Shown here one piece after another: positions 1 through 64,000 of a stretch of 64,000 nt of DNA (position 1 is its first letter; each line of letters begins with the position of its first letter). Under the pieces are notes generated by a model. It had not been told where the DNA came from. It searched no databases and saw nothing but the letters and a program-made list of their open reading frames with translations. The position numbers and the translations under genes are program-made. Location: assembly GCA_003987725.1 (NCBI GenBank), contig RXJH01000003.1, forward strand, positions 681,524 to 745,523, read 5' to 3'. The DNA is from Hyphomicrobium sp. (GTDB lineage Bacteria; Pseudomonadota; Alphaproteobacteria; Rhizobiales; Hyphomicrobiaceae).

Positions 1-1404
1 GGAGTTTACAAACCCAAAACCGTATGAGGGCGGCAAGCCTTCGAAGTATTCGTCGTAATCTCGTGGCAGCGCTTTTGTACGCTCTAAGTCGTCGATGTAG
101 GCTTTGCACTCTGAGACAACACTCGCACGCGTTAACGCGAGAACCTCTGCTTCGGACAAGAACAGCCGAAGACCAGTAACATGTAGTATCTCACCTGGTT
201 CGAGAAATTCGCGTGCTACGAACTGCTTCTCCATCTTCGCGACAGCTGAATTGAACTCGTCGTCGCTTACATTGAAGATCGACCAGACTGTCCGCCACGC
301 CGGCAATTCCGACGGTTGTACAAAAAGGCTGCTTGTCGAGAGGCCCTTCTCCGTCGCATTTGGATCGAACCATCCATTCTTAAGGCCGTCAGCCAGCACT
401 CGACCGTCAAATACAGTCTGGTCAAAGGATAAAGTTGGGTATCTGTCTTCGAGCGCCTGAACGCGAGATGCGGGCTCTGCGTCCGATTTCTTGCGCTGAT
501 ATTTCGAAACCTCTCGCACCATCTTATTTTCGAAGAGGTCGATTATTTCAGCTGAAGTTGCCCGCCCCAGTCGATATTCGATAGCCAAGGACAACGACGC
601 TCCAAAAAGCCAACTGGCAGCCTCTTTATTTTTCCAAACATAGGATGGGAAACCCGCTGCGAACCGCTCAAAATCCCACAATGCATGTTTTAGGACGCGC
701 AGATTTCCGCTGTCAGATTGCTCGTAGATTTGAATAATGGCCGCTTTGTTCTCAGACAGGTATTTGTTCGCTGCCTCGTCGGCTATCGACGCAATGAATT
801 CATCCAATGCTTCATTAACGCATGCTCGCACTTCGAGCGTTTGCCCTATGAGCTTTTCCTTGATTTCGGGATAGCGCTGATCCTTTTTCTCAACTAGCTC
901 TTTCTCGTTAGCAATCAGAATAACCTTGAAATCCGAGTGTTCAACAAGCGAGTTGATATAACCAAGGACTTCGTCAAGTGGCATCCTGCAACGTTCCAAA
1001 TCGTCAAAAATCAGGACACGACCTGTCGGGTTAGCGAGCTTCGCTACGTCAAGCTCTGGCAGCGTTGGGGAAACGCTACCATCCTCCTTGCCGTCACCGT
1101 CGACGTCGAATTTGATGCTAGCCTTCAGCAACCCTTTCCCGACCGCCGTCAATATTTTCATTGGCTTTGAGGATAGGACGGGATGAAGCTGTCTCCAAAA
1201 TTCCTCCTCGATTTGTCGAGTGCTCGTCATTCCGTAAAGGCTGATGTAGAGGTGCTTTATTTCGTACGTTCGTAAGAACTGATTGACGAAATGGGTTTTA
1301 CCCGCGCCCCAGGGGCCGTTTAGAAGAACTGCATAGTTCAGCGTCCGCGCATCTGCGCAATATCCCACGAGGTATTCGGTAGCAGCTTGGTTTGTATCGC
1401 TCAT
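1..1404 (-). CDS. KAP-family P-loop NTPase, C-terminus beyond window
   Basis: The frame is open for 468 codons from an ATG at 1404 to the left edge, so the C-terminus is missing. Residues 30-37 read GPWGAGKT, a Walker A motif, and residues 130-138 read VLIFDDLER, a Walker B strand followed by the acidic/ER signature usual in KAP NTPases. A hydrophobic strand ending in IANEKEL follows. Many KAP proteins carry membrane helices between the Walker motifs; I see none here. KAP ATPases occur as parts of anti-phage systems and mobile islands, and this one lies beside nuclease genes of an integrase-bearing island, so a defence role is plausible but inferred. Family call is good; function is unknown. 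Confidence 0.8.
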   Translation of the reverse strand, partial: MSDTNQAATEYLVGYCADARTLNYAVLLNGPWGAGKTHFVNQFLRTYEIKHLYISLYGMTSTRQIEEEFWRQLHPVLSSKPMKILTAVGKGLLKASIKFDVDGDGKEDGSVSPTLPELDVAKLANPTGRVLIFDDLERCRMPLDEVLGYINSLVEHSDFKVILIANEKELVEKKDQRYPEIKEKLIGQTLEVRACVNEALDEFIASIADEAANKYLSENKAAIIQIYEQSDSGNLRVLKHALWDFERFAAGFPSYVWKNKEAASWLFGASLSLAIEYRLGRATSAEIIDLFENKMVREVSKYQRKKSDAEPASRVQALEDRYPTLSFDQTVFDGRVLADGLKNGWFDPNATEKGLSTSSLFVQPSELPAWRTVWSIFNVSDDEFNSAVAKMEKQFVAREFLEPGEILHVTGLRLFLSEAEVLALTRASVVSECKAYIDDLERTKALPRDYDEYFEGLPPSYGFGFVNS

Positions 1405-1638
1405 TAGGAAATGTCTCTCGGATCAACCGGGCGCACTGGTGATGGTGGTGGGCGAACGAGCTTCAATCTTTCGTCGGGTCGAAATTGAACTCTGCCATAT
1501 GCGGTTTAGGAGGCAGAGACAAAAATCTGACGGGCGACCTTCGTTTTTGAAAGAGCAATCGGATTCCTATATTATATTGATGCAATCGATGTCGTCGCTT
1601 TCAAACGGCTGTTTCGACGCCACAACTTCACGGACTGG

Positions 1639-2646
1639 TCAGGTCAACACCGGTTTGAATTCTGGTTGAGGAAGCGATCGCGCACGTGTCAGGATCGCAT
1701 CGGCGAGATCAAAGCAATGGTGTTGTGCGTGAGGGGTGGGCCTTTGCATGAGGTCGAGAGTAACCTCTCGCAGCGCATGTACAACGGGTTCCTTTTCAAG
1801 CAACGCACGCGCTTCAGCTGGCCGACAGACTAGTCGCAGTTGGTCTGTTCCTCCCATGACTTCACTCGCAATGTAAACGTCGCAGCCGGCGAGATTTTCA
1901 AGGTTGCGGCCAAAAGTGCGCCTCAAGACGGAACCCCTCCCATAGAACTGCATCATAGAGCCCTCCGGTCCTTCAAAAGCCACCGCCGACCACTGCCAGC
2001 CGATTGTGAGATTTGCTATGGCAGAAAGTTCGTACCCTCCGGGCAGCGCGGAGATCACCCAGCGGCCCAGAACCGTCCGTGCAGGTAGTGGTACGCACCG
2101 GGCAAGGTAAAGCGCAAAAGCTTCGATAATTTCATCCACGTCCGGACGTTGCATCAACCGGTAAAAGCGATCATGCAGTTTGGCACGTCTGTCCCGATCG
2201 CTGAGAGGGTTGCCCGACAAGTCGTTCCAAGCTCGGTCGGCGCTAAAACGCCGAATTTCATCCATGGTAGCCCAAGCGCTTTCAAGCCGCTCTGAAGCGG
2301 CACCCGCCCGCGTGGATGTGATATTTTTAAGTGGCACGCGAAGCAGCTCAAGCGCCGTTATGCTATCTTGCTCTACCCGATCTAGAAGTTTTGCCGGAAC
2401 TTCGCGAAATGCCATTCCTTCGATGGGGTCTTTCTTATCGCGGTGGTCGCGAAAGCGACCCGTAACATCGGTAGCTTTACCCACATAGTAGCTGCCGTCC
2501 CGAAAACTTAGCACATAAACGCCGGTTCGCCTTTTCTGATCAAACAGATCGGAAACACCTAGCCGTCCCGATACATGCCGGAACTCGCCAAAACCAGCCC
2601 AGGCGAGAACGCGCTCTACTTCAAAACGATCAGCCCCACCGCCCAT
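1639..2646 (-). CDS. GIY-YIG nuclease-domain protein
   Basis: The N-terminal part holds a GIY-YIG motif: GVY at residues 42-44, YVG at 54-56, followed by an Arg in GRFRDHR near residues 63-69, the arrangement of the catalytic strand and helix in this nuclease superfamily. The remaining ~260 residues match nothing I recognise and could bind DNA or a partner. The frame extends upstream to 2775, but that would overlap the end of the preceding gene; the ATG at 2646, just before the conserved region, is preferred. It follows the Mrr-type gene on the same strand with an 85-bp gap and may be cotranscribed. Function may be restriction, repair or homing; not decidable from sequence. Confidence 0.7.
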   Translation of the reverse strand: MGGGADRFEVERVLAWAGFGEFRHVSGRLGVSDLFDQKRRTGVYVLSFRDGSYYVGKATDVTGRFRDHRDKKDPIEGMAFREVPAKLLDRVEQDSITALELLRVPLKNITSTRAGAASERLESAWATMDEIRRFSADRAWNDLSGNPLSDRDRRAKLHDRFYRLMQRPDVDEIIEAFALYLARCVPLPARTVLGRWVISALPGGYELSAIANLTIGWQWSAVAFEGPEGSMMQFYGRGSVLRRTFGRNLENLAGCDVYIASEVMGGTDQLRLVCRPAEARALLEKEPVVHALREVTLDLMQRPTPHAQHHCFDLADAILTRARSLPQPEFKPVLT

Positions 2647-2731
2647 GATTATTACTTTCGATATTGATGCCCAGACCGTGCAGCCACGGCCGTCGAAAAA
2701 ATCCGCGCAAGGACAATCCCGAAAAACTTCA

Positions 2732-3667
2732 TTATTCTTCTGAGAAGAAATCTTCGTCGAGGCGCTTGAACTCAATGGCCCGGCTCGTGCGAATACCGAC
2801 GTTGTGTTCGATCATCAGCTCTGCGAGTTGATGCCCGTCGATCAAAATCACACGCTGTGCGAGATGCTTTACGAAATCGCGTGCCTGAGAACTGAACGTC
2901 GAAGTCGTAACGAACACACCCTTTGTTGCGCCCAGGCCGACGAGGCTCCCGACAAAGGCCTGCACGTCTGGCCGCCCGACGGAGTTCGTAGGAGCATACC
3001 GCTTTGCCTGAATGTAGACGCGATCAAGGCCGAGACGATCCTCATTGACAACGCCGTCCACACCACCGTCTCCGGAGCGACCAAGCTGCATCGCAGCGTT
3101 CTTATGCGATCCGCCATAGCCAATGGCAACCAGAAGTTCGACGATCAATTTCTCGAAGAATGTTGGGCTATTCTGACTGATCCTATCGAGAAGATCGGCC
3201 CGAAGGACCGTGAGGACAGCTTGATAAGCCGCTTCAATTTGCTCTTCCGGCGTTGTTGCGCCGATGTCAGAGTCGGAAAGCGCCGATGCAGCATCGATCT
3301 TGCCCGCATCAGTATCAGAGTCCTTGCCACCCACGTAGAAATCGCGGAACTCTGGACTCTGCATGAGAAGCGCCACATCTATCCGCTCCGGTTTGGTTGC
3401 CAGTAAAGCTATGCCTTGTTCGGTCGCTACGAATTTCCCTCGCGAAGGCGAAGCGAGAAATCCCGCCTTGCTCATGTAGAACTTTGCCCAGTGGATGCGA
3501 TTATTTAGAACGCGCTGACGACCACTGGGCAGCAGTTCCTCGCGTTCGGCAGTGGTCAGCCCGAATTCGTCAGCGATACGCTCACTGACGTCGGCAACGC
3601 GCTTTTCACCTGTCGCAGCGAGACGCAACACGGGCAGCATAAGAGATTGATAGTCAGGAATAGCCAC
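2732..3667 (-). CDS. mrr: Mrr-type restriction endonuclease
   Basis: A 311-residue protein with the two-domain Mrr layout. The N-terminal ~90 residues (LMLPVLRLAATGEKRVADVSE...) form the winged-helix Mrr_N region. The C-terminal half is the Mrr_cat PD-(D/E)xK nuclease: Glu in FFEKLIVELL (~172), Asp in GDGGVDG (~200-204) and the QAK motif (220-222). Mrr enzymes cut methylated or otherwise modified foreign DNA. It lies 23 bp after a small HsdR-N-like gene and before the GIY-YIG gene, all minus strand, suggesting one restriction-type operon. Catalytic residues look intact. The family is confident; which modification is recognised is not. Confidence 0.88.
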   Translation of the reverse strand: MAIPDYQSLMLPVLRLAATGEKRVADVSERIADEFGLTTAEREELLPSGRQRVLNNRIHWAKFYMSKAGFLASPSRGKFVATEQGIALLATKPERIDVALLMQSPEFRDFYVGGKDSDTDAGKIDAASALSDSDIGATTPEEQIEAAYQAVLTVLRADLLDRISQNSPTFFEKLIVELLVAIGYGGSHKNAAMQLGRSGDGGVDGVVNEDRLGLDRVYIQAKRYAPTNSVGRPDVQAFVGSLVGLGATKGVFVTTSTFSSQARDFVKHLAQRVILIDGHQLAELMIEHNVGIRTSRAIEFKRLDEDFFSEE

Positions 3668-3690
3668 GTCAGGTCTCCAGCGCGAAAGCC

Positions 3691-4011
3691 TCAGAAGGCG
3701 AATTGGTCTTGCGAGTCCGTCTTGCCTTCGGAGCCGCTGCGCTTTCCGCTTTGCCGCTCAAGCAGCGTATGAAAGACGTCGATAACTTCCTTCAGAATGA
3801 CCCGCTCATAGGACAGCCGCCTGAGTCTTTCTTTGAAGGTCTCACGCTCGTCCCGGTAGGCGACGATCATTTTGGCCGTCAGTTCGGCGAACTGGCGCAA
3901 TTCGACGATCGCCGTCGAAGGGTCGCCACGGAAATATCGTTCCAGGAGGCCACCGAGCGTGACCAGTCGCGCGTCATGCGCAACAAGAAAGCCGAAGTTT
4001 GCGGATTTCAT
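3691..4011 (-). CDS. Stand-alone HsdR N-terminal-like (DUF4145-like) small protein
   Basis: The 106 residues begin MKSANFGFLVAHDARL and continue LERYFRGDPSTAIVELRQFAELTAKM, which resembles the first ~100 residues of many type I restriction HsdR subunits and DEAD-box restriction proteins (the DUF4145-like region). In those proteins a helicase/nuclease of ~800 residues follows. Here translation stops at 3691 and an intact mrr gene starts 23 bp later, so this is either a remnant of hsdR or a short protein working with Mrr. The C-terminal tail (KRSGSEGKTDSQDQ) is hydrophilic. First gene of the minus-strand cluster. Confidence 0.6.
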   Translation of the reverse strand: MKSANFGFLVAHDARLVTLGGLLERYFRGDPSTAIVELRQFAELTAKMIVAYRDERETFKERLRRLSYERVILKEVIDVFHTLLERQSGKRSGSEGKTDSQDQFAF

Positions 4012-4310
4012 CCCCCCTCCCGCTGAGATCGTCCCCGAAATCAGTTTTTCAGGAAAGGCCGTAAATGTCTAATTTTGCATCGCCGCAAATAGCCGACATA
4101 TGCACAGGCGCGAGCAACTTTAGGGCTACAACCCGAAAAGGGTGATGCTAAAGGACTTCCGTCGCGGCATTCTGCACGAATGGCCTGCCGGGCTGGGCAG
4201 TTTCCGCCACCGAACCAACATCTCGTTAAATCATCTTCGAGGGGCATAATCGACGACGGCCGAACTCGAATTCAGTAGCATGGCGGCGGACGACTCACGT
4301 TGGAGGGGAA
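4012..4310. other. Divergent intergenic region, no gene seen
   Basis: Roughly 300 bp between the minus-strand restriction cluster and a plus-strand gene. It must carry promoters for both directions, but I cannot assign -35/-10 boxes with confidence. Confidence 0.4.
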
Positions 4311-4700
4311 ATGGGCAGGGACGTCGAGGCGGTCATCGAGGCGCTGAAGATTGCCCTCGAAGAAGCGCGCAACGCGAACGATGAAACGTGGTGGAAGGTT
4401 GATGCCGCAAACCGATGGATCAACCGGCTGCCGGGCGCTTGGACAGGCCGCTGGCGAGACCTCAAGCTCAAGGGCGACTCTGGAGGGGATGTCGATCGTA
4501 ATGAGTTTATCGGGCACCTGCGCGCAACGTTGGCGTACCTGGAGGCCAATCGTGAGGCGATCGCTCGGGCATGGTCCTGGTCGAAACACCGCAGACCAGC
4601 GAAGCAAAACGAAGACCCGATCGACGCAGATTTTGATGATGTTGCGCCTTCAAAGGCGAAGCTGCCGCGTACGGGCAAAGCAGTCCGGCTGATCAAGTAG
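4311..4700 (+). CDS. Hypothetical protein (129 aa)
   Basis: Starts at an ATG preceded closely by GGAGGGG, a strong ribosome binding site, which supports the frame. The protein is charged and mostly helical, with Trp-rich segments around residues 26-48 (TWWKVDAANRW, GAWTGRWRD), and ends in a basic tail. No signal peptide, membrane segment or known motif. It stands alone between the restriction cluster and the ASCH gene in the island. Function unknown. Confidence 0.6.
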   Translation: MGRDVEAVIEALKIALEEARNANDETWWKVDAANRWINRLPGAWTGRWRDLKLKGDSGGDVDRNEFIGHLRATLAYLEANREAIARAWSWSKHRRPAKQNEDPIDADFDDVAPSKAKLPRTGKAVRLIK

Positions 4701-4928
4701 CGCTTATCTTCGTTAGGCCGCAGACGTCGATCGTTCAATCCGAATTCTTCTCCAGTTCAAGTCTTCCAGATCGGTCGCGAATGTTTCCAGAGAGCGGATG
4801 TCATAGCCGGTTGTCAATGGAGCCAGGCCTCCGAAGGGATCAAGAATGCTCGCGAAAAATCCAAACAATGGGTGCAGTGCCACCGACGCTGCTCCGCACA
4901 TTACAATGGGGGACAAGTGAAAGAAACG

Positions 4929-5324
4929 ATGCGAGCACGATGGTCGCCTAAGTTGGAAAATTGTCGAGCACTTTCGATAAAGCAGCCTTGGGCTTGGCTG
5001 ATCGTGAACGGCTTCAAGGACGTCGAGAACCGATCACGGCGCACTCATCATCGAGGGCCTTTGCTTATTCACTCTGGGCTCGACAAGGGTGAGTTCAATG
5101 ATGACATGGCCCTCCACATCAAACGCAAGTACGGCGTCGATATTCCAGAGACACTCGAGTTCGGCGGCGTCGTGGGGGTAGCAAACGTTGTTGATTGTTC
5201 CGATGCCCATTCTTCTCCGTGGTTCGTAGGCGATTTCGCTTGGGTTCTCGCGGACCCGCGTCGCCTTTCCTTCAGGCCATGCAAAGGCGCTCTCGGGTTG
5301 TTCAAGCCCGTATTCGAGAGCTGA
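4929..5324 (+). CDS. ASCH-domain protein
   Basis: The core reads ALSIKQPWAWLIVNGFKDVENRS, then HHRGPLLIHS, and later EFGGVVGVANVVDC and WVLADPRRL. This is the usual layout of ASCH domains, small beta-barrels related to PUA that bind RNA or modified nucleosides; some cleave N4-acetylcytidine. The ATG at 4929 or a GTG at 4917 (just after GGGGGA) gives ~130 residues, typical of single-domain ASCH proteins; the frame also extends back to 4872 without family similarity. ASCH genes are frequent on mobile elements. Biochemical role here is inference. Confidence 0.75.
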   Translation: MRARWSPKLENCRALSIKQPWAWLIVNGFKDVENRSRRTHHRGPLLIHSGLDKGEFNDDMALHIKRKYGVDIPETLEFGGVVGVANVVDCSDAHSSPWFVGDFAWVLADPRRLSFRPCKGALGLFKPVFES

Positions 5325-6183
5325 AGAGGAGAACCGGAACGGAGTTTGACCCACACGACAGCGGATAGGTGGCCTCTCGAAGACCGCAAGAACTGCAGCG
5401 ACGCGTTCCGGCGGGACTCCTGCCCGTGCTAAGTCGGCCTGCATGCCGAGCCGTTCATGTTCACCTTTGAATGGCCACCCTGGCTGACCGTGCAGCATGC
5501 CGCGTCCGCACAAAGAGCTCCACGATGCGCTGCCTCGGCGTGCCGGTTGTGCGAAACGGACTCTCGTTTTCGCGCGCAAAGCGCTAGAGGCAGCACGGCC
5601 TGTCCTGGTATGGAAATCCAGAGAGCAAAGCGGCAGTCCACCGACGGTCCGCGTCTGTAGAAGGGAGCGGCGCATGATCTAGGCTCAGTCCTGCTTTGCC
5701 CAGCACGCAGAAAGTCTCTCTCGTTCGGGGCACTGATCCGGCTATGCCAAGTGAAATTAATTGCACGAGAATTTCGGCGGCCAACGCCGTGACCAATTCG
5801 ACGCGATTGGCCATCCAACGGGACAAAGCATTGCAATCAAGTTTTTTGTTCTCAAAGCGAATTTTAAACACCATGGAACGCTCATTATATCGCAAATTCA
5901 TTGTCTTAACTTGCCTATAGGTTATCGTTCTGCGTCGACCAATTGCATAAATCGGGACGACAAATGAAAAGTGCTATTGAGGCGGGTTTTCGAAAAGAAG
6001 AAGTCAGCAGTCTTAGCTGCGAGCCAACGACGTCCGTATTCGGGCTCGTAAATCATTCCCTAAGGACTCGGCGGAGAAGCGGGGGAAGAGTTAGGGGAGC
6101 GCCAAAAAATAAAGTCGTTGAAACATTGACAAGCGTCCCCAGGTACGGCGGCCTCGCTAAGGCGCTGTGCTTGACGCCATCGA
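5325..6183. other. Gene-poor island region
   Basis: About 860 bp without a convincing gene. Short open frames exist on both strands but lack ribosome binding sites, family motifs and coding-like composition. One copy of the dispersed motif TGAAATTAATTGCA lies at 5752-5765. Base composition falls to AT-rich after ~5830. Confidence 0.5.
5752..5765 (+). repeat. Dispersed 14-bp motif, copy 1
   Basis: Reads TGAAATTAATTGCA. The same word or a near copy occurs at 8887, 9020, 9950 and 10443, all in non-coding parts of the island. Confidence 0.6.
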
Positions 6184-6861
6184 ATGGCGAAACATATTCT
6201 TTCAGCCAAGCCCATGCCCGACAGTCTTTCCCGCACCCCGATCGAGAATGCGCTCAGCCGCTTGGATGCGACGAGCATCATCGCCGCCTGCGTCATCGCC
6301 GTCGCGGTGTGCCTGCTGCTGCGCAGCTACTTCCGCTCGCGCCGGCGCGGCAGGACGGGCGGCACCGCCACCATCACCGATCGACGCCTCGGCAACCCCG
6401 CCGAGCAGATGCGTTTCGTCGAGGCGGTGGCGTGGGAGACCCAGCCCCTGCTGAACAAAAGCGAGTACCCGGTGCTGCTGCTGCTCGAGAGCGTCGCCCG
6501 CGAGGTCAATGGCGGTTTCCGGGTGATGGCACAGACTAGCCTCGGCGAAGTGCTGCGCCCCATCAAGACCCTGAACGAGGAAGCCGAGCAGCTGGCATAC
6601 GCTTCCATCAACAGCAAGCGGGTCGATTTCGTCATCATCGACCGTACCGGGCGCGCCGTGGTCGCCGTCGAATACCAAGGCACCGGCCACTACCAGGGGA
6701 CGGCGTTGCAGCGCGACGCCATCAAACGCGAAGCCTTCCAGAAGGCCAACGTCGCTTTCATCGAAGTGTCCACCAAATTCGACAGCGCAGATGTTGCGCG
6801 CGCCGTGCGCAGCATCCTCGTCCGCCATGCGGGCAGTCGCCCGCCGCTGGCATCGGTTTGA
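6184..6861 (+). CDS. DUF2726 membrane-anchored protein
   Basis: Residues ~31-49 (SIIAACVIAVAVCLLLRSYF) form one transmembrane helix followed by a basic stretch (RSRRRGR), so the bulk is cytoplasmic. The segment from LLNKSEYPVLLLLESV through INSKRVDFVIIDRTGRAVVAVEYQG to AIKREAFQKANVAFIEV matches DUF2726, a domain whose alternating Asp and Glu/Gln strands resemble restriction-endonuclease folds. Many DUF2726 proteins are plasmid or island encoded. Start could be 6184 or 6214. The gene is clearly more GC-rich than its flanks, suggesting a separate origin. The substrate is unknown. Confidence 0.72.
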   Translation: MAKHILSAKPMPDSLSRTPIENALSRLDATSIIAACVIAVAVCLLLRSYFRSRRRGRTGGTATITDRRLGNPAEQMRFVEAVAWETQPLLNKSEYPVLLLLESVAREVNGGFRVMAQTSLGEVLRPIKTLNEEAEQLAYASINSKRVDFVIIDRTGRAVVAVEYQGTGHYQGTALQRDAIKREAFQKANVAFIEVSTKFDSADVARAVRSILVRHAGSRPPLASV

Positions 6862-6916
6862 CGTGACGACCGCGGCCTGCCATAGCCTGGCGCGGCAGCC
6901 AGCAAGGAATTGACCC

Positions 6917-7084
6917 TTGCCCAAAATCGGCATCATCACGCCGACCAAAGACCGCGAACGGCATATTCCGCCATTTGAAACTGCCTCGAGAGCCAAAGCA
7001 TTCGGATTGCTTCTTGCTGCCCCGAGGTTCGCCGCTGACGCCAGTTCGATCGCTGTGAGCTGGGGTAGTGTTCTGAGCCTCTAA
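6917..7084 (+). pseudogene. Possible remnant of a glycosyltransferase N-terminus
   Basis: A TTG-initiated frame of 55 codons begins PKIGIITPTKDRERHIPPF, which looks like the first strand of a family 2 glycosyltransferase (IITPTKDR), then loses resemblance and stops. An AAGGA lies upstream. Too short to be functional; possibly a fragment left by recombination. Weak call. Confidence 0.2.
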
Positions 7085-7292
7085 GCGACCAATACAATGG
7101 CCGCTGAATGACAGGAACGCGCTGAACGATTCGATGCGCGCGGTCCTCGACAGCTTCTCAACTTCTAAAAGTAAAGCGCGTGACGGTTGGGCGTTTCCAA
7201 GCAGATTGCTCGCTTAGGTAAGCACGAGGTCGGCAAGTCGAGGAAGGAGGGGGCTTTGGGGGGAGGAAGGGTCCGACGGAAGGAGGACACAC

Positions 7293-7342
7293 GAGCGAAG
7301 CGAGTGGGCGGAGCGAAGCGTAGCCGGGAGGACCGTAGGTCC
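7293..7342. repeat. Short repeats and hairpin
   Basis: GAGCGAAGCG occurs at 7293-7302 and again at 7311-7320, followed by the perfect hairpin GGACC-GTA-GGTCC at 7330-7342. Confidence 0.55.
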
Positions 7343-7427
7343 GACCCACTTCACTTCCTTTCCCGCTTTCCTTGATAAAGCGGAGCCTATTGGTCGCGAT
7401 GAGGAAGGCCGAAGGCCGACCTCTCGC

Positions 7428-7447
7428 ACTCTTACGTAAGTAAGAGT
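7428..7447. repeat. Perfect inverted repeat, 8-bp arms
   Basis: ACTCTTAC (7428-7435), 4-nt spacer GTAA, GTAAGAGT (7440-7447). Confidence 0.7.
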
Positions 7448-7466
7448 AAAACGATCTAGAGTACTT

Positions 7467-7489
7467 CTCACAGTGTTACCCTCACAGTG
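7467..7489 (+). repeat. Direct repeat of CTCACAGTG
   Basis: CTCACAGTG at 7467-7475 and 7481-7489, start-to-start spacing 14 bp, between two hairpins. Confidence 0.6.
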
Positions 7490-7500
7490 AAGGAGATCGG

Positions 7501-7537
7501 CTGATAGTCGGCCGATCTTATGATCGGCCAGTATCAG
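7501..7537. repeat. Interrupted inverted repeat
   Basis: Outer arms CTGATA (7501-7506) and TATCAG (7532-7537); inner arms GGCCGATC (7510-7517) and GATCGGCC (7522-7529); loop TTAT. Fourteen pairs in total. Confidence 0.75.
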
Positions 7538-7546
7538 AGTAACCTC

Positions 7547-7606
7547 AGATCGTCAGCACACCGCTACATCTTGGGTCACCAAGATGAGCTGAAAACGTGA
7601 CGATCT
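7547..7606. repeat. Nested inverted repeats
   Basis: Outer arms AGATCGTCA (7547-7555) and TGACGATCT (7598-7606) enclose a perfect hairpin CATCTTGG (7567-7574), loop GTCA, CCAAGATG (7579-7586). It ends 26 bp before the stop of the minus-strand gene at 7633 and could also serve as its terminator, though no clear T-tract is present. Confidence 0.7.
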
Positions 7607-7632
7607 TTGATTGGCTCAATCCGGGACCAGCA

Positions 7633-8112
7633 TCACTTCTTATCAAAGCTGATCTCTTCCATCTCCCAATGATTTTTAGAGTTCTGCATGGCCTCTCGAA
7701 ACGCGTCCACGTCAAGACTTATCCAGAGTAGCTTTGGTCCGTCGTGGTGCACCTTGCATTGCCGGATTTGCAGGAAGTCGCTGCAATACTTTCTAAGCGA
7801 TGGAAGCGCAGTATTCTTGATCTCACTAAACGTGAGGCCGGCCTTCGTGCCCCAATCCTGTCTGCTATTTGCAATCCATTCCCGATTGAAGCGGGTGAGC
7901 TTGCTTTGCTGGACACGCCAGAGGCCGTAAATTCTATACAACAGAACACCTGCGGCTAGACTGCCACCGGCTACAGCTCTGCATACTCCAAGTTCGCCGG
8001 GCACGGCCTTGTAAGGCTTCTTCGTCTTTTTCGATTTAGGATCGGTGTGGTCTGAGGGAAAGGCGACGGGAGTCATACCGGGCTTCGTTTTGGCATTAGG
8101 GATATTTAACAT
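7633..8112 (-). CDS. Hypothetical protein with one membrane helix (159 aa)
   Basis: N-terminal ~40 residues are Lys/Pro-rich and probably disordered. Residues ~44-63 (CRAVAGGSLAAGVLLYRIYGL) could form a single membrane helix, followed by a ~95-residue soluble domain containing two Cys (RKYCSDF, RQCKVHH). The upstream sequence has AAAAGAA as a weak ribosome binding site. No family recognised. Its neighbours are another unknown gene and the Arc-like repressor, so it is probably island cargo. Confidence 0.5.
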   Translation of the reverse strand: MLNIPNAKTKPGMTPVAFPSDHTDPKSKKTKKPYKAVPGELGVCRAVAGGSLAAGVLLYRIYGLWRVQQSKLTRFNREWIANSRQDWGTKAGLTFSEIKNTALPSLRKYCSDFLQIRQCKVHHDGPKLLWISLDVDAFREAMQNSKNHWEMEEISFDKK

Positions 8113-8209
8113 CGAACGTTCTTTTCTAGTTGCGTTTAGCGTTTCACAAGAAGGCGTTTCGCTGACTTGAGTGCTGCCCCGGCGAACGGTAGAAGCGAAA
8201 CGAGCGAGA

Positions 8210-8521
8210 TCACAGTCTTGAAGTCGTCAGCGGTAGCCGAGTCACATCGGCGGCGTGCCACTTTCTCTGCTCATCGAGCACCTCCGCCGTCCAGGACCTC
8301 GTAAGCTTTTCCCATTCGGTTACAAATCCTACGACTGCGTCGCCGGTGAAGCTCTTAGACTTGCACCAGCTTCGCAGCCGCCTCACTGCGGCTTCCGGAT
8401 TTTTCTCCAAAATGAAAAAGCGCCTGGCCGTCCGTACGCCGAGCGTCCTGGCGGCAGCAGCAAGTTCTGACTTGCCTGTCTCCGCGAAGCTTTTCGACTT
8501 CGAATTGGCATAAGACGTCAT
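8210..8521 (-). CDS. Hypothetical protein (103 aa), divergent from Arc-like regulator
   Basis: Starts with ATG after AGAGGA at good spacing, which supports it. The protein is basic and helical (AAAARTLGVRTARRFFILEKNPEAAVRRLRSW) with no membrane segment or known motif. It is transcribed away from the Arc-like gene at 8631; the shared 109-bp intergenic region contains a 19-bp palindrome likely to be an operator, so expression may be controlled by that repressor. Confidence 0.55.
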   Translation of the reverse strand: MTSYANSKSKSFAETGKSELAAAARTLGVRTARRFFILEKNPEAAVRRLRSWCKSKSFTGDAVVGFVTEWEKLTRSWTAEVLDEQRKWHAADVTRLPLTTSRL

Positions 8522-8583
8522 GGTTGTCCTCTCAATCTCATCGCACTATCCGCCGTTGCGAAACTATCGGCGTTGATATAGGG

Positions 8584-8602
8584 GTATATCCCATGGATAT
8601 AC
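8584..8602. promoter_or_regulatory. Likely operator palindrome for Arc-like repressor
   Basis: GTATATCC-CAT-GGATATAC is a perfect 8-bp inverted repeat centred in the divergent intergenic region. A further half-site-like GATATAGG lies directly upstream (8575-8582). Ribbon-helix-helix repressors bind such sites in tandem; autoregulation is inferred. Confidence 0.55.
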
Positions 8603-8630
8603 GCCGCAAGAGCGATAGGAGGATGACTTC

Positions 8631-8882
8631 ATGGTTCGGTTAAAGCTGCCAAGGAAGCGCGAGGGAGATCAGATACTACTCAGATTTCCCGAAGGATCGG
8701 ACCTGCGCTCTAAACTGCAGACCGCTGCGGAAAAGGACGGTCGCACCACCACCGCAGAGATCGTTCACCGACTTGAACAAAGTCTCGAACGAACCGGCTC
8801 GCCTGATGACGTGCTTGAGGTAGTCCTGCGGATCGAACGGCAGCTACAAAAGTTAATAAGCGCGTCCGAGCCTCGACGGTAG
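8631..8882 (+). CDS. Arc-family ribbon-helix-helix DNA-binding protein
   Basis: The 83-residue protein contains DQILLRFPEGSDLRSKLQTA followed by EKDGRTTTAEIVHRLEQSLE. This is the strand-helix-helix pattern of Arc-like repressors: the LRFPEG strand enters the DNA groove and the two helices form the dimer. AGGAGG lies 9 bp before the ATG. The C-terminal ~25 residues are helical. It probably represses itself and the divergent 8521 gene through the palindrome at 8584-8602. On islands such proteins commonly control excision or transfer; that role is not shown here. Confidence 0.78.
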   Translation: MVRLKLPRKREGDQILLRFPEGSDLRSKLQTAAEKDGRTTTAEIVHRLEQSLERTGSPDDVLEVVLRIERQLQKLISASEPRR

Positions 8883-8886
8883 CGAA

Positions 8887-8900
8887 TGCAATTAATTTCA
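8887..8900 (-). repeat. Dispersed 14-bp motif, copy 2 (reverse)
   Basis: TGCAATTAATTTCA, the exact reverse complement of copy 1. It begins four bases after the stop of the Arc-like gene. Confidence 0.6.
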
Positions 8901-9019
8901 GCGAGGGTTTTTGGATTACCGTAGTCGCTGCTCGCCGGCTTCCCGTTTGGAGCCAAGCCGGTGATCGCACGCTGACCACGAAGAACTGAGAGCCACGCTA
9001 TGTCCGTACCGACGAAGAA

Positions 9020-9033
9020 TGAAATTAATCGCA
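9020..9033 (+). repeat. Dispersed 14-bp motif, copy 3 (one mismatch)
   Basis: TGAAATTAATCGCA followed by AAT; faces copy 2 as an inverted pair. Confidence 0.5.
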
Positions 9034-9291
9034 AATAGAGCTGCATTTCAATTGACCAGCAGCAGCTCAGTGAGAGTATAGAACGATCAAGGGAACGGAC
9101 ATGCGCTCGGTCAGTCCGGCATAAAAGCAAGCTCGCCACTGACGGTATTCAGCCCGTAGATAGAGCATGTACGTGGCCTGTTCGTTCCCAAAGCACCGCC
9201 CGGAAAGAGGTGTTTGAGAGCCCTGAGTCTGCAGCTCGGGGCTTTCTTGCGTCGAGTACAGAGACCAAGAGTGAGACCCAGGAGGGGTGAA

Positions 9292-9843
9292 GTGAGACGA
9301 TTGGTATATGCAACGCTCATGTTGGGCGTCCTGTCTGGCTCAGCAGTAGCAGGCGAGTGGCGCTACCAGCGTGTTGAGGACACGTTCCAGGGTGACAACT
9401 ACACCGCGATGGTCAAAACCGGTAAAATGCTAGCCGGCTTCCAGTGCAAAGACTTCTTCGACATCACATTCAGCTTCATCACGCCCGAACGGGCCAAGGA
9501 TGGCGAGACCGTCAATGGTAAGGCGACGATCGCTTACATTGTTGACGACGCTGAGCCGGTTGAAATCGAAGCCGAACTCTTTGTTGGCGGCACCGGCTTC
9601 TACATTTTCGACGCAACCGACAAAGGCCTCCGCAACGCTGAGACTTCGGCTGTCGTCAACTTCGCCCGACGAGTCGTGACGGCGAAGAAACGGTTCGCGG
9701 TTGCCGGCAAGATGAATGGTCAGATCATCTATTCGAACAACTTCGAGATCGCTGAAGTGTCGAAGGCCCTGGGCCAGCTCCTCGCCGGCTGCCAGTACGC
9801 GACCGACAACATGAAGGGCGGCAGATTTCCCGCAGAGAAGTAG
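9292..9843 (+). CDS. Secreted hypothetical protein
   Basis: A GTG at 9292 follows AGGAGGGG at ideal distance and gives a signal peptide (RRLVYATLMLGVLSGSAVAG, cleavage likely after AVAG). This start is better than the longer frame from 9214, whose first 26 residues are an arginine-rich run. The mature ~160 residues contain two Cys (FQCKDFF, AGCQYAT) that may form a disulfide, and alternating hydrophobic strands, suggesting a periplasmic beta-rich domain. No family recognised. It is alone between motif-bearing non-coding stretches in the island. Confidence 0.62.
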   Translation: MRRLVYATLMLGVLSGSAVAGEWRYQRVEDTFQGDNYTAMVKTGKMLAGFQCKDFFDITFSFITPERAKDGETVNGKATIAYIVDDAEPVEIEAELFVGGTGFYIFDATDKGLRNAETSAVVNFARRVVTAKKRFAVAGKMNGQIIYSNNFEIAEVSKALGQLLAGCQYATDNMKGGRFPAEK

Positions 9844-9949
9844 CCAGGGACCTGATCATCAGTATCCGGATTAATTTAGCCAGATCATTGAGAGTGCTGC
9901 TTTCGACAGGAGGTGGCGCTCTTTTGTTATGCAGTCGTTAAGCAGAGGG

Positions 9950-9963
9950 TGAAATTAATTGCA
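9950..9963 (+). repeat. Dispersed 14-bp motif, copy 4
   Basis: TGAAATTAATTGCA followed by AAA, identical to copy 1 over 14 bp. Confidence 0.6.
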
Positions 9964-10442
9964 AAATAAGCATTGGGCAGTCGCATATTGGACCGCACGG
10001 CCTTCGAGGCAGCTTTGAAAGCGCCGTCCGCGCCCTCGTTGTAGTGTTCCGATAAGCCTTGGCGGCAGCACGCCAGGTGTCGAGCGACCGAGGGTCGCCC
10101 GGCTTGGTCTGCTCGTGCATCTGGCTTTTGCCGTCGCTCATTTCAAAAAGTGTTCGCGGTGTCGCAGGTTTAGGCCGAGCATAGACCAGCCATGTGCCGA
10201 ATTCGAGCCCGGCGGCAGTCGGTAAGATGCGCCGTTGTCTAAATACTCCCGTCCCACATACGGGGCAGAAAGGAGTATAGCATGAACACAACGATCATCT
10301 GGCTTGACGTTCCACCGTCAGCCAGCACCGCCATCGTTATCGTGACGACACGGTAAAGTAAGGCAATAGGTGAGCTCACGCTGACAAGGCGTGGGCTGCC
10401 TACGCGCCGGGTGGTTTGACGCCGAGCCGCATTTCCGTAGTG

Positions 10443-10456
10443 TGCAATTAATTGCA
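10443..10456. repeat. Dispersed 14-bp motif, copy 5 (full palindrome)
   Basis: TGCAATTAATTGCA, a perfect 14-bp palindrome sharing the ATTAATTGCA half of the other copies; lies ~165 bp before the excisionase-like gene. Confidence 0.6.
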
Positions 10457-10620
10457 AATCCGGAGCGTTTCATTGCCAAGACAGTTAATCTTGCACAGAA
10501 TGCAGGGCGTGGTGAGGATGCGCCGCGCGCTGTCTATTCCGCCCTTATCGCAGCCGGCAAGGTCGTCAGCCACTGCCGTCAACTCCATTGCGGGACTGAC
10601 GGGCGACATCTGGCTGGCCC

Positions 10621-10944
10621 GTGGCTGAGTCTTTACTAACTCCGCAGGAAGCGGCGGCCGAACTTGATATGTGCCTTAAGACGTTCATAGTACATGTCCG
10701 TCATGGACGTATCAGAGCGGTCCAATACGGCACGGGTCAGACGCGCAAGAGGCGCAAATTCCGGCCGGCTGCTCTGGAGGAGTTTCGTACTCGCCAGGAA
10801 GGGTTTGAGTTCGCGCCATGTCAGTCTTCAAAACCGAGAAGAGCCCGTACTACCAGTATGACTTCCAGCTCGGCGGTGTTCGATATAATGGAAGTACAAA
10901 GCGCACCTCGCTCAAGGAAGCGCGGGCCGAAGAACTTCGATTAA
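10621..10944 (+). CDS. Excisionase-like helix-turn-helix protein
   Basis: Residues 4-60 (SLLTPQEAAAELDMCLKTF, then HVRHGRIRAVQYGTG and RKFRPAALEEF) follow the winged helix-turn-helix pattern of MerR/Xis-type small DNA-binding proteins (HTH_17). The only start keeping the full motif is the GTG at 10621; no strong ribosome binding site is visible. The reading frame overlaps the integrase start by 127 bp, and its last ~40 residues look non-conserved. Position directly before the integrase fits a recombination directionality factor that helps excise the island; this is inference. Confidence 0.6.
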   Translation: MAESLLTPQEAAAELDMCLKTFIVHVRHGRIRAVQYGTGQTRKRRKFRPAALEEFRTRQEGFEFAPCQSSKPRRARTTSMTSSSAVFDIMEVQSAPRSRKRGPKNFD

Positions 10945-11960
10945 AGAACGAGGCGCGCGAAGAGCACGCACAGCAGAAGAAGCTCTTCAATGGCCCGCTC
11001 ACGGTACAGGCCGCAATCGGTCGCTACTGGACAGAGGTCGGCCAGCATCACTCGGGTTCAGCAGACACGCTCCGCGATCTGAAGAGGCTTCAGACCAAGC
11101 TCGGTCCGAGCACGCTGTTGTCCGACATCAAAGACGATACGATCGCTGCTCTCGTCTCTTGGCGCGCGGAGCACACGTACAAGCACAAGAAGACGATGAA
11201 GGACGGTTCGCCCGCTCCGAGGATTTCGAACGCCACCGTCAACCGCACGACGACTGACATCCTGCAGAAACTGTTCAGCCGGGCGAAGCGGACCTGGAAG
11301 CACAATTTTCCGGATGAGCCATGTTGGAAGGACCATATGCTGCCGGAACCGCCTGAGCGAGTCCGTGAGCTTGACACGCATGAGGCCGAGGCGCTCGACG
11401 ACGCTGTCCGTGACGATTACGCCGACTGGTTCGAATACGCTCGCACTGCAGCCACGCGCCTCGACGAGACGTTGATCCGCTGGTCGAATGTCCACTGGCA
11501 CGCCAACCGCATCGAGACGATCGGCAAGGGCGGTCACCCGGTACGCACGCCGATCACCGAGTCGCTCCTTGCGATACTGGAGCGCTGCCGCGGGAAGCAT
11601 CCTGAGTTCGTCTTCACCTACGTCGCGAAAGTCACGCGCAAAGATAAAAAGACCGGCCAGCAATGGGAGAAGGGTAAGCGCTACCCAATTACCTACGAAG
11701 GGGCCAAGACCCAATGGAAGCGCCTCAGAGGCCGTGCGAAGGTCAAGAATTTCCGGCTGCACGACCTCCGGCACGACGTCGGGACGAAAGTTTTGCGTGA
11801 GACCGGCAACCTAAAGATCGCGCAGAAGCTACTCAACCATAGGGATATCAAGACGACGGCGAAGTACGCTCACGTATTCGACGATGACCTTCGCGACGCG
11901 CTAGAACGAGTCGCCAAGTCCCAGAAAAAGTCCCAGAAAAAAACGAAGGAGGTAGCTTAG
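10818..11960 (+). CDS. Tyrosine recombinase / island integrase
   Basis: A 380-residue phage-type integrase. The N-terminal arm-binding part has the FQLGGVRYNGSTKRTSLKEA strand pattern; the core-binding domain follows. Catalytic residues are recognisable: Arg in ATRLDETLI, HDLRH (His-x-x-Arg), His in LNHRDIKTTAKYAHV and the nucleophile Tyr in KYAHV. The C-terminus repeats SQKKSQKK. It ends 40 bp before a tRNA-Pro 3' fragment in the same orientation, the usual arrangement at one end of a tRNA-integrated island. All catalytic residues look intact, so the island may still be mobile. Confidence 0.9.
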   Translation: MSVFKTEKSPYYQYDFQLGGVRYNGSTKRTSLKEARAEELRLKNEAREEHAQQKKLFNGPLTVQAAIGRYWTEVGQHHSGSADTLRDLKRLQTKLGPSTLLSDIKDDTIAALVSWRAEHTYKHKKTMKDGSPAPRISNATVNRTTTDILQKLFSRAKRTWKHNFPDEPCWKDHMLPEPPERVRELDTHEAEALDDAVRDDYADWFEYARTAATRLDETLIRWSNVHWHANRIETIGKGGHPVRTPITESLLAILERCRGKHPEFVFTYVAKVTRKDKKTGQQWEKGKRYPITYEGAKTQWKRLRGRAKVKNFRLHDLRHDVGTKVLRETGNLKIAQKLLNHRDIKTTAKYAHVFDDDLRDALERVAKSQKKSQKKTKEVA

Positions 11961-12000
11961 TTGTTGATCGATATCGCATTTCCAGAGACCGCGCAGGAGC

Positions 12001-12045
12001 CTGGGGGACTGGGGGTCGGAGGTTCAAATCCTCTCGCTCCGACCA
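12001..12045 (+). mobile_element. Attachment site: 3' half of tRNA-Pro(GGG)
   Basis: The segment reads as tRNA positions 32 to the encoded CCA: U33, anticodon GGG (12003-12005), 3' anticodon stem ACTGG, a T arm GGAGG/TTCAAAT/CCTCT and acceptor strand CGCTCCG-A-CCA. The bases upstream do not pair with the anticodon stem and no D arm is present, so only the 3' half exists. This is the duplicated target left when an element integrates at the 3' half of a tRNA gene. The intact tRNA-Pro should lie at the other end, left of position 1. Confidence 0.82.
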
Positions 12046-12324
12046 TTTCTTTCAATGATGCAGCACTTTGATTGAGCGACGTCCGCGCGCGGTGTCGTGT
12101 GTCGCCAAATTGTAGGCCCGAATATCATTATGCATTTTTGTTTGTAGACGCTTTGCGCTCACTGCCTATTTCTGCGCCCTCCACTTCTATCCCCGTCGGC
12201 AGTTCAAAAAATCACAAGAGATAAGGTTTTTCTGCGCACGCCGCGAAAGCCAAAGTGCACGAGAGCCTTTGAGACGCAAACCGTTTGCGCCAATCGGAAT
12301 TCCAAGCGCGCGGAGTGAACAAGC

Positions 12325-12750
12325 ATGTCGACCGGTCCAACCCTTACTGAGCGCGAGGCGGAAACATTTCATCTTTGGGTGTTTTCCGACGCGCATGTTG
12401 CGACGGATCGAGTCGTGTCCGCCGCCATTCGAAATGGAATGGGCTTCATTCCGCCCGCCGGTTATCCGGAAAGTCTCGCGACGGCGCTGCGCCTGTCGGA
12501 AGAGGGAGGCGAACTTGGCGGCCCGGCGTTTCGCTGGGATATCGCACTCGACCTCGGAGACAATGCCGGACTTTGGGATCTTCCCGACGACGAGCAAGGC
12601 AAGGAGGTCGTCCGCCAGCTCGGCGTTTTGAAACACCATAAGCGCGAGCAGATCTATCCTGTGGCCGGCAATCACGATGTGGAAAAAGATGTGCGATCGT
12701 CCGATTGGGATATTCGTCGATCGCAATGATTTACCGAAGCTCTGCCAATT
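12325..12750 (+). pseudogene. Broken calcineurin-like metallophosphoesterase
   Basis: The first ~120 residues carry the metal-binding signatures of this superfamily: FSDAHV (Asp-x-His), DLGDNAG (GDxxx) and VAGNHDVEKD (GNHD). The family continues for several hundred residues with further His motifs, but the frame stops at 12729. In another frame just downstream, FVDRNDLPK at ~12710-12737 resembles the next conserved block, suggesting an internal deletion plus frameshift. It lies just outside the island's attachment site. A short intact protein cannot be excluded but would lack the later metal ligands. Confidence 0.6.
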
Positions 12751-13412
12751 AATGTCCGGTGACGCCCAAGAGGCAATAATGCCAAATGGCACTCACAGCC
12801 CAAAAGCCCGCAAATACTGCTTATATATTCTCCGTATAATGATTTCAGATATCGGCGCACTCGAGTGTGCGATGGTGCCGCCGCGGGCGTTTACAGGCTC
12901 ACCTTCGCCAACAGACCGATAAGTTCGCGCTCGCGGCCGCATGGCCCTGGTCTGCAGAGCAGCTGAGCGACGGCGGATTGGCGATGCAACGGCTCAGCTC
13001 CTGCTTTCCCGGCACCGAAGCGGCGCGTTCGCGAAGGGTGAAATGCTCAAATTTTTTCGCCACGCAGATCCGCCGCACTCCGGTGGCGCTATGGCAACTT
13101 GAGCAATATTAGCGTGTGCAAAGAATCGCCTCAGACTGTCAATTGCGCGACGCCCGGTGTATGCGGTCCATGGGCGGTTAGTAATCTGGCTTCATTTCAA
13201 GCTTCACCCACGGGATCAACCTTTAAAAGTTTCGAGTTAGTCCGAATGTTCTCGGTCGTTAGGCCGAGCATGAATCAAACGCGAAGTATTCGATGACCAT
13301 GCAGTGCGTCGAAAGGGCTGCGAACGGTTTGCCCGGCTGATTTTCGGCAAAATGCGTATGGTGTTTATTATGCGTGATGTGATGTTAACGTTGATTTTGA
13401 AAGGCATTTTTT
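12751..13412. other. Non-coding or decayed region
   Basis: About 660 bp with only short frames lacking motifs or ribosome binding sites. Probably the decayed remainder after the phosphoesterase pseudogene plus the promoter of the next gene. Confidence 0.45.
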
Positions 13413-14234
13413 ATGGATAAATTGCCGATCTCCTGTTTCATCATCGCCAAGAATGAAGCCGATCGCATCGCCCGTACCATTCGTTCCGTGCGGCCGTGGG
13501 TCGATGAAGTTGTCGTCGTCGATAGCCAAAGCGCCGACGATACCGTCCGCGTTGCCGCATCCGAAGGCTGCCGCGTGATCACGCAGCGATGGCTGGGCTT
13601 CGGTGGTCAAAAGCGATTTGCGGAAGACCAGTGCCGCAACGATTGGGTGCTGAACCTCGATGCAGATGAAGTCATCACGCCGTCGCTGAGACGAGAAATC
13701 ATTGCGCTCTTCGCGAACGTCATGCCGTCGCGCGTTGCTTACAGCATGCCGCTGGAACTCGTTTATCCGAACACCAAGCGGCCGAGACCGTGGGCGCGCG
13801 ATCACCACTACGTGCGATTATACGATCGCCGCGTCGTAAGATTTCGCAATTCCAAGGTCCACGACACAGTGGTGACTGACGGTCACGCCGTCGGCATACT
13901 TCGTGCGCCCGCTTACCACTATATGTTCCGCAGTTACGAGGACCTGAAGAGAAAGCTCGGCGAAAGAATGCAACTCTCCGCCAAGCACGCCAACTCGTCG
14001 CCAGCGGCGCTCGTCGCGCGAATGGTGCTCGAGTTCCCCGTAAACTTCTTCAAATATTATATCGGCCGAAGACATTTCATGGGAGGTCTGAACGGCCTGC
14101 GGTACTCATGGATCCAGGCCGATTACCGGCTGCTGAAGATTTTTCACATGTGGCGCGACAGAAGTTCTAACCGGCGGTCGCCGGATGCACCGGAAAGCCA
14201 TGGCGGCCCTGAAAATTTCGAAGTCGAAGCCTGA
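13413..14234 (+). CDS. Family 2 glycosyltransferase, WaaE/LgtF-like
   Basis: Begins ISCFIIAKNEADRIARTIRSV, followed by DEVVVVDSQSADDTV and the NLDADEV metal-binding motif (DxD) near residue 90. This is the GT-A fold of inverting family 2 enzymes, and the KNEAD-to-DADE spacing and C-terminal YYIGRRHFMGG region match the LPS-core glucosyltransferases of the WaaE/KdtX/LgtF group. At 273 residues the length is right. It probably adds a sugar to the lipopolysaccharide inner core on the cytoplasmic face. The following MsbA-like exporter (133-bp gap) fits such a role. Confidence 0.8.
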   Translation: MDKLPISCFIIAKNEADRIARTIRSVRPWVDEVVVVDSQSADDTVRVAASEGCRVITQRWLGFGGQKRFAEDQCRNDWVLNLDADEVITPSLRREIIALFANVMPSRVAYSMPLELVYPNTKRPRPWARDHHYVRLYDRRVVRFRNSKVHDTVVTDGHAVGILRAPAYHYMFRSYEDLKRKLGERMQLSAKHANSSPAALVARMVLEFPVNFFKYYIGRRHFMGGLNGLRYSWIQADYRLLKIFHMWRDRSSNRRSPDAPESHGGPENFEVEA

Positions 14235-14367
14235 GCCGAGCCTCAGTCTTCGGCGGCAGAATTGCCACTATGCGGCAAGCGGTCCGGGCCTTACGACAAA
14301 GCCCTTGGCACGGGGTCAAGGGTATCTGTGTACGATGCGAGTATGAGCGTCCGTTGACTTTGGTGGC

Positions 14368-16212
14368 ATGGCCAATCAACGTAGCCTCCGGCCGGCGAAA
14401 AACACGCGGATTCCATTTACGGGCGACATAGAGAAGCGGATGCCGACGACCATTGATCTTCTGAAGCGGCTGATGAGGGAAAACGGCCGCGAATATGCGC
14501 CGCAATACGCGCTCGTGATCGTTTGCATGTTGCTGGTTGCCGGCATGACGTCGCTGAGCGCCTACGTTCTGAAGTATGTGATCGATACGATTTTCGTCCA
14601 TCAGGATCGCGCCGCTCTCGTCGGAATTACCGTCGGCATTGTTGCGATATTCGTCGCCAAGGGATTCGCCGCCTACTTCTCCGAGGTCGTTCTCGGCAAC
14701 ATCGGCAATCGGCTTGTCGCGCAGACGCAAAAGCGCATGTTCGACCATATGCTAAAAGTCGATATGGCTTTCTTCCAGCAGCACACATCGAGCGAACTCG
14801 TCACCAGGATGTCGCATAACGCCAGCGCCGTCAGGGACATGCTGAATATGGTGTCGCTGAACCTCGGGCGGGATCTCTTCACGATCATCGGCCTCGTTGG
14901 AACGATGATTGTGCTGGATCCGATCCTATCGGCGATCGCTCTCGTCGGCGGCCCCGTTGCCGCGTTGTCGTCGCGCAAAATGGTCGAGCGCATCAAGAAG
15001 GCGACGCGAAGCGAAGTTCATTCCTTGAGCGGAATTATCCAAATCACGCGGGAAGTGAGTCAGGGCGCTCAGGTCGTAAAATCATTCCAGCTCGAAAATA
15101 AGATGCGCCAGCGCATGTTCGATGCGATCGAAGCCGTTCAGCGGATATCGAACAAGATGCTCGCGATTGGCGCCGGCGTGAATCCGCTTATGGAAACGAT
15201 CGGCGGTTGTGCCGTCGCCGCTGTCGTTTTTTATGCGGGTTGGCGCAACCTATATCACGGCGAAAGTCCCGGCCAGTTCTTCGCATTTATCACCGCGCTG
15301 CTGATGTGCGCCGATCCCGCGCGCCGCATTTCGCGCGTCCAGCTTCAGTTGGCCACCGCGTCCGTCGGCGTTCGCATGATGTATGAATTGATGGACACCC
15401 CCGCGCGCGAGAGCGAGCCGCCCGGCAAGCCCGAACTTCAGGTCACGAGTGGCGAGATCGTGCTCAGCGATGTTTCGTTCCGGTATCTTCCGAACAAGCC
15501 CGTGATCAACGGCATGAGCTTCTCTGTTCCGGCCGGCAAGGTGACGGCGCTCGTCGGCCATTCCGGGGGAGGGAAATCGACCGTATTCGCCTTGCTGCAA
15601 AGGCTTCGCGAACCCGACTCCGGTGACATCACGATCGATGGTCAGAAGATTGCCGATATCTCGCTTGTATCGCTCCGCCACAACATTTCGGTCGTCGGAC
15701 AGGATTCGTTTCTCTTCGAAGGCTCGATCATCGAGAACATCAGGGCCGGACTCGACAACGCGCCCGATGAGAAGTGCATCGAGGCCGCGAAAGCCGCAAG
15801 CGCTCACGAATTCATAATATCCTTGCCGCGCGGCTACGACAGCCAGGTCGGCGAACTTGGCACCCAAGTGTCCGGCGGTCAGCGGCAGCGCATCGCTCTC
15901 GCGCGCGCTTACCTCAAGAGCGCTCCGATTATCCTTCTCGATGAACCGACGTCAGCGCTGGATAGCGAAACCGAAGATGCCATTCAGCGCGAGCTGCGCA
16001 ACCTGACCAAGGGGAAGACGACGCTCGTCATCGCCCACCGCCTGTCGACCATTCTGCATGCCGACCTCATCCATGTGATCGAGGGGGGGCGCGTCATCGA
16101 AAGCGGATCGCACGATCAGTTGATCGCGAGCGGCGGCGCTTACAATCGTCTATTCAAGCTTCAATTCGCCAAATATCTCGAAAACAAACCCTCGATGGCA
16201 CAAGCGGTCTGA
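14368..16212 (+). CDS. MsbA-like ABC exporter (fused permease-ATPase)
   Basis: A half-transporter of 614 residues: six predicted membrane helices over residues ~45-340 and a C-terminal ATPase with Walker A GHSGGGKST, Q-loop (VVGQDSF), signature VSGGQRQR, Walker B IILLDEPTSALD and H-loop IAHRLST. The family exports lipid A-core, lipids or drugs as homodimers in the inner membrane. Following a core-type glycosyltransferase, a lipid or LPS precursor is the likely substrate. Start may be 14368 or the ATG at 14440. Confidence 0.82.
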   Translation: MANQRSLRPAKNTRIPFTGDIEKRMPTTIDLLKRLMRENGREYAPQYALVIVCMLLVAGMTSLSAYVLKYVIDTIFVHQDRAALVGITVGIVAIFVAKGFAAYFSEVVLGNIGNRLVAQTQKRMFDHMLKVDMAFFQQHTSSELVTRMSHNASAVRDMLNMVSLNLGRDLFTIIGLVGTMIVLDPILSAIALVGGPVAALSSRKMVERIKKATRSEVHSLSGIIQITREVSQGAQVVKSFQLENKMRQRMFDAIEAVQRISNKMLAIGAGVNPLMETIGGCAVAAVVFYAGWRNLYHGESPGQFFAFITALLMCADPARRISRVQLQLATASVGVRMMYELMDTPARESEPPGKPELQVTSGEIVLSDVSFRYLPNKPVINGMSFSVPAGKVTALVGHSGGGKSTVFALLQRLREPDSGDITIDGQKIADISLVSLRHNISVVGQDSFLFEGSIIENIRAGLDNAPDEKCIEAAKAASAHEFIISLPRGYDSQVGELGTQVSGGQRQRIALARAYLKSAPIILLDEPTSALDSETEDAIQRELRNLTKGKTTLVIAHRLSTILHADLIHVIEGGRVIESGSHDQLIASGGAYNRLFKLQFAKYLENKPSMAQAV

Positions 16213-16237
16213 TCTCGCTCGCACGCGACCTATGCAG

Positions 16238-16325
16238 ACACTCGGCCGTCGGCCTGGGTTGTGACAGGTAAGTGACGCCAGCAGGTCCTCCACGACCGGG
16301 CGTGCCCTGTGAATGGGCCGAGTGT
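16238..16325. repeat. Long-range inverted repeat between genes
   Basis: Perfect 10-bp arms ACACTCGGCC (16238-16247) and GGCCGAGTGT (16316-16325) flank 68 bp that hold a second pair (ACAGG / CCTGT). It lies in the 180-bp gap after the ABC exporter gene and may be a structured RNA or a processing/termination signal; no T-tract follows. Confidence 0.45.
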
Positions 16326-16391
16326 TGCTCTCGGGTCACGGATCATCCTCGCCAATTCGGCTATCTCAAGACGTGAGAGTTAGCGTGGGGA

Positions 16392-18182
16392 TTGAGTATG
16401 CCGGATGCAGCCCAGCCGAGCCTGATCAGCCGAACGATTGACTACATCCTCGGTCGCAACACGTTGATCGGTGTCGCATCGTTCATGCTGCTGATCATTT
16501 CCGGCTACGCGACTTGGCACGGCATGCGCGACTTCATCGTCGGCGTATCCTCGACGCCCGCCGCACCGGCGGGAGGCATATCGATCTCCAACGACGTACT
16601 CGTGGCCGCGGTTGTCATCGCACTGACGTTTTTGCTGTGGCTCACGCTCCGCGAGACGTTCGGCGCCAAGCGGCGCCTCCGCGAACGCCTCATCACGTTC
16701 CCGCTGTACGTATTCCTTGCGATCTGGTCGATCGGCTTCGGCTACGGGTTCTGGTGGAGCCTGATCTCAGGCGAGGAAGCAACAAAGACAGGGCTCGCCG
16801 GATTGCAGGAGGATGCCCGCGACGCCAGCGCAGCGGTTGCGGCACGGCTCGACGCCGTGCGCGGTCAGCTCGACAGCGTCGTCACGTGGTCAGACAGCCA
16901 GATGTCGCGCGAAGAAACGAGCGGCGGCAGCTGCGGCGTCGCCTCTGGCGCCGGCAAGGGCCCGCTCTACAATGCGCGCCGAAGCGTGCGCGATGCCGTC
17001 AGCGCGCTACGCGATGGCATGACTCGCTCGTGGCTGGAGCCGGTGCAGGCGGATGTTCAGTCGCTCCGTCAGGCAGCCGACGTGCTCGGCGGCGCGACGA
17101 TCGAGGAACGCCAGCGCAACTTCGAGAACAAGGCGTCCGAAATTCGCGGACTTGCGCGGAACATCGCGGCGCGCAGCAACCAGCTCGGCCAATCGACCGC
17201 TTCCGAAATGCGCGCGCTCGCCGATTCAGTGTCACAGCCGCCGGGTAAATCCGGATCGTCGTGTTACGATCCAACGCTCGCGGAACGATTGCGCGACGCG
17301 GCGGCGCAAGCCGACCAACCCGCCGAGTTGAAACTGCGCGCCGCCGTTTTCAACGAAGGCCCGGCTGGCGTTGCGAATGCCGTCAAAAATCTTTGGAGCA
17401 ATATCGGCGCCTACACGGCGAGTTCGTTTCGCTATCTGGTTTCGGGCGGCAAGGTCGTGACGGCCGGTCATACCGACGAGGGCGAGCCGATCACGGGACG
17501 GGATGTCATCGCGCTGCTGGCGACGATCGGCATCGACATGGGCCTCCTCGCTATGGCCATAATCAATCCGCCGCGCGAGCCACCGTCGGTCCGCCCCTCA
17601 GGCACGCTGGCCCGCCAGATTCGCGATGCCATCGATACGGCGATCAATCGCGCGCCGGGCGCCGATCTCGAATGGGTTCGCCGTCACTTTGTCCATCACA
17701 ACAAAGCTTCGTACCTCGTTATCCCGAACCTCTACAGTTGCGATCCCGACAACAAGGACGAAGCCGCGAAGGGCATGGCCGTCAATCAATTGGCAGGCGT
17801 GCTGAGCGACCTTGATCTCGTTCGCTGGCCGAAGGGCGGGAAGTGGTGGCTCCTTCAGGAAAACGAATTGCAGAAATTGAAGAAAGAGGAATCGCTGGGA
17901 AGCGACACCGACTTGACGGCGATCCGCAAGAAATGGGCGGAAGAGCAGGGGCTAACGGGCGAAGATTTAAAGCAGTACCTCGATAAGAGGGCGGTCCGAA
18001 ATCACGGGCTCTTCTCGAAAGCCGAACGCGCATTGCAGATTGCAGGCTGGAGCGAGAAGGCGCGGAGCGACATCGAGATCTTCAAGCTCGTCGATTCCGA
18101 GGGCCTGACGCCGCTTCTGATGGTGCTGAACGAACCGAGCCGTCCGCGGAGCGAAAACGCGGCACAAGCCGAAGCCGCCTGA
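16392..18182 (+). CDS. Membrane protein of unknown function (596 aa)
   Basis: Four hydrophobic helices are visible: ~25-42 (IGVASFMLLIISGYATW), ~72-89 (VLVAAVVIALTFLLWLTL), ~105-128 (FPLYVFLAIWSIGFGYGFWW) and ~370-388 (DVIALLATIGIDMGLLAMAI). Between helices 3 and 4 lies ~240 residues rich in Ala, Arg and Gln with heptad-like spacing, probably a periplasmic coiled coil containing two Cys. The ~200-residue C-terminal domain is cytoplasmic and includes WVRRHFVHHNK and KWWLLQENELQKLKKEE. I recognise no family. It converges on otsB with a 10-bp gap. The coiled-coil-in-membrane layout recalls envelope structural or sensor proteins, but that is speculation. Confidence 0.72.
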   Translation: MSMPDAAQPSLISRTIDYILGRNTLIGVASFMLLIISGYATWHGMRDFIVGVSSTPAAPAGGISISNDVLVAAVVIALTFLLWLTLRETFGAKRRLRERLITFPLYVFLAIWSIGFGYGFWWSLISGEEATKTGLAGLQEDARDASAAVAARLDAVRGQLDSVVTWSDSQMSREETSGGSCGVASGAGKGPLYNARRSVRDAVSALRDGMTRSWLEPVQADVQSLRQAADVLGGATIEERQRNFENKASEIRGLARNIAARSNQLGQSTASEMRALADSVSQPPGKSGSSCYDPTLAERLRDAAAQADQPAELKLRAAVFNEGPAGVANAVKNLWSNIGAYTASSFRYLVSGGKVVTAGHTDEGEPITGRDVIALLATIGIDMGLLAMAIINPPREPPSVRPSGTLARQIRDAIDTAINRAPGADLEWVRRHFVHHNKASYLVIPNLYSCDPDNKDEAAKGMAVNQLAGVLSDLDLVRWPKGGKWWLLQENELQKLKKEESLGSDTDLTAIRKKWAEEQGLTGEDLKQYLDKRAVRNHGLFSKAERALQIAGWSEKARSDIEIFKLVDSEGLTPLLMVLNEPSRPRSENAAQAEAA

Positions 18183-18192
18183 AACTTCGCGC

Positions 18193-19023
18193 TTATTGCG
18201 GGCCGGTTTCAGAGACTCTTCGCAGCCAGGCGAGCACTTCGGCTGGTCCCTGAAACGCCGACTCCGCTTCCGAGAAATTCTCGCCGGCGACCTTCAGGCC
18301 GTAACCGCCAAGCGCCTCGGCAGCGCGGAACGCGTCGAGGTCGGCGATGTCGTCTCCGATCATGATGGGGATGCGACCGGCAAACTTCGGTAGCGCCGCG
18401 AGTGTCCGGAGCGCGCGTCCCTTCGAGAAGCCGATAGGCAAGAGCTCGATGACCTTGCGGCCTTCGCAGATCGAGAATTGATTGGGATACAGCGGCACGA
18501 GCGCGTCGATCAGCATCATCAAGGATGACTGGAGTTCCGGCACGAGCCGGTAATGAAGCGCGATCCCGCTGCCTTTGTCCTCGTAGACGATGCCCGGCAG
18601 CCCCTCGGCGATCTTCTTGATGTCGGCCGTGAGCGCCGCGCTGAATTTCGGTGTCAGCGTTTCGATTTTTCCGTTGTCGGAAAATCTCATTTCACCGCCA
18701 TGCACGCCGCCGGCGACGAACTTTGCCGGATGGAGCAGCCGATCGGCTTCTTCCAAGGACCGTCCGGTGACGATGGCTAGCGCGCCGTGCAAGCGCCCCG
18801 CCAGTACATCGAGTACTTCTGCAAGGTTCGGCGGCACGTGCACCGTCGATGGTGTCAGCGCGACATCGAGAAGCGTGCCGTCGATGTCGAGGAAAAGCGC
18901 AACGGGCTCGTCGCGATCAATAAGACGCTCTACGGTCTCGCGCGCGGCGACGGCACGTTTATGCGTCGTCAACGCGATATCGTCTCGAGCGGTGCTTTTC
19001 TTTAATTGCTGTGTCAAAACCAC
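18193..19023 (-). CDS. otsB: Trehalose-6-phosphate phosphatase
   Basis: HAD-fold phosphatase of 276 residues with motif I ALFLDIDGTLLD, motif II IVTGRS, the VHGGEMRF cap segment and motif IV IGDDIADLDAFRA. These and the length match OtsB, which hydrolyses trehalose 6-phosphate to trehalose in the cytoplasm. Last gene of a four-gene minus-strand operon (otsA, ROK kinase, PfkB kinase, otsB), starting 10 bp after the stop of the PfkB gene, so it is probably translated from the same message. Confidence 0.93.
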   Translation of the reverse strand: MVLTQQLKKSTARDDIALTTHKRAVAARETVERLIDRDEPVALFLDIDGTLLDVALTPSTVHVPPNLAEVLDVLAGRLHGALAIVTGRSLEEADRLLHPAKFVAGGVHGGEMRFSDNGKIETLTPKFSAALTADIKKIAEGLPGIVYEDKGSGIALHYRLVPELQSSLMMLIDALVPLYPNQFSICEGRKVIELLPIGFSKGRALRTLAALPKFAGRIPIMIGDDIADLDAFRAAEALGGYGLKVAGENFSEAESAFQGPAEVLAWLRRVSETGPQ

Positions 19024-19033
19024 TGACCCCTGC

Positions 19034-20131
19034 TCAAATGGAGAAGCTGAATAGCGGTGCCGCAGCGCTCGCCCGTTCGATTTCTTGCTCCAGTGCTAGC
19101 CTATCGAGAAGCCCTGTCTGCGTATCGATGAACTTTACCACGCTGGCGGCATTGACCGCCGCCGCACTCAGCGCGCGTGCCGGATCTTTCGTATCCGTTA
19201 GATAGCATGCGAACGTAGCGGAGAACGCGTCACCGGCGCCCGTCGTTGCCGCTGCGACGACATGCTGCGCCGTGCGATAATGAAGTTCACGCCCGCGCGC
19301 GATGAACGCGCCATTAGCACCGTCGGTTAACACGATAACGCCGACACCGAGTTCTATCAGTGCGCCGAGAAATTTTGCGAGTGACATCTCGTAACCGCCG
19401 CTGCGCAGCCCGCGCTTCGCGAGAGGCGGAACCGGCACATCGTCTTTGGGAACCAAAGGCGCGCCGCCCTCCCCGAAAGACTGCAGGAGATGCGGCATCA
19501 GCGTCTGCGCTTCTGCGCGGTTTACGCAGAGAATATCGATGTGTTTGAGATTGTGCCAAAAGTCGTCGAAGCGAGCAGTCAGCTGCCGAATGCCGGGATT
19601 CACCGCGAGCAGCGCGCCTGCGGCTTTCGCCCGTCCCACCACGAGCGGATAGTGTTTGGCCGATTCATTGCTGAGATTGGCAACGTAAACGAGATCGCGC
19701 CCCGCAAATGCCTCGGGCGGCAGATCTTCAGCTTCGACTTTCGTGTTCGCGCCGCGATACGTGAAAACGGCTGCATTTCGTTCGTGGGACGAGATGATGA
19801 CCGATGATCCTGTCGGCTCGCTCTCGTCAACGGCGATCCACGAGACGTCGATGCCTTCGGCGCGCAAACGGTTGAGTATAATTTCCCCCTTTGCGTCGCG
19901 GCCGATCTTGGCGATGATCGACGTTTGATGACCGAGGCGCGCGGCCGTGACGGCCGCATTGACCGCGCCGCCGCCGCAACTCGACGCAATTTCCTCCGCC
20001 TCCGTCTTGTGTCCTTCCTCGAGAAGAAGGAACGAGCTCTCGGCGTTGCGCATCTTGACCTGTTCGATCTTGTCGCTCGCAATCGTGACAATCGTATCAA
20101 CCATTGCGCCGCCAATGGTGAGGACGTTCAT
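19034..20131 (-). CDS. PfkB-family sugar kinase
   Basis: Ribokinase-type kinase of 365 residues: N-terminal GGAMVDTIV, the CGGGAVNAAVTAARLG substrate-binding signature, and near the C-terminus TTGAGDAFSATFACYL, which contains the catalytic Asp and anion hole. An ATG at 20131 overlaps the preceding stop as ATGA, showing translational coupling; the frame extends 77 residues further upstream but that part is Arg-rich and overlaps the ROK gene. Substrate (fructose, ribose, adenosine or another sugar) cannot be told from sequence. A PfkB gene between otsA and otsB is unusual and suggests supply or recycling of sugar phosphates for trehalose synthesis. Confidence 0.85.
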   Translation of the reverse strand: MNVLTIGGAMVDTIVTIASDKIEQVKMRNAESSFLLLEEGHKTEAEEIASSCGGGAVNAAVTAARLGHQTSIIAKIGRDAKGEIILNRLRAEGIDVSWIAVDESEPTGSSVIISSHERNAAVFTYRGANTKVEAEDLPPEAFAGRDLVYVANLSNESAKHYPLVVGRAKAAGALLAVNPGIRQLTARFDDFWHNLKHIDILCVNRAEAQTLMPHLLQSFGEGGAPLVPKDDVPVPPLAKRGLRSGGYEMSLAKFLGALIELGVGVIVLTDGANGAFIARGRELHYRTAQHVVAAATTGAGDAFSATFACYLTDTKDPARALSAAAVNAASVVKFIDTQTGLLDRLALEQEIERASAAAPLFSFSI

Positions 20132-20934
20132 CTCGACTCCGTGGGTGCCCCGACAAGATCGTTCGTCTGCCTGAACCACTGATCCATCTCGGAGCGCCAC
20201 AAACGCGCGCCGCCCGCGATGCCGCTTGCCGGCGGAACGACGCTCGCCCACGGCGGGAGAGCGAAGTTGATCCGCCGCGAATTTCCGCCCCCGATGAAAA
20301 GGTGATCGACGTTCGTCAAAGCCTGTACTTTCGCGAGCACGTGCTTCGCGCGTTCGTTCCACGCGTCGTCGCCGAGTGCCAGATAGGCGGCATGACCGAT
20401 GTACTGGTCATAGTTCAGATCGTCGTTCGCGTAGTGCTGGCCGAGTTCGAGCCCGAAGAAAGCGGAACCGTTGCAGAAGAGCGCGCACCCCATGCCCGTG
20501 CCGAACGTCAAAACGCATTCGCGGCCGGGCCCCTGCGCGATGCCCAAACCATAGACGATCGCATCGTTCAGCACGCGGACGGGAACGCCGAACGTGCGCT
20601 GCAAGGCGGCTTCGAGATCGAATTCGTTCCAGTGGTGGGTGCCGAGATTGGGTGCCGTCTTGATGTGATCGCGGCCGACGACGCCGGGAAAGCCCACGGA
20701 AACGCGCCCGAACGTCGGCAACGTTTTCACGACGTCGCTGATGAGATCCACCAGCGCATCCGGCGTGCTCGGCTTCGGCGTCTGCGTCGTGATGAAATCC
20801 GAAATCAACACACCCGAGGCGTTGACAGTCGCAGCCTTGACGAGCGTGCCTCCGATGTCCACGCAGAGGATGTTCGGATTGAACATGGCATCTTCCCCGC
20901 TGGGAATGGTTATTTTTTCTATGGTGACATCCAT
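20128..20934 (-). CDS. ROK-family / polyphosphate-glucokinase-like sugar kinase
   Basis: ROK architecture in normal order: phosphate-1 motif ILCVDIGGTLVKAA near residues 22-34, catalytic Asp in VLNDAIVYG, FGTGMGCALF, and a C-terminal HLFIGGGNS adenosine motif. The length (268) and lack of a ROK zinc motif resemble bacterial polyphosphate glucokinases. Phosphorylating glucose would feed glucose 6-phosphate to OtsA. The ATG at 20934 shares a base with the otsA stop (TAATG), and its stop overlaps the PfkB start, so it is embedded in the trehalose operon. Phosphoryl donor (ATP or polyphosphate) is not known. Confidence 0.82.
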   Translation of the reverse strand: MDVTIEKITIPSGEDAMFNPNILCVDIGGTLVKAATVNASGVLISDFITTQTPKPSTPDALVDLISDVVKTLPTFGRVSVGFPGVVGRDHIKTAPNLGTHHWNEFDLEAALQRTFGVPVRVLNDAIVYGLGIAQGPGRECVLTFGTGMGCALFCNGSAFFGLELGQHYANDDLNYDQYIGHAAYLALGDDAWNERAKHVLAKVQALTNVDHLFIGGGNSRRINFALPPWASVVPPASGIAGGARLWRSEMDQWFRQTNDLVGAPTESR

Positions 20935-22409
20935 TATGTCACCACATTGGCCGCGAAGCGGCTAGGCGGATTGTTTTTCTTGGCTGTGCTCTGCAATCGC
21001 TCCAGAGCTTTCCCCATTTCTGAAGACGATTTCGGTGCTCGCGCGAGGCGCCGCTGTCCGGCCTTCATCAGGGCCGAGAAATAGCTGCGGCTCCAGGCGT
21101 TTGAGTCGCTTTTCCGAACGATGTCGAGGAGCTGCGCATGACGCGCGGAGCGTTCTTCGAGCGGCATCTCAAGCGCGATCCGCAAGCCGTGAACGAGATC
21201 ATTGAGGTCGTAAGGATTGACGAGCACCGCAGCGGCAAGCTGCTCGGCGGCGCCGGCAAACTTCGACAGGATAAGAACCCCCGGATCGGCCGGATCCTGA
21301 CAGGCGATGTACTCTTTCGCGACGAGATTCATGCCGTCCATCAGCGGCGTAACCCATCCGATCCGCGATGAGCGATAGACGTCGCGAAGCTCCGCACGCG
21401 GAATGGTTCTGTGAATGTAATTGATAGGGACCCAGTCGAGTTCGCCGAATCGGCCGTTGATCGAACCCGCGAGAGATTCGAGTTCGGCCTTGATGTCGGC
21501 ATACGCCTCGACGCTCTCGCGCGTCGGCGGCGCGAACTGCGATAGCACGATGCGCCGGCGGTATTCCGGATATTCTTCCAGGAATCTCCCGTAGGATTTG
21601 AATTTCTGCGGAAGGCCTTTGGTGTAGTCCAGCCGGTCGATGCCGATGATACGGTTTATCTCCGAGGTCTCGGCGGCCCTCAATTCTTCCGCTTCGTCCG
21701 GGCCGAAGGCGAAGTCGGCGGGATCGATGCCAACAGGGAAGCACCCGATATCGAGCTCCGCCTCGAGAACGCGAATGCGCCCCGACGGCAGCAGACGGCC
21801 GAATACGCTTTGCTGGAAGAAGTCGATCAAGTTCCGTACATCTGACTGCGTTTGCAGTCCGATGAGATCGTAGGCGCTGAGAGCCTTGGCGATCTCCTTG
21901 TATTCCGGAATGGCAAGCAGGGCCTGGGCGGGGCCGACGGGGATGTGCAGGAAATAGCCGATCGGGTTCTCGATGCCGAGCTTGCGCAGCTCGAGCGCCA
22001 TCGGCAGCAGGTGATAGTCATGCACCCAAATGACATCGTCCGGCTCGATCAGAGGCGCAAGATGACGGGCGAACCTCTCGTTCACCGCAACGTAACGGGA
22101 ATAATATCCGGCTTCGAACTGCGCGAGGTCGAGTCGGTTATGAAACACGGGCCATAAGACCGAGTTCGAATAGCCGAGATAGTATTCGTTATAGTCGTCG
22201 GTCGTTAGCGGCTCGGTCACCGTGGTGTGGCCGTCGACTCTCGCGACCTTCAATTCGGGTGAATCGGAATTATCGATTTGTCCGTCCCATCCGAACCAAA
22301 AACCATTTTGTTGGGCGAGGGTGTTATAAATCGCAACTGTGACGCCACCTGCCTGCTGGGCCACATTGAAATCGATGACACGGTTCGAAACCATGACAAG
22401 TCTGGCCAC
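20934..22409 (-). CDS. otsA: Trehalose-6-phosphate synthase
   Basis: Family 20 glycosyltransferase joining UDP-glucose (or another NDP-glucose) and glucose 6-phosphate. Conserved pieces: N-terminal VSNRV, GFWFGWDG, IWVHDYHLLPMALELR, RLDYTKGLPQKFKSY and the C-terminal DGMNLVAKEY acceptor/donor block. The chosen GTG at 22409 gives the family's usual N-terminus (ARLVMVSNRV) and follows AAGGAGG; the frame reaches 22580 but the extra residues are not family-like. About 490 residues, normal for OtsA. It heads the otsA-ROK-PfkB-otsB operon and has a possible EcfG promoter 71 bp upstream. Confidence 0.95.
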   Translation of the reverse strand: MARLVMVSNRVIDFNVAQQAGGVTVAIYNTLAQQNGFWFGWDGQIDNSDSPELKVARVDGHTTVTEPLTTDDYNEYYLGYSNSVLWPVFHNRLDLAQFEAGYYSRYVAVNERFARHLAPLIEPDDVIWVHDYHLLPMALELRKLGIENPIGYFLHIPVGPAQALLAIPEYKEIAKALSAYDLIGLQTQSDVRNLIDFFQQSVFGRLLPSGRIRVLEAELDIGCFPVGIDPADFAFGPDEAEELRAAETSEINRIIGIDRLDYTKGLPQKFKSYGRFLEEYPEYRRRIVLSQFAPPTRESVEAYADIKAELESLAGSINGRFGELDWVPINYIHRTIPRAELRDVYRSSRIGWVTPLMDGMNLVAKEYIACQDPADPGVLILSKFAGAAEQLAAAVLVNPYDLNDLVHGLRIALEMPLEERSARHAQLLDIVRKSDSNAWSRSYFSALMKAGQRRLARAPKSSSEMGKALERLQSTAKKNNPPSRFAANVVT

Positions 22410-22479
22410 AAGACCTCCTTCCATCCGACACGCGAGCTTAGGAAACGCCAGCCCCCGAGCGGCACTACACTTTGTCGTA

Positions 22480-22504
22480 AACCCCCGGTATTGCAGTAGG
22501 TTCC
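22480..22504 (-). promoter_or_regulatory. Possible EcfG-type promoter before otsA
   Basis: On the minus strand: GGAAC (22504-22500), 16 bp, GGTT (22483-22480). The -35 is perfect; the -10 differs from CGTT at its first base. Weaker than the other matches in the window. Confidence 0.45.
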
Positions 22505-22710
22505 CTTTCTGCGGCACCGCAGAGCGTTCTCGCCCTGTTCGCTGAGACAACGAGGCCTGTGCAGCAGCATTCTTTGCCACAGTCCGCCTGGGGCGCTCGC
22601 CTGAGCGCGCATTTCATGATAGCCTCGCGTAAACGCAAATGGGGGACGGCGACGGCTCTACAGCGCCGCCGGAATGCTGGATGGAGGCGCCGGGCCGTTC
22701 GTGGGGGCGA

Positions 22711-23769
22711 ATGGTTCAACTCGTCGATAATCTAATCGAACGTGTGTTTCCGCGTCTCAGGCGGCGACCACTCCTCGCCTATCCGGTCGCGATGGCGATT
22801 TTTGCCATTGCTGCGTTTACGCGGATGGGCCTGACGCGATGGTTGCAGGATACCGTTCCCTTCTTGACCTTCTTTCTGGCGGTTCTCCTGGCATCGCTCA
22901 TCGCGGGAACCGGTCCGGCATTGATCGTCGCCGCAGCCTCGTTTCTTTTCAGCTGGTACTTCTTTCTTCCCGGCCCCGGGTGGAGCGTTAATCCCACTGC
23001 GATTGTGTCCCTCGGAAGTTTCACGATCCTGTCCTGCCTCATCATTGCAGTCGTCCATCTCCTCAATCGCAAGGTCGAGGGGCTCATGAACGAGCGCGCG
23101 CGCAACGAAGCATTGTTTCAGGATAGCGCGCTCGGGGAAATGCAGTTGGAGCAGCTCAATATTGAACTGCGCCATCGCCTGAAGAACACCTTTGCCGTCA
23201 TAGGCGGCCTCGTAAGCCAGTCAGCGCGGTTTAGCCGTGACGTGGACAGTTTTGCGCAGTCGCTGTCCGGCCGTCTCTCGGCGATGGGGAACGCGATGGA
23301 CCTGATCGCGACGCGCAGCTTCGTCGGTGCTTCACTGAAAGAGTTGATCTCTGAAACGTTGAAACCTCTTGTGCCACCTGGCGCACAACGGTTCAACATG
23401 GGCGGCCCCGATACGGTCATCCCCGGCGATGTTGCGAGCGCGCTCGCATTGACGCTTCATGAACTCGGAACGAACGCCATCAAATACGGCGCCTGGTCAG
23501 ACGAGCGTGGAGCGGTCAGCGTGAAATGGACGCTAAGCAGGATCGACGACGATGAGTCGTCCTTCGAACTCGTCTGGGACGAGCGCGGCGGCCCGCGCGT
23601 CCAGGCGCCTGAAAGGCGAGGGCTCGGAACGACGCTGATCGATAGCGGCTTTCCGAGCGCCCAGGTGGAGCGCGAATTCAACGAGCATGGCGTTCGTTGC
23701 CGCATCGTCGCCGTGTTGAAGCAGGCGACGACGCGGCGGACGCGCGGCCGCGCGCCCTCGCTCAGTTGA
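22711..23769 (+). CDS. HisKA_2-type sensor histidine kinase with KdpD-like membrane domain
   Basis: Residues ~15-120 contain four hydrophobic helices of the DUF4118 type (AYPVAMAIFAIAAF; TFFLAVLLASLIAG; PALIVAAASFLFSW; IVSLGSFTILSCLIIAVVHLL). The kinase core has LNIELRHRLKNTFAVIGGL with the phosphorylated His, and an ATPase N box TLHELGTNAIKYG, features of the HisKA_2/HWE group. In alphaproteobacteria these kinases often feed PhyR-type regulators; phyR lies 12 kb away. Start could be the ATG at 22639, 22681 or 22711 (behind GGGGGCG). Its 3' end overlaps the convergent GH15 gene by 8 bp. Confidence 0.82.
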   Translation: MVQLVDNLIERVFPRLRRRPLLAYPVAMAIFAIAAFTRMGLTRWLQDTVPFLTFFLAVLLASLIAGTGPALIVAAASFLFSWYFFLPGPGWSVNPTAIVSLGSFTILSCLIIAVVHLLNRKVEGLMNERARNEALFQDSALGEMQLEQLNIELRHRLKNTFAVIGGLVSQSARFSRDVDSFAQSLSGRLSAMGNAMDLIATRSFVGASLKELISETLKPLVPPGAQRFNMGGPDTVIPGDVASALALTLHELGTNAIKYGAWSDERGAVSVKWTLSRIDDDESSFELVWDERGGPRVQAPERRGLGTTLIDSGFPSAQVEREFNEHGVRCRIVAVLKQATTRRTRGRAPSLS

Positions 23770-25672
23770 CGTTCAGCGACCGGCGCGGACTGATCAGGCC
23801 CGCTGCGGTGAGATCGTGCTCCGCCGGCTCCTGACCCTTGGGCGTGGTGTCATGTTTTGCCGGCCTTCCGCACCAGGCATCTTCCCAAGTCCGCGAGAGC
23901 GTCATCGCGGAATTGATCATGCCGGCCATCGAGTAGGTCTGGGGAAGGTTTCCCCACAGCTGCCCGGTTGCTGGATTGAGGTCCTCGCTCAAAAGCCCGA
24001 ATGCGTTGCGTTTCTTCAGAAGCTCGTCGAAGAGTTCGCGCGCCTCATCCTTCCGTCCTACCGACGCAAGCGCGTCGATGTACCAGAACTGACAGGCGAG
24101 AAATGCCGATTCCGGGAGGCCGAAGTCGTCCTCGGCCGCATAGCGCAGCATCAAGCCGTTGCGCATGAGTTCGCGGCCGATGGCATTGGTCGTCTTGACG
24201 AACCGCGGATCGTTGGGCGGCAGGAAGCCCAGATCACCCAGCAACAGCACGCTGGCGTCGAGTTCATCGTGATCGAAGGCACCAGTGAAAGAGCCGCGCT
24301 TGTCGCTCCAGGCTCGCGTGAGAATTTCCGCGCGGATCTTATCGGCGGATTCCTTCCAGTGAACCACACGCTCCGGCAAGCCGAGAAGCTGTGCTATGCG
24401 CGCAAGCCGATCGCACGCTACCCAGCACAAGAGCGCCGAGTGCGTATGGATGCGCAAGCGTCCGCGATACTCCCATATGCCCGCGTCAGGTTCCAGATAG
24501 AGACGGCGCGCATGTTCTCCGAGAAATTCGAGTTCGCGGAATAGACTGACATCACCCATCCGCGGCAGCCGCTGGTCGATGAACATCTGCGCGACGCCAA
24601 GGATCACGCTGCCGTAGGCGTCATGCTGCAGCTGGTCGGACGCGAGGTTACCGACGCGCACGGGGCCCATGCCGAGATACCCCTGCAAGTGCGGCGCGAT
24701 CCGCTCCGCCGCCGTATCGTTGTGAACGATCCCGTAGACGGGTTTCAGCGGACTTTGCGTATCGGAGACGACGGTCGTGATGTAGTCGAGATAGTTCTCC
24801 ATGGACTGCGTTGCGCCCAAGCGATTGAGAGCGCGGATAACGAAGTAAGCGTCACGCAGCCAGCAGAAGCGGTAATCCCACGTCCTCGGCGTGTTCGGCG
24901 CTTCCGGGATCGACGTCGTCAAAGCGGCCGTGATGGCGCCCGTCTCCTCGAAGGTGCAGAGCTTGAGGGAAATCGCAGCGCGTATGATCTCGGGCTGCCA
25001 TTCGTAGCTGACGGCAAGACCTCTGACCCAGGTCACCCAGAAATCGCGCGTGCGTTCGAGGAATTCTCTCGACATCGAATCGATCGAGCTTTCGATCGGT
25101 TCATCCGGGCCGATCACGAGTGTCGCCGGATGCGTCAGAGAGAACGACGTCTCGTGCACGATATAGGAGACGGCAAGATCCGTGGTGACGCGAACGGCAG
25201 TAGACCCGCAAAGATACCGGATGTGATTTGATCCGTGCGACGCGCTACAGGCAGGCTGCCCATAATTATACGTCGGCCTGACGCGTACCGATATACGCGG
25301 CAATCCTCTGAGCGGCTCGATCCGCCGGATGAGTTGCGCGGGATGGAAGGACCGGTCGTAACGCCAGAAACGCGGACAGAAATCCGTCACCTTCACGCTG
25401 GCGCCGTTCTCGGCAATCAGGATCGTTTCGAGAATGCAGGTGTTGCGTATGTAGTAGGATTGCGCCGAGACTTGGCCCTCGAGCACGACATCGCAAAAAC
25501 CTTTGTCTTCGTCGCCTGCGAGCAACCGGCAAAAGATCGGATCACCATCCAGTCGCGGAAAGCACCACCACACGATCCGCGCGCCTTGATCGACGAGCGC
25601 AGCAACGCGTCCGTTGCCGATTGCCGCGACGTCGAGAGAAGCGCGATACGGTTGGGAGGTCGTCAGGGTCAT
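23762..25672 (-). CDS. Glycoside hydrolase family 15 protein (glucoamylase/trehalase-like)
   Basis: 636 residues. The N-terminal beta domain begins with VAAIGNGRVAALVDQGARIVWWCFPRLDGDPIF, and the catalytic (alpha/alpha)6 barrel contains PRTWDYRFCWLRDAYF and LSEDLNPATGQLWGNLPQTYS, where the acid and base Glu of GH15 are expected. Bacterial members of this subfamily include glucoamylases and alpha,alpha-trehalases. Next to the trehalose operon, trehalose breakdown is likely but unproven. No signal peptide, so cytoplasmic. Divergent from the permuted ROK kinase gene, which could use released glucose. Confidence 0.88.
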   Translation of the reverse strand: MTLTTSQPYRASLDVAAIGNGRVAALVDQGARIVWWCFPRLDGDPIFCRLLAGDEDKGFCDVVLEGQVSAQSYYIRNTCILETILIAENGASVKVTDFCPRFWRYDRSFHPAQLIRRIEPLRGLPRISVRVRPTYNYGQPACSASHGSNHIRYLCGSTAVRVTTDLAVSYIVHETSFSLTHPATLVIGPDEPIESSIDSMSREFLERTRDFWVTWVRGLAVSYEWQPEIIRAAISLKLCTFEETGAITAALTTSIPEAPNTPRTWDYRFCWLRDAYFVIRALNRLGATQSMENYLDYITTVVSDTQSPLKPVYGIVHNDTAAERIAPHLQGYLGMGPVRVGNLASDQLQHDAYGSVILGVAQMFIDQRLPRMGDVSLFRELEFLGEHARRLYLEPDAGIWEYRGRLRIHTHSALLCWVACDRLARIAQLLGLPERVVHWKESADKIRAEILTRAWSDKRGSFTGAFDHDELDASVLLLGDLGFLPPNDPRFVKTTNAIGRELMRNGLMLRYAAEDDFGLPESAFLACQFWYIDALASVGRKDEARELFDELLKKRNAFGLLSEDLNPATGQLWGNLPQTYSMAGMINSAMTLSRTWEDAWCGRPAKHDTTPKGQEPAEHDLTAAGLISPRRSLNVN

Positions 25673-25702
25673 CGGGTCCCCCTAGGGAGTGATTTGCAAA
25701 CG

Positions 25703-25727
25703 GGAACAACTCTTAAGCAAGCGCGTT
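25703..25727 (+). promoter_or_regulatory. EcfG-type promoter before the permuted ROK kinase
   Basis: GGAAC (25703-25707), 16 bp, CGTT (25724-25727): an exact match to the alphaproteobacterial general-stress sigma consensus, ~30 bp before the chosen start at 25758. It also shows that starts upstream of it are wrong. Confidence 0.65.
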
Positions 25728-25757
25728 GGTTGCCTGCAGCGCAAAATGCGAGGACCC

Positions 25758-26849
25758 ATGCACGGCGTGCCGGGCGAATTCCAGAAGACTTTAAAGCTCG
25801 ATGATTTGCACCACGGGATGAATCTGCTCCAAGGTGTCCGCATCGATTGCTATAACAGTATGCTCCGCGACGGAGATGGCTTCGTAGGAGATCGGGCCAA
25901 CAAAGGGGCATTTCAAGAGCGCATTAAGGAATGGCGCTTGATCTTCGGGCGAGCGTCGGAAGATCCCCTTGCCGGGCTGCCCACCGACGGCGCAATCCCG
26001 AAATCTGAACTCGATGTCTTGCTTCTGACCGGCGAATTCAAGGAACGCGCCGTTATCCATAGCGCGATCGATGATTTCGCCTCGGCATTCGTCAGCGTCG
26101 TGCAGTCCTTCCTGGAACTGAAGGAGTGGTCAGGCACGGAGCGCATCGTCGTTGGCGGCGGATTTACGGACTCGATCATCGGCAAACTCGCGGTCGGCCG
26201 GGCGCAAGCGATCCTTTATTCCCGGGGCCCCGCGCCCGATCTACGCATCATCAGCAATCATCCGGATGAAGCAGGGCTTATCGGATCGGCCTACATGCTC
26301 CCGTCCGAAATGCTGAAGGATTATAACGCCCTTCTCGCAATCGATATAGGTGGCACCAATGTTCGTTGCGGAATTGTAAAATTCAAGCTCGATAGCGACG
26401 GTAATGTTGCAAGAGCCAAGGCGCGATCCGTGGACATCTGGCGTCATGGCGATAAGGACGTCTCCAGAAACGATATCGTCGCACGTATCGCGCTCTCGCT
26501 GATCGATCTCGAAAAGCGCGCGGGCAAGTCGAACCTGCGCCTCGCACCTTTCGTGTGTGCCGGGTGTCCCGGCATCATCGGAAGCGACGGTACCATCCGC
26601 AGCGGTACGCAAAATCTTCCGGGCAATTGGGATGGCGACGATTTCCATCTCGGACAAGCGTTGGAAGCTGATATCCCGCAGATCGCGGGCCATAAAACCG
26701 AGGTCATTATTCATAATGATGCGGTCATCCAGGGCCTGAGCGAACGCCCGGCGATGCGGGATTGCCGGAACTGGGCCGTGTTGACGATCGGCACCGGCCT
26801 CGGCAATGCGCACTTCAGCAATCTTCAAGTGGAGCCGCCGGACGCCTGA
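25758..26849 (+). CDS. ROK-family kinase with circularly permuted lobes
   Basis: The pieces of a ROK sugar kinase are all present but in swapped order. Residues 1-~195 hold what is normally the C-terminal lobe: MHGVPGEF at the very start resembles the ROK (G)HGxAGExGH segment, then ERIVVGGGFTDSIIG and NHPDEAGLIGSAYML. Residues ~195-363 hold the normal N-terminal lobe: LLAIDIGGTNVRCGIV (phosphate motif), FVCAGCPGIIG, catalytic Asp in IHNDAVIQG, ending soon after LTIGTGLGNAHF. The break thus falls between GTGxG and HGxAGE. This supports the ATG at 25758. The zinc motif of true ROK glucokinases is absent. Likely stress-induced through the promoter at 25703. Confidence 0.72.
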   Translation: MHGVPGEFQKTLKLDDLHHGMNLLQGVRIDCYNSMLRDGDGFVGDRANKGAFQERIKEWRLIFGRASEDPLAGLPTDGAIPKSELDVLLLTGEFKERAVIHSAIDDFASAFVSVVQSFLELKEWSGTERIVVGGGFTDSIIGKLAVGRAQAILYSRGPAPDLRIISNHPDEAGLIGSAYMLPSEMLKDYNALLAIDIGGTNVRCGIVKFKLDSDGNVARAKARSVDIWRHGDKDVSRNDIVARIALSLIDLEKRAGKSNLRLAPFVCAGCPGIIGSDGTIRSGTQNLPGNWDGDDFHLGQALEADIPQIAGHKTEVIIHNDAVIQGLSERPAMRDCRNWAVLTIGTGLGNAHFSNLQVEPPDA

Positions 26850-26890
26850 AGGGCGTGTGCCGCTGACGCAAGCCCACCGTGCCAGAAAAC

Positions 26891-28819
26891 TTACGCGACC
26901 TGGTTGGACGCGCTTTCTGCGGATCGGCGCTGTTCGGCAGCATGCCCGAGATGCGCGACGAGATCCTTCACCTCTGCCGGATTGTAAGGTTTCGTCAGGT
27001 GCGGATAATCCCTGAGCCGTGGCGGCAAGAACACCAGATCGTTGTAACCCGTCGTGAACGCGAACGGGATCCTGCGCCGGTCGAGAATCTCGGCGATCGG
27101 CGCACTATTGTCCGCACCGAGATTGATGTCGATAAGCGCGATGTCGAAGTTCGAATCCGCGGCAGCCTTGAGGCCTTCCGAAAGCTGAGCGAACGGACCG
27201 ACGACCGTGTGGCCATCCGCCTCCAGGTCGATCTGCAACTGCATGGCGATTAGCGCCTCATCTTCCACAAGGAGGATGCGGCAGGGACCGGGAACCGCCA
27301 AGTTGGGGGCGGGCAAAGGTGCGCGCGGTTTCGGTACGATCGCAATGTGTCGTGTGCCCACCATATGTGCGCGCGACGAGAGATCTCCGTGGAAATTGAA
27401 TTGAAAACCTTCCGCCGCGAAATTCATTTCCGCGACGCCGCCGCACTCCGATGCGGCGCTGCGGATGACCGCCAGTCCAAAGCCGTTGCGCTCCGGCTTG
27501 GTGCAAAGGGGGCCCCCGCTTTCCTGCCAGGAGAACCTGATTTTATCGCCATCCGGCGTCACGATTCGCGCCCACTCTACGGCCACTCGGCCACCCGGCT
27601 CCGACAGCGCACCGTGTTTGACGGCATTCGTGACGAGTTCATGCAGAACGAGCGCCATGGACTGGCCGAACTTCGATGTCAGCCGTACGCGTTCGCCGTC
27701 GACGACGATGTCGTTGTCGGATCGGGAACGGAAAGGCGCAAGCGCGCCCTGAACGAGTTCATGAAGATCGACGCCGGTCCAGCTGCTCTGCCGCAAAAGA
27801 TCGTGCGCCGCCGACATCGCGTGAATGCGCCCATCGAGTGCCGACGCGAACGATCCGACGGAAACGGCATTGGAACTCGAAAGCCGCGCGATCGCCGCCA
27901 CGTTGGCGAGAATGTTCTTCACGCGATGATCGAGCTCGGCCATGAGCAGCTGCTGATGGCTTTCGGCTGACTTCCGATCGGTGATGTCGAGCAAGGTGCC
28001 AAGCACGCGCGGCGTCTCGGCATTGCCGGTGTTGAAGGCCCGGGCGCGGGCGAGAATCCATGCAACCCCGCGCGCCCCTGTTACGCGAAACTCCAATTCT
28101 GCTGTCGTTTCAGCATAATTTGTCGTGCGAACGTAGCTGCGCACCATTTCGCGATCGTCTTCATGCACGAACGCTATGAACGACTCGAAGGTTTGATGTT
28201 GTGGAAGCTTGCTATGAAGCACCTCGGAGATGTTGGCTGACCATTGCAGCGTTTGCGCTTTCTGGTCGAATTCGAACGTCGCGAGCTTTGCCGCCTCGCT
28301 GGCGAGACGAAGGCGTTCTTCGCTCTCCTGCAACCGTGCATGCGATTCTTCGAGCTGTTGCGCGCGCTGCTGCACGCGTGCCTCTAGCTCGGCATTGAGC
28401 GTGTCGAGCTGGCGGCTTTTGCGGTAGAGCTCGGCGAAGATCTGAACCTTCGCCTTTAGAATTTCCGGCACGACCGGAACGGACACGTAATCAACCGCAC
28501 CCGTCCGGTAACCCTTCAGAAGGTCGTCGGTTTCAAGCCGGACCGCCGAGATGAAGATGACCGCGGTCTTCTCGTGCCGGGGATGATCTCTGATCATCGC
28601 GGCAAGCTCGAAGCCGTCGAGGTCGGGCATGCAGACGTCCATCAGAATGACGGCGATGTCGGTCTTGAGGAGCGCGGTGAGTGCTTCCTCGGCGGTCGTC
28701 GCCTTGATGAGCGTGGCGTCGAGTCCGTCGAGAATGGCCTCGTAGGTGAGCAGCTTTCCAGGCTGATCATCGACCAGAAGAATATTGATGGGATCTATCG
28801 AAACGGTTTCGCCTGCCAT
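26891..28819 (-). CDS. Hybrid HWE-type histidine kinase (REC-PAS-kinase-REC)
   Basis: 642 residues. Domains in order: receiver ~12-125 (INILLVDDQPG, phosphoacceptor Asp in VILMDVCMPDLDG); coiled coil ~128-170; PAS ~170-290; HisKA_2/HWE core with MAELDHRVKNILANVAAIARL (His) and VLHELVTNAVKHGALSE; C-terminal receiver ~520-635 (RILLVEDEALIAMQ, Asp in IALIDINLG). No membrane segments, so a soluble sensor. It starts 10 bp after the stop of the giant poly-HAMP kinase and is surely cotranscribed with it. Kinases of this group can phosphorylate PhyR in other alphaproteobacteria; here that is inference from gene context. Confidence 0.88.
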   Translation of the reverse strand: MAGETVSIDPINILLVDDQPGKLLTYEAILDGLDATLIKATTAEEALTALLKTDIAVILMDVCMPDLDGFELAAMIRDHPRHEKTAVIFISAVRLETDDLLKGYRTGAVDYVSVPVVPEILKAKVQIFAELYRKSRQLDTLNAELEARVQQRAQQLEESHARLQESEERLRLASEAAKLATFEFDQKAQTLQWSANISEVLHSKLPQHQTFESFIAFVHEDDREMVRSYVRTTNYAETTAELEFRVTGARGVAWILARARAFNTGNAETPRVLGTLLDITDRKSAESHQQLLMAELDHRVKNILANVAAIARLSSSNAVSVGSFASALDGRIHAMSAAHDLLRQSSWTGVDLHELVQGALAPFRSRSDNDIVVDGERVRLTSKFGQSMALVLHELVTNAVKHGALSEPGGRVAVEWARIVTPDGDKIRFSWQESGGPLCTKPERNGFGLAVIRSAASECGGVAEMNFAAEGFQFNFHGDLSSRAHMVGTRHIAIVPKPRAPLPAPNLAVPGPCRILLVEDEALIAMQLQIDLEADGHTVVGPFAQLSEGLKAAADSNFDIALIDINLGADNSAPIAEILDRRRIPFAFTTGYNDLVFLPPRLRDYPHLTKPYNPAEVKDLVAHLGHAAEQRRSAESASNQVA

Positions 28820-28829
28820 GTCGTCTCCG

Positions 28830-31800
28830 TTACCGATGCAGCCACATGCGCAGCGCTGAAATCAGCTGCTCGGTATCGACTGGCTTTGCGAGATAATCGG
28901 ATGCGCCGGCTTCAAGGCATTTCTCGCGGTCACCCTTCATCGCCTTTGCGGTGAGCGCGATGATCGGCAGCCGCTGGTTCTTCTCGCTGCTTCGGATTTT
29001 CTGCATGGTCTGATAACCGTCCATTTCCGGCATCATGATGTCCATCAAGACGATCGAAACGTCGGTCGAACTCAAGGTTTCGATGGCTTCCAACCCGGTG
29101 TTCGCCGTCAGGACTTCCATTCCGCGACGCTCGAGAAGACTGCTCAACGCAAAGATGTTCCGCGCGTCGTCATCGACGAGAAGCACCTTGCGTCCGATGA
29201 GATAGTCGTCCGTATCGTGCAGCCGTGACAAGAGTTCCTGCTTCTCGGCCGGAAGTTCGGTCACGACGCGATGCAGGAACAACGCAGTCTCGTCCAGAAG
29301 GCGTTCCGGGGATTCAACGCCCTTTACCACGACGGTACGGGCGTATTGTCGGATCTGCAAGTTCTCCTCGCTCGACAACTCCCGTCCAGTGAAAACAATG
29401 ACGGGGATATCGCGCATAGTCTCCTGGCGGCTCATATGCTCCAGGATCTCGAAGCCAGACATATCGGGTAATTTGAGATCGAGAACGACACAATCGACGT
29501 CTTCGCGATTTAGAATTTCAATTGCCGATTGCCCGCTGGATGCGGACAAAATCGAGAGGTCGTGGTCTTCGAGGAGCGCCGAGACGCTCAGCAGTTCTGC
29601 CGGGTCGTCTTCGACGATCAGAAGCTTCTTCGTCGTCGATGTCGAGAACGTGCCGATCTTGCGCAGCGCGGATTTCAGCTGATCGGCCTGCAGCGGCTTG
29701 GTCAGGAACGAGTAGGCGCCGCGCGCCAAGCCATGATGACGATCGTCATCGAGCGTCAGCACTTGCACGGGGATATGCCGCGTCAGCGGATTATGCTTGA
29801 GCTGACTGAGCACCGACCAGCCGAGTACGTCCGGCAAATGGATATCGAGAGAAATGGCCGTCGGATTGTAGTCGGTCGCAAGCGCCATCGCCTCGACGCC
29901 GCGCTGGCAGATGATGCCCTTGAAGCCGGTATCGCGGGCGGCATCGAGCAGGATCCGCGCGAAATTGACATCGTCCTCGACGATGAGAAGCACCTGGTCG
30001 CCCGCCGCGATGTTGTCGCGATCGTCCTCGACAGGAGTGGGCAGCGGACCGGCGAGAGACAACGGCGTCGGCGCGGAGGACGTGGCCTCCGGTTTCGTAC
30101 GAACTTCGCTCGCCAGCGAGGCGTATCGAAGCGGCAGATATAGCGTGAACACGCTGCCAGCTCCGGGCTCGCTTCGCAGCTGAATCTCGCCGCCGAGAAG
30201 GTGGGCGAGCTCGCGGCTGATCGCGAGACCAAGACCGGTGCCGCCGTATTTTCGGCTCGTGCTGGCGTCGGCCTGCTGAAAGGCTTCGAAGATGAGCTTT
30301 TGTTTGTCGGCCGGAATTCCGATCCCCGAATCCTGCACCTCGAACGCCACGATCGTCTGCGCCGTCGACAGGATGGGATGATCGCTGCTCCACTTGGCGG
30401 TTGCAGGTTTGACCGTGAGCCGGACATGGCCTTCGCGCGTGAATTTGAAGGCGTTCGAGAGCAGGTTCTTCAGCACCTGCTGCAACCGCTTCGAGTCCGT
30501 GAAGATCGTTTTCCCGAGATCGGCATTGAACGTGACCTGGAAGTCGAGCGCGCGCCGCTCGGCCTCGTGGCGGAACGGTCGTGCCACGGCCTCGATCAAA
30601 CCATTGAACGCGATCTCTTCGGCATCGACGGACACCGTTCCCGACTCGATCTTCGAAAGATCGAGAATGTCGCTGATCAAATTCAGAAGGTCGGTACCGG
30701 CGCCGTGAATGGTGCGCGCGAACTCCACCTGCCTGTCGGAGAGATTGCCGTCTGGATTGTCGGTCAGCTGCTGCCCGAGAATGAGAATGCTGTTGAGCGG
30801 CGTCCGCAGCTCATGGGACATGTTCGCGAGGAATTCCGACTTGTAGCGTGACGTCAACGCCAGCTCGGCAGCCTTCTCTTCGACGGCGCGCCGGGCCTGA
30901 TCGATTTCCTCGTTCTTGCGTTCCACTTCGAAGTTGCGTTCTGCGAGCTGCTGCGCCTTCTGCGCCAGCTCCTCGTTCGTCTTCTGCATGGCCTTCTGTT
31001 GATCTTGCAGCTCGGCCGCCAGCTGCTGCGACTGCATCAGCAGGCTTTCGGTTTGCATCGTTGCCTCGATGCTGTTCAAGACGACGCCGATGCTGACCGA
31101 GAGCTGTTCGAGGAACGTCAGCTGCGCCGGTTCGAAATTCTGCAGCGAGCTGAGCGAGATGACGGCCTTGATCTGATCTTCGAACGTGATCGGATGCACG
31201 ATGACGCTGCGGGGAGGGGCCCGGAAGACGACGGCGTCGATGCTGCCCGCCGGTTCCGGAATGTCCGTCAGCACGCGGCGCTTCTTTTCGATCGCGCATT
31301 GTCCAATGAGACTGGAACCAAGCTCCAGCCTTTCCGGATAGCGAACGTCGACGTCGTCCGCGTACTTCGCGAGAATCTTGAGCTGGCTTCCGGTCGCATC
31401 GTACTGATAGATGACGCCCTGATGCGCATTGATTAGCGGCACGAGTTCCGACAGAAGTTTCTTGCCGACGGTGACGACGTCGCGCTGGCCCTGCAACATG
31501 CTGGTGAAACGCGCGAGGTTCGTCTTTAGCCAGTCCTGTTCGGTGTTGAGCTGCGTTGTGAGGCGCAGGTTGCCGATCATCGTGTTGATGTAGTCTTTGA
31601 GCTCCGCCACTTCGCCGCGCGCTTCGACCTGAATTGAGCGCGTCAAGTCACCCTTCGTCACCGCCGTCGTGACTTCAGCGATTGCACGGACCTGCGTGGT
31701 GAGGTTTGCAGCGAGCAGGTTGACGTTGCCGGTGAGATCTTTCCACGTGCCGGCTGCACCCGGCACGTTCGCCTGACCGCCGAGACGGCCTTCGACGCCG

Positions 31801-34526
31801 ACCTCGCGCGCAACCGTCGTCACCTGATCGGCGAAGAGCGCGAGCGTGTCCGTCATGTCGTTGATCGTTTCGGCAAGCGCGGCGACCTCGCCCTTCGACT
31901 TCACGGTGAGCTTGGGCTTCAGATCGCCGTTGGCGACGGCCGTCACGACCTTCACGATGCCACGAACCTGTTCGGTCAGGTTCGCCGCCATGACGTTCAC
32001 GGTGTCGGTCAAATCCTTCCATGTACCGGCGACGCCCGGCACGGCCGCCTGGCCGCCGAGGCGGCCTTCGGTGCCCACTTCGCGCGCAACACGCGTCACT
32101 TCCGAAGCGAAAGCGTTGAGCTGATCCACCATCGTGTTGATGGTGGTTTTGAGATCGAGAATTTCGCCTTTGACGTCGACCGTGATCTTGCGCGAGAGGT
32201 CGCCCCGGGCCACCGCCGTCGTCACTTCGGCGATGTTGCGAACCTGCGTCGTAAGGTTGGCCGCGAGCAAGTTGACGTTATCGGTCAAGTCCTTCCACGT
32301 GCCGCCGACGCCGGGCACGACGGCCTGACCGCCGAGACGGCCCTCGGTGCCGACTTCGCGCGCAACGCGCGTCACTTCGGCCGCGAACGAGCGAAGCTGC
32401 TCGACCATTGTGTTCAACGTCTCTTTGAGCAGCAGAATCTCGCCGCGAACGTCGACGGTGATTTTCTTCGACAAGTCGCCGCTCGCGATCGCTGTCGCGA
32501 CTTCGGCAATGTTGCGAACCTGCGCCGTCAAGTTGCCGGCCATGAAGTTGACGTTGTCGGTGAGATCCTTCCACGTACCGGCGACACCCGACACCTGCGC
32601 CTGCCCGCCGAGCTTGCCTTCCGTGCCGACTTCGCGCGCGACGCGCGTCACTTCCGATGCGAAGGCATTGAGCTGATCGACCATCGTGTTGATGGTGTTT
32701 TTGAGTTCAAGAATTTCGCCTTTGACGTCGACGGTGATCTTGCGCGAAAGGTCGCCGCGGGCGACCGCCGTCGTCACTTCCGCGATGTTTCGCACCTGGC
32801 CCGTGAGGTTGCCGGCCATCGAGTTGACGTTGTCGGTCAAATCCTTCCACGTACCGGCGACGCCCGGCACGGTCGCCTGTCCACCGAGCTTGCCTTCCGT
32901 GCCGACTTCGCGCGCGACGCGCGTCACCTCGCCGGCGAAAGCATTGAGCTGATCGACCATCGTATTGATGGTCTCCTTGAGTTCCAGAACTTCGCCGCGA
33001 ACATCGACGTCGATCTTCTTCGACAAGTCGCCGCTCGCGATCGCCGTCGAAACCTCGGCGATGTTTCGAACCTGCGTCGTGAGGTTCGAAGCCATCGAGT
33101 TGACGCTGTCGGTCAGGTCTTTCCATGTTCCCGCGACGCCCGACACCTGCGCCTGTCCGCCGAGTTTGCCTTCGGTACCGACTTCGCGCGCAACGCGCGT
33201 CACTTCCGATGCGAAGGCATTGAGCTGATCGACCATCGTGTTGATGGTCTCTTTGAGCTGCAGGATCTCGCCCGACACGTTGACGGTGATCTTCTTCGAC
33301 AGGTCGCCGCGCGCGATGGCCGTCGCGACCTCGGCAATGTTGCGGACCTGACCGGTGAGGTTACCGGCCATCGAGTTGACGTTGTCAGTCAAATCCTTCC
33401 ACGTGCCCGCGACGCCGAGCACGGTCGCCTGCCCGCCGAGACGGCCCTCAGTGCCGACTTCGCGCGCGACGCGCGTCACTTCCGAGGCGAAGCCATTGAG
33501 CTGATCGACCATCGTGTTGATGGTGTTTTTGAGTTCGAGAATTTCACCTTTGACGTCGACGGTGATCTTGCGCGAAAGGTCGCCGCGGGCGACCGCCGTT
33601 GTCACCTCGGCAATGTTGCGAACCTGCGTCGTGAGATTGGCGGCCAGCAGGTTGACGTTGTCGGTCAAGTCCTTCCACGTGCCGCCGACGCCTGGCACAA
33701 CGGCTTGACCGCCGAGACGGCCCTCGGTGCCGACTTCGCGCGCAACGCGCGTCACTTCAGCGGCGAACGAGCGGAGCTGCTCGACCATCGTATTGATGGC
33801 TTCCTTGAGCTGCAGAATTTCGCCGCGAACGTCGACGGTGATCTTCTTCGACAAGTCGCCGTTCGCGACCGCAATCGTCACATCGGCAATGTTGCGAACC
33901 TGTGCCGTGAGGTTCGACGCCATCGAGTTGACGCTCTCGGTCAGGTCCTTCCAGACGCCAGTAACCTCGCGAATCTGCGCCTGTCCGCCGAGCTTGCCTT
34001 CCGTGCCGACTTCACGCGCGACGCGCGTCACTTCCGAGGTGAAGACCGAGAGCTGCTTGATCATCGTATTGACGATGGTCGCCGAACGCAGGAACTCGCC
34101 TTTGAGCGGGCGGCCGTCCACATCGAGGCGCATCGGCTGCAGGAGGTTTCCTTGCGCCACGGCTTCGATGGTGCGCGTCACTTCCGTCGTCGGCTGCAGC
34201 AAATCGTCGATGAGCGAGTTCACCGACTGTTCCATCTCGCCCCAAGCGCCGTGCGCAAGGCCGAGTGTCACGCGCTGGTTGGTCAGACCTTCCTTGCCGA
34301 CCACCTGGCCGACGCGCTGCAGCTGGTCCGCCATCCGCTGGTTGGTGATAATAATGTCATTAATGGTATCTGCGATTTTTCCGGGGAGCCCATCCCAATC
34401 GCCGCGCATGCGCACGCTGAAATCGCCGGCCTTCACTGCCTGCAATGTCTGGAGCATCTCGAACAAAATACTGTTCGGGCCCGTAGAAATTCTGTCGGAC
34501 CCAACGGTGCCGAGCTGCTCCGACAT
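28830..34526 (-). CDS. Giant poly-HAMP hybrid histidine kinase with three receivers
   Basis: 1898 residues, no membrane helix. An N-terminal HAMP ([21 protein letters not shown]) is followed by a tandem array to ~985 built from ~92-residue units, each with a (T/S)xAVAxGDLSxKI HAMP core and an EVGTEGxLGGQA segment; I count nine of the latter. Then a GAF domain (~1000-1140), coiled coil, HisKA ([15 protein letters not shown]), HATPase ([22 protein letters not shown]) and three receivers with Asp in [18 protein letters not shown] and [13 protein letters not shown]. The layout parallels fungal group III osmosensing kinases (Nik1/Os-1). A GAGGGGAG ribosome binding site and an EcfG-type promoter precede it; the downstream kinase is in the same operon. 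Confidence 0.93.
31600..34080 (-). repeat. Nine tandem ~276-bp units encoding HAMP repeats
   Basis: The units inside the giant kinase gene are near-identical at both protein and DNA level (for example the TGGAAGGAYTTGAC-type word for WKDLT recurs at 276-bp steps). The units carrying AVVPGVGG (second and seventh) share identical flanking sequence, hinting at block duplication or gene conversion. Confidence 0.85.
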
Positions 34527-34560
34527 ACAAAACTCCCCTCGCGTGTGCTTAACCTCGGCA

Positions 34561-34586
34561 AACGCGCTGAACAGGAAATTGGTTCC
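34561..34586 (-). promoter_or_regulatory. EcfG-type promoter of the poly-HAMP kinase operon
   Basis: Minus strand: GGAAC (34586-34582), 17 bp, CGTT (34564-34561), giving a short leader before the ATG at 34526. Exact consensus match. Confidence 0.68.
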
Positions 34587-34761
34587 CTGCCTGTTAATCC
34601 TGCGATTACACCGGCATTCACGGCCGTTTTTCGGCTCCGAAGCCCTCGTGGAATATTAATTAGCCATACAAGATGAGCGGGATTTAATTATTATTCGCGC
34701 TCCCCCACATGTGCCGGTTTCGAAGATTGTCACGATGATCCGCTGAGCCAGACCCATTCCG

Positions 34762-35286
34762 CTATTTGCGGACGCTGAAGGGTTCCTGGTCGTTCGTGGC
34801 GGGGCGTCCGGTCATCTCTTCGAGCAGCCGGCTCCGGGCCCGGTTGACCCGGCTCTTCATCGTTCCGACGGCGCACCCGCAGACCTTTGCCGCGTCCTCG
34901 TAGGAGAAGCCTTCGGCGGTGATCAGAAGCAACGCTTCGCGATGATCGGCGGTCAGACGCATCAGAGCCTTCTGCATGTCGTCGAATTCGAGATGCGTCA
35001 GCTGTGTCGCCGGAACGCTGGCGTTCATGGCGGCATGATCCTCGTCCAGCTCTTCGCGCTGCGACTTGCGGTAATGTGTAAAGTACGTGTTGCGAAGAAT
35101 TGTGAAGAGCCAGGCTTTCAAATTGGAATCGGGCACGAACGAATCTTTATGCGTCCAGGCCTTGAGAAGCGTTTCCTGAACGAGATCGTTCGAAAGCTGC
35201 GCATCGCCGCTGAGCGAATGAGCGAATGCCCGAAGATTTGGGATCGCCTGAATCAGGGCATCGCCGAAACTTGGAGTTTCCGTCAC
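34762..35286 (-). CDS. ecfG: General stress ECF sigma factor
   Basis: 174 residues with sigma region 2 (AFAHSLSGDAQLSNDLVQETLLKAW, then NLKAWLFTILRNTYF) and region 4 (LTADHREALLLITAEGFSYEDAA, GTMKSRVNRARSRL). The linker and the DLVQETLLKAW block match the EcfG/SigT group of alphaproteobacteria, which directs RNA polymerase to GGAAC-N16/17-CGTT promoters. Its ATG overlaps the nepR stop by 4 bp, so sigma and anti-sigma are made together. NepR binds and silences EcfG until phosphorylated PhyR takes NepR away. Confidence 0.93.
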   Translation of the reverse strand: MTETPSFGDALIQAIPNLRAFAHSLSGDAQLSNDLVQETLLKAWTHKDSFVPDSNLKAWLFTILRNTYFTHYRKSQREELDEDHAAMNASVPATQLTHLEFDDMQKALMRLTADHREALLLITAEGFSYEDAAKVCGCAVGTMKSRVNRARSRLLEEMTGRPATNDQEPFSVRK

Positions 35287-35522
35287 TCTGAATCCTCCTT
35301 GCCCTCGAGCTTGCGAACGAGACTGAGGAGGTCTTCGGGTATTGGTTCCTGGGCGATGTTTTCATACATAGCGCGCATACGCTGGCCTATAAGCTGGGCA
35401 GCGAAGCCTGGAAGCCGCGGAACCGAGGGCCGGGCAGCTTCATGTTCCGGATGGCGCTCGAGATCCGGAAGCTCGTCGTCCGGCCGCGCGCAATCATCCG
35501 GCATATCGAGGCGCTTCTGCAT
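35283..35522 (-). CDS. nepR: Anti-sigma factor NepR
   Basis: A 79-residue acidic protein. The core IGQRMRAMYENIAQEPIPEDLLSLVRKLE is the conserved NepR helix pair that grips EcfG. The N-terminal ~45 residues are variable and probably disordered, as in the family. It is cotranscribed with ecfG (ATGA overlap) from an EcfG-type promoter at 35632-35608, so the sigma factor induces its own inhibitor, the known feedback of this system. Confidence 0.92.
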   Translation of the reverse strand: MQKRLDMPDDCARPDDELPDLERHPEHEAARPSVPRLPGFAAQLIGQRMRAMYENIAQEPIPEDLLSLVRKLEGKEDSE

Positions 35523-35607
35523 GATAGCCTTGTGCCCTTGAAGATTTGGATTGGCCCCGATTGGGACAAACTCCTCTAGGAAAGTTGTGTTGGGGGCTCG
35601 TCCGACG

Positions 35608-35632
35608 AACGTCGCGCGAGAGAAATTGTTCC
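35608..35632 (-). promoter_or_regulatory. EcfG-type promoter of nepR-ecfG
   Basis: Minus strand: GGAAC (35632-35628), 16 bp, CGTT (35611-35608). Exact consensus; only 6 bp separate its -35 box from that of the divergent phyR promoter. Confidence 0.72.
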
Positions 35633-35638
35633 TGTGGG

Positions 35639-35664
35639 GGAACCATCCCGATTACTCATGCGTT
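35639..35664 (+). promoter_or_regulatory. EcfG-type promoter of phyR
   Basis: GGAAC (35639-35643), 17 bp, CGTT (35661-35664), ~107 bp before the phyR start. Exact consensus, back to back with the nepR promoter. Confidence 0.72.
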
Positions 35665-35770
35665 GGTGTTTCGGTGCATATTGGCCGCCATGCTGAAACA
35701 CGCGGTGGACTTGGCGGTTCCAGAGAACTGAAAAATGTTCTTCTGGACTGGTTCGGGAGGCGCAGAATAA

Positions 35771-36574
35771 ATGTCGATTGCCCAGACAATCCGCGTGCAT
35801 TTGCCATATCTTCGGCGGTTTGCACGCACGCTGACGGGGGCTCAGCAGACGGGCGATGCCTACGTTGCGACGCTGCTTGAAAGCCTGGTTTCCACCCCGT
35901 CCGATTTTCCGTCGAACATGCCACCGAGGGTGGCGCTCTATAATTTATTCCTGCGAGTCTGGAATTCGGTGCGCCTGGATGGCGGCGCCCCAGAGGAAAC
36001 CTCGAATTCCATAGGCACCGCGCAAAAGCGCATAAATTCCATAAGCTCGCTGCCCCGCCAGGCATTTCTGCTCGTTGCGGTGGAGGGGTTCACGTCCGCC
36101 GAGACCGCCGCAATACTCGAGGTTGACGAGCCCGAGGTCGAAAAGCTGCTCGAGATTGCGGGGCAGGAAATCGCGCATCAGGTCGCGACGAACGTCCTGA
36201 TCATCGAGGACGAACTGTTGATCGCGATGGACCTCGAGACGATTGTCACCAGTCTCGGTCACACCGTACAGGATGTCGCCACGACGAAGAACGAGGCGCT
36301 TAACGCCGTAAAGCGTCAGATGCCGGGGCTCATCCTCGCCGACGTCAAGCTTGCCGACGGCAGCAGCGGCCTGGAAGCGGCCAAGGAAATTGTCTCGGAG
36401 CGCGAGGTGCCGATCATCTTCATCACGGCATATCCGGAAAAAGTCCTGACGGGCGAACGGCCGGAGCCGACTTTTCTGATTTCGAAGCCATTTCAGCGCG
36501 ACACCGTTATGGCCATTATCAGTCAGGCCCTGTTTTTTGATACCAAAGCCCACCCGCGCACCGCGGCGGCTTAA
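35771..36574 (+). CDS. phyR: Response regulator PhyR (sigma mimic plus receiver)
   Basis: 267 residues. The N-terminal ~135 residues imitate an ECF sigma factor (VHLPYLRRFARTLTGAQQTGD; SSLPRQAFLLVAVEGFTSAE) but cannot bind DNA; the C-terminal half is a receiver (NVLIIEDELLIAMD; phosphoacceptor Asp in LILADVKLADGSSG; ITAYPEK; SKPF). On phosphorylation the sigma-like domain captures NepR and frees EcfG. It is divergent from nepR-ecfG, the standard locus order, and is itself under an EcfG-type promoter. Confidence 0.95.
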   Translation: MSIAQTIRVHLPYLRRFARTLTGAQQTGDAYVATLLESLVSTPSDFPSNMPPRVALYNLFLRVWNSVRLDGGAPEETSNSIGTAQKRINSISSLPRQAFLLVAVEGFTSAETAAILEVDEPEVEKLLEIAGQEIAHQVATNVLIIEDELLIAMDLETIVTSLGHTVQDVATTKNEALNAVKRQMPGLILADVKLADGSSGLEAAKEIVSEREVPIIFITAYPEKVLTGERPEPTFLISKPFQRDTVMAIISQALFFDTKAHPRTAAA

Positions 36575-36597
36575 GGGCTGCCAAGCCGCCTTCAGCG

Positions 36598-36617
36598 CCG
36601 CTTTCAGCTGAAAGCGG
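36598..36617. terminator. Perfect 20-bp palindrome after phyR
   Basis: CCGCTTTCAG/CTGAAAGCGG lies 24 bp after the phyR stop. It can fold into a hairpin but has no T-tract, so it may be a weak terminator or a protein-binding palindrome. Confidence 0.4.
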
Positions 36618-36724
36618 TTGCGTCTATGCGAAACTCCCTTCGTAATATAGTAACACGGTTGTGAACCCGCCCGCCGTCGATTTTTCGTAAGAGCGGAGAG
36701 CAGAAAAGAAGGGGAGTGACACCA

Positions 36725-37252
36725 ATGAAATTTGTACAGGGCCTTGTGATCGCCGGCGCCGTCGCAGGGATGCTCGCCGGGGCTTCGGTCGCTCAGGCGG
36801 CAAGCATCGCTGTCGGCAAGAAGCTCGAGCTTAAAGTTAACCCCGCGAAGATGAAGGACGAGCAGACGAGGCTTTGGACCCAGTTTGGCGGTTGGTGCTC
36901 GATCAAGGATTGGCACCCGGCCATTGCAAGCTGCGAGGAGAGCACCGAGGGTGACGCGAAGTTCCGTACTTTGACTCTCAAGGACGGCGGCAAGATCAAG
37001 GAAAAGCTCCTCGACGAAAAGCCGAACTTCTATCGCTACGAAATCGTCGAGAGCCCATTGCCCGTCAAAAATTATCAGGCCCAGTTCGCGCTGACGCCCG
37101 ACGATGACGACGAGGACGAAATCAATTTCGCCTGGTCGGCCGTTTTCGATGCGAACGGTAAAAGCGACCAAGAGGCCAAGGACGTGATTACCGGCATCTT
37201 CAAAGCCGGCCTCGATAACATCAAGGCCACCGCCGGCGCCAAGCACAACTAA
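36725..37252 (+). CDS. Secreted hypothetical protein
   Basis: ATG at 36725 follows GGGGAG; the first 26 residues (MKFVQGLVIAGAVAGMLAGA, ending VAQA-A) are a clear signal peptide. The mature ~150 residues are acidic and Lys-rich with two Cys (GGWCSIKDW, ASCEE) that could pair, and an acidic run DDDDEDE. No family recognised. It is plus strand after phyR with its own leader, so it may be a separate transcript ending at the terminator at 37274. Confidence 0.65.
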   Translation: MKFVQGLVIAGAVAGMLAGASVAQAASIAVGKKLELKVNPAKMKDEQTRLWTQFGGWCSIKDWHPAIASCEESTEGDAKFRTLTLKDGGKIKEKLLDEKPNFYRYEIVESPLPVKNYQAQFALTPDDDDEDEINFAWSAVFDANGKSDQEAKDVITGIFKAGLDNIKATAGAKHN

Positions 37253-37273
37253 CTATTGTTGAATGAAGAGAAC

Positions 37274-37303
37274 AAAGGCGCCGCTAGCTCCGGCGCCTTT
37301 TTT
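37274..37303 (+). terminator. Rho-independent terminator
   Basis: AAAGGCGCCG (37274-37283), 7-nt loop, CGGCGCCTTT (37291-37300) and further T residues. It ends the plus-strand gene at 37252 and sits 3 bp from the stop of the convergent regulator gene, so it may act both ways. Confidence 0.85.
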
Positions 37304-37305
37304 CT

Positions 37306-37923
37306 TTAGGTTTTGAGCGTCTCGATTGCGAGCCGGATGAGATCGGCCGTGCGATCGACGCCGAGCTTGACCTTCATCTGCGTGCAGATGTTGGCGACTG
37401 TCTTGTAGGCAATCCCCAAGCTGTCCGAAATCGCCGTCATGCTCTTGCCCTGTCCGAGCATGCGAAGGATCTCGACTTCGCGTATGGATAGCGACTGCAG
37501 CGGATCGTCGGACGAGATCTGGCTGACCGCAATTTTCGACGCGAGATCGCGGTCGATATACTGCTCGCCCCCGCGAACCTTGCGAATTGCGCTGATCAAT
37601 TCCTCGACGGGCGCGCTCTTGCTGACGTAGCCGCGGGCTCCGCCGCGAAGCGCGCGGACCGCGTAGAGTGGCTCGTGATGCATGCTGAAAACGACGACGC
37701 GCGCCGCGCCGTCAATGGACGTAATTCGCCTCAGGACTTCGAGCCCGCCTGCGCCTTCGAGATTGAGGTCGAGCACGACGACATCCGGCCTCTCCGCCGC
37801 ATAGACCGCGAGGGCATCATCGATGCCTGCCGTTTCGAGGACGTTCGCTTCGAAATGCGCAACAAAGAGCTTGCGCAAGCCTTCACGAACGACGCCATGA
37901 TCATCGACGATAAGAATTTTCAT
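37306..37923 (-). CDS. NarL/FixJ-family response regulator
   Basis: 205 residues: receiver 1-~120 (MKILIVDDHGVVREGL; phosphoacceptor Asp in VVVLDLNLEGAGG; SKSAPVEEL) and a LuxR-type helix-turn-helix (SIREVEILRMLGQGKSMTAISDSLGIAYKTVANICTQM). It is the partner of the kinase just upstream, whose stop overlaps its start by 4 bp. Targets unknown. Confidence 0.92.
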   Translation of the reverse strand: MKILIVDDHGVVREGLRKLFVAHFEANVLETAGIDDALAVYAAERPDVVVLDLNLEGAGGLEVLRRITSIDGAARVVVFSMHHEPLYAVRALRGGARGYVSKSAPVEELISAIRKVRGGEQYIDRDLASKIAVSQISSDDPLQSLSIREVEILRMLGQGKSMTAISDSLGIAYKTVANICTQMKVKLGVDRTADLIRLAIETLKT

Positions 37924-39284
37924 GCTGCACTCGTGGTTATTGGTTTGTGCTTGTTGTTGCCGCTCGCGCTCGCGGAGGGAAGGGGAATTTCGACGATCAA
38001 CATGACACCTTTGCCGTTTTCCTGATCGCTAATGCTGAACCGCCCATCGAGTGAGGCGACGCGCTCGCGCATTCCAGCGAGACCGAAACCTCGCGTGGTC
38101 TTTGCGGTGATTCCAGAGCCGTCGTCAGAAACGACAATACGCAGGATCTCGCCCGTCCGCCGCGCGGTAAGGCCGATAGTGCCCGGTTGCCCATGGCGAA
38201 CGGCATTGCTTGTCCCTTCCTGCAGGATGCGGAATGCCACTTCTTCGATGGCCGTCGCGAATCTTTCATCCTCGATGTCCATCTGAAAATCGATCTGCGG
38301 CCGTCGCGCCTTCCAGAAGGCGACGAGCTGCTCGACCGCGATCGCCAATCCCTGATCGATCAGATGCGCTGGCCGAAGCCGGCTCAGCACGCCCCGCAGG
38401 TGCACCTGCATATGCTTGACGGATTGCCGGATCGCCTTGCTGCGATCGACGACTTCATCCGAAGCCTGCCGCGATACGAGAGAAGGGATCGCTTGCGCAT
38501 CGACGTCCGCCGCAAAGAGAAACGGCCCGATTTCGTCATGAAGATCACGCGCAATTTCTGAGCGCTCTTCCTCTTGCACAGTCGAAAGCTGCTCGTTGAG
38601 CCGCTGGTTCCGCTGCTCGGAATCCTGCAATTGCTCCGCCATGCGATTGAAGGCGCGATAGATGCGTTTCAGATCATCGGGGCCATCTTCCGAGACGTGC
38701 GCCGTGTAATCGCCCTCGCCCACGCGATCGAGCGCCGAGGAGAGCTGCTCGAGAGGTCGGAGCGCCCGGCCGAGGGACGCATAGATGAGCCCGAACACGA
38801 TGGCGCAGAAGCTTCCGACGATCACGAACTTGAGTTTAAGATCCTCCCAGACCTCGCTCACCTCGTTGTGCGAGTCCGCAGCGATCGTGATCGTGCCTAT
38901 TTGCTTGAGATCCGCGGGAAGATCGAACGTGCGCTCGCGGGGCGTGCCCGACAGCAGCCAATAGAGCCAATGCGGCGGCGGGTCCACTGGCGGCAGAAGG
39001 TGCGAAGCATTGACAGATTTGCCGTCTGGGGAGACGAGGCTCACCTTGATATGGCGGTCGCCGTCAAACGACGAAAGAAGCCGGAGGACTTGTCCCCTCG
39101 CGTCTCCGCCGGAGGCGATCGTCGAAAGGGCATCGCTGATGGCGCTCGACGCCACGTCAATCCCCGACGACATTTCGAGGTCGACCTTTCGGAGACCATT
39201 CCAATAGGAGAGCGCGCCTCCGGCGATAAGGCAAAGCGCCAGGACGAGCGCGATAAGCGCGAGAAGGCGGCGTCTCAGTGGCAT
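37920..39284 (-). CDS. NarX/DegS-type sensor histidine kinase (HisKA_3)
   Basis: Two membrane helices (~6-25 LLALIALVLALCLIAGGALSYW and ~155-178 FVIVGSFCAIVFGLIYASLG) enclose a ~130-residue periplasmic sensor; then HAMP, a coiled coil, HisKA_3 with ARDLHDEIGPFLFAADVDAQ (phosphorylated His in the DLHDE motif) and an ATPase (GTSNAVRHGQPG; GFGLAGMRERV). The ATG at 39284 (MPLRRRLLAL) is chosen because it places the first helix at the N-terminus; the open frame continues to 39344. Overlaps the response regulator gene by 4 bp. Stimulus unknown. Confidence 0.9.
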   Translation of the reverse strand: MPLRRRLLALIALVLALCLIAGGALSYWNGLRKVDLEMSSGIDVASSAISDALSTIASGGDARGQVLRLLSSFDGDRHIKVSLVSPDGKSVNASHLLPPVDPPPHWLYWLLSGTPRERTFDLPADLKQIGTITIAADSHNEVSEVWEDLKLKFVIVGSFCAIVFGLIYASLGRALRPLEQLSSALDRVGEGDYTAHVSEDGPDDLKRIYRAFNRMAEQLQDSEQRNQRLNEQLSTVQEEERSEIARDLHDEIGPFLFAADVDAQAIPSLVSRQASDEVVDRSKAIRQSVKHMQVHLRGVLSRLRPAHLIDQGLAIAVEQLVAFWKARRPQIDFQMDIEDERFATAIEEVAFRILQEGTSNAVRHGQPGTIGLTARRTGEILRIVVSDDGSGITAKTTRGFGLAGMRERVASLDGRFSISDQENGKGVMLIVEIPLPSASASGNNKHKPITTSAA

Positions 39285-39444
39285 CTTACTTACGTCGGCG
39301 TTGTGTAACAATGTAGCTTTGAGGCACACAGAATGTGCCGTCAAGTTCCCTGATTATAAGGAAAAATTCCCGACCCGCGCAGCTGGCAGAGAATCTGCAT
39401 CCCCGGAGGGAAGAGTTCATCCGGCGCCGGAACCGTATCGTTTT

Positions 39445-39621
39445 ATGTCAAATTTTAAATCATATGTCTCGAACTTGAACCGGGTGCGCCTTCGGGAGCT
39501 GATCGATCACCACCTGGCGCGGGCGCGGCGTGCCAATATCAGACTTTCCATCGTCAACAGCCCGCTTGTTTTGACCCCCGCGGCCGATCCGAACGCGTCG
39601 CCTGAGCGACCCCGCGATTAA
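39445..39621 (+). CDS. Possible small basic protein (58 aa)
   Basis: Starts MSNFKSYVSNLNRVRLRELI and continues with HHLARARRANIR; amphipathic and basic, with a Pro-rich tail. No clear ribosome binding site. It lies alone between the sensor kinase and the polysaccharide export gene. Might be real; evidence is only an open frame with coding-like composition. Confidence 0.3.
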   Translation: MSNFKSYVSNLNRVRLRELIDHHLARARRANIRLSIVNSPLVLTPAADPNASPERPRD

Positions 39622-39697
39622 CTACGCTGACCCTTAAGCTGCGAAACGCGAAGCTGCGCCGAACTTTTCTCGATGTTGTCGGAAGGGAGAGCGGCGC

Positions 39698-40384
39698 TCA
39701 GAAAAATCTCTCGTACACGTAGACGGTGTCGCTCGGTTTCACGGGATAATCGCTAGGAACGTCGAGCTCTTGCACGAAGCCGTTGGCCCGCCGCTTCACC
39801 CGGAAACTGCGCTCGCTCGCCCGCTCGGTGTAGCCACCGGCGATCGCGACGGCGGTTTCGACCGTCATTCCGGAAACGTAGGGATACTGACCCGCATTCT
39901 TCACTTCTCCGAGAATGAAGAAGGGCCGGTTCTGCTGAATATCGACGGTCACTTGCGGGTCTTTGACGTACTCGGTGCCGAGCCGCGAGCGTATGATGTT
40001 TTGAAGCTCATTCGTTGTCTTGCCGCGCGCGGTGACATTGCCGATCAGCGGCACAGAAATCTTGCCCTCCTGACTGACGACGTAGAGACGCGAGAGATTG
40101 GGCTGGCCGTAAACGAACACGCGAAGACGATCGTCGGTATCGAGCAGATATGGGCCACCGGCATTGTATGCAACTCCAGTGTAGACAGCCGGCGTACCCC
40201 ACGCGACAGTCTCCGCCGAAGCCGGGAGGACTGGAACCGGGTATCCATCCTTCACGGAAGCATTGCCGGTGACGGTCGCGCCGGCAATCCGGGTATCGAG
40301 ACCGGCAAGGTCGCGGTCCGGCGAACAGGCGCCTGCAAGCACCGACACGACGGCGGCAAGAATTGAGAGCAGGCGGACCGACAT
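39698..40384 (-). CDS. Wza-type polysaccharide export lipoprotein
   Basis: 228 residues from MSVRLLS at 40384. The signal peptide ends in a lipobox (VLAGAC), so Cys is lipidated. Then the poly_export domain (LLDTDDRLRVFVYGQPNLSRLYVVSQEGKI... starting ~70) and an SLBB-like segment (FFILGEVKNAGQYPYVSGMTVETAVAIAGGYT). Such outer-membrane proteins form the exit channel for capsular or exopolysaccharide. Divergent from the Wzc-like gene at 40540; the two should form one export complex. Confidence 0.88.
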   Translation of the reverse strand: MSVRLLSILAAVVSVLAGACSPDRDLAGLDTRIAGATVTGNASVKDGYPVPVLPASAETVAWGTPAVYTGVAYNAGGPYLLDTDDRLRVFVYGQPNLSRLYVVSQEGKISVPLIGNVTARGKTTNELQNIIRSRLGTEYVKDPQVTVDIQQNRPFFILGEVKNAGQYPYVSGMTVETAVAIAGGYTERASERSFRVKRRANGFVQELDVPSDYPVKPSDTVYVYERFF

Positions 40385-40539
40385 CGGCAGGATTCCGGGC
40401 AACAAATGAACGTGCGGAACATTAGGTCGCCGACGGTTAACAAAACCTAAGAAGTTGTATTTTTTCGGTGTGCTTAAGCAGTTGCTAACCTCGACGGCCG
40501 CTTATTGAAGGGCACTGAAACCCCTGATCGAGCAATGAT

Positions 40540-42822
40540 ATGCCGCCGCGAGCCGTTGCTTCGCCCGACGAAATTCAGATGCCGACCGTCTTCGGAGCTT
40601 TGAAGCGCAAGAGCCGTTCACTCGTGCTCCTGAGCTTGGCAGTGGGTTGCGCAACGTTCGGTGTGCTGACGATGATGGCGCCGCGCTATCAGAGCGAAGC
40701 TGAGCTGGCCATCGTAGCGAAGGGGACGTCAAACACCTTTTCCGATCCGCGCAGCGCGCCCTGGGACTCCGATCTCGTCACGACGCGGACGGACAAGGAG
40801 GCGATCAACGCGCATATGCGGGCGCTCCAGTCGCCCGATCTCATGCAGAAGATTGCGAACGACTTGAAGCTCAACGAACGACGCGAATTCAACAGCGCGC
40901 TGGGGCCGGTGGATCAGCTCGACGCCGCACGTCGCATGGTCGGCATCGGCGGACCACGGACCGGCGAAAGCGAGCGCGATCGCGTCATGTCGGCGTTTCG
41001 CAGCCGCCTCGAAGTCTACTCGCCGAAAGAGAGCCGCTTCATCGGCGTGCGCATGACGTCGCTCGATCCGGAGCTTGCCGCCAAAATCACCAACGCGATC
41101 ACCGAGAACTACCGCGCCTCTCTCGCCAAGCAGGGCGAGACCGAAATCGACGATCTGCAGAAAGTCTTGAAAGCCAAGATCGACAAGCTCTCGGCCGAAG
41201 TCGCCGACGCCGAGACCGAGATCGATCGCTATCGCGGCAAGATCGACGCATTCCGCAGCAGCGCGCAGAACACCGGTCTCAATGAGCAACAGATGTCGGA
41301 CCTCACCGCTGAGCTGACGCGAGCCAAGGCAGCCCGTGGCGAAGCGGAAGCCCGCGCCGCATCCGCACGCGAGATGATGAAGGCAGGGTCTGCCGACGCC
41401 TTGGCCGATGTGCAGAAATCGCCGCTCATTCAGAACCTGGTGCAGCAGCGCGTGCGCATCGAACGGCAGATCACGGAGCTTTCCGCAACGCTGCTCCCGG
41501 GCCATCCGCGCATGCGCCAGCTCAAGGCGGACCTCGCGGGCCTCAAGCTGCAGATTGATTCCGAAATCGGCAAGATCGTCGCGAGCCTCGAAAAGGAAGC
41601 GAAGGTCGCGCAAGGCCGCGAGATCAGCATCGCGCAAAGCCTCGCCGACCTCAAAGCGCGCATCGCGACGACTGCGCCGGAAGAGGCGCAGCTTCCGCAA
41701 CTTGAAGCCAACGCGAAAGCCAAACGGACCGAGCTTGGAAACCTTCAGGTGCAGCTCGAGGCCAATCGCAAGAAGCTCGACGCGCGCGCCCAGCCGGTGG
41801 AGGCGCAGATCATTTCCAAGGCGCAGCCCGAAAGTGTTCCGGTCTTCCCGAAGAAACTTCAGCTCTCGTCTCTGGTGACGTTCGCATCGCTGATGTTCGG
41901 AACGGCCTGGATTGCCATGGGGGCGCTCTTCCAAACCGTGAAGCGGCAGGGGCATCGCAATCCAAGCGCCTCCGACCGGCGCAAAGCTGAGCCTCTGTTG
42001 GTCGCCTTGGATGAAGAGCCGCTCATTCGTGAGATGGGCGATGAAATGAATGAGCCGGCCGTCCCTGAGCCGCCGTCAATTTCGATTCCTGCCGCGGCTT
42101 CGGCGTCGGACACGCTCGCGCCGAAAATCGAGGAGCCCGACGACGAGGCCCCACCCGCGGCGTTCACTGACAGTGACATGGAAGCCGTGGCGAAGCGCAT
42201 TAGCAAACGGCGCACGGCCGGCGGTGGCTACCGGACGCTGATAACGGGCGAGACGGACGAGATCGTTCCATATGCAGAGGCGATCGAACTCGTTAAGGCG
42301 CTCGCGAAAGGAAACACACAGCCGATCCTTGTTGATTGGAGTCCGAGCGGCAACGGCTTTGCCCGCGACGCCGGTCTCGACACGAACACCGGCTTCAACG
42401 ATTTGCTTTCAGGCAACGCGGGCTTCGAGGAGATCATCCAGCGTCTTCCCGGGACGAATGCGCACGCCGTCGCCAGCGGGGAAGCCGCTAGCGGTAACGA
42501 AAGCGAGATCGATGCCGATCATTTGAATCTTGTGCTCGATGCACTCGACGAGGCCTACGATCACATTGTTGTCGTCGGTCGCCGTGAAGAGGCGCGAAGA
42601 CTTTTCGAAGGCATCGAGGGACGCTTCGACGCGGCGATAGCTGTCGCATCGTCCTATCGGGGATCGCCCGCAAGCGAGGATAGCGGCAACATGTTCCTTG
42701 GCTTCGAGGTCGCCGACATCGATGTCATTCGCTACGGGCGGCAGGAACCGGCGCCAGCGGCGCTAATGCATCGCCTGGCCCGCGTAACACAGCAACACGT
42801 GCCGATGGCCCGGCAGGCATAG
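40540..42822 (+). CDS. Wzz/GumC-like polysaccharide co-polymerase with degenerate kinase domain
   Basis: 760 residues. Wzz domain near the N-terminus (membrane helix ~28-46; MAPRYQSEAELAIV), long periplasmic coiled coil ~200-420 (AKIDKLSAEVADAETEIDRY, RIERQITELSATLLPGHPRM), second helix ~445-465 (SLVTFASLMFGTAWIAMGALF), then a ~290-residue cytoplasmic region. That region resembles a BY-kinase fold (YRTLITGETDE, PILVDWSPSGNG, YDHIVVVG) but lacks a GKS/T Walker A and a Tyr cluster, so kinase activity is unlikely. It sets chain length or gates export together with the divergent Wza-like protein. Confidence 0.85.
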   Translation: MPPRAVASPDEIQMPTVFGALKRKSRSLVLLSLAVGCATFGVLTMMAPRYQSEAELAIVAKGTSNTFSDPRSAPWDSDLVTTRTDKEAINAHMRALQSPDLMQKIANDLKLNERREFNSALGPVDQLDAARRMVGIGGPRTGESERDRVMSAFRSRLEVYSPKESRFIGVRMTSLDPELAAKITNAITENYRASLAKQGETEIDDLQKVLKAKIDKLSAEVADAETEIDRYRGKIDAFRSSAQNTGLNEQQMSDLTAELTRAKAARGEAEARAASAREMMKAGSADALADVQKSPLIQNLVQQRVRIERQITELSATLLPGHPRMRQLKADLAGLKLQIDSEIGKIVASLEKEAKVAQGREISIAQSLADLKARIATTAPEEAQLPQLEANAKAKRTELGNLQVQLEANRKKLDARAQPVEAQIISKAQPESVPVFPKKLQLSSLVTFASLMFGTAWIAMGALFQTVKRQGHRNPSASDRRKAEPLLVALDEEPLIREMGDEMNEPAVPEPPSISIPAAASASDTLAPKIEEPDDEAPPAAFTDSDMEAVAKRISKRRTAGGGYRTLITGETDEIVPYAEAIELVKALAKGNTQPILVDWSPSGNGFARDAGLDTNTGFNDLLSGNAGFEEIIQRLPGTNAHAVASGEAASGNESEIDADHLNLVLDALDEAYDHIVVVGRREEARRLFEGIEGRFDAAIAVASSYRGSPASEDSGNMFLGFEVADIDVIRYGRQEPAPAALMHRLARVTQQHVPMARQA

Positions 42823-42879
42823 CGCGCCCGATCGGTGAAGCGCGCGATTTCTCGGCTGCGATCGGGCGGGGCAGGGAAG

Positions 42880-43089
42880 TCACGCGTCGGGACGCTGCAT
42901 CCAGGCAATGAGCCAGCCCGCCGGTAACACCCAGAGCAGACCCGCGACGATGTAGTAAACGAGTTCAGCGACCGTGCTGACGTTGCGCACTTGCAGGACG
43001 ATCGCCACCGCGACCGCCAGAACCGCATAGACGGCGATCATCAAAAGCAGCGCGAGCGTGCCTACAAGCTTCCTTTTGCGTTGCGTCAT
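42880..43089 (-). CDS. DUF2842 small membrane protein
   Basis: 69 residues: basic start (MTQRKRK), helix ~8-32 (VGTLALLLMIAVYAVLAVAVAIVLQV) and helix ~42-63 (LVYYIVAGLLWVLPAGWLIAWM), ending MQRPDA. This matches DUF2842, a two-helix alphaproteobacterial family of unknown function often found near cytochrome oxidase assembly genes; here it is divergent from ctaA. Confidence 0.8.
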   Translation of the reverse strand: MTQRKRKLVGTLALLLMIAVYAVLAVAVAIVLQVRNVSTVAELVYYIVAGLLWVLPAGWLIAWMQRPDA

Positions 43090-43210
43090 CTTTCTCGAAA
43101 TCGCCCTCGAATTCCAGGTTTTGTACCGCCGCGCCGCATAGGCGCATTGTCCAGCCGCGGTGAAGGAGTATCACACGCGCTCTGGGACGGCTTGAGGATA
43201 TGTCCGACCG

Positions 43211-44329
43211 ATGACGATGACGCAACTTTCCGAAGTACGAGAAACCGCCACCAGGCTCGCAGGCGATACGGGTAACCGGGCCGTTTCGCTTTGGCTATGG
43301 TTCGTGGCGTCGCTTGTCTTTGCGATGGTCGTTGTCGGAGGCGCGACGCGGCTAACGGAGAGCGGCCTCTCCATCACCGAATGGCAGCCGCTGCTCGGCG
43401 CATTTCCCCCGCTCCATGAAGCCGACTGGATGACGGCCTTCGAAAAGTACAAGCAGATACCTCAGTACACCGCCCTCAATCACGGCATGTCGCTGGAGGA
43501 ATTCAAGTTCATCTATTGGTGGGAGTGGAGCCACCGTCTGCTCGGACGCCTGATCGGCATCGTGTTCGCATTGCCGCTCGTGTTCTTCTGGTGGACCGGC
43601 CGCCTCGATCGCGGAACGGGAATGAAGTTCCTAGGCATCCTCGCGCTCGGCGCTCTGCAAGGTGCCATCGGCTGGTACATGGTGAAGTCGGGACTGAGCG
43701 ACCGCATCGAAGTCAGCCAGTACCGCCTCGCACTCCACCTTACGACCGCTTTCCTGATCCTCGGCCTGCTGGTCTGGCTCGCGCTCGACGAGTGGCCGGC
43801 GGAACCGCGCATCACCGGCGAAGTCGCGACGCCACTCATAAAGCGCATGGCATCGATCATCGTCGCGGCGATAATTTTGCAGGTGGTCTTCGGCGCGTTC
43901 GTCGCGGGCCTCAGAGCCGGGCTGATCTACAATACGTGGCCGACGATGGACGGCCAGTGGTTCCCGAGCGATTACTGGATCAATCCGCCGTATCTGAGTT
44001 TCTTCGAAGGCCATGCCGCCGCTCAGTTCAACCATCGCATGATGGCTTATGTCGTCACCGCGCTCGTTCTGGTGCAGATCGCGTTGACCTACCGGACACC
44101 GGTCGATGATCGCATTCGCCTGACCGCGCTCTGGATCGGCGGCGCGGTCATTCTGCAGGTGCTGCTCGGCATCGCGACGCTTCTCAGCCACGTTCCGTTG
44201 GATTTGGGCCTCGCCCATCAGGCAGGCGGGGCACTCGTGTTCGCCATGGCCGTTGTGCATCTCTATGCGACGCGGCGCGCTGGGATCGTGCCTCGCGACT
44301 TCTCTAGTCGAGGCCGAGCATCAGCTTGA
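43211..44329 (+). CDS. ctaA: Heme A synthase (COX15/CtaA)
   Basis: 372 residues with eight hydrophobic helices. Conserved features: GGATRLTESGLSITEWQPLLGAFPP at the N-terminus, EFKFIYWWEWSHRLLGRLIG, QYRLALHLTTAF, and FNHRMMAYV with HQAGGALVFAMAVVHL, which supply the heme-binding His pairs. It hydroxylates the methyl group of heme O to make heme A for cytochrome aa3 oxidase in the inner membrane. It is the alphaproteobacterial (type 2) form. Overlaps the convergent argC end by 26 bp. Confidence 0.95.
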   Translation: MTMTQLSEVRETATRLAGDTGNRAVSLWLWFVASLVFAMVVVGGATRLTESGLSITEWQPLLGAFPPLHEADWMTAFEKYKQIPQYTALNHGMSLEEFKFIYWWEWSHRLLGRLIGIVFALPLVFFWWTGRLDRGTGMKFLGILALGALQGAIGWYMVKSGLSDRIEVSQYRLALHLTTAFLILGLLVWLALDEWPAEPRITGEVATPLIKRMASIIVAAIILQVVFGAFVAGLRAGLIYNTWPTMDGQWFPSDYWINPPYLSFFEGHAAAQFNHRMMAYVVTALVLVQIALTYRTPVDDRIRLTALWIGGAVILQVLLGIATLLSHVPLDLGLAHQAGGALVFAMAVVHLYATRRAGIVPRDFSSRGRASA

Positions 44330-45251
44330 TGTTCTGAACGGCCGCACCTGCCGCGCCTTTGCCGAGGTTGTCGAGCCGCGCCACCAGAACAGCTTGGTTC
44401 AACGCGGCCTTGCCGAAGACGTAGAGTTCGAGCTTGTCCGTGCCGTTCAGCGCTTCCGCCTCGAGCCGTGAAAGGCTCGCGGACGGCTCGGCAGCGACGC
44501 GCACCATTTCGCTCCCCCGATAACGCTCGGCGAGTGCGGACTCGATATCGCGCAGGCACGGCTTGCCCGGCAGCGTATCAAGGTGCAGCGGCACGGACAC
44601 GAGCATGCCCTGCCGGAAGTTGCCGACGCTAGGCACGAAGATCGGCCGGCGCGTCAAACCGGAATAGGTCTGCAACTCAGGCACGTGCTTGTGCTCGAGG
44701 CCAAGCCCGTAAAGCTCGAACGCGGGCGCGGTTCCGGCCTCGTAGGCTTCGATCATGCTGCGGCCGCCACCGGAATAGCCGGAAACGGCATTGACCGTCA
44801 CAGGGTGATCCGCCGGGATGATGCCGGCGTCGACGAGCGGCCGGATGAGCGCGATGCCACCCGTCGGATAGCAGCCGGGGTTGGCGACGCGTTTAGCCGC
44901 CCTGATCTTCCCGGCGTGGTCCGCGGTCATCTCGGCAAAACCGTAGACCCAGCCGTCGGCGACGCGATGCGCAGTCGAGGCATCGACAATCTTCGGGGCG
45001 TTGGCGCCGAGCTCGTCGGCGAGTGCAACCGTTTCCCGCGCCGCGTCGTCCGGCAGGCAAAGGACGACGAGATCGACACTGCGCAGCATTTCGGCGCGCG
45101 CGGCGCGGTCCTTGCGCTTTGCGGGATCGATGCTCTTGACGCCGATCTGGCCGACGCCCGCCAGCCGCTCGCGGATTTCGAGACCCGTCGTGCCCGCTTC
45201 GCCGTCAATGAACACGGAAGCAAGTTTGGTTTTCGCCGTCGTCATGGTCAT
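44304..45251 (-). CDS. argC: N-acetyl-gamma-glutamyl-phosphate reductase (type 2)
   Basis: About 315 residues, the short ArgC class. Motifs: VFIDGEAGTTGLEI nucleotide-binding start, DASTAHRVADGWVYGFAE, ANPGCYPTG with the catalytic Cys, SGYSGGGR, and the VPSVGNFRQGMLVSVPLHL block. Catalyses the NADPH-dependent reduction of N-acetylglutamyl phosphate in arginine synthesis. The ATG at 45251 follows the terC stop by 4 bp, suggesting cotranscription with terC. Confidence 0.95.
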   Translation of the reverse strand: MTMTTAKTKLASVFIDGEAGTTGLEIRERLAGVGQIGVKSIDPAKRKDRAARAEMLRSVDLVVLCLPDDAARETVALADELGANAPKIVDASTAHRVADGWVYGFAEMTADHAGKIRAAKRVANPGCYPTGGIALIRPLVDAGIIPADHPVTVNAVSGYSGGGRSMIEAYEAGTAPAFELYGLGLEHKHVPELQTYSGLTRRPIFVPSVGNFRQGMLVSVPLHLDTLPGKPCLRDIESALAERYRGSEMVRVAAEPSASLSRLEAEALNGTDKLELYVFGKAALNQAVLVARLDNLGKGAAGAAVQNIKLMLGLD

Positions 45252-45255
45252 GACA

Positions 45256-46017
45256 CTAACCGCCAAACAAGAGGCCAAGCCGGTGCTTGATGCCCTGGAT
45301 AATTGTTTCTGAACAGCCGACGCCGTAGGTCTCGCAAACGATGCGATGGCTGTCGCGATAGATCATATCGGCCGCTACGTAGAGAATAATAAGAAGGCCG
45401 AACCACGCGATCCAAGGATACTTCGCAAGAAGCTTCGCGATGAAGGTGGAGGCGACGGCCATCAGGATAATGGCAACGCCAAGCCCGATGACCAGCACCA
45501 GGGTGGATTCGCCCGCAGCGCCCGCGACCGCCAGCACGTTGTCGAGAGACATCGACAGGTCGGCGAGAATGATCGTCCAGAGCGCGGCCCAGAATGAGGT
45601 CTCGTTGGGGTGAGGGGCGTTGGACGCGAGGTTCTTTTCCACCTCGTGGATGGAGTGCGTGTCGGCCTCGACGATCTGCTTGTACATCTTCCAGCAGACG
45701 AAGAGCAGCAGAATGCCGCCGGCCAGCGTCAAGCCGATCACCTGCAGCATCTGCTGCGCAATGCTCGAGAAGATGATTCTGAGGAGAACCGCTCCGAGAA
45801 TGCCCCAGAAGATCACCTTGGCGCGCATGGACTTTTCAACGCGCGACGCCGCCATGCCGACAACGATCGCGTTATCGCCGGCGAGGGTGAGGTCGATCAT
45901 CAGGATATTGAAGAGCGCCACGGCATGCGTGCGCCACCAGTGGGGGGACACGAGATAACCAATGTCGGTCACGAGTGTCGAAAACATCTCGTGTAAGCCG
46001 TTCAGCAGCCAATCCAT
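45256..46017 (-). CDS. TerC/YjbE-family integral membrane protein
   Basis: 253 residues with seven hydrophobic helices. Signature acidic residues sit in membrane segments: ILMIDLTLAGDNAIVVGMA and IILADLSMSLDNVLAVAGAAG, the paired TerC motifs thought to bind a metal ion. Members export manganese or help membrane protein assembly; the name comes from tellurite resistance. The precise role here is not known. Between rpsI and argC on the minus strand. Confidence 0.9.
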   Translation of the reverse strand: MDWLLNGLHEMFSTLVTDIGYLVSPHWWRTHAVALFNILMIDLTLAGDNAIVVGMAASRVEKSMRAKVIFWGILGAVLLRIIFSSIAQQMLQVIGLTLAGGILLLFVCWKMYKQIVEADTHSIHEVEKNLASNAPHPNETSFWAALWTIILADLSMSLDNVLAVAGAAGESTLVLVIGLGVAIILMAVASTFIAKLLAKYPWIAWFGLLIILYVAADMIYRDSHRIVCETYGVGCSETIIQGIKHRLGLLFGG

Positions 46018-46138
46018 CGTATCCCGAATCCCTCATCGCTACGGTCAAGCCGCGCTGGCGTGTGGGCCGTATGTGGCATCGGGGCGGCACGGCCGCAACC
46101 CTTCTGCAACATGAAATGATCTGTAACAAAGAATGAAA

Positions 46139-46170
46139 ACAGCCCGCCGATTGGGCGGGCTGTATTTTTG
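46139..46170 (-). terminator. Terminator of rplM-rpsI
   Basis: ACAGCCCGCC (46139-46148), 5-nt loop, GGCGGGCTGT (46154-46163). T residues follow on both sides (TTTTC on the minus strand, ATTTTTG on the plus strand). Lies 21 bp after the rpsI stop. Confidence 0.82.
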
Positions 46171-46190
46171 TCTCAGGTATCTCGCTCGGA

Positions 46191-46670
46191 TTAGCGCTTC
46201 GAGAACTGGAAGGACTTACGCGCCTTCACCTTGCCGTACTTCTTACGTTCGACGACGCGGCTGTCGCGGGTCAGGAAGCCCTGCTTCTTCAGCACGCCAC
46301 GAAGGTCCGGCTCATAATACGTGAGCGCCTTCGAGATGCCGTGACGAACGGCGCCAGCCTGGCCCGAGAGCCCGCCGCCGGCGACCGAAATACGAATGTC
46401 ATATTGCGTTGCGCGGTTGGCGAGGTTCAGCGGCTGCTGCAAAAGCATCTGCAGAACGGGACGGGCGAAATAGGCCTTGTAGTCCTTTTCATTGACCGTG
46501 ATGAGGCCCTTGCCGGGCTTCAGCCAGACGCGTGCGACGGCGTTCTTACGCTTGCCGGTCGCATAGGCGCGGCCAAGCTTGTCGAGCTTCTGGGTCCGGA
46601 CAGGCGCGGCCTGCGGCTCGGCGCCCTTCACGGCGCCAAGATCGGCCAGGGTCTTTGTTTCGGTAGCCAT
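46191..46670 (-). CDS. rpsI: 30S ribosomal protein S9
   Basis: 159 residues with the S9 core [57 protein letters not shown] and the invariant basic C-terminus ending FQFSKR, whose last Arg contacts P-site tRNA. An N-terminal extension of ~30 residues ([13 protein letters not shown]) is usual in alphaproteobacteria. Five bp after rplM, the universal gene pair. Confidence 0.98.
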
Positions 46671-46675
46671 GGATC

Positions 46676-47137
46676 TCAGACCCTCACATTCTTACGGTTG
46701 AGCTTCGCGACATCGAGCTTTTCCGGATTCTGCGCTTCGTGGGGATGCGCGCCGCCCTTATAAACTCGGAGGTTGCGCATCAGCTGACGGTGCAAAGGAC
46801 CGCGTGCGAGCATGCGCTCGACGGCCTTCTCGACGATCCGCTCGGGATGCTTGCTGTCGAGGATCTGGCGCGGCGTCCGCTCCTTGATGCCGCCCGGATA
46901 GCCGGTGTGGCGGTAGTAGACCTTGTCTTCACGCTTGGCGCCGGTGAAGACGACCTTCTCAGCGTTGATGACGACGATGTTATCGCCGCAATCGACGTGC
47001 GGCGTGTAAATCGGCTTGTGTTTGCCCTTGAGGCGCGTCGCGATGAGAGCAGCGAGCCGGCCGACAACGAGCCCTTCGGCGTCGATGAGAACCCACTTCT
47101 TCTCCACCGTGGCCGGCTTGGCGACATAGGTAGACAT
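46676..47137 (-). CDS. rplM: 50S ribosomal protein L13
   Basis: 153 residues from the ATG at 47137 ([20 protein letters not shown]), the expected length. Conserved segments: [47 protein letters not shown] and [22 protein letters not shown]. First gene of the rplM-rpsI operon; the frame extends 20 codons further upstream without family support. Confidence 0.98.
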
Positions 47138-47413
47138 TATCTTGAAGCTCCTTGGCGGATGGCTGCGCACGCTTCGATCGTCCACTGCGCGCCGCATTCC
47201 GAGAAGCGGCGTGCATACGCGAAATGACGGGCATCTGGCAACAGGAATTTGAAAGCGTCGAAAATATCAAGTAAATTCAAGCGCTTAATACAATAGGTAT
47301 TATAATACCGCCGCACGGTATCATTTTACCACAGGATGATGATTGTCAGCATGAGAAACCCAGGCGGTAATTCAACCGCTACGTGCGGTTCAGATTTCAA
47401 AAATTGGGAGATC

Positions 47414-47554
47414 TCAGCGCTTTCTGGGCGCGGCCTTCTTCGCAGATGTCGGCTTTGCGGGCGCAGCCTTTGCGATCGCACCCAAAGCGCGGTCAAAGCT
47501 TTCCGGCCGATCGTCCGTTTCCAGCTCGCGCGCTTTGTCGATGAACTTTGGCAT
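47414..47554 (-). CDS. Small basic protein (46 aa)
   Basis: Minus-strand frame from ATG at 47554 to TGA at 47414. It reads MPKFIDKARELETDDRPESF, then FDRALGAIAKAAPAKPTSAKKAAPRKR: an acidic helix followed by an Ala/Lys/Pro tail like histone H1-type tails. Similar short proteins (ID-ARELE-D---FD--L--IAK) occur in Hyphomicrobiales. Codon use is GC-rich and coding-like, unlike the AT-rich DNA on either side; no strong ribosome binding site. Function unknown. Confidence 0.5.
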   Translation of the reverse strand: MPKFIDKARELETDDRPESFDRALGAIAKAAPAKPTSAKKAAPRKR

Positions 47555-47760
47555 TGTGTACGAGTGTCTGGTTATGCGGCTTTGGGTTTGCAATTGCTAT
47601 ATGGCGAATCGAATTTCTATGAGTGGGGCGCAAAAGGCTTTTGTCGAGTCGCCGAAGTTGCGGCTCTTTAAAGGACTGAATAACAGTCCACATCCCGTTG
47701 TGCATTTGTCGGTGATTGATACGCTCGCCAAATAGATATTGGGGCGGGTGTTGTATTGGA

Positions 47761-48612
47761 ATGCAGCCGGCAATTTTCCTAATCAATCTTGATAGGGCAT
47801 CTGAACGGTTGGCGCGTGTTCAGCGGCAAGCGGATCGGATTGGGTTTACATTCGAGAGGATCCGAGCCGTCGAAGGGCGAAATATTCCGCGCTGGCTCGA
47901 GCCCGAGTTCAGCGCCAGCAAACGTCTGAATGACGGAGAAGTCGGCTGCTATGCGAGTCACCTCGTTGTTGCGAGCCACATCATTGGTCGCAGTATTGAT
48001 TATGCTGTCGTGCTCGAAGACGATGCGGAAATTGACGAGAACTTCCTATCAATAATCAGCTCTGCCGTGGACAACGCGGGTCCACAATGGGACTACATCC
48101 ACCTGAGTTCGAGATTCAGGAAGTCAGTCATCAAGGTCGCTCAGTTCGGAGAGTATGCGCTGGTTCGCTACACCGAGAACCCGATCAATGCCACGGCCTA
48201 CATCCTCTCGCATCGTGGAGCGCGGAAGTGGCTCGCGCCGATGGCAAGGACGAGACCAATCGACGAGGACAACCGCCTTGCGTGGCATCTGGGCCTGAAG
48301 ACATACGGCGTCTATCCAGCCTTAGTCACGCCGAGCAAGGATCTCCGGTCGCAGATCTCCGACGTGGACGGTGGGAGGGGGCGCCGAGCACCAAAGTTGA
48401 GACCGGACCAGCTCTGGCTTAGGCTTCGCTCTCGGATCTGGACCAGCAGCGAGATCGGGCTGCTGAATTACGCCATCGGCTGCTCGCTGAATGTCGTCAA
48501 TTCTGTCCGAAAGCGGATCGATGGCGTGCCGCGTGCTGCGGTTGTACGAGCGAGCGCGACAAAGTGGCACACCAACCAGGAATTGGGTTGTTTTCGAGAT
48601 TTTGCTTCGTGA
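47761..48612 (+). CDS. Family 25 glycosyltransferase (LPS type)
   Basis: 283 residues from the ATG at 47761. PAIFLINLDRASERLARVQ with GFTFERIRAVEGR is the GT25 start; VGCYASHLVVASHII, AVVLEDDAEIDENF (EDD metal motif, ~83-85) and NATAYILSHRGARKWL follow. GT25 enzymes add galactose or other sugars to lipopolysaccharide or lipooligosaccharide. Flanks are AT-rich and there is no neighbouring LPS gene, so it may be an insertion of its own. Confidence 0.85.
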   Translation: MQPAIFLINLDRASERLARVQRQADRIGFTFERIRAVEGRNIPRWLEPEFSASKRLNDGEVGCYASHLVVASHIIGRSIDYAVVLEDDAEIDENFLSIISSAVDNAGPQWDYIHLSSRFRKSVIKVAQFGEYALVRYTENPINATAYILSHRGARKWLAPMARTRPIDEDNRLAWHLGLKTYGVYPALVTPSKDLRSQISDVDGGRGRRAPKLRPDQLWLRLRSRIWTSSEIGLLNYAIGCSLNVVNSVRKRIDGVPRAAVVRASATKWHTNQELGCFRDFAS

Positions 48613-48658
48613 GCGAAAGCAAACAATTTCTTCGGACGGGACATCCATGCCCTCCGTG

Positions 48659-48687
48659 AAGCGCGCTCCGAAGCGTGGCGCGCTTTT
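48659..48687 (+). terminator. Rho-independent terminator after GT25 gene
   Basis: AAGCGCGC (48659-48666), 11-nt loop, GCGCGCTT (48678-48685) with a run of T; 47 bp after the glycosyltransferase stop. Confidence 0.7.
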
Positions 48688-48892
48688 GCGTTTCTGGCTC
48701 CTGGCTTAAAAGCTCAGACCACGCCTCACCTCGCCTTGTTCATTGGCGATAAATCCAGCATGCGATAGATCAGAGGAAAGCTTCCGGCACCACGCAGCCT
48801 GAAATTCAGGGTGGCCGGAGGTAAACGCTTCTTATTGTTGTCTTAGTCGGCGTATCAGTTCGAACGGTAATCGCTCGCAAGAGGCGGGCGCA

Positions 48893-49501
48893 ATGTGGAG
48901 CAACACGATGGCGGTCTCTCTGACCCGGACGGCGGTGCGCGTATTCATTGGCGGACTAGGGCTATGCGCGGCGATCACGATTGCCTCGGCACAGGACGCG
49001 GCCGCACCGAAAGCGCCGGCCGAGCAGGGCGCAGCTGGGGCGACTGGCGCCAACCCGCCGTCGTCGGACGACGTCAAGCAGATCAAGTTGACCGACGAGC
49101 AGGTAACGCGCTTCATTGCCGCTCAGACCGATCTCGCGTCGATTGCCTCGAAAATCCAGGCCGCCGGCGACAAGCCCGATTCCGCTCTTCAGGCCGAGCT
49201 CGAAGGCATCGCGACGAAGCATGGCTTCACGAACTTCGCCGAGCTCGACGACGTTGCAGCGAACATCTCGATCGTCATGGCCGGGCTCGATGCGACGACC
49301 GGCAATTTCGTCGACCCCGTCGATGCGCTGAAAAAGGAGCGCGACGACGTCCAGAAGGACAACAGCATTCCGGAAGCCGACAAGAAGCAGCTCCTCGATG
49401 AGCTGAATGAAGCGATCAGCACCACGCCGAAGCTGCAGTACAAAGAGAACGTCGACCTCGTGAAGGCGCATCGGGCCGAAATCGAGAAGGCGCTGCAGTA
49501 G
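48893..49501 (+). CDS. Secreted helical hypothetical protein
   Basis: Signal peptide in the first ~33 residues (TAVRVFIGGLGLCAAITIASA-QDA), then an Ala/Pro linker and a helical domain ~65-200 with LTDEQVTRFIAAQTDLASIASKI and a C-terminal block LDELNEAISTTPKLQYKENVDL. No Cys in the mature part. The pattern recalls small periplasmic helical proteins of the DUF4168 kind, but I am not sure. Starts at 48893 or 48908. It precedes the enoyl-CoA hydratase gene by ~60 bp. Confidence 0.68.
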   Translation: MWSNTMAVSLTRTAVRVFIGGLGLCAAITIASAQDAAAPKAPAEQGAAGATGANPPSSDDVKQIKLTDEQVTRFIAAQTDLASIASKIQAAGDKPDSALQAELEGIATKHGFTNFAELDDVAANISIVMAGLDATTGNFVDPVDALKKERDDVQKDNSIPEADKKQLLDELNEAISTTPKLQYKENVDLVKAHRAEIEKALQ

Positions 49502-49559
49502 AACTAGAACTGCGCGCCTGCAGCAGCGGCGAATGCGCCGCGAACTGGCAGGTTCTCTC

Positions 49560-50375
49560 ATGCAAGAACGTTTGAACGTCGGGACGGAATTGGTCCTGAC
49601 ACACACCGTCGAACCCGGCATCGTCCGCCTGACGTTGAACCGGCCGGAAGCGCGCAACGCGCTTTCGCGGGCGTTGCTGAGTTGCTTGCAGCGAGAAATC
49701 GAACGGCTCGGCAAGGATAAGTCTGTCTCTGTCATCATTCTTGCCGCCGCCGGCCAGGTCTTTTCGTCAGGTCACGACCTGAAGGAATTGACCGGCCACC
49801 GAGCCGATCCCGACGGCGGCGAAGCGTTCTTCCGGGAGACCATGACGGCGTGCTCGTCGGTCATGCGCGCCATCGTCGCCTGTCCGAAGCCGGTCATCGC
49901 AGCCGTGCAGGGACGAGCGACGGCGGCGGGCTGCCAGCTCGTGGCGACTTGCGACTTGGCTGTCGCAGCCGAAACGGCCGACTTCGCAACTCCAGGCGTG
50001 AATATCGGCCTCTTCTGCTCGACGCCGATGGTAGCTCTCTCCCGCAACGTAACGCGCAAACGCGCGATGGAAATGCTGCTTCTCGGTGAACCCGTCCCCG
50101 CAGTCGATGCGCTTGCCTACGGTCTCTTGAATCGCGTCGTCTCTGCGGACGATGTGATGACGGTTGCTTTGGACATGGCCCGCACGATCGCCTCCAAATC
50201 GAAAGCGACGGTCGCGATCGGCAAGACGGCCTTTTATCGGCAGGCCGAGCTGCCGCTCGACGAGGCCTACGCCTACGCGAGCGAGGTCATGGTGAAAAAC
50301 ATGATGGCAGCCGATGCGGGCGAGGGCATCTGTGCTTTCATCGAAAAGCGCAAGCCTGAATGGAAGGACAGTTGA
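49560..50375 (+). CDS. Enoyl-CoA hydratase/isomerase-family protein
   Basis: 271 residues of crotonase fold: VRLTLNRPEARNALSRALL, VIILAAAGQVFSSGHDLKEL (first oxyanion-hole Gly), KPVIAAVQGRATAAGCQLVATCDLAVAAETADFATPGVNIGLFCS, and a C-terminal IASKSKATVAIGKTAFYRQ. Members hydrate or isomerise acyl-CoA esters. The GHDLKEL and GVNIGLFCSTPMVALSR segments resemble the ECHDC3-like group, and the usual second catalytic Glu of true hydratases is not evident, so the reaction is uncertain. Heads a three-gene set with VOC and CoA-binding genes. Confidence 0.85.
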   Translation: MQERLNVGTELVLTHTVEPGIVRLTLNRPEARNALSRALLSCLQREIERLGKDKSVSVIILAAAGQVFSSGHDLKELTGHRADPDGGEAFFRETMTACSSVMRAIVACPKPVIAAVQGRATAAGCQLVATCDLAVAAETADFATPGVNIGLFCSTPMVALSRNVTRKRAMEMLLLGEPVPAVDALAYGLLNRVVSADDVMTVALDMARTIASKSKATVAIGKTAFYRQAELPLDEAYAYASEVMVKNMMAADAGEGICAFIEKRKPEWKDS

Positions 50376-50376
50376 A

Positions 50377-50811
50377 TTGGAGCCCCGGATTTCATTCGTG
50401 ACCCTGGGTGTCAAGGACGTCGGAAACTCTCGCAAATTCTACGAAGCGCTGGGCTTTCGTGCGTCCGGTGCCAGCAAGGCTGAGATCGCGTTCTTTGACC
50501 TGGGCGGAATTGTTCTTTCGCTATTCGGCCGCGATGCCTTGGCGAGCGACGCAGGCGTACCGGCAAGCAAGCCAGGATTTTCGGGCATTTCTCTTGCTCA
50601 TAATGTCAACTCGGAAGCCGAAGTCGATCAGGTTCTGAACGAAGCAATCTCTGCGGGCGGGAAGCTATTGAAGCCCGGCCAGAAGGTCTTTTGGGGCGGG
50701 TATTCCGGATATTTCGCCGACCCGGACGGCCACCTTTGGGAGGTCGCCTACAATCCCTTCATAACGCTCGATGCAGCGGGACGCGTAACGCTTCCCGAAC
50801 CCGCGCCATGA
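50377..50811 (+). CDS. VOC-family (glyoxalase-like) protein
   Basis: 144 residues from a TTG at 50377, one base after the preceding stop, behind GGAAGGA. Contains EPRISFVTLGVKDVGNSRKFYEALGF and later FWGGYSGYFADPDGHLWEVAYNP, the paired beta-alpha-beta-beta-beta modules of the vicinal oxygen chelate fold with the C-terminal metal Glu in WEV. The first-module metal His is replaced (VTLGV), so activity may differ from glyoxalase I. Stop overlaps the next gene's start (ATGA). Confidence 0.8.
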   Translation: MEPRISFVTLGVKDVGNSRKFYEALGFRASGASKAEIAFFDLGGIVLSLFGRDALASDAGVPASKPGFSGISLAHNVNSEAEVDQVLNEAISAGGKLLKPGQKVFWGGYSGYFADPDGHLWEVAYNPFITLDAAGRVTLPEPAP

Positions 50812-51245
50812 GTATCGACGGACTGAGTGACGATGAGGTCCGCACGATCCTGAAGCGGGCCAAGACATTCGCCGTCGTCGGTGCGTCGGCGAAGCCGGAC
50901 CGCCCGAGCTATGGCGTCATGCGTTTCCTCATCGACCAGGGATATATCGTGAAGCCGGTGAACCCCGGCATCGCAGGCAAGTCTATTCACGGCCAATTGG
51001 TTTATGAGAATCTGGCCGCCGTTCCTGCACCTATCGACGTCGTCGACCTTTTCCGCGCATCGGCCGCCGTTCCCGAGATCGTGCGCGATGCAATCGCGGT
51101 GAAGACAAGCACTGGCGCGAGCGTGATCTGGATGCAACTCGGCGTCATCAACGAGGAGGCCGCCACAAGCGCGCGCGCCGCCGGCTTTACCGTCGTCATG
51201 GACCGTTGCCCGAAAATAGAATTCGCGCGGCTGATGCGAAGCTGA
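50808..51245 (+). CDS. CoA-binding (YccU-like) protein
   Basis: 145 residues from an ATG overlapping the VOC stop. Rossmann-like: FAVVGASAKPDRPSYGVMRFLIDQGYIVKPVNPG, IDVVDLFRASAAVPEIV, GASVIWMQLGVINEEAA, VMDRCPKIEF. Matches the CoA_binding_2 family (YccU), which binds CoA but has no assigned reaction. Its place in an operon with a crotonase supports a CoA-linked task. Confidence 0.88.
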   Translation: MSIDGLSDDEVRTILKRAKTFAVVGASAKPDRPSYGVMRFLIDQGYIVKPVNPGIAGKSIHGQLVYENLAAVPAPIDVVDLFRASAAVPEIVRDAIAVKTSTGASVIWMQLGVINEEAATSARAAGFTVVMDRCPKIEFARLMRS

Positions 51246-51465
51246 AAATGTCCGATATGCCGAAGGGAAGCCGGTCGTTAACTGACCCGCGTCATCCTGA
51301 CCTTCTAAATCTTTCCGGCGAGTATGCCCAAGTAAGCGCGTCGGCAACACAATCTGGCTTGGCTGTTCCCTTAGGAACAACCTAGAGCCCGGCATAGGTA
51401 CGAGACTTTGCCTTCTCGCGGCAAATGAGGCATATGCCTTTTGAGCTCCCGGAGCCACGGTAACA

Positions 51466-52107
51466 ATGAAGTCGGGTATTTTGACGTCTGTGCAACTGCC
51501 AGCTGATTGGTCGGTGGAAACCATTCTGCCGATTGAATTCAAAGGCCAAGAGCTGATGCTCGAAGCCCACGCGTATCGCGGCGCGACCGATGAAGAGCAG
51601 ATTTTGGCGCTCGTTCATCGCGATGCCAGCAAGATCAATGGCGCATTACCGATCCCGGTCGTTCGCGTTCATTCCGGCTGCGTGACCGGCGACATCTTTC
51701 ATTCGCTGCGTTGCGACTGCTACCAGCAACTCCAGTCCGCGTTGAAGATCATCACCGAGGTCCCCTACGGTGCGATCATCTACGTGCCCTATCATGAGGG
51801 CCGCGGCATCGGTCTTTTCAAGAAGATCCAGGCTTACGCGCTGCAGGATCAGGGATTGGACACCGTCGAAGCCAACATCGAGGTTGGCGCACCGATCGAT
51901 AGTCGCGATTACGGCCTGACCGCTCGCGTTCTGAGCGACCTCCAAATGCCGGAGATCAAGCTGCTGTCGAACAACCCGGCGAAGGAATTGGCACTCAAGT
52001 CGCATGGCATTCGCGTCGTCGAGCGGCTGCCCATCGTCGCCATGCCGAACAAATTCAACGAGCGTTACCTCGAGACGAAGCGCGCGCGTATGGCCCACAA
52101 GCTTTAA
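51466..52107 (+). CDS. ribA: GTP cyclohydrolase II
   Basis: 213 residues. Zinc ligands in VHSGCVTGDIFHSLRCDC, catalytic YVPYHEGRGIGLFKKIQAYALQDQG, then YGLTARVLSDL and KLLSNNPAKELAL. Opens the imidazole ring of GTP to make the pyrimidine precursor of riboflavin, or in secondary pathways other pterin-like compounds. Stand-alone RibA without the RibB domain. Overlaps the convergent ndvA by 4 bp; a RibD-type reductase gene lies 2 kb on, so both may serve the nearby pterin-like gene cluster. Confidence 0.94.
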   Translation: MKSGILTSVQLPADWSVETILPIEFKGQELMLEAHAYRGATDEEQILALVHRDASKINGALPIPVVRVHSGCVTGDIFHSLRCDCYQQLQSALKIITEVPYGAIIYVPYHEGRGIGLFKKIQAYALQDQGLDTVEANIEVGAPIDSRDYGLTARVLSDLQMPEIKLLSNNPAKELALKSHGIRVVERLPIVAMPNKFNERYLETKRARMAHKL

Positions 52108-53879
52108 AGACCCGGCGCGCGTGGCTTCTCGGTCGTCTTCGGAACGGTGAAGCCGCCTTCCGCGACGAGACGCGAGAAAAGTCCGCCGCGCTCCGCCAGT
52201 TCGACAAACTGGCCCTGTTCCACGATCTTCCCCTGATCGAGCACGAAAATCTGGTCGGCATCGGCGACGGTCGATAGCCGGTGCGCGATGACGAATGTCG
52301 TCCGGCCAGCGCGCAGCGTATCGAGCGCCCGCTTGATCTTCGCTTCAGTCTCGGAATCGAGGGCGCTCGTTGCTTCGTCGAGAATAAGGATCGGCGCATC
52401 CTTCAGAATGGCTCGCGCAATCGCGATGCGCTGACGCTCGCCGCCGGATAGCGACAAGCCGCGTTCTCCGATCACGTAGTCGTAGCCGCCGGGCTTCCGC
52501 ATGATGAAGTCGTGTGCCTCCGCGAGCCGGCTGGCGCGTTCGACTTCGGCGTCCGTCGCGTCCGGCTTGCCGATGCGGATGTTCTCGCCGATCGACCGGT
52601 TGAACAGCCCTGCATCCTGGAAGACGACGGCAATCGCGCTTCTCAAAGACTGCAGCGTGACCCCGGAAATATCCTGGCCGTCGATCAGGATGCGTCCGGA
52701 TTTCGGCTTCAAGAAGCGCTGCAGCAAGCCGGTCGTCGTTGACTTGCCGGAGCCCGTCGGACCGACGAATGCAATCGTCTCGCCCGCCTTGGCGTCGAAC
52801 GATACGTCGCTGATGCCCTGCGAGCCCCCCGGATAGCGAAAAGTCACGTCGTCGAACGTGATGGCGCCATCGACCGTGCGCAGCGGCTTCGCTCCCGGGG
52901 CGTCCGCCGGCGCTCCGGCCTCGTCGATCAGCGCGAACAACGCGGTAATTGTCGGCGCCTGCTGGTCGATGCGAACCGCGAAACCCGACAGCGCATCGAG
53001 CTTCGAAATCAGCAGCGCAGCGAACGCGACGAAACTGACGATCTCGCCGACGGTAAGCTCGCCCCTTCCGGCGAGAACGGCGCCTGCGGTGAATATGATG
53101 ACCATCGTGAGCGTCGCGGCCGAGCGCTGCAGAACCGTCAGCACCCCCCACCACGTCAGCACCGGATATTGCGCCGTCAGGAGATCGTTCGCGAGGCCCC
53201 GAAGCGCGTCGCCCTCGGCCTTGAGCCGCGCGTAGCTCTGCACGACCGTCACATTGCCGATGACATCGACGACGCGGCTCGAAAGCGCCGTCTCGTGCTC
53301 TTCGACGGCCGCTTGCCCAACGGCCGTGCGCCTCACCACGATGACATGCATCAGCGTGTACGCAGCGGCGAGCGTCAACAGAATGGCCGCCATCCGTGGG
53401 TCCATGGCGAAGGCCGTCGGCACCAGCAGGATAATGCCGAACACGACCGCCAGCTGCTCCCGCATGACGCCGAGCCAAAGCCAGAAAAGCGCGCTCATGC
53501 CCGACAGGATCGTCCTGATCGTCGCGCCAGATCCGCGTGAGGCGTGCGAACTTTGCGGCAAGGCGATCGTTTTCTCGAAAATACGCGCGAGATGCGCGAG
53601 CTTCTGGCGATGCGCCAGCCGGTCCGCGTTGATGCCGACGATGACGCCTGCAAAAATCCCGAACAGCCCAAGCAGCGCCCAAAGTCCGATGTAGAAGTAA
53701 GCGCTTTCGCCCTTGCTCAGCGCGTCCACGACCTTGCCGAAGAGAATGGGTTCGGCAAGTTGCGTGACCGCGATCACGACGCCCGCCGCAGCAAGGCCGA
53801 TCGCCAGATATTTCTCGGGAGCCAAAAGGGCGAGCGCGCGCCGGTAGATTTCAATTAGGCCGAGCGGCTTCGAAGTCAT
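52104..53879 (-). CDS. ndvA: Cyclic beta-glucan-type ABC exporter
   Basis: 591 residues: six membrane helices over ~20-300, then an ATPase with Walker A GPTGSGKSTT, signature LSGGERQRI, Walker B ILILDEATSALD and IAHRLSTV. The N-terminus (LIEIYRRALALLAPEKYLAIGLAAAGV) and the YPVLTWWGVLTVLQRSAATLTM segment match NdvA/ChvA, which exports cyclic beta-1,2-glucan to the periplasm in rhizobia. The partner synthase NdvB is not in the window, but OpgH, another glucan synthase, is 5 kb away. Confidence 0.86.
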   Translation of the reverse strand: MTSKPLGLIEIYRRALALLAPEKYLAIGLAAAGVVIAVTQLAEPILFGKVVDALSKGESAYFYIGLWALLGLFGIFAGVIVGINADRLAHRQKLAHLARIFEKTIALPQSSHASRGSGATIRTILSGMSALFWLWLGVMREQLAVVFGIILLVPTAFAMDPRMAAILLTLAAAYTLMHVIVVRRTAVGQAAVEEHETALSSRVVDVIGNVTVVQSYARLKAEGDALRGLANDLLTAQYPVLTWWGVLTVLQRSAATLTMVIIFTAGAVLAGRGELTVGEIVSFVAFAALLISKLDALSGFAVRIDQQAPTITALFALIDEAGAPADAPGAKPLRTVDGAITFDDVTFRYPGGSQGISDVSFDAKAGETIAFVGPTGSGKSTTTGLLQRFLKPKSGRILIDGQDISGVTLQSLRSAIAVVFQDAGLFNRSIGENIRIGKPDATDAEVERASRLAEAHDFIMRKPGGYDYVIGERGLSLSGGERQRIAIARAILKDAPILILDEATSALDSETEAKIKRALDTLRAGRTTFVIAHRLSTVADADQIFVLDQGKIVEQGQFVELAERGGLFSRLVAEGGFTVPKTTEKPRAPGL

Positions 53880-54006
53880 GACCGGGTGCTATGAGAGTTG
53901 GGAAGAAGGAATGCCAGTGGACGAAGTGCGAAATCCCGGAGCGGCCCACGCTTACGATCATTCGGCGACACGGTCATTCGAGCGCGTTATATCATTATGA
54001 GAACCC

Positions 54007-54720
54007 ATGACATCCGGCAAAATTGACAGTGAAACCTCTTTGCAATCGGTTTTCGATCCGATTGTCGGCGCGCCGCCGGACCGGCCTTTCGTCGTCGCGC
54101 AGCTTGGCCAATCCCTCGACGGCCGGATTGCAACAGTCAGCGGCGACTCCCAAGTCATCAATGGCCCGGCCGCGCTCGACCATCTGCACCGCCTAAGATC
54201 CTGCGTCGATGCCGTCGTCGTCGGCATCGGCACAATCATCGCGGACGATCCGCTGCTGACGGTCAGGCGCGTTGACGGTCCGCAGCCGGTCCGCGTCATC
54301 ATCGACCCGAGAGGGCGCCTTCCGGCGTCGGCGCGCTGCTTAGCGACGGGCGACAGCAATTGCCTCGTCGTGACGAGCAGCGAAGCGGCCGTGCCGAAGG
54401 GCGCCGAACGCCTCGTCGTAAAATCGTCCACGCCGCGCATCGAACCCGGAGACATCGTTCACGCGCTCTTCACGCGCGGCCTCAAAAGAATTCTGGTGGA
54501 AGGCGGCGGCATCACGATCTCGCATTTCATAGATGCCGGAGCAGTCGACAGGATACACATTCTCGTTGCCCCGCTAATATTTGGATCGGGCATGCCAGCA
54601 CTTTCATTGCTGCCCATTAGCAGCGTTGGCGAGGCGATACGGCCCGAAACTTCCGTGCGCGTTCTTGACGGCGGCGATGTGCTGTTCGATTGTAATCTGA
54701 GGCATCAGCGGCGAGGCTAG
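54007..54720 (+). CDS. RibD C-terminal-type pyrimidine reductase
   Basis: 237 residues matching only the reductase half of RibD: FVVAQLGQSLDGRIATVSGDSQVINGP, HRLRSCVDAVVVGIGTIIADDPLLTVR, VRVIIDPRGRLP and RILVEGGGITISHFIDAGAVDRI. Such proteins use NADPH to reduce the ribosyl group of pyrimidine intermediates, or act as dihydrofolate-reductase-like enzymes in other pterin routes. No deaminase domain. With ribA and a pterin synthase-like gene nearby, a role in a non-riboflavin pathway is possible. Confidence 0.88.
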   Translation: MTSGKIDSETSLQSVFDPIVGAPPDRPFVVAQLGQSLDGRIATVSGDSQVINGPAALDHLHRLRSCVDAVVVGIGTIIADDPLLTVRRVDGPQPVRVIIDPRGRLPASARCLATGDSNCLVVTSSEAAVPKGAERLVVKSSTPRIEPGDIVHALFTRGLKRILVEGGGITISHFIDAGAVDRIHILVAPLIFGSGMPALSLLPISSVGEAIRPETSVRVLDGGDVLFDCNLRHQRRG

Positions 54721-54723
54721 CGC

Positions 54724-55326
54724 ATGGCCCAGGATCCGAAATACGACCTTCCCACTTACACGCCCGTTGCACGCGGCCTTCATTGGTGGATCGCGCTGCT
54801 CGTCCTCATCCAGCTGCCGCTCGGCTTTTACATGGCCTATCGCGGCAACGAGATGCCGGGCGTCAATGAAAATGGCGAGCCGGTAAAAGGCGTCTGGGAC
54901 GCGCTGACCGGCACTCTGTACAGCTCGCACAAGGTTATTGGGCTGACGATTTTACTCTTCGTCGTGCTGCGCTTGCTCTATCGCCTTACGCAGGGCGCGC
55001 CGCGTTCCGATCCGACCGTTCCGCCCGCGTTGACCGGCGTCAGTCATCTCGTCCATTGGCTTCTCTATGCGCTGCTGATCGCCGTTCCGGTCATCGGCTA
55101 CACGGCGATCTCATATGGCGACTACCTCGACGTCTTCGGAGTCCACCTTCCGGCCATCACCGAAAAGAACGAAGACCGCGCGAAGGAAATTTTCGAATGG
55201 CACGAGACTGGCGCTGTGCTGATCGTCATCTTCGCCACGATACATATCGCGGCGGCCGTCTATCATCATTTCGTGCGAAAGGACCGTGTGGTCGAGCGGA
55301 TGATCCCGAAGCGCGCTAACGGATAG
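54724..55326 (+). CDS. Cytochrome b561
   Basis: 200 residues, four membrane helices. Heme-ligand His positions are in VARGLHWWIALLVLIQLPLGF, SSHKVIGLTILLFVVLRLLYRL, VSHLVHWLLYALLIAVPVIGY and WHETGAVLIVIFATIHIAAAVYHHF. This bacterial b561 group carries electrons between quinol or superoxide and other partners in the inner membrane. It starts 3 bp after the RibD-type gene and is surely cotranscribed with it, which may link the reductase to a membrane electron source. Confidence 0.9.
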   Translation: MAQDPKYDLPTYTPVARGLHWWIALLVLIQLPLGFYMAYRGNEMPGVNENGEPVKGVWDALTGTLYSSHKVIGLTILLFVVLRLLYRLTQGAPRSDPTVPPALTGVSHLVHWLLYALLIAVPVIGYTAISYGDYLDVFGVHLPAITEKNEDRAKEIFEWHETGAVLIVIFATIHIAAAVYHHFVRKDRVVERMIPKRANG

Positions 55327-55346
55327 CTTCTATCCGGTAGACGGTA

Positions 55347-56180
55347 TCAGGAAGGCACGGCGAAAACGTCGGTATGTCCGACGAACGCTGCGGTTCGCGT
55401 GACGTTGAGCCAGCTCACGATCGCTTTCTCGTCCACGCCGCCGATCTCGGTCACCGCAACCGCATGGCCTCGGATCAATTCATCGATCAGCATGCGATCA
55501 CCGCGTTCAAGCCGCCATGGACTCTCGCCCTCGGTGACGACATGTCCGTTGATACGGAACTGATCGACCAGATGCGAACCCGCGAGCGGTCCGGCGGCCG
55601 GACCGAAGCCCTTGTCCCGCATCTGGTGGCGTTGAAAGGCGGCCGTCATCTGGTTGTCGGCAGGCCGGTGGGGCGTCCACTTTTGCAGGCCGTTGTACGT
55701 CAGCGTCGCGTAGAAGGCAGCGCCCATGCCAGTGACGGCCTTCGCCAGCTTCCGGATGTAGTCTTCCGACGTCAGGTCGAAGAACGCCGAGGCCGTGACG
55801 AGCTGGGGCTTGTCGTCGAGAAGCACCTCAGTATCGCGTGCGAGATCGGCGACCTTGAAGAGAACCGAGATGCGCCGCCCGCCTTTGTCGAGCACAAGCC
55901 GTTCGCCATCTTCCTCATGACGATCGGCCCACCGGATGAGTTTTGCTTTCGCCACATCTAATAGAGCGGTCTCGTGATCGACAAGCGTCCACGTCTGCCG
56001 CTCGGGCAGCAGGGCGGATGTCGCTCGGAGATTGGCTCCCGTACCCGCGCCGAAATCGACCACGCTGAGTTCGGCTCGAAGTGCAAAGCGCGCGGCCACC
56101 GCATCCGCGACGTTTCGATTACGCGAGCGCACGTCCGCGGCTTCGCGCAGTTCGAGCCATTCCGGCGAAAAATCGCTCAC
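55347..56180 (-). CDS. Class I SAM-dependent methyltransferase
   Basis: 277 residues. AdoMet-binding motif I LSVVDFGAGTGANLRATSALL near residue 38, motif II WTLVDHETALLDVA, and LVTASAFFDLTSEDYIRKLA as motif IV. The C-terminal half has FYATLTYNGLQKWTPHRPADN. Substrate unknown. Its start overlaps the stop of the glycosyltransferase by 4 bp and it is the last gene of the four-gene MDR-PTPS-GT4-methyltransferase operon. Confidence 0.85.
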   Translation of the reverse strand: MSDFSPEWLELREAADVRSRNRNVADAVAARFALRAELSVVDFGAGTGANLRATSALLPERQTWTLVDHETALLDVAKAKLIRWADRHEEDGERLVLDKGGRRISVLFKVADLARDTEVLLDDKPQLVTASAFFDLTSEDYIRKLAKAVTGMGAAFYATLTYNGLQKWTPHRPADNQMTAAFQRHQMRDKGFGPAAGPLAGSHLVDQFRINGHVVTEGESPWRLERGDRMLIDELIRGHAVAVTEIGGVDEKAIVSWLNVTRTAAFVGHTDVFAVPS

Positions 56181-57223
56181 GGTCGCAATCCCAGAATGAC
56201 GGCTGCGATGCGCCGTGCCGTCTCATGCCATGTCGGCAACGTGCGCCCGGCTTCCCAGGCCGCGTCCGCGAGCCGGTTGCGAAGCTTCTTATCGGTCAGC
56301 GCCTTCTGCAGCGCCGACGTGAGTTCGCCGACGTTGCCGGCTTCGACATGGAGAGCCGCGAATTCGCCCGCGGTATCGGCCGCCGCGCCCCCGGCCGCGA
56401 GAACGATCGGTAAGCCGCGCGCCATCGCTTCGGCGAGAACCATTCCGTATCCTTCGAAGAGCGATGCCGAAACGAAAAGATCTGCGCTATCGTAAAATCG
56501 TTCGAGCGTCGCCGGCACGACCTTTCCGGCAAGCGTGACGCGATCTTCGAGTCCGTTCCTCGCAATCGCACTTTGAACGGCCTCGACGGCCTGCGGATGG
56601 CGGTCGAGCGCGCCCGCGATCGTCAATCGCCAATCGAGATGCTTGAGCGGCGCGAGCGCCTCAACGAGAAGGTCATAACCTTTGCGCGGCGATACGGCGC
56701 CGACGGCCAGAATCTGCAACGGTGCACCCGTGCCGGTTGCGCGCTGCGCCGGATCCGTCCCGGGCTCGGCGATCGTTATTTTGTTGGCCGGGGTTGCCAT
56801 ATGCTCGGTGAGGATGCGCTTAGTGGCGCGGCTCGTCACGATGATGTGGTTCGCCCGCGCCAGCGCGCACTCTTCGCTGGCTTTCAATTCCACCTTGCGC
56901 GCGTGCGGCAGTCCGGTTTCGAGAAACAACGGATGGTGGACGAGCCCGATGACGCGCCCGCGAAGGGCGCCGAGGATGCTGTCCGGAAAAGCGCCAAAGG
57001 CGAGACCATCGACAAGAAGCACCGAGTCCGTATGCCGCTTCTCGAGTATGAGCCGCGTTTCGTCGAGGTCGTTGGAATCCGGGTTCGGAAACGTTCCTGG
57101 CAAGGGAAGTACGGACACTGGAACGCCGAACGCCGGCAGCAGCTCGATGACGCGCCGGTCATAGGCGTAGCCACCGGTCGTGGCCTTCAGATCCCCAGGA
57201 ATGGCGAAGACGGCTTCAGCCAC
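56177..57223 (-). CDS. Family 4 glycosyltransferase
   Basis: About 348 residues of GT-B fold. N-terminal FAIPGDLKATTGGYAYDRRVIELLPAFG; donor site RGLPIVLAAGGAAADTAGEFAAL preceded by DLFVSASLFEGYGMVLAEAMA (the EX7E motif), typical of GT4. The GTG at 57223 overlaps the PTPS stop (GTGGCTGA) and gives a normal N-terminus. Middle member of the operon; the acceptor may be a pterin or another small molecule, inferred from neighbours only. Confidence 0.87.
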   Translation of the reverse strand: MAEAVFAIPGDLKATTGGYAYDRRVIELLPAFGVPVSVLPLPGTFPNPDSNDLDETRLILEKRHTDSVLLVDGLAFGAFPDSILGALRGRVIGLVHHPLFLETGLPHARKVELKASEECALARANHIIVTSRATKRILTEHMATPANKITIAEPGTDPAQRATGTGAPLQILAVGAVSPRKGYDLLVEALAPLKHLDWRLTIAGALDRHPQAVEAVQSAIARNGLEDRVTLAGKVVPATLERFYDSADLFVSASLFEGYGMVLAEAMARGLPIVLAAGGAAADTAGEFAALHVEAGNVGELTSALQKALTDKKLRNRLADAAWEAGRTLPTWHETARRIAAVILGLRP

Positions 57224-57620
57224 CGATCGGTCCCTCGAAGCTGGCACGCGCCAAGTCGGTTTCCGACAGCGTCACGCGGATCCGCGAAAGCGACTTTCCG
57301 TCGTCGCCGAGTGCTCCGGAGGCCGCCGCCTTCGCAATGCGATCGAAGACATATTTACAGAGAAATTCGGTAGTCGTCAGCGCGCCTTTGAATTGCGGAA
57401 GAACGTCGAGGTTCTGATAGGCGAGGGGTTGAAGCGTCTGGCCGAGCACCTTCAACGCAGCGCCGATATCGACGACGACATTCTGCGGCGTGAGCTTCTC
57501 GCGAAAGAACGCAACGTCGACGACGTAGGTCGCGCCGTGCAGGTTCTGCGCGGGCCCGAAAAACGGATCCGGCAGCGAATGGGCAATCATGATGCGGTCG
57601 CGAACTTCGACGGAGTACAT
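57216..57620 (-). CDS. 6-pyruvoyl-tetrahydropterin synthase / QueD-like protein
   Basis: 134 residues from ATG at 57620. MYSVEVRDRIMIAHSLPDPFFGPAQNLHGATYVVDVAFF contains the zinc-binding His residues of the T-fold enzymes (His in IAHSL and NLHGATY); VVDIGAALKVLGQTLQPLAYQNLD and TTTEFLCKYVFDRI follow, the latter like the family's conserved PTxE segment. The usual catalytic Cys is not obvious and a typical third His motif is altered, so it may catalyse a different pterin or deazapurine reaction. Second gene of the operon, 22 bp after the dehydrogenase. Confidence 0.8.
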   Translation of the reverse strand: MYSVEVRDRIMIAHSLPDPFFGPAQNLHGATYVVDVAFFREKLTPQNVVVDIGAALKVLGQTLQPLAYQNLDVLPQFKGALTTTEFLCKYVFDRIAKAAASGALGDDGKSLSRIRVTLSETDLARASFEGPIGG

Positions 57621-57642
57621 GGATGTATGAAACCTGTAACAA

Positions 57643-58668
57643 TTAATAGCGAACGATGGGCGGCAGGTCGGACGATGACCAGATTTTCGGAAGCGTCGAA
57701 GGCAGATCCTCGAAGTTGACGTCATCAGCCACGAGCACATCTAGACGCTCGTCGTCCAACATAGCAATCGCGCGTTCCATTCGGTCCTTGTGTTTGAGCT
57801 GGTTGCGGTGGCTCGGAGCCACGTGTCCGACCTGCGAAGCGATGATCCTGAGGCGCCGGCTATGGAACGCGCCGCCGAGGTTCACGGTCACGGGGTTCGT
57901 CCCATACCAGCTCATCTCGACGACGCATCCTTCAAACGCACAGGCGTTGATTGCGGTCTCGAGCCCCGCACTTGCCGCGCTCGCATGAAAGACGATCCGG
58001 TTGTCCCCGGGGACGTCTGCCGGGGACGCGAACTTGATCCCGAGCGCCTCCGCGTACTTTGCCCGCGCCGGGTTGATGTCGGTGATGGCGACCTCCGTTC
58101 CCGCGATCCGGCTCGCGAGATGCGCGGTCAGCAAACCGACGATGCCCGCGCCGACGACGAGAATGCGGTCGCCGGGCGCCGTACCCGCGTCCCAATGGGC
58201 GTTGAGGGCCGTCTCCATGTTTGCGGCGAGGACGGCCCGGCGCGACGGCACGTTGTCCGGCAGGATCGCGAGCAACTCCTCGGGCGCGTGAAAATGGTCC
58301 TGATGCGGATGCAACACAAACACCCGCTTGCCGGCGTATCCCTCGGAACCGGCAGTGACGCGTCCAGTCGCGGAATAGCCGTATTTGACGGGAAAGGAGA
58401 AATCTCCGGCTTGCAACGGCGCACGCATTCGCGGCCATTCGCTTCTGGGAATCTCGCCGAGTGCGACCATGCGCTCGGTGCCGCGACTGATTGCGGAATA
58501 TTCCATTGCGATGCGTGCTTCGCCTAATGAAGGCGGGGAGAGGCGTTCAGGTCGTACTTCCGCGACGCCAGGTTTGACGTACCAGAGGGCCCGAGCAACC
58601 ACGATCTGGCCCTGGCTACGCCTTATGGGTCGGCCACTGGAGTCGGATCTGCTCTGCGGGTCACTCAT
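57643..58668 (-). CDS. Medium-chain zinc-type alcohol dehydrogenase-like protein
   Basis: 341 residues from ATG at 58668. MDR fold: YSAISRGTERMVALGEIP, FPVKYGYSATGRVTAGSEGYAGKRVFVLHPHQDHF, the nucleotide-binding GDRILVVGAGIVGLLTAHLASR and TDINPARAKYAEALG. The SAISRGTE and GYSATG blocks resemble the BchC-like / theta-type subgroup; classical catalytic zinc Cys ligands are missing. First gene of the operon with PTPS, GT4 and methyltransferase; perhaps oxidises a side chain of a pterin or sugar. Starts 19 bp from the divergent opgH. Confidence 0.85.
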   Translation of the reverse strand: MSDPQSRSDSSGRPIRRSQGQIVVARALWYVKPGVAEVRPERLSPPSLGEARIAMEYSAISRGTERMVALGEIPRSEWPRMRAPLQAGDFSFPVKYGYSATGRVTAGSEGYAGKRVFVLHPHQDHFHAPEELLAILPDNVPSRRAVLAANMETALNAHWDAGTAPGDRILVVGAGIVGLLTAHLASRIAGTEVAITDINPARAKYAEALGIKFASPADVPGDNRIVFHASAASAGLETAINACAFEGCVVEMSWYGTNPVTVNLGGAFHSRRLRIIASQVGHVAPSHRNQLKHKDRMERAIAMLDDERLDVLVADDVNFEDLPSTLPKIWSSSDLPPIVRY

Positions 58669-58687
58669 TGCGAAGGATGGGTCCGTA

Positions 58688-60490
58688 ATGACGATCGGTG
58701 CCGAGCACGAGAGGGTCTCGGACCTGAATGGAACGATCGTCGTTGAGGCTCCAAGCCTTACGACTCCCCGCGGCCAGCAGGCAATAGCCGCCCTGACGAA
58801 GCGGCGGCGCCTCGTCCTGTTCCTTAATCTTGCGACGTGGCTTCTCATCGTGATCGCCGCCGGCGCCATTTTCTCGACTGGCGGCTGGACGGTTCTCGGC
58901 GCCTTGATGGTCATTTGTCTCGCCTTCGGCGCTCCATGGCCTGTTCTGGGCTTCTGGAATGCTGTCATCGGCCTGTGGCAGCTTCATGGGGCGAAGGGGA
59001 AGGTCCAAACGGAACAAACCTATTTCGGAGAAGGGTCCGATCCGTCGCCGTTGACGGTTAACACGGCCGTCCTGATGACCCTGCGCAACGAGGACCCGGC
59101 GCGCGCCTTGCTGCGGCTGAAGACGGTGAAGGCAAGCCTCGATCGCACGCGCGAGGGCGCCCGCTTCTCCTATTTCGTCTTGAGCGACAGCGATCGCGAC
59201 GACGTCATCCAGCGCGAGGAAGCGGAAGTCGCCGCGTGGCGGAGTGCCGATCCGGACCGGGACCGCATCAGCTATCGCCGCCGGAAAGACAACACAGGTT
59301 TCAAGGCAGGCAACCTCCGCGAGTTCGCACGTCACTGGGGCTCCGATTTCGAGTTTATGCTGCCGCTCGATGCCGACAGTCTTATGACGGGAGACGCCAT
59401 CCTCTCGCTCGTGCGCATCATGCAGAAGAATCCGCAAATCGGGATTCTGCAGAGTCTTGTCGTCGGCACTCCGTCATCGTCGGCGTTCGCGCGCATCTTC
59501 CAGTTCGGCATGCGGCTCGGCATGCGCACCTACACGATGGGTCAAGCCTGGTGGGTGGGCGACTGCGGACCGTTTTGGGGACACAACGCACTCCTGCGCA
59601 TCGAGCCCTATCTCCAGCACTGTGCGCTGGATGGCTTATTGAAGCGCGGTCAGATTTTATCGCACGATCAGGTCGAGGCCGTGCTGATGCGCAAGGCCGG
59701 CTATGAGGTTCGTGTTCTGCCCGTCGAAACGGGGTCGTATGAAGACAATCCGCCCGATGCCCTCGAATTCATGAGCCGTGACGCGCGCTGGTGCCAGGGC
59801 AACATGCAATATTTGAAATTGCTCGGCATGAAGGGCATTGAGCCGGTAAGCCGCTTTCAACTGCTGTGGGCTATCCTGATGTTCCTCGGCGTTCCAGCGT
59901 GGACGCTGCTCGCGGCCCTCTTTCCGCTCGCCATGCTCCGGGCGCAGGACCAGCCGGACTTTCCCTGGTACGCGGTCGAGATCATTTACGTGCTGCTCCT
60001 GGCGATGCATCTCGCGCCAAAGCTCGCCGGTATCGTCGATGCCATTCTGACGCGCGGTGAAGTCCGTCGCTTCGGCGGCTGGGTGCGATTTGCATCGAGT
60101 GCGATCATCGAGATCATATTCTCGCTCATCCTCGGCGCCGTGACGACCATCAGAACGTCCATCTTCATGTTCAGTCTGATGATTGGCCGACCTATCGTTT
60201 GGAACGGTCAACGCCGCGACGGCCATGGCGTCACATGGGCGGATGCGCTGCGATGCCTTTGGCCGCAATTCCTGTTCGGATCGACGCTCTACCTGGCGAT
60301 GGCGCTGATTTCGCCTGCGGCCGTATTATGGAGCCTGCCTCTGACGGCCGGGTATGTGCTCGCCGTTCCGTTCGTCGTATTTACGGCGAGCCCCGCGGTC
60401 GGCCGCTTCTTTCGCCGTCACGGCATCGCCGGAATTCCCGAAGACTTCGCGCCGCCCGTAGAGATCCGGGCCGTGCAGGCAGGGATCTGA
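58688..60490 (+). CDS. opgH: Glucans biosynthesis glucosyltransferase
   Basis: 600 residues from the ATG at 58688 behind AAGGA; the frame extends ~100 codons upstream over the divergent gene and is rejected. Helices at ~45-100 and four or more after ~400 surround a family 2 catalytic domain: TLRNEDPARALLRLKTVKAS, FVLSDSDRDD, FMLPLDADSLMTGDAI (DxD), and SRDARWCQGN (QxxRW-type). OpgH/MdoH makes the beta-1,2 linked backbone of osmoregulated periplasmic glucans from UDP-glucose. Partner OpgG is not in the window. Confidence 0.93.
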   Translation: MTIGAEHERVSDLNGTIVVEAPSLTTPRGQQAIAALTKRRRLVLFLNLATWLLIVIAAGAIFSTGGWTVLGALMVICLAFGAPWPVLGFWNAVIGLWQLHGAKGKVQTEQTYFGEGSDPSPLTVNTAVLMTLRNEDPARALLRLKTVKASLDRTREGARFSYFVLSDSDRDDVIQREEAEVAAWRSADPDRDRISYRRRKDNTGFKAGNLREFARHWGSDFEFMLPLDADSLMTGDAILSLVRIMQKNPQIGILQSLVVGTPSSSAFARIFQFGMRLGMRTYTMGQAWWVGDCGPFWGHNALLRIEPYLQHCALDGLLKRGQILSHDQVEAVLMRKAGYEVRVLPVETGSYEDNPPDALEFMSRDARWCQGNMQYLKLLGMKGIEPVSRFQLLWAILMFLGVPAWTLLAALFPLAMLRAQDQPDFPWYAVEIIYVLLLAMHLAPKLAGIVDAILTRGEVRRFGGWVRFASSAIIEIIFSLILGAVTTIRTSIFMFSLMIGRPIVWNGQRRDGHGVTWADALRCLWPQFLFGSTLYLAMALISPAAVLWSLPLTAGYVLAVPFVVFTASPAVGRFFRRHGIAGIPEDFAPPVEIRAVQAGI

Positions 60491-60494
60491 CGTC

Positions 60495-61241
60495 ATGGTG
60501 TCACCTTCACTTGAGGGCGTGTTCCGGTCGCTGCGGATCTATCTCGGGCCCGACGCGCCGCGAAGCGCCATGGACGCGCTCTACCGCCGTTTCGTCGAGC
60601 CGGGCGATCTCGTCTTCGATGTCGGCGCCCACGTCGGCGACCGCGTGTCGTCGTTCCGGCGCCTTGGCGCGCGTGTCATAGCGATTGAACCGCAGCCTTT
60701 GCTCTTTTCCGCGCTGAGCCACATCCACGGCCGCGATCCCTTGGTCGAGATCGTCGACCGCGCCGTTGGCGCCGAAGCGGGCACGCGCGAGCTTTTCGTC
60801 AACACGACGAACCCGACCGTCTCCACGCTCTCGCCGGACTTCGTTCATCAGGCCGAAGGCGCGAAAGGCTGGGAAGGCCAGATTTGGGACGGGCAAATTC
60901 CGATCGAGGTTGTCACACTCGATGGACTAATCGCGCGCTATGGCTTGCCGTCGTTCGTCAAGATCGACGTCGAAGGCTACGAAGACGCGGTGCTGCACGG
61001 ACTCTCATGTCCGCTCAAGGCGCTTTCGTTCGAGTTCACGACGATCGCCCGCGATGTGGCGATGGCTTGCTTCGACCGTTTATCGTCGCTTGCAGATTAC
61101 CGCTACAACGTTGCGCTCGGTGAAGGACAGACTTTGGTCTTCGATCGCTGGCTCTCTGACACGGAGATGGCCGGCTATCTCAGCAAACTGCCGCACGAGG
61201 CGAACTCTGGCGACATTTATGCCGTGCTCGAGCCGCGCTAG
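60495..61241 (+). CDS. FkbM-family methyltransferase
   Basis: 248 residues, starting 4 bp after opgH and likely cotranscribed. FVEPGDLVFDVGAHVGDRVSSFRRLGARVIAIEPQPLLF is the AdoMet site; VTLDGLIARYGLPSFVKIDVEGYEDAVLHG is the FkbM signature (KIDVEGxE). Such enzymes O-methylate sugars or polyketides; next to opgH, a methylated glucan is possible but unproven. Confidence 0.92.
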   Translation: MVSPSLEGVFRSLRIYLGPDAPRSAMDALYRRFVEPGDLVFDVGAHVGDRVSSFRRLGARVIAIEPQPLLFSALSHIHGRDPLVEIVDRAVGAEAGTRELFVNTTNPTVSTLSPDFVHQAEGAKGWEGQIWDGQIPIEVVTLDGLIARYGLPSFVKIDVEGYEDAVLHGLSCPLKALSFEFTTIARDVAMACFDRLSSLADYRYNVALGEGQTLVFDRWLSDTEMAGYLSKLPHEANSGDIYAVLEPR

Positions 61242-61323
61242 AGCAATTCCAGCAAAAGTGCCCAGCGGTTTTGCGTCCGGAATTGCGTCAATACAAACTG
61301 AATGACTTGAAACGGAGTAATGA

Positions 61324-62337
61324 ATGCCACTTTACGTTCGCCTGCTGGCCGCCGCACTGTTGTTGCTGGGTTCTGAGATCGTGCCGGCTGCTGCCGCCTC
61401 CTTGGACGGTCTCGCCGTCGACGTTTTGAACCAGAGCGAGCCGGTTCTCTGCGCCGAGAAGGATAATGTCGCGATCTCGTTCGCCAACAAGAACGTCCGG
61501 GCATTTCGAATTGAAGCTGCGCACCCGGTCTATCTCTCGGCAGGAATGCGCGCCAACGTCGAAGCCGATTGGACTGCCTGCGACATGGCATCGGACCCAA
61601 GCTACGCCGCGCCGAACCCGCCTAAGAAAGTGACGCTCTATGAAGACGAAAAGCTTTGGCTCGTCGGCTTCTCCTATCCGACCTTCTGGCGTCCCGCGAC
61701 GACGACGGTGCGCGTCGGAGATCGCGTCGAGAGCGGCCTCCACTTGCTGCAACTCTGGATGAAGCGCGATGACGGGGCCGAAGAAGTCCTCGTACTCTAT
61801 CCTCAAGACGGCTATTGGCGCGCACGCCCCATGACCCCATCGAGCATGCGGACCACCGCCTATGGCTCGTCCTTCATCGTCGGTCCGATCGAGCAGGACG
61901 GCCGCCCGCTGGTCAAAATCAAGGAAGTTTCGTACGAGCCGCAAACTCGCACGTTCAATCTCGCGTTCGAGAGAGGCGGTTCGGCAGCGGTCCGCATGGT
62001 GAGCGTAAACGCCGACAAGCAAGCGATCGACGTCGTCTTCGATAAGGGTATCGATGGCGGACCCTTCGCAATGCTGCGATCGATGTACATCACCGAGTTC
62101 AACAACGACACGGCGCGCATCGCAGTTCGCGAACAGGGCGCCAAGGGCTGGCGCGAAGACAACATCATGAAGTTCGATCACGCGCGCGCAACCGACATCT
62201 GGATCGGCAGGCTCGCGCCGTCTCAGCACAACACGACCTCGCCCGACACTGTGTTCAACAGCTTCTCGGACGGTCCGGCGCCGAAGCGCCCGAAAAGCGA
62301 GCCGCCGGCGCAGCCGCCGTTGACGACAACGAAATAA
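61324..62337 (+). CDS. Secreted hypothetical protein (337 aa)
   Basis: Signal peptide in residues 1-22 (LYVRLLAAALLLLGSEIVPAAA-A). The mature part is predicted beta-rich (AHPVYLSAGMRANVEADWTACDM; LVGFSYPTFWRPATTTVRVGDR; VLYPQDGYWRARPMTPSSMRTTAYGSSFIVG) with two Cys (VLCAEKD, TACDM) and a Pro-rich C-terminus. I recognise no family. Position after the OPG/FkbM genes suggests an envelope role. Confidence 0.75.
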   Translation: MPLYVRLLAAALLLLGSEIVPAAAASLDGLAVDVLNQSEPVLCAEKDNVAISFANKNVRAFRIEAAHPVYLSAGMRANVEADWTACDMASDPSYAAPNPPKKVTLYEDEKLWLVGFSYPTFWRPATTTVRVGDRVESGLHLLQLWMKRDDGAEEVLVLYPQDGYWRARPMTPSSMRTTAYGSSFIVGPIEQDGRPLVKIKEVSYEPQTRTFNLAFERGGSAAVRMVSVNADKQAIDVVFDKGIDGGPFAMLRSMYITEFNNDTARIAVREQGAKGWREDNIMKFDHARATDIWIGRLAPSQHNTTSPDTVFNSFSDGPAPKRPKSEPPAQPPLTTTK

Positions 62338-62350
62338 AGCGCGGGAGACG

Positions 62351-63244
62351 CTACCAGGCGAGTTCCAGCATGGCGCCGAGAGCCGGCGGCGAGCCCGGTC
62401 CGAACAAGTCGGACAGCTTCGCCGTCGAGAGATCTATGCCGTCGACCGTCTCGTGCCGATGAATTCCGGAGGCGATGAAGAGCGCATCGCAGCCGTAGTT
62501 TTCGGCCCCCTTGAGGTCCGTTCGTAACGCATCGCCTATGACGAGGATCTTGCTGCGCTCGACGTTGGCGTTGCGCAGCGCTTCGGCTTTTTGATGCGCA
62601 GTCTCGTAAGTGTTGAGGTGAGGCTTCCCCGTCCAGAAAACCGGGCCGCCCATGTGGACATAAAGATCCGCGATGGCTCCGGCGCAAAAGAGGAGTGTGC
62701 CGCCGACGTCGACGACGAGATCCGGATTTGCGCACACGAACGGCAGCCGCCTTGCGAGTGCCGCTTCGAGAAGAGGCCGGTAATCGTCGGGCGTTTCATT
62801 CCGGTCGTCGTTGAGCCCGGTGCAGATGATTGCCTCGGCTTCGGCCAGCGGAACAGAGCGCGCGCGAAGCGCCGAGAAGAAGGCTCGATCGCGGTCCTGC
62901 GGACCGATGCAGTGCAGCGTATGAAAGCCGCGTGCGGCAACATGATCGAGTGCGAGATCACCTGATGAAACGATATCGTCCCAGGCGCTAGTCGGAACCT
63001 GCTTTGAGGCGAGCATATCGGCCACGCGCCGCTTGGGCACGGGCGCGTTGGTAACGAGTATGACCGTGCCGCCGCCGGCTCGAAACTTTTCGAGTGCCTG
63101 GCAGGCGCCTTCGAAGGCCGTTGCGCCGTTATGGACGACCCCCCATACGTCGCAGAAAATCACGTCATAGCGCGCGAGGAGGGGACCGGCGTGCGGCAAG
63201 ATCGAAGGTACTCTGGGGTCGTGGCCGGACGATGATTTTCGCAA
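62351..63244 (-). CDS. HAD-superfamily class IIA phosphatase (TIGR01459-like)
   Basis: 297 residues. Motif I FCDVWGVVHNGATAF (a DxWG variant of DxDG), motif II LVTNAPVPKRRV, lysine in FWTGKPHLNTYE and motif IV LVIGDALRTDLKGAENYGCDALFIASG. The NagD-like class IIA cap lies between. The Trp variant is normal for the alphaproteobacterial TIGR01459 family, whose substrate is not known. It converges on the secreted protein gene. Confidence 0.9.
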   Translation of the reverse strand: MRKSSSGHDPRVPSILPHAGPLLARYDVIFCDVWGVVHNGATAFEGACQALEKFRAGGGTVILVTNAPVPKRRVADMLASKQVPTSAWDDIVSSGDLALDHVAARGFHTLHCIGPQDRDRAFFSALRARSVPLAEAEAIICTGLNDDRNETPDDYRPLLEAALARRLPFVCANPDLVVDVGGTLLFCAGAIADLYVHMGGPVFWTGKPHLNTYETAHQKAEALRNANVERSKILVIGDALRTDLKGAENYGCDALFIASGIHRHETVDGIDLSTAKLSDLFGPGSPPALGAMLELAW

Positions 63245-63542
63245 ATTCAGTCTCGCACTTTAGCTGGCGTGAATTGAACACGCGGTTTTGATTGGGTTGA
63301 TCGGAGCAGAAGGGGTCGCGGTGAGTTAACGGCCATCGAGTTCGCAATCAAGCTCATTCCAAGCGGACCGATGGCGGAAAGCCGTCCCGAAGCGGGACGA
63401 CGCCGCGTGCCTGAGCATAAGACTTATGCCGCAGGATGACTGGCTAAATAGCCAGTAGTAGCCCGGCTCACCGAACTACAATATGGGCAAAAATTTTAAT
63501 TCATTTGTAGACTGATTAATTTTTGACGACGCGATTTCGCGA

Positions 63543-64000
63543 ATGATGAAGATGAAGACCGGCGGTCATTCCTCCATGCCTACTGCGCGTAAAGCGTATG
63601 GATCCCGAAGGAAGCAGATCGGACCACCGGACGGGCTATTCGAGCGCGCGATGAAGGGCATGGTGCGCGGCTTGGCGATCTTCGACAAGGAACATCGGCT
63701 GATCGTTTGCAACAATCTCTACCGGGAGATTTTTGATCTGCCGGATGAGCTAACGACGTCCGGCGCCACATTTGCGGATATCATCGCCCATCATGTGTCG
63801 CGAGAAAGACGTCTCGATGCGAAGGGGGATCGCGCCCTCCAGCAACGTCGGATCAACGAACATCTGACGGCCCTGTCCGAAGGCAAGCCATTTCAACAAA
63901 CGAGATATCTGAAGAGCGGCCGGATCATCCTCCTCTCGAGTCAGCCTCTGCCTGATGGCGGATGGGTCGACATCCAGGAGGACGTTACCGCCGAGCGCCA
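63543..64000 (+). CDS. PAS-domain sensor protein, C-terminus beyond window
   Basis: Open for 152 codons to the right edge. After ~35 basic residues: LFERAMKGMVRGLAIFDKEHRLIVCNNLYREIFDLPDEL, then TTSGATFADIIAHHVSR and LKSGRIILLSSQPLPDGGWVDIQEDVT. This is a PAS_7-type domain, which in alphaproteobacteria precedes GGDEF/EAL or histidine kinase modules. The output domain is not visible. Start may be any of the ATGs at 63543, 63546 or 63552. Confidence 0.8.
   Translation, partial: MMKMKTGGHSSMPTARKAYGSRRKQIGPPDGLFERAMKGMVRGLAIFDKEHRLIVCNNLYREIFDLPDELTTSGATFADIIAHHVSRERRLDAKGDRALQQRRINEHLTALSEGKPFQQTRYLKSGRIILLSSQPLPDGGWVDIQEDVTAER

Follow-up and report, generated by a model that had tools for sequence, protein, structure and literature searches.

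A conserved family of ROK-type kinases with a predicted circular permutation, near trehalose and general stress response genes in Hyphomicrobium sp.

The closest described relatives of the protein reported here are the ROK kinases (PF00480), of which NanK (5nck) is a solved example. In these enzymes DxGGT is the phosphate-1 motif, GTG the phosphate-2 motif and GGG the adenosine segment, the aspartate of an ND pair is catalytic, ExGH holds the sugar, and the zinc loop (CxCGxxGC) holds zinc. The family described here has in common with them DIGGT, GTG, the ND aspartate, GGG and the AGLxGA C-terminal end, but its lobes are exchanged, it carries a conserved N-terminal segment of its own, and ExGH and CxCGxxGC occur in 0/64 members. 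The zinc-less ROKs that resemble polyphosphate glucokinase (PPGK-like) provide the closest N-lobe profile (score 91.2), share the PG and NDAxxxGL signatures and likewise have no zinc loop; they differ in their canonical lobe order and in a shorter C-lobe without detectable similarity to the permuted family. Group A glucokinases (PF02685) and hexokinases (PF00349) also have the canonical order. Weak matches to these two (E ≤ 0.1) were seen in 6/13 and 13/13 family members, respectively, the window protein fell below the cut-off of both, and no PF02685 glucokinase was found in the organism's own genome.

No description of a permuted ROK, glucokinase, hexokinase or ASKHA protein was found in the open literature, preprints aside, among the matches listed, in agreement with a preliminary description of this locus, whose author knew of no described natural permutant of the ROK family. 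The terms 'circularly permuted' and 'ROK family' occur together in PMC7701253, there for different genes; 'permut' is absent from the main text of a 2025 paper on glucose kinases (PMC12696579); and the available text of PMC1079889 treats circular permutation only as a relation within kinase fold groups.

The gene lies in a 64,000-nucleotide stretch of Hyphomicrobium sp. DNA, hereafter the window (Table 1), and its open reading frame (25758-26849, plus strand) is uninterrupted over its full length. PF00480 profile positions 2-141 of 294 matched window residues 193-355 at 27.8 bits against a curated cut-off of 22.9, and it is the N-lobe half of the profile alone that brings the protein into ROK by this score. 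A general Pfam scan thus put the ROK N-lobe in the C-terminal half, opposite to its usual place, with no match before it, and residues 1-192 alone gave no Pfam or NCBIfam match at E ≤ 1. The landmarks of the C-lobe (GGG at residues 133-135 and DEAGLIG at 170-176) precede those of the N-lobe (DIGGTN at 196-201, GCPG, QNLPGNW, HNDA at 319-322 and GTGLGN at 345-350). The open reading frame and five motifs of the preliminary description (ERIVVGGGF, DEAGLIGSAYM, AIDIGGTNVR, HNDAVIQG and TIGTGLGNA) were all found, in the order claimed; its HGVPGEF segment did not stand, as set out below. A single-sequence AlphaFold2 model of the window protein had a mean pLDDT of 34.1 and was unusable.

Table 1. Positions of the permuted gene, its segments, its neighbours and the EcfG-type motifs in the window.
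Feature	Position	Strand	Remarks
Permuted ROK-type kinase gene	25758..26849	+	363 aa; ATG at 25746 also possible
Residues 1-78, N-terminal segment	25758..25991	+	ROK similarity not detectable; family-conserved from HG (19-20) onward
Residues 79-183, ROK C-lobe, first	25992..26306	+	ROK profile 204-301; 5nck 187-285
Residues 184-192, short linker	26307..26333	+	Joins canonical C-terminal end to canonical strand 1; gap between the two aligned pieces
Residues 193-353, ROK N-lobe, second	26334..26816	+	PF00480 2-141; ROK profile 6-142
EcfG-type promoter motif GGAAC-N16-CGTT	25703..25727	+	Begins 55 bases 5' of ATG
GH15 enzyme, trehalase-like N-terminal domain, divergent neighbour	23762..25672	-	PF00723, PF19291
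OtsA, trehalose-6-phosphate synthase, start uncertain	20934..22580	-	PF00982
Zinc-less canonical-order ROK like polyphosphate glucokinase	20128..20934	-	PF00480; NF045942 101.4 bits, cut-off 250
OtsB, trehalose-6-phosphate phosphatase	18193..19023	-	PF02358
EcfG-type motif before HAMP kinase gene	34561-34586	-	
Sigma factor beside NepR, taken as EcfG-type from its context	34762..35286	-	PF04542, PF08281
NepR anti-sigma factor	35283..35522	-	PF18557
EcfG-type motifs in sigma/NepR/PhyR core	35608-35632; 35639-35664	-; +	
PhyR response regulator	35771..36574	+	PF22029, PF22233, PF00072

Sixty-seven copies of the gene were fetched, of which 64 were kept after filtering for a length of 330-420 aa; the three left out of the alignment were L102 and L118, both with an over-long start choice, and the truncated L134. 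The family profile of these 64 members was compared with a ROK profile of 30 canonical ROK kinases selected for the zinc motif. Against the single ROK profile, two matches were obtained out of order, window residues 79-183 with ROK 204-301 (score 46.1) and residues 193-353 with ROK 6-142 (score 40.3). Against the doubled ROK profile, residues 79-353 were matched to positions 204-445 in one continuous alignment (score 77.6, E 2.5e-9). Sixty column shuffles gave a mean of 16.9 and a maximum of 24.9 on the doubled profile (the second of two 60-shuffle sets; scores in the first include 23.7 and 15.0), the reversed control gave 19.2, and canonical ROKs made one ordinary lap. The exchanged lobe order that had been claimed is upheld by this alignment with its controls, with which the strong copies and named plasmid records described below agree. 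The un-permuted family profile scored 45.9 over 287 columns against the single ROK profile, not above one lobe alone, probably because the unalignable residues 1-78 then fall in mid-profile.

The solved kinase 5nck matched the family profile in three stretches that were out of order and individually weak (E 7.6e-5), and it matched the un-permuted profile, A2, in three stretches in order with a slightly worse E of 1.7e-4. As a pattern, GGG before DIGGT before GTG was found in 62/64 members, and the canonical order in 9/10 canonical ROKs taken from the best PF00480 matches. An origin in which the second half alone is ROK and the first half derives from another family would fit the empty Pfam and NCBIfam searches of residues 1-192, but the first-half 64-row profile by itself matched the ROK C-lobe (score 45.5, E 5.9e-6), GGG and DEAGLIG are aligned, and the weak 5nck stretch agrees, which makes such an origin very improbable. 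A circularly permuted ROK architecture in a conserved family is almost certain. The lobe order and its conservation were observed and the ROK fold is predicted from sequence; at that level, the reading of the family as a natural circular permutant within the ROK superfamily is supported. The preliminary interpretation can be kept in this form, without its HGxAGE motif and its exact break point.

Among 60 related genomes, including the organism's own, 23 matched the permuted gene, and 22 of these held 23 full-length colinear copies with the swapped order, the window's included. Identity to the window protein was 86% in G018 and 41-48% for the other 21 copies; G015 carried residues 1-121 of the gene only, and 37/60 genomes had no match. 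A 13-row family alignment (A1) found matches in 63 of 397 genomes within the order and in 50 of 398 genomes drawn from the phylum, with the best candidates, at most five per genome, scored in both searches. In the phylum draw, 22 genomes accounted for 24 full-length copies, and the other 28 gave weak partial N-lobe matches. A rescan of the same 398 genomes with A2 matched 55, and all 24 strong copies, in 22 genomes, were permuted. The pieces comprised 24 strong N-lobe matches (E ≤ 2.7e-74) and 24 strong C-lobe matches (E ≤ 3.5e-58), paired in 22 genomes with the C-lobe always upstream; the other 33 genomes showed weak N-lobe matches. No strong un-permuted close sibling was found in the 398 genomes among the best candidates (at most five per genome), a depth at which a weaker-ranked one was possibly missed.

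A tblastn search against plasmids matched 205 of 72,556 records. In 204 the match spanned 80% or more of the query, and most records came from Rhizobium (111) and Sinorhizobium (79); the plasmid matches listed were annotated as 'ROK family protein' or 'hypothetical protein', or carried no annotation. A search of viral contigs for relatives found none, and a scan of genome contigs matched only the truncated SZAS-16 copy. Since the same order recurs in many separate assemblies and in the named plasmid records, it is not an assembly artefact, and an assembly error, a frameshift (the preliminary description had considered both) or a chance order is already refuted, with a negligible probability.

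Between the window gene and its 86%-identical orthologue in G018, dN was 0.080 and dS 0.76 (dN/dS about 0.11), and the permuted gene is under purifying selection. In a same-genus MAG (L134/L021, JAFECE010000003.1), the permuted gene lacks about 775 bp; six neighbouring proteins there share 91-97% identity with their counterparts in the window, and the promoter motif is intact. This loss, taken with the 37 related genomes without a match, indicates that the permuted gene is dispensable. A partial match on a Bradyrhizobium sp. 195 plasmid (L081, 7001-7662), covering 59% of the query in three pieces, has one small hypothetical gene annotated beneath it and looks like a decayed copy.

DxGG[TS]N was kept in 63/64 members, HND in 64/64, GTGLGN in 64/64 and GGG in 63/64. 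Among the features that define ROK, the phosphate-1 and phosphate-2 motifs, the ND aspartate, GGG and the AGLxGA end were present, and the N-lobe before the C-lobe and the ExGH and CxCGxxGC pair were not. The pair is found in 10/10 canonical ROKs and in no family member, so the sugar site must differ, and the ExGH/zinc segment was not recognisable at either end of the permuted protein. The earlier statement that all hallmarks are present was too strong, and HGxAGE is not conserved. HGVPGEF was rejected as an HxAGE motif and ROK hallmark: HG.[AP]GE occurs in 1/64 members, the window's own, and the G018 orthologue reads DDVPSEF. A looser H..GE pattern was non-discriminating (6/64 members, 2/10 canonical ROKs). 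The conserved HG is at residues 19-20 with no GE after it, and HG falls within the first 90 residues in 61/64 members. In A1, the invariant residues are H19, G20, N33, D38, G41, F42, G44 and D45, with D30 close to invariant; within residues 1-78 of the 64-row set, only H19, L24, G44, D45, F52 and R60, besides the start, are conserved at 97% or more.

The new chain ends lie after the GTG turn, in the part of an ordinary ROK that contains the zinc loop and the sugar site ExGH; at these ROK positions, about 143-203, the permuted family has an N-terminal segment of its own. The break can be placed somewhere in positions ~143-203, and its assignment to the exact junction of GTGxG and HGxAGE went too far. 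With DxGG[TS]N, HND, GTGLGN and GGG kept, the protein appears to have preserved both nucleotide binding and the catalytic aspartate. Since it retains the ATP-site motifs together with this putative catalytic residue, the protein is most likely a kinase that is active with an altered sugar site, and we consider an active sugar kinase probable.

The two halves of the protein differ in their nearest profiles. A PPGK-like set, at first of 4 sequences, was then made up of the 12/25 loci retained after filtering on length and motifs. The N-lobe half scored higher with the PPGK-like profile (91.2) than with canonical ROK (39.7), whereas the C-lobe half scored 45.5 with canonical ROK and 16.1, that is nothing, with PPGK-like. 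This would be consistent with a fusion of lobes from two ROK branches (a zinc-type C-lobe and a PPGK-like N-lobe) in place of a one-gene permutation. However, C-lobes are poorly conserved generally, canonical ROK and PPGK-like profiles scoring 41.1 over their C-lobes and 102.4 over their N-lobes, and the difference may reflect loss of signal. Because C-lobes diverge fast anyway, a one-gene permutation by duplication and trimming stays the simpler account, and a fusion is rather unlikely. Against the polyphosphate glucokinase model NF045942, the N-lobe half reached 17.1 bits with a cut-off of 250. Canonical zinc-less PPGK-like ROKs are present in the window (20128-20934, minus strand) and at G000:C11:595823-596551 (minus strand), far below the NCBIfam cut-off; polyphosphate use by these proteins would be a name given by weak resemblance only.

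The permuted gene stands beside genes for trehalose metabolism (Table 1), and a PfkB-type kinase, named from sequence, lies between the zinc-less canonical ROK and OtsB in the window. Neighbours and promoter motifs were counted for all 67 copies, with starts chosen by script, over a median flank of about 8 kb (down to 3.6 kb on one side). The commonest neighbour across the 67 loci was OtsB (15/67), followed by an ABC ATPase cluster (10). GH15 and a HAMP kinase cluster each occurred at 9 loci, and OtsA, a cluster of HWE kinases and one of dehydrogenases each at 8; no OtsB was found within the stretch examined at 52/67 loci. On a 64-tip FastTree tree, parsimony gave 6 changes for the trehalose neighbour (15 tips) and 7 for the promoter motif (18 tips), and several trehalose- or motif-positive loci are from close Rhizobium relatives or the window's genus. 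On R. etli p42c, the permuted gene is divergent from otsB, a gene located on plasmid c according to PMC3518184. In S. meliloti ml66, its neighbour is an osmoprotectant (NAGGN) peptidase, with no otsB listed nearby. PADLOC gave no matches.

The EcfG motif is given as GGAAC-N17-20-GTT in PMC6599016, and an EcfG-type promoter motif was found upstream of the permuted gene (25703-25727). The strict form GGAAC-N16/17-CGTT was present upstream of 19/67 copies (18 without the truncated L134) and absent upstream of 48/67; in controls, 100 shuffles gave a mean of 0.18 and a maximum of 1, and other ORFs at the same loci 20/805. A looser motif was found at 21/67 copies, with 0.68 (maximum 3) in shuffles and 31/805 at other ORFs. 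The window contains four strict motifs against 1.31 expected, a total reached by 4/100 shuffles, and this number by itself is modest. Of the other three, one precedes a HAMP histidine kinase gene, which is named from its sequence, one the NepR-sigma pair and one PhyR, these last identified by Pfam. A 1898-aa histidine kinase (28830-34526, minus strand), as read from its sequence, contains numerous HAMP-like repeats in tandem, similar to one another, along with receiver-like domains. In Bradyrhizobium, as described in PMC8092242, trehalose synthesis is under EcfG control and mutants without it phenocopy general-stress mutants in symbiosis. As to expression of the R. etli gene, a word search for ROK in the main text of PMC3892343 and PMC3188799 gave no mention, and a literature search for expression or RpoE2 reports found none.

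As a whole, these results are best explained by a permuted ROK with an altered sugar site that acts as an EcfG-driven trehalose-glucose kinase, a fairly likely reading in which activity, substrate and regulation are predicted. The protein has its C-terminal lobe first, joined through about 9 residues to the N-terminal lobe. Under stress, EcfG would turn on its gene, the adjacent trehalase-like GH15 enzyme would free glucose, and the permuted kinase would convert glucose (or a close relative) to glucose-6-phosphate, which OtsA could reuse for trehalose. The 52/67 loci at which no OtsB was found, the 48/67 copies without the strict motif, the 37/60 related genomes with no match and the truncated gene of the same-genus MAG count against this mechanism. 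That the kinase phosphorylates glucose in a trehalose cycle is, taken singly, plausible but tentative. More tentative again is the fullest version, a widespread ROK/ASKHA permutant whose ExGH/zinc site was lost and rebuilt at the new ends and which, recruited to stress, closes a trehalose-glucose-trehalose cycle.

Alternatively, the permuted ROK-fold protein might be no enzyme but a sugar sensor or a stress-response regulator. This would accord with the lost ExGH and zinc motifs, with the nearby genes for histidine kinases, a sigma factor, NepR and PhyR, and with the existence of ROK repressors (PMC12696579). However, the HND aspartate, putatively catalytic, and GTGLGN are kept in 64/64 members, and no DNA-binding domain was found in Pfam scans of the window protein and family members; we regard a sensor as unlikely and continue to favour a permuted kinase.

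A conserved ROK permutant would surprise a specialist, its fold and activity being predicted. ROK enzymes are two-lobed kinases that close around the sugar, and the permutation would test how much of their function depends on the order of the chain, on the zinc loop and on ExGH. As many rhizobial records bear the bare label 'ROK family protein' and Pfam covers half of the protein, its function has probably been mis-assumed. The swapped form has been kept in many bacteria, root-nodule bacteria included, and its link to otsB, together with the EcfG-type motif, offers a testable lead on trehalose handling.
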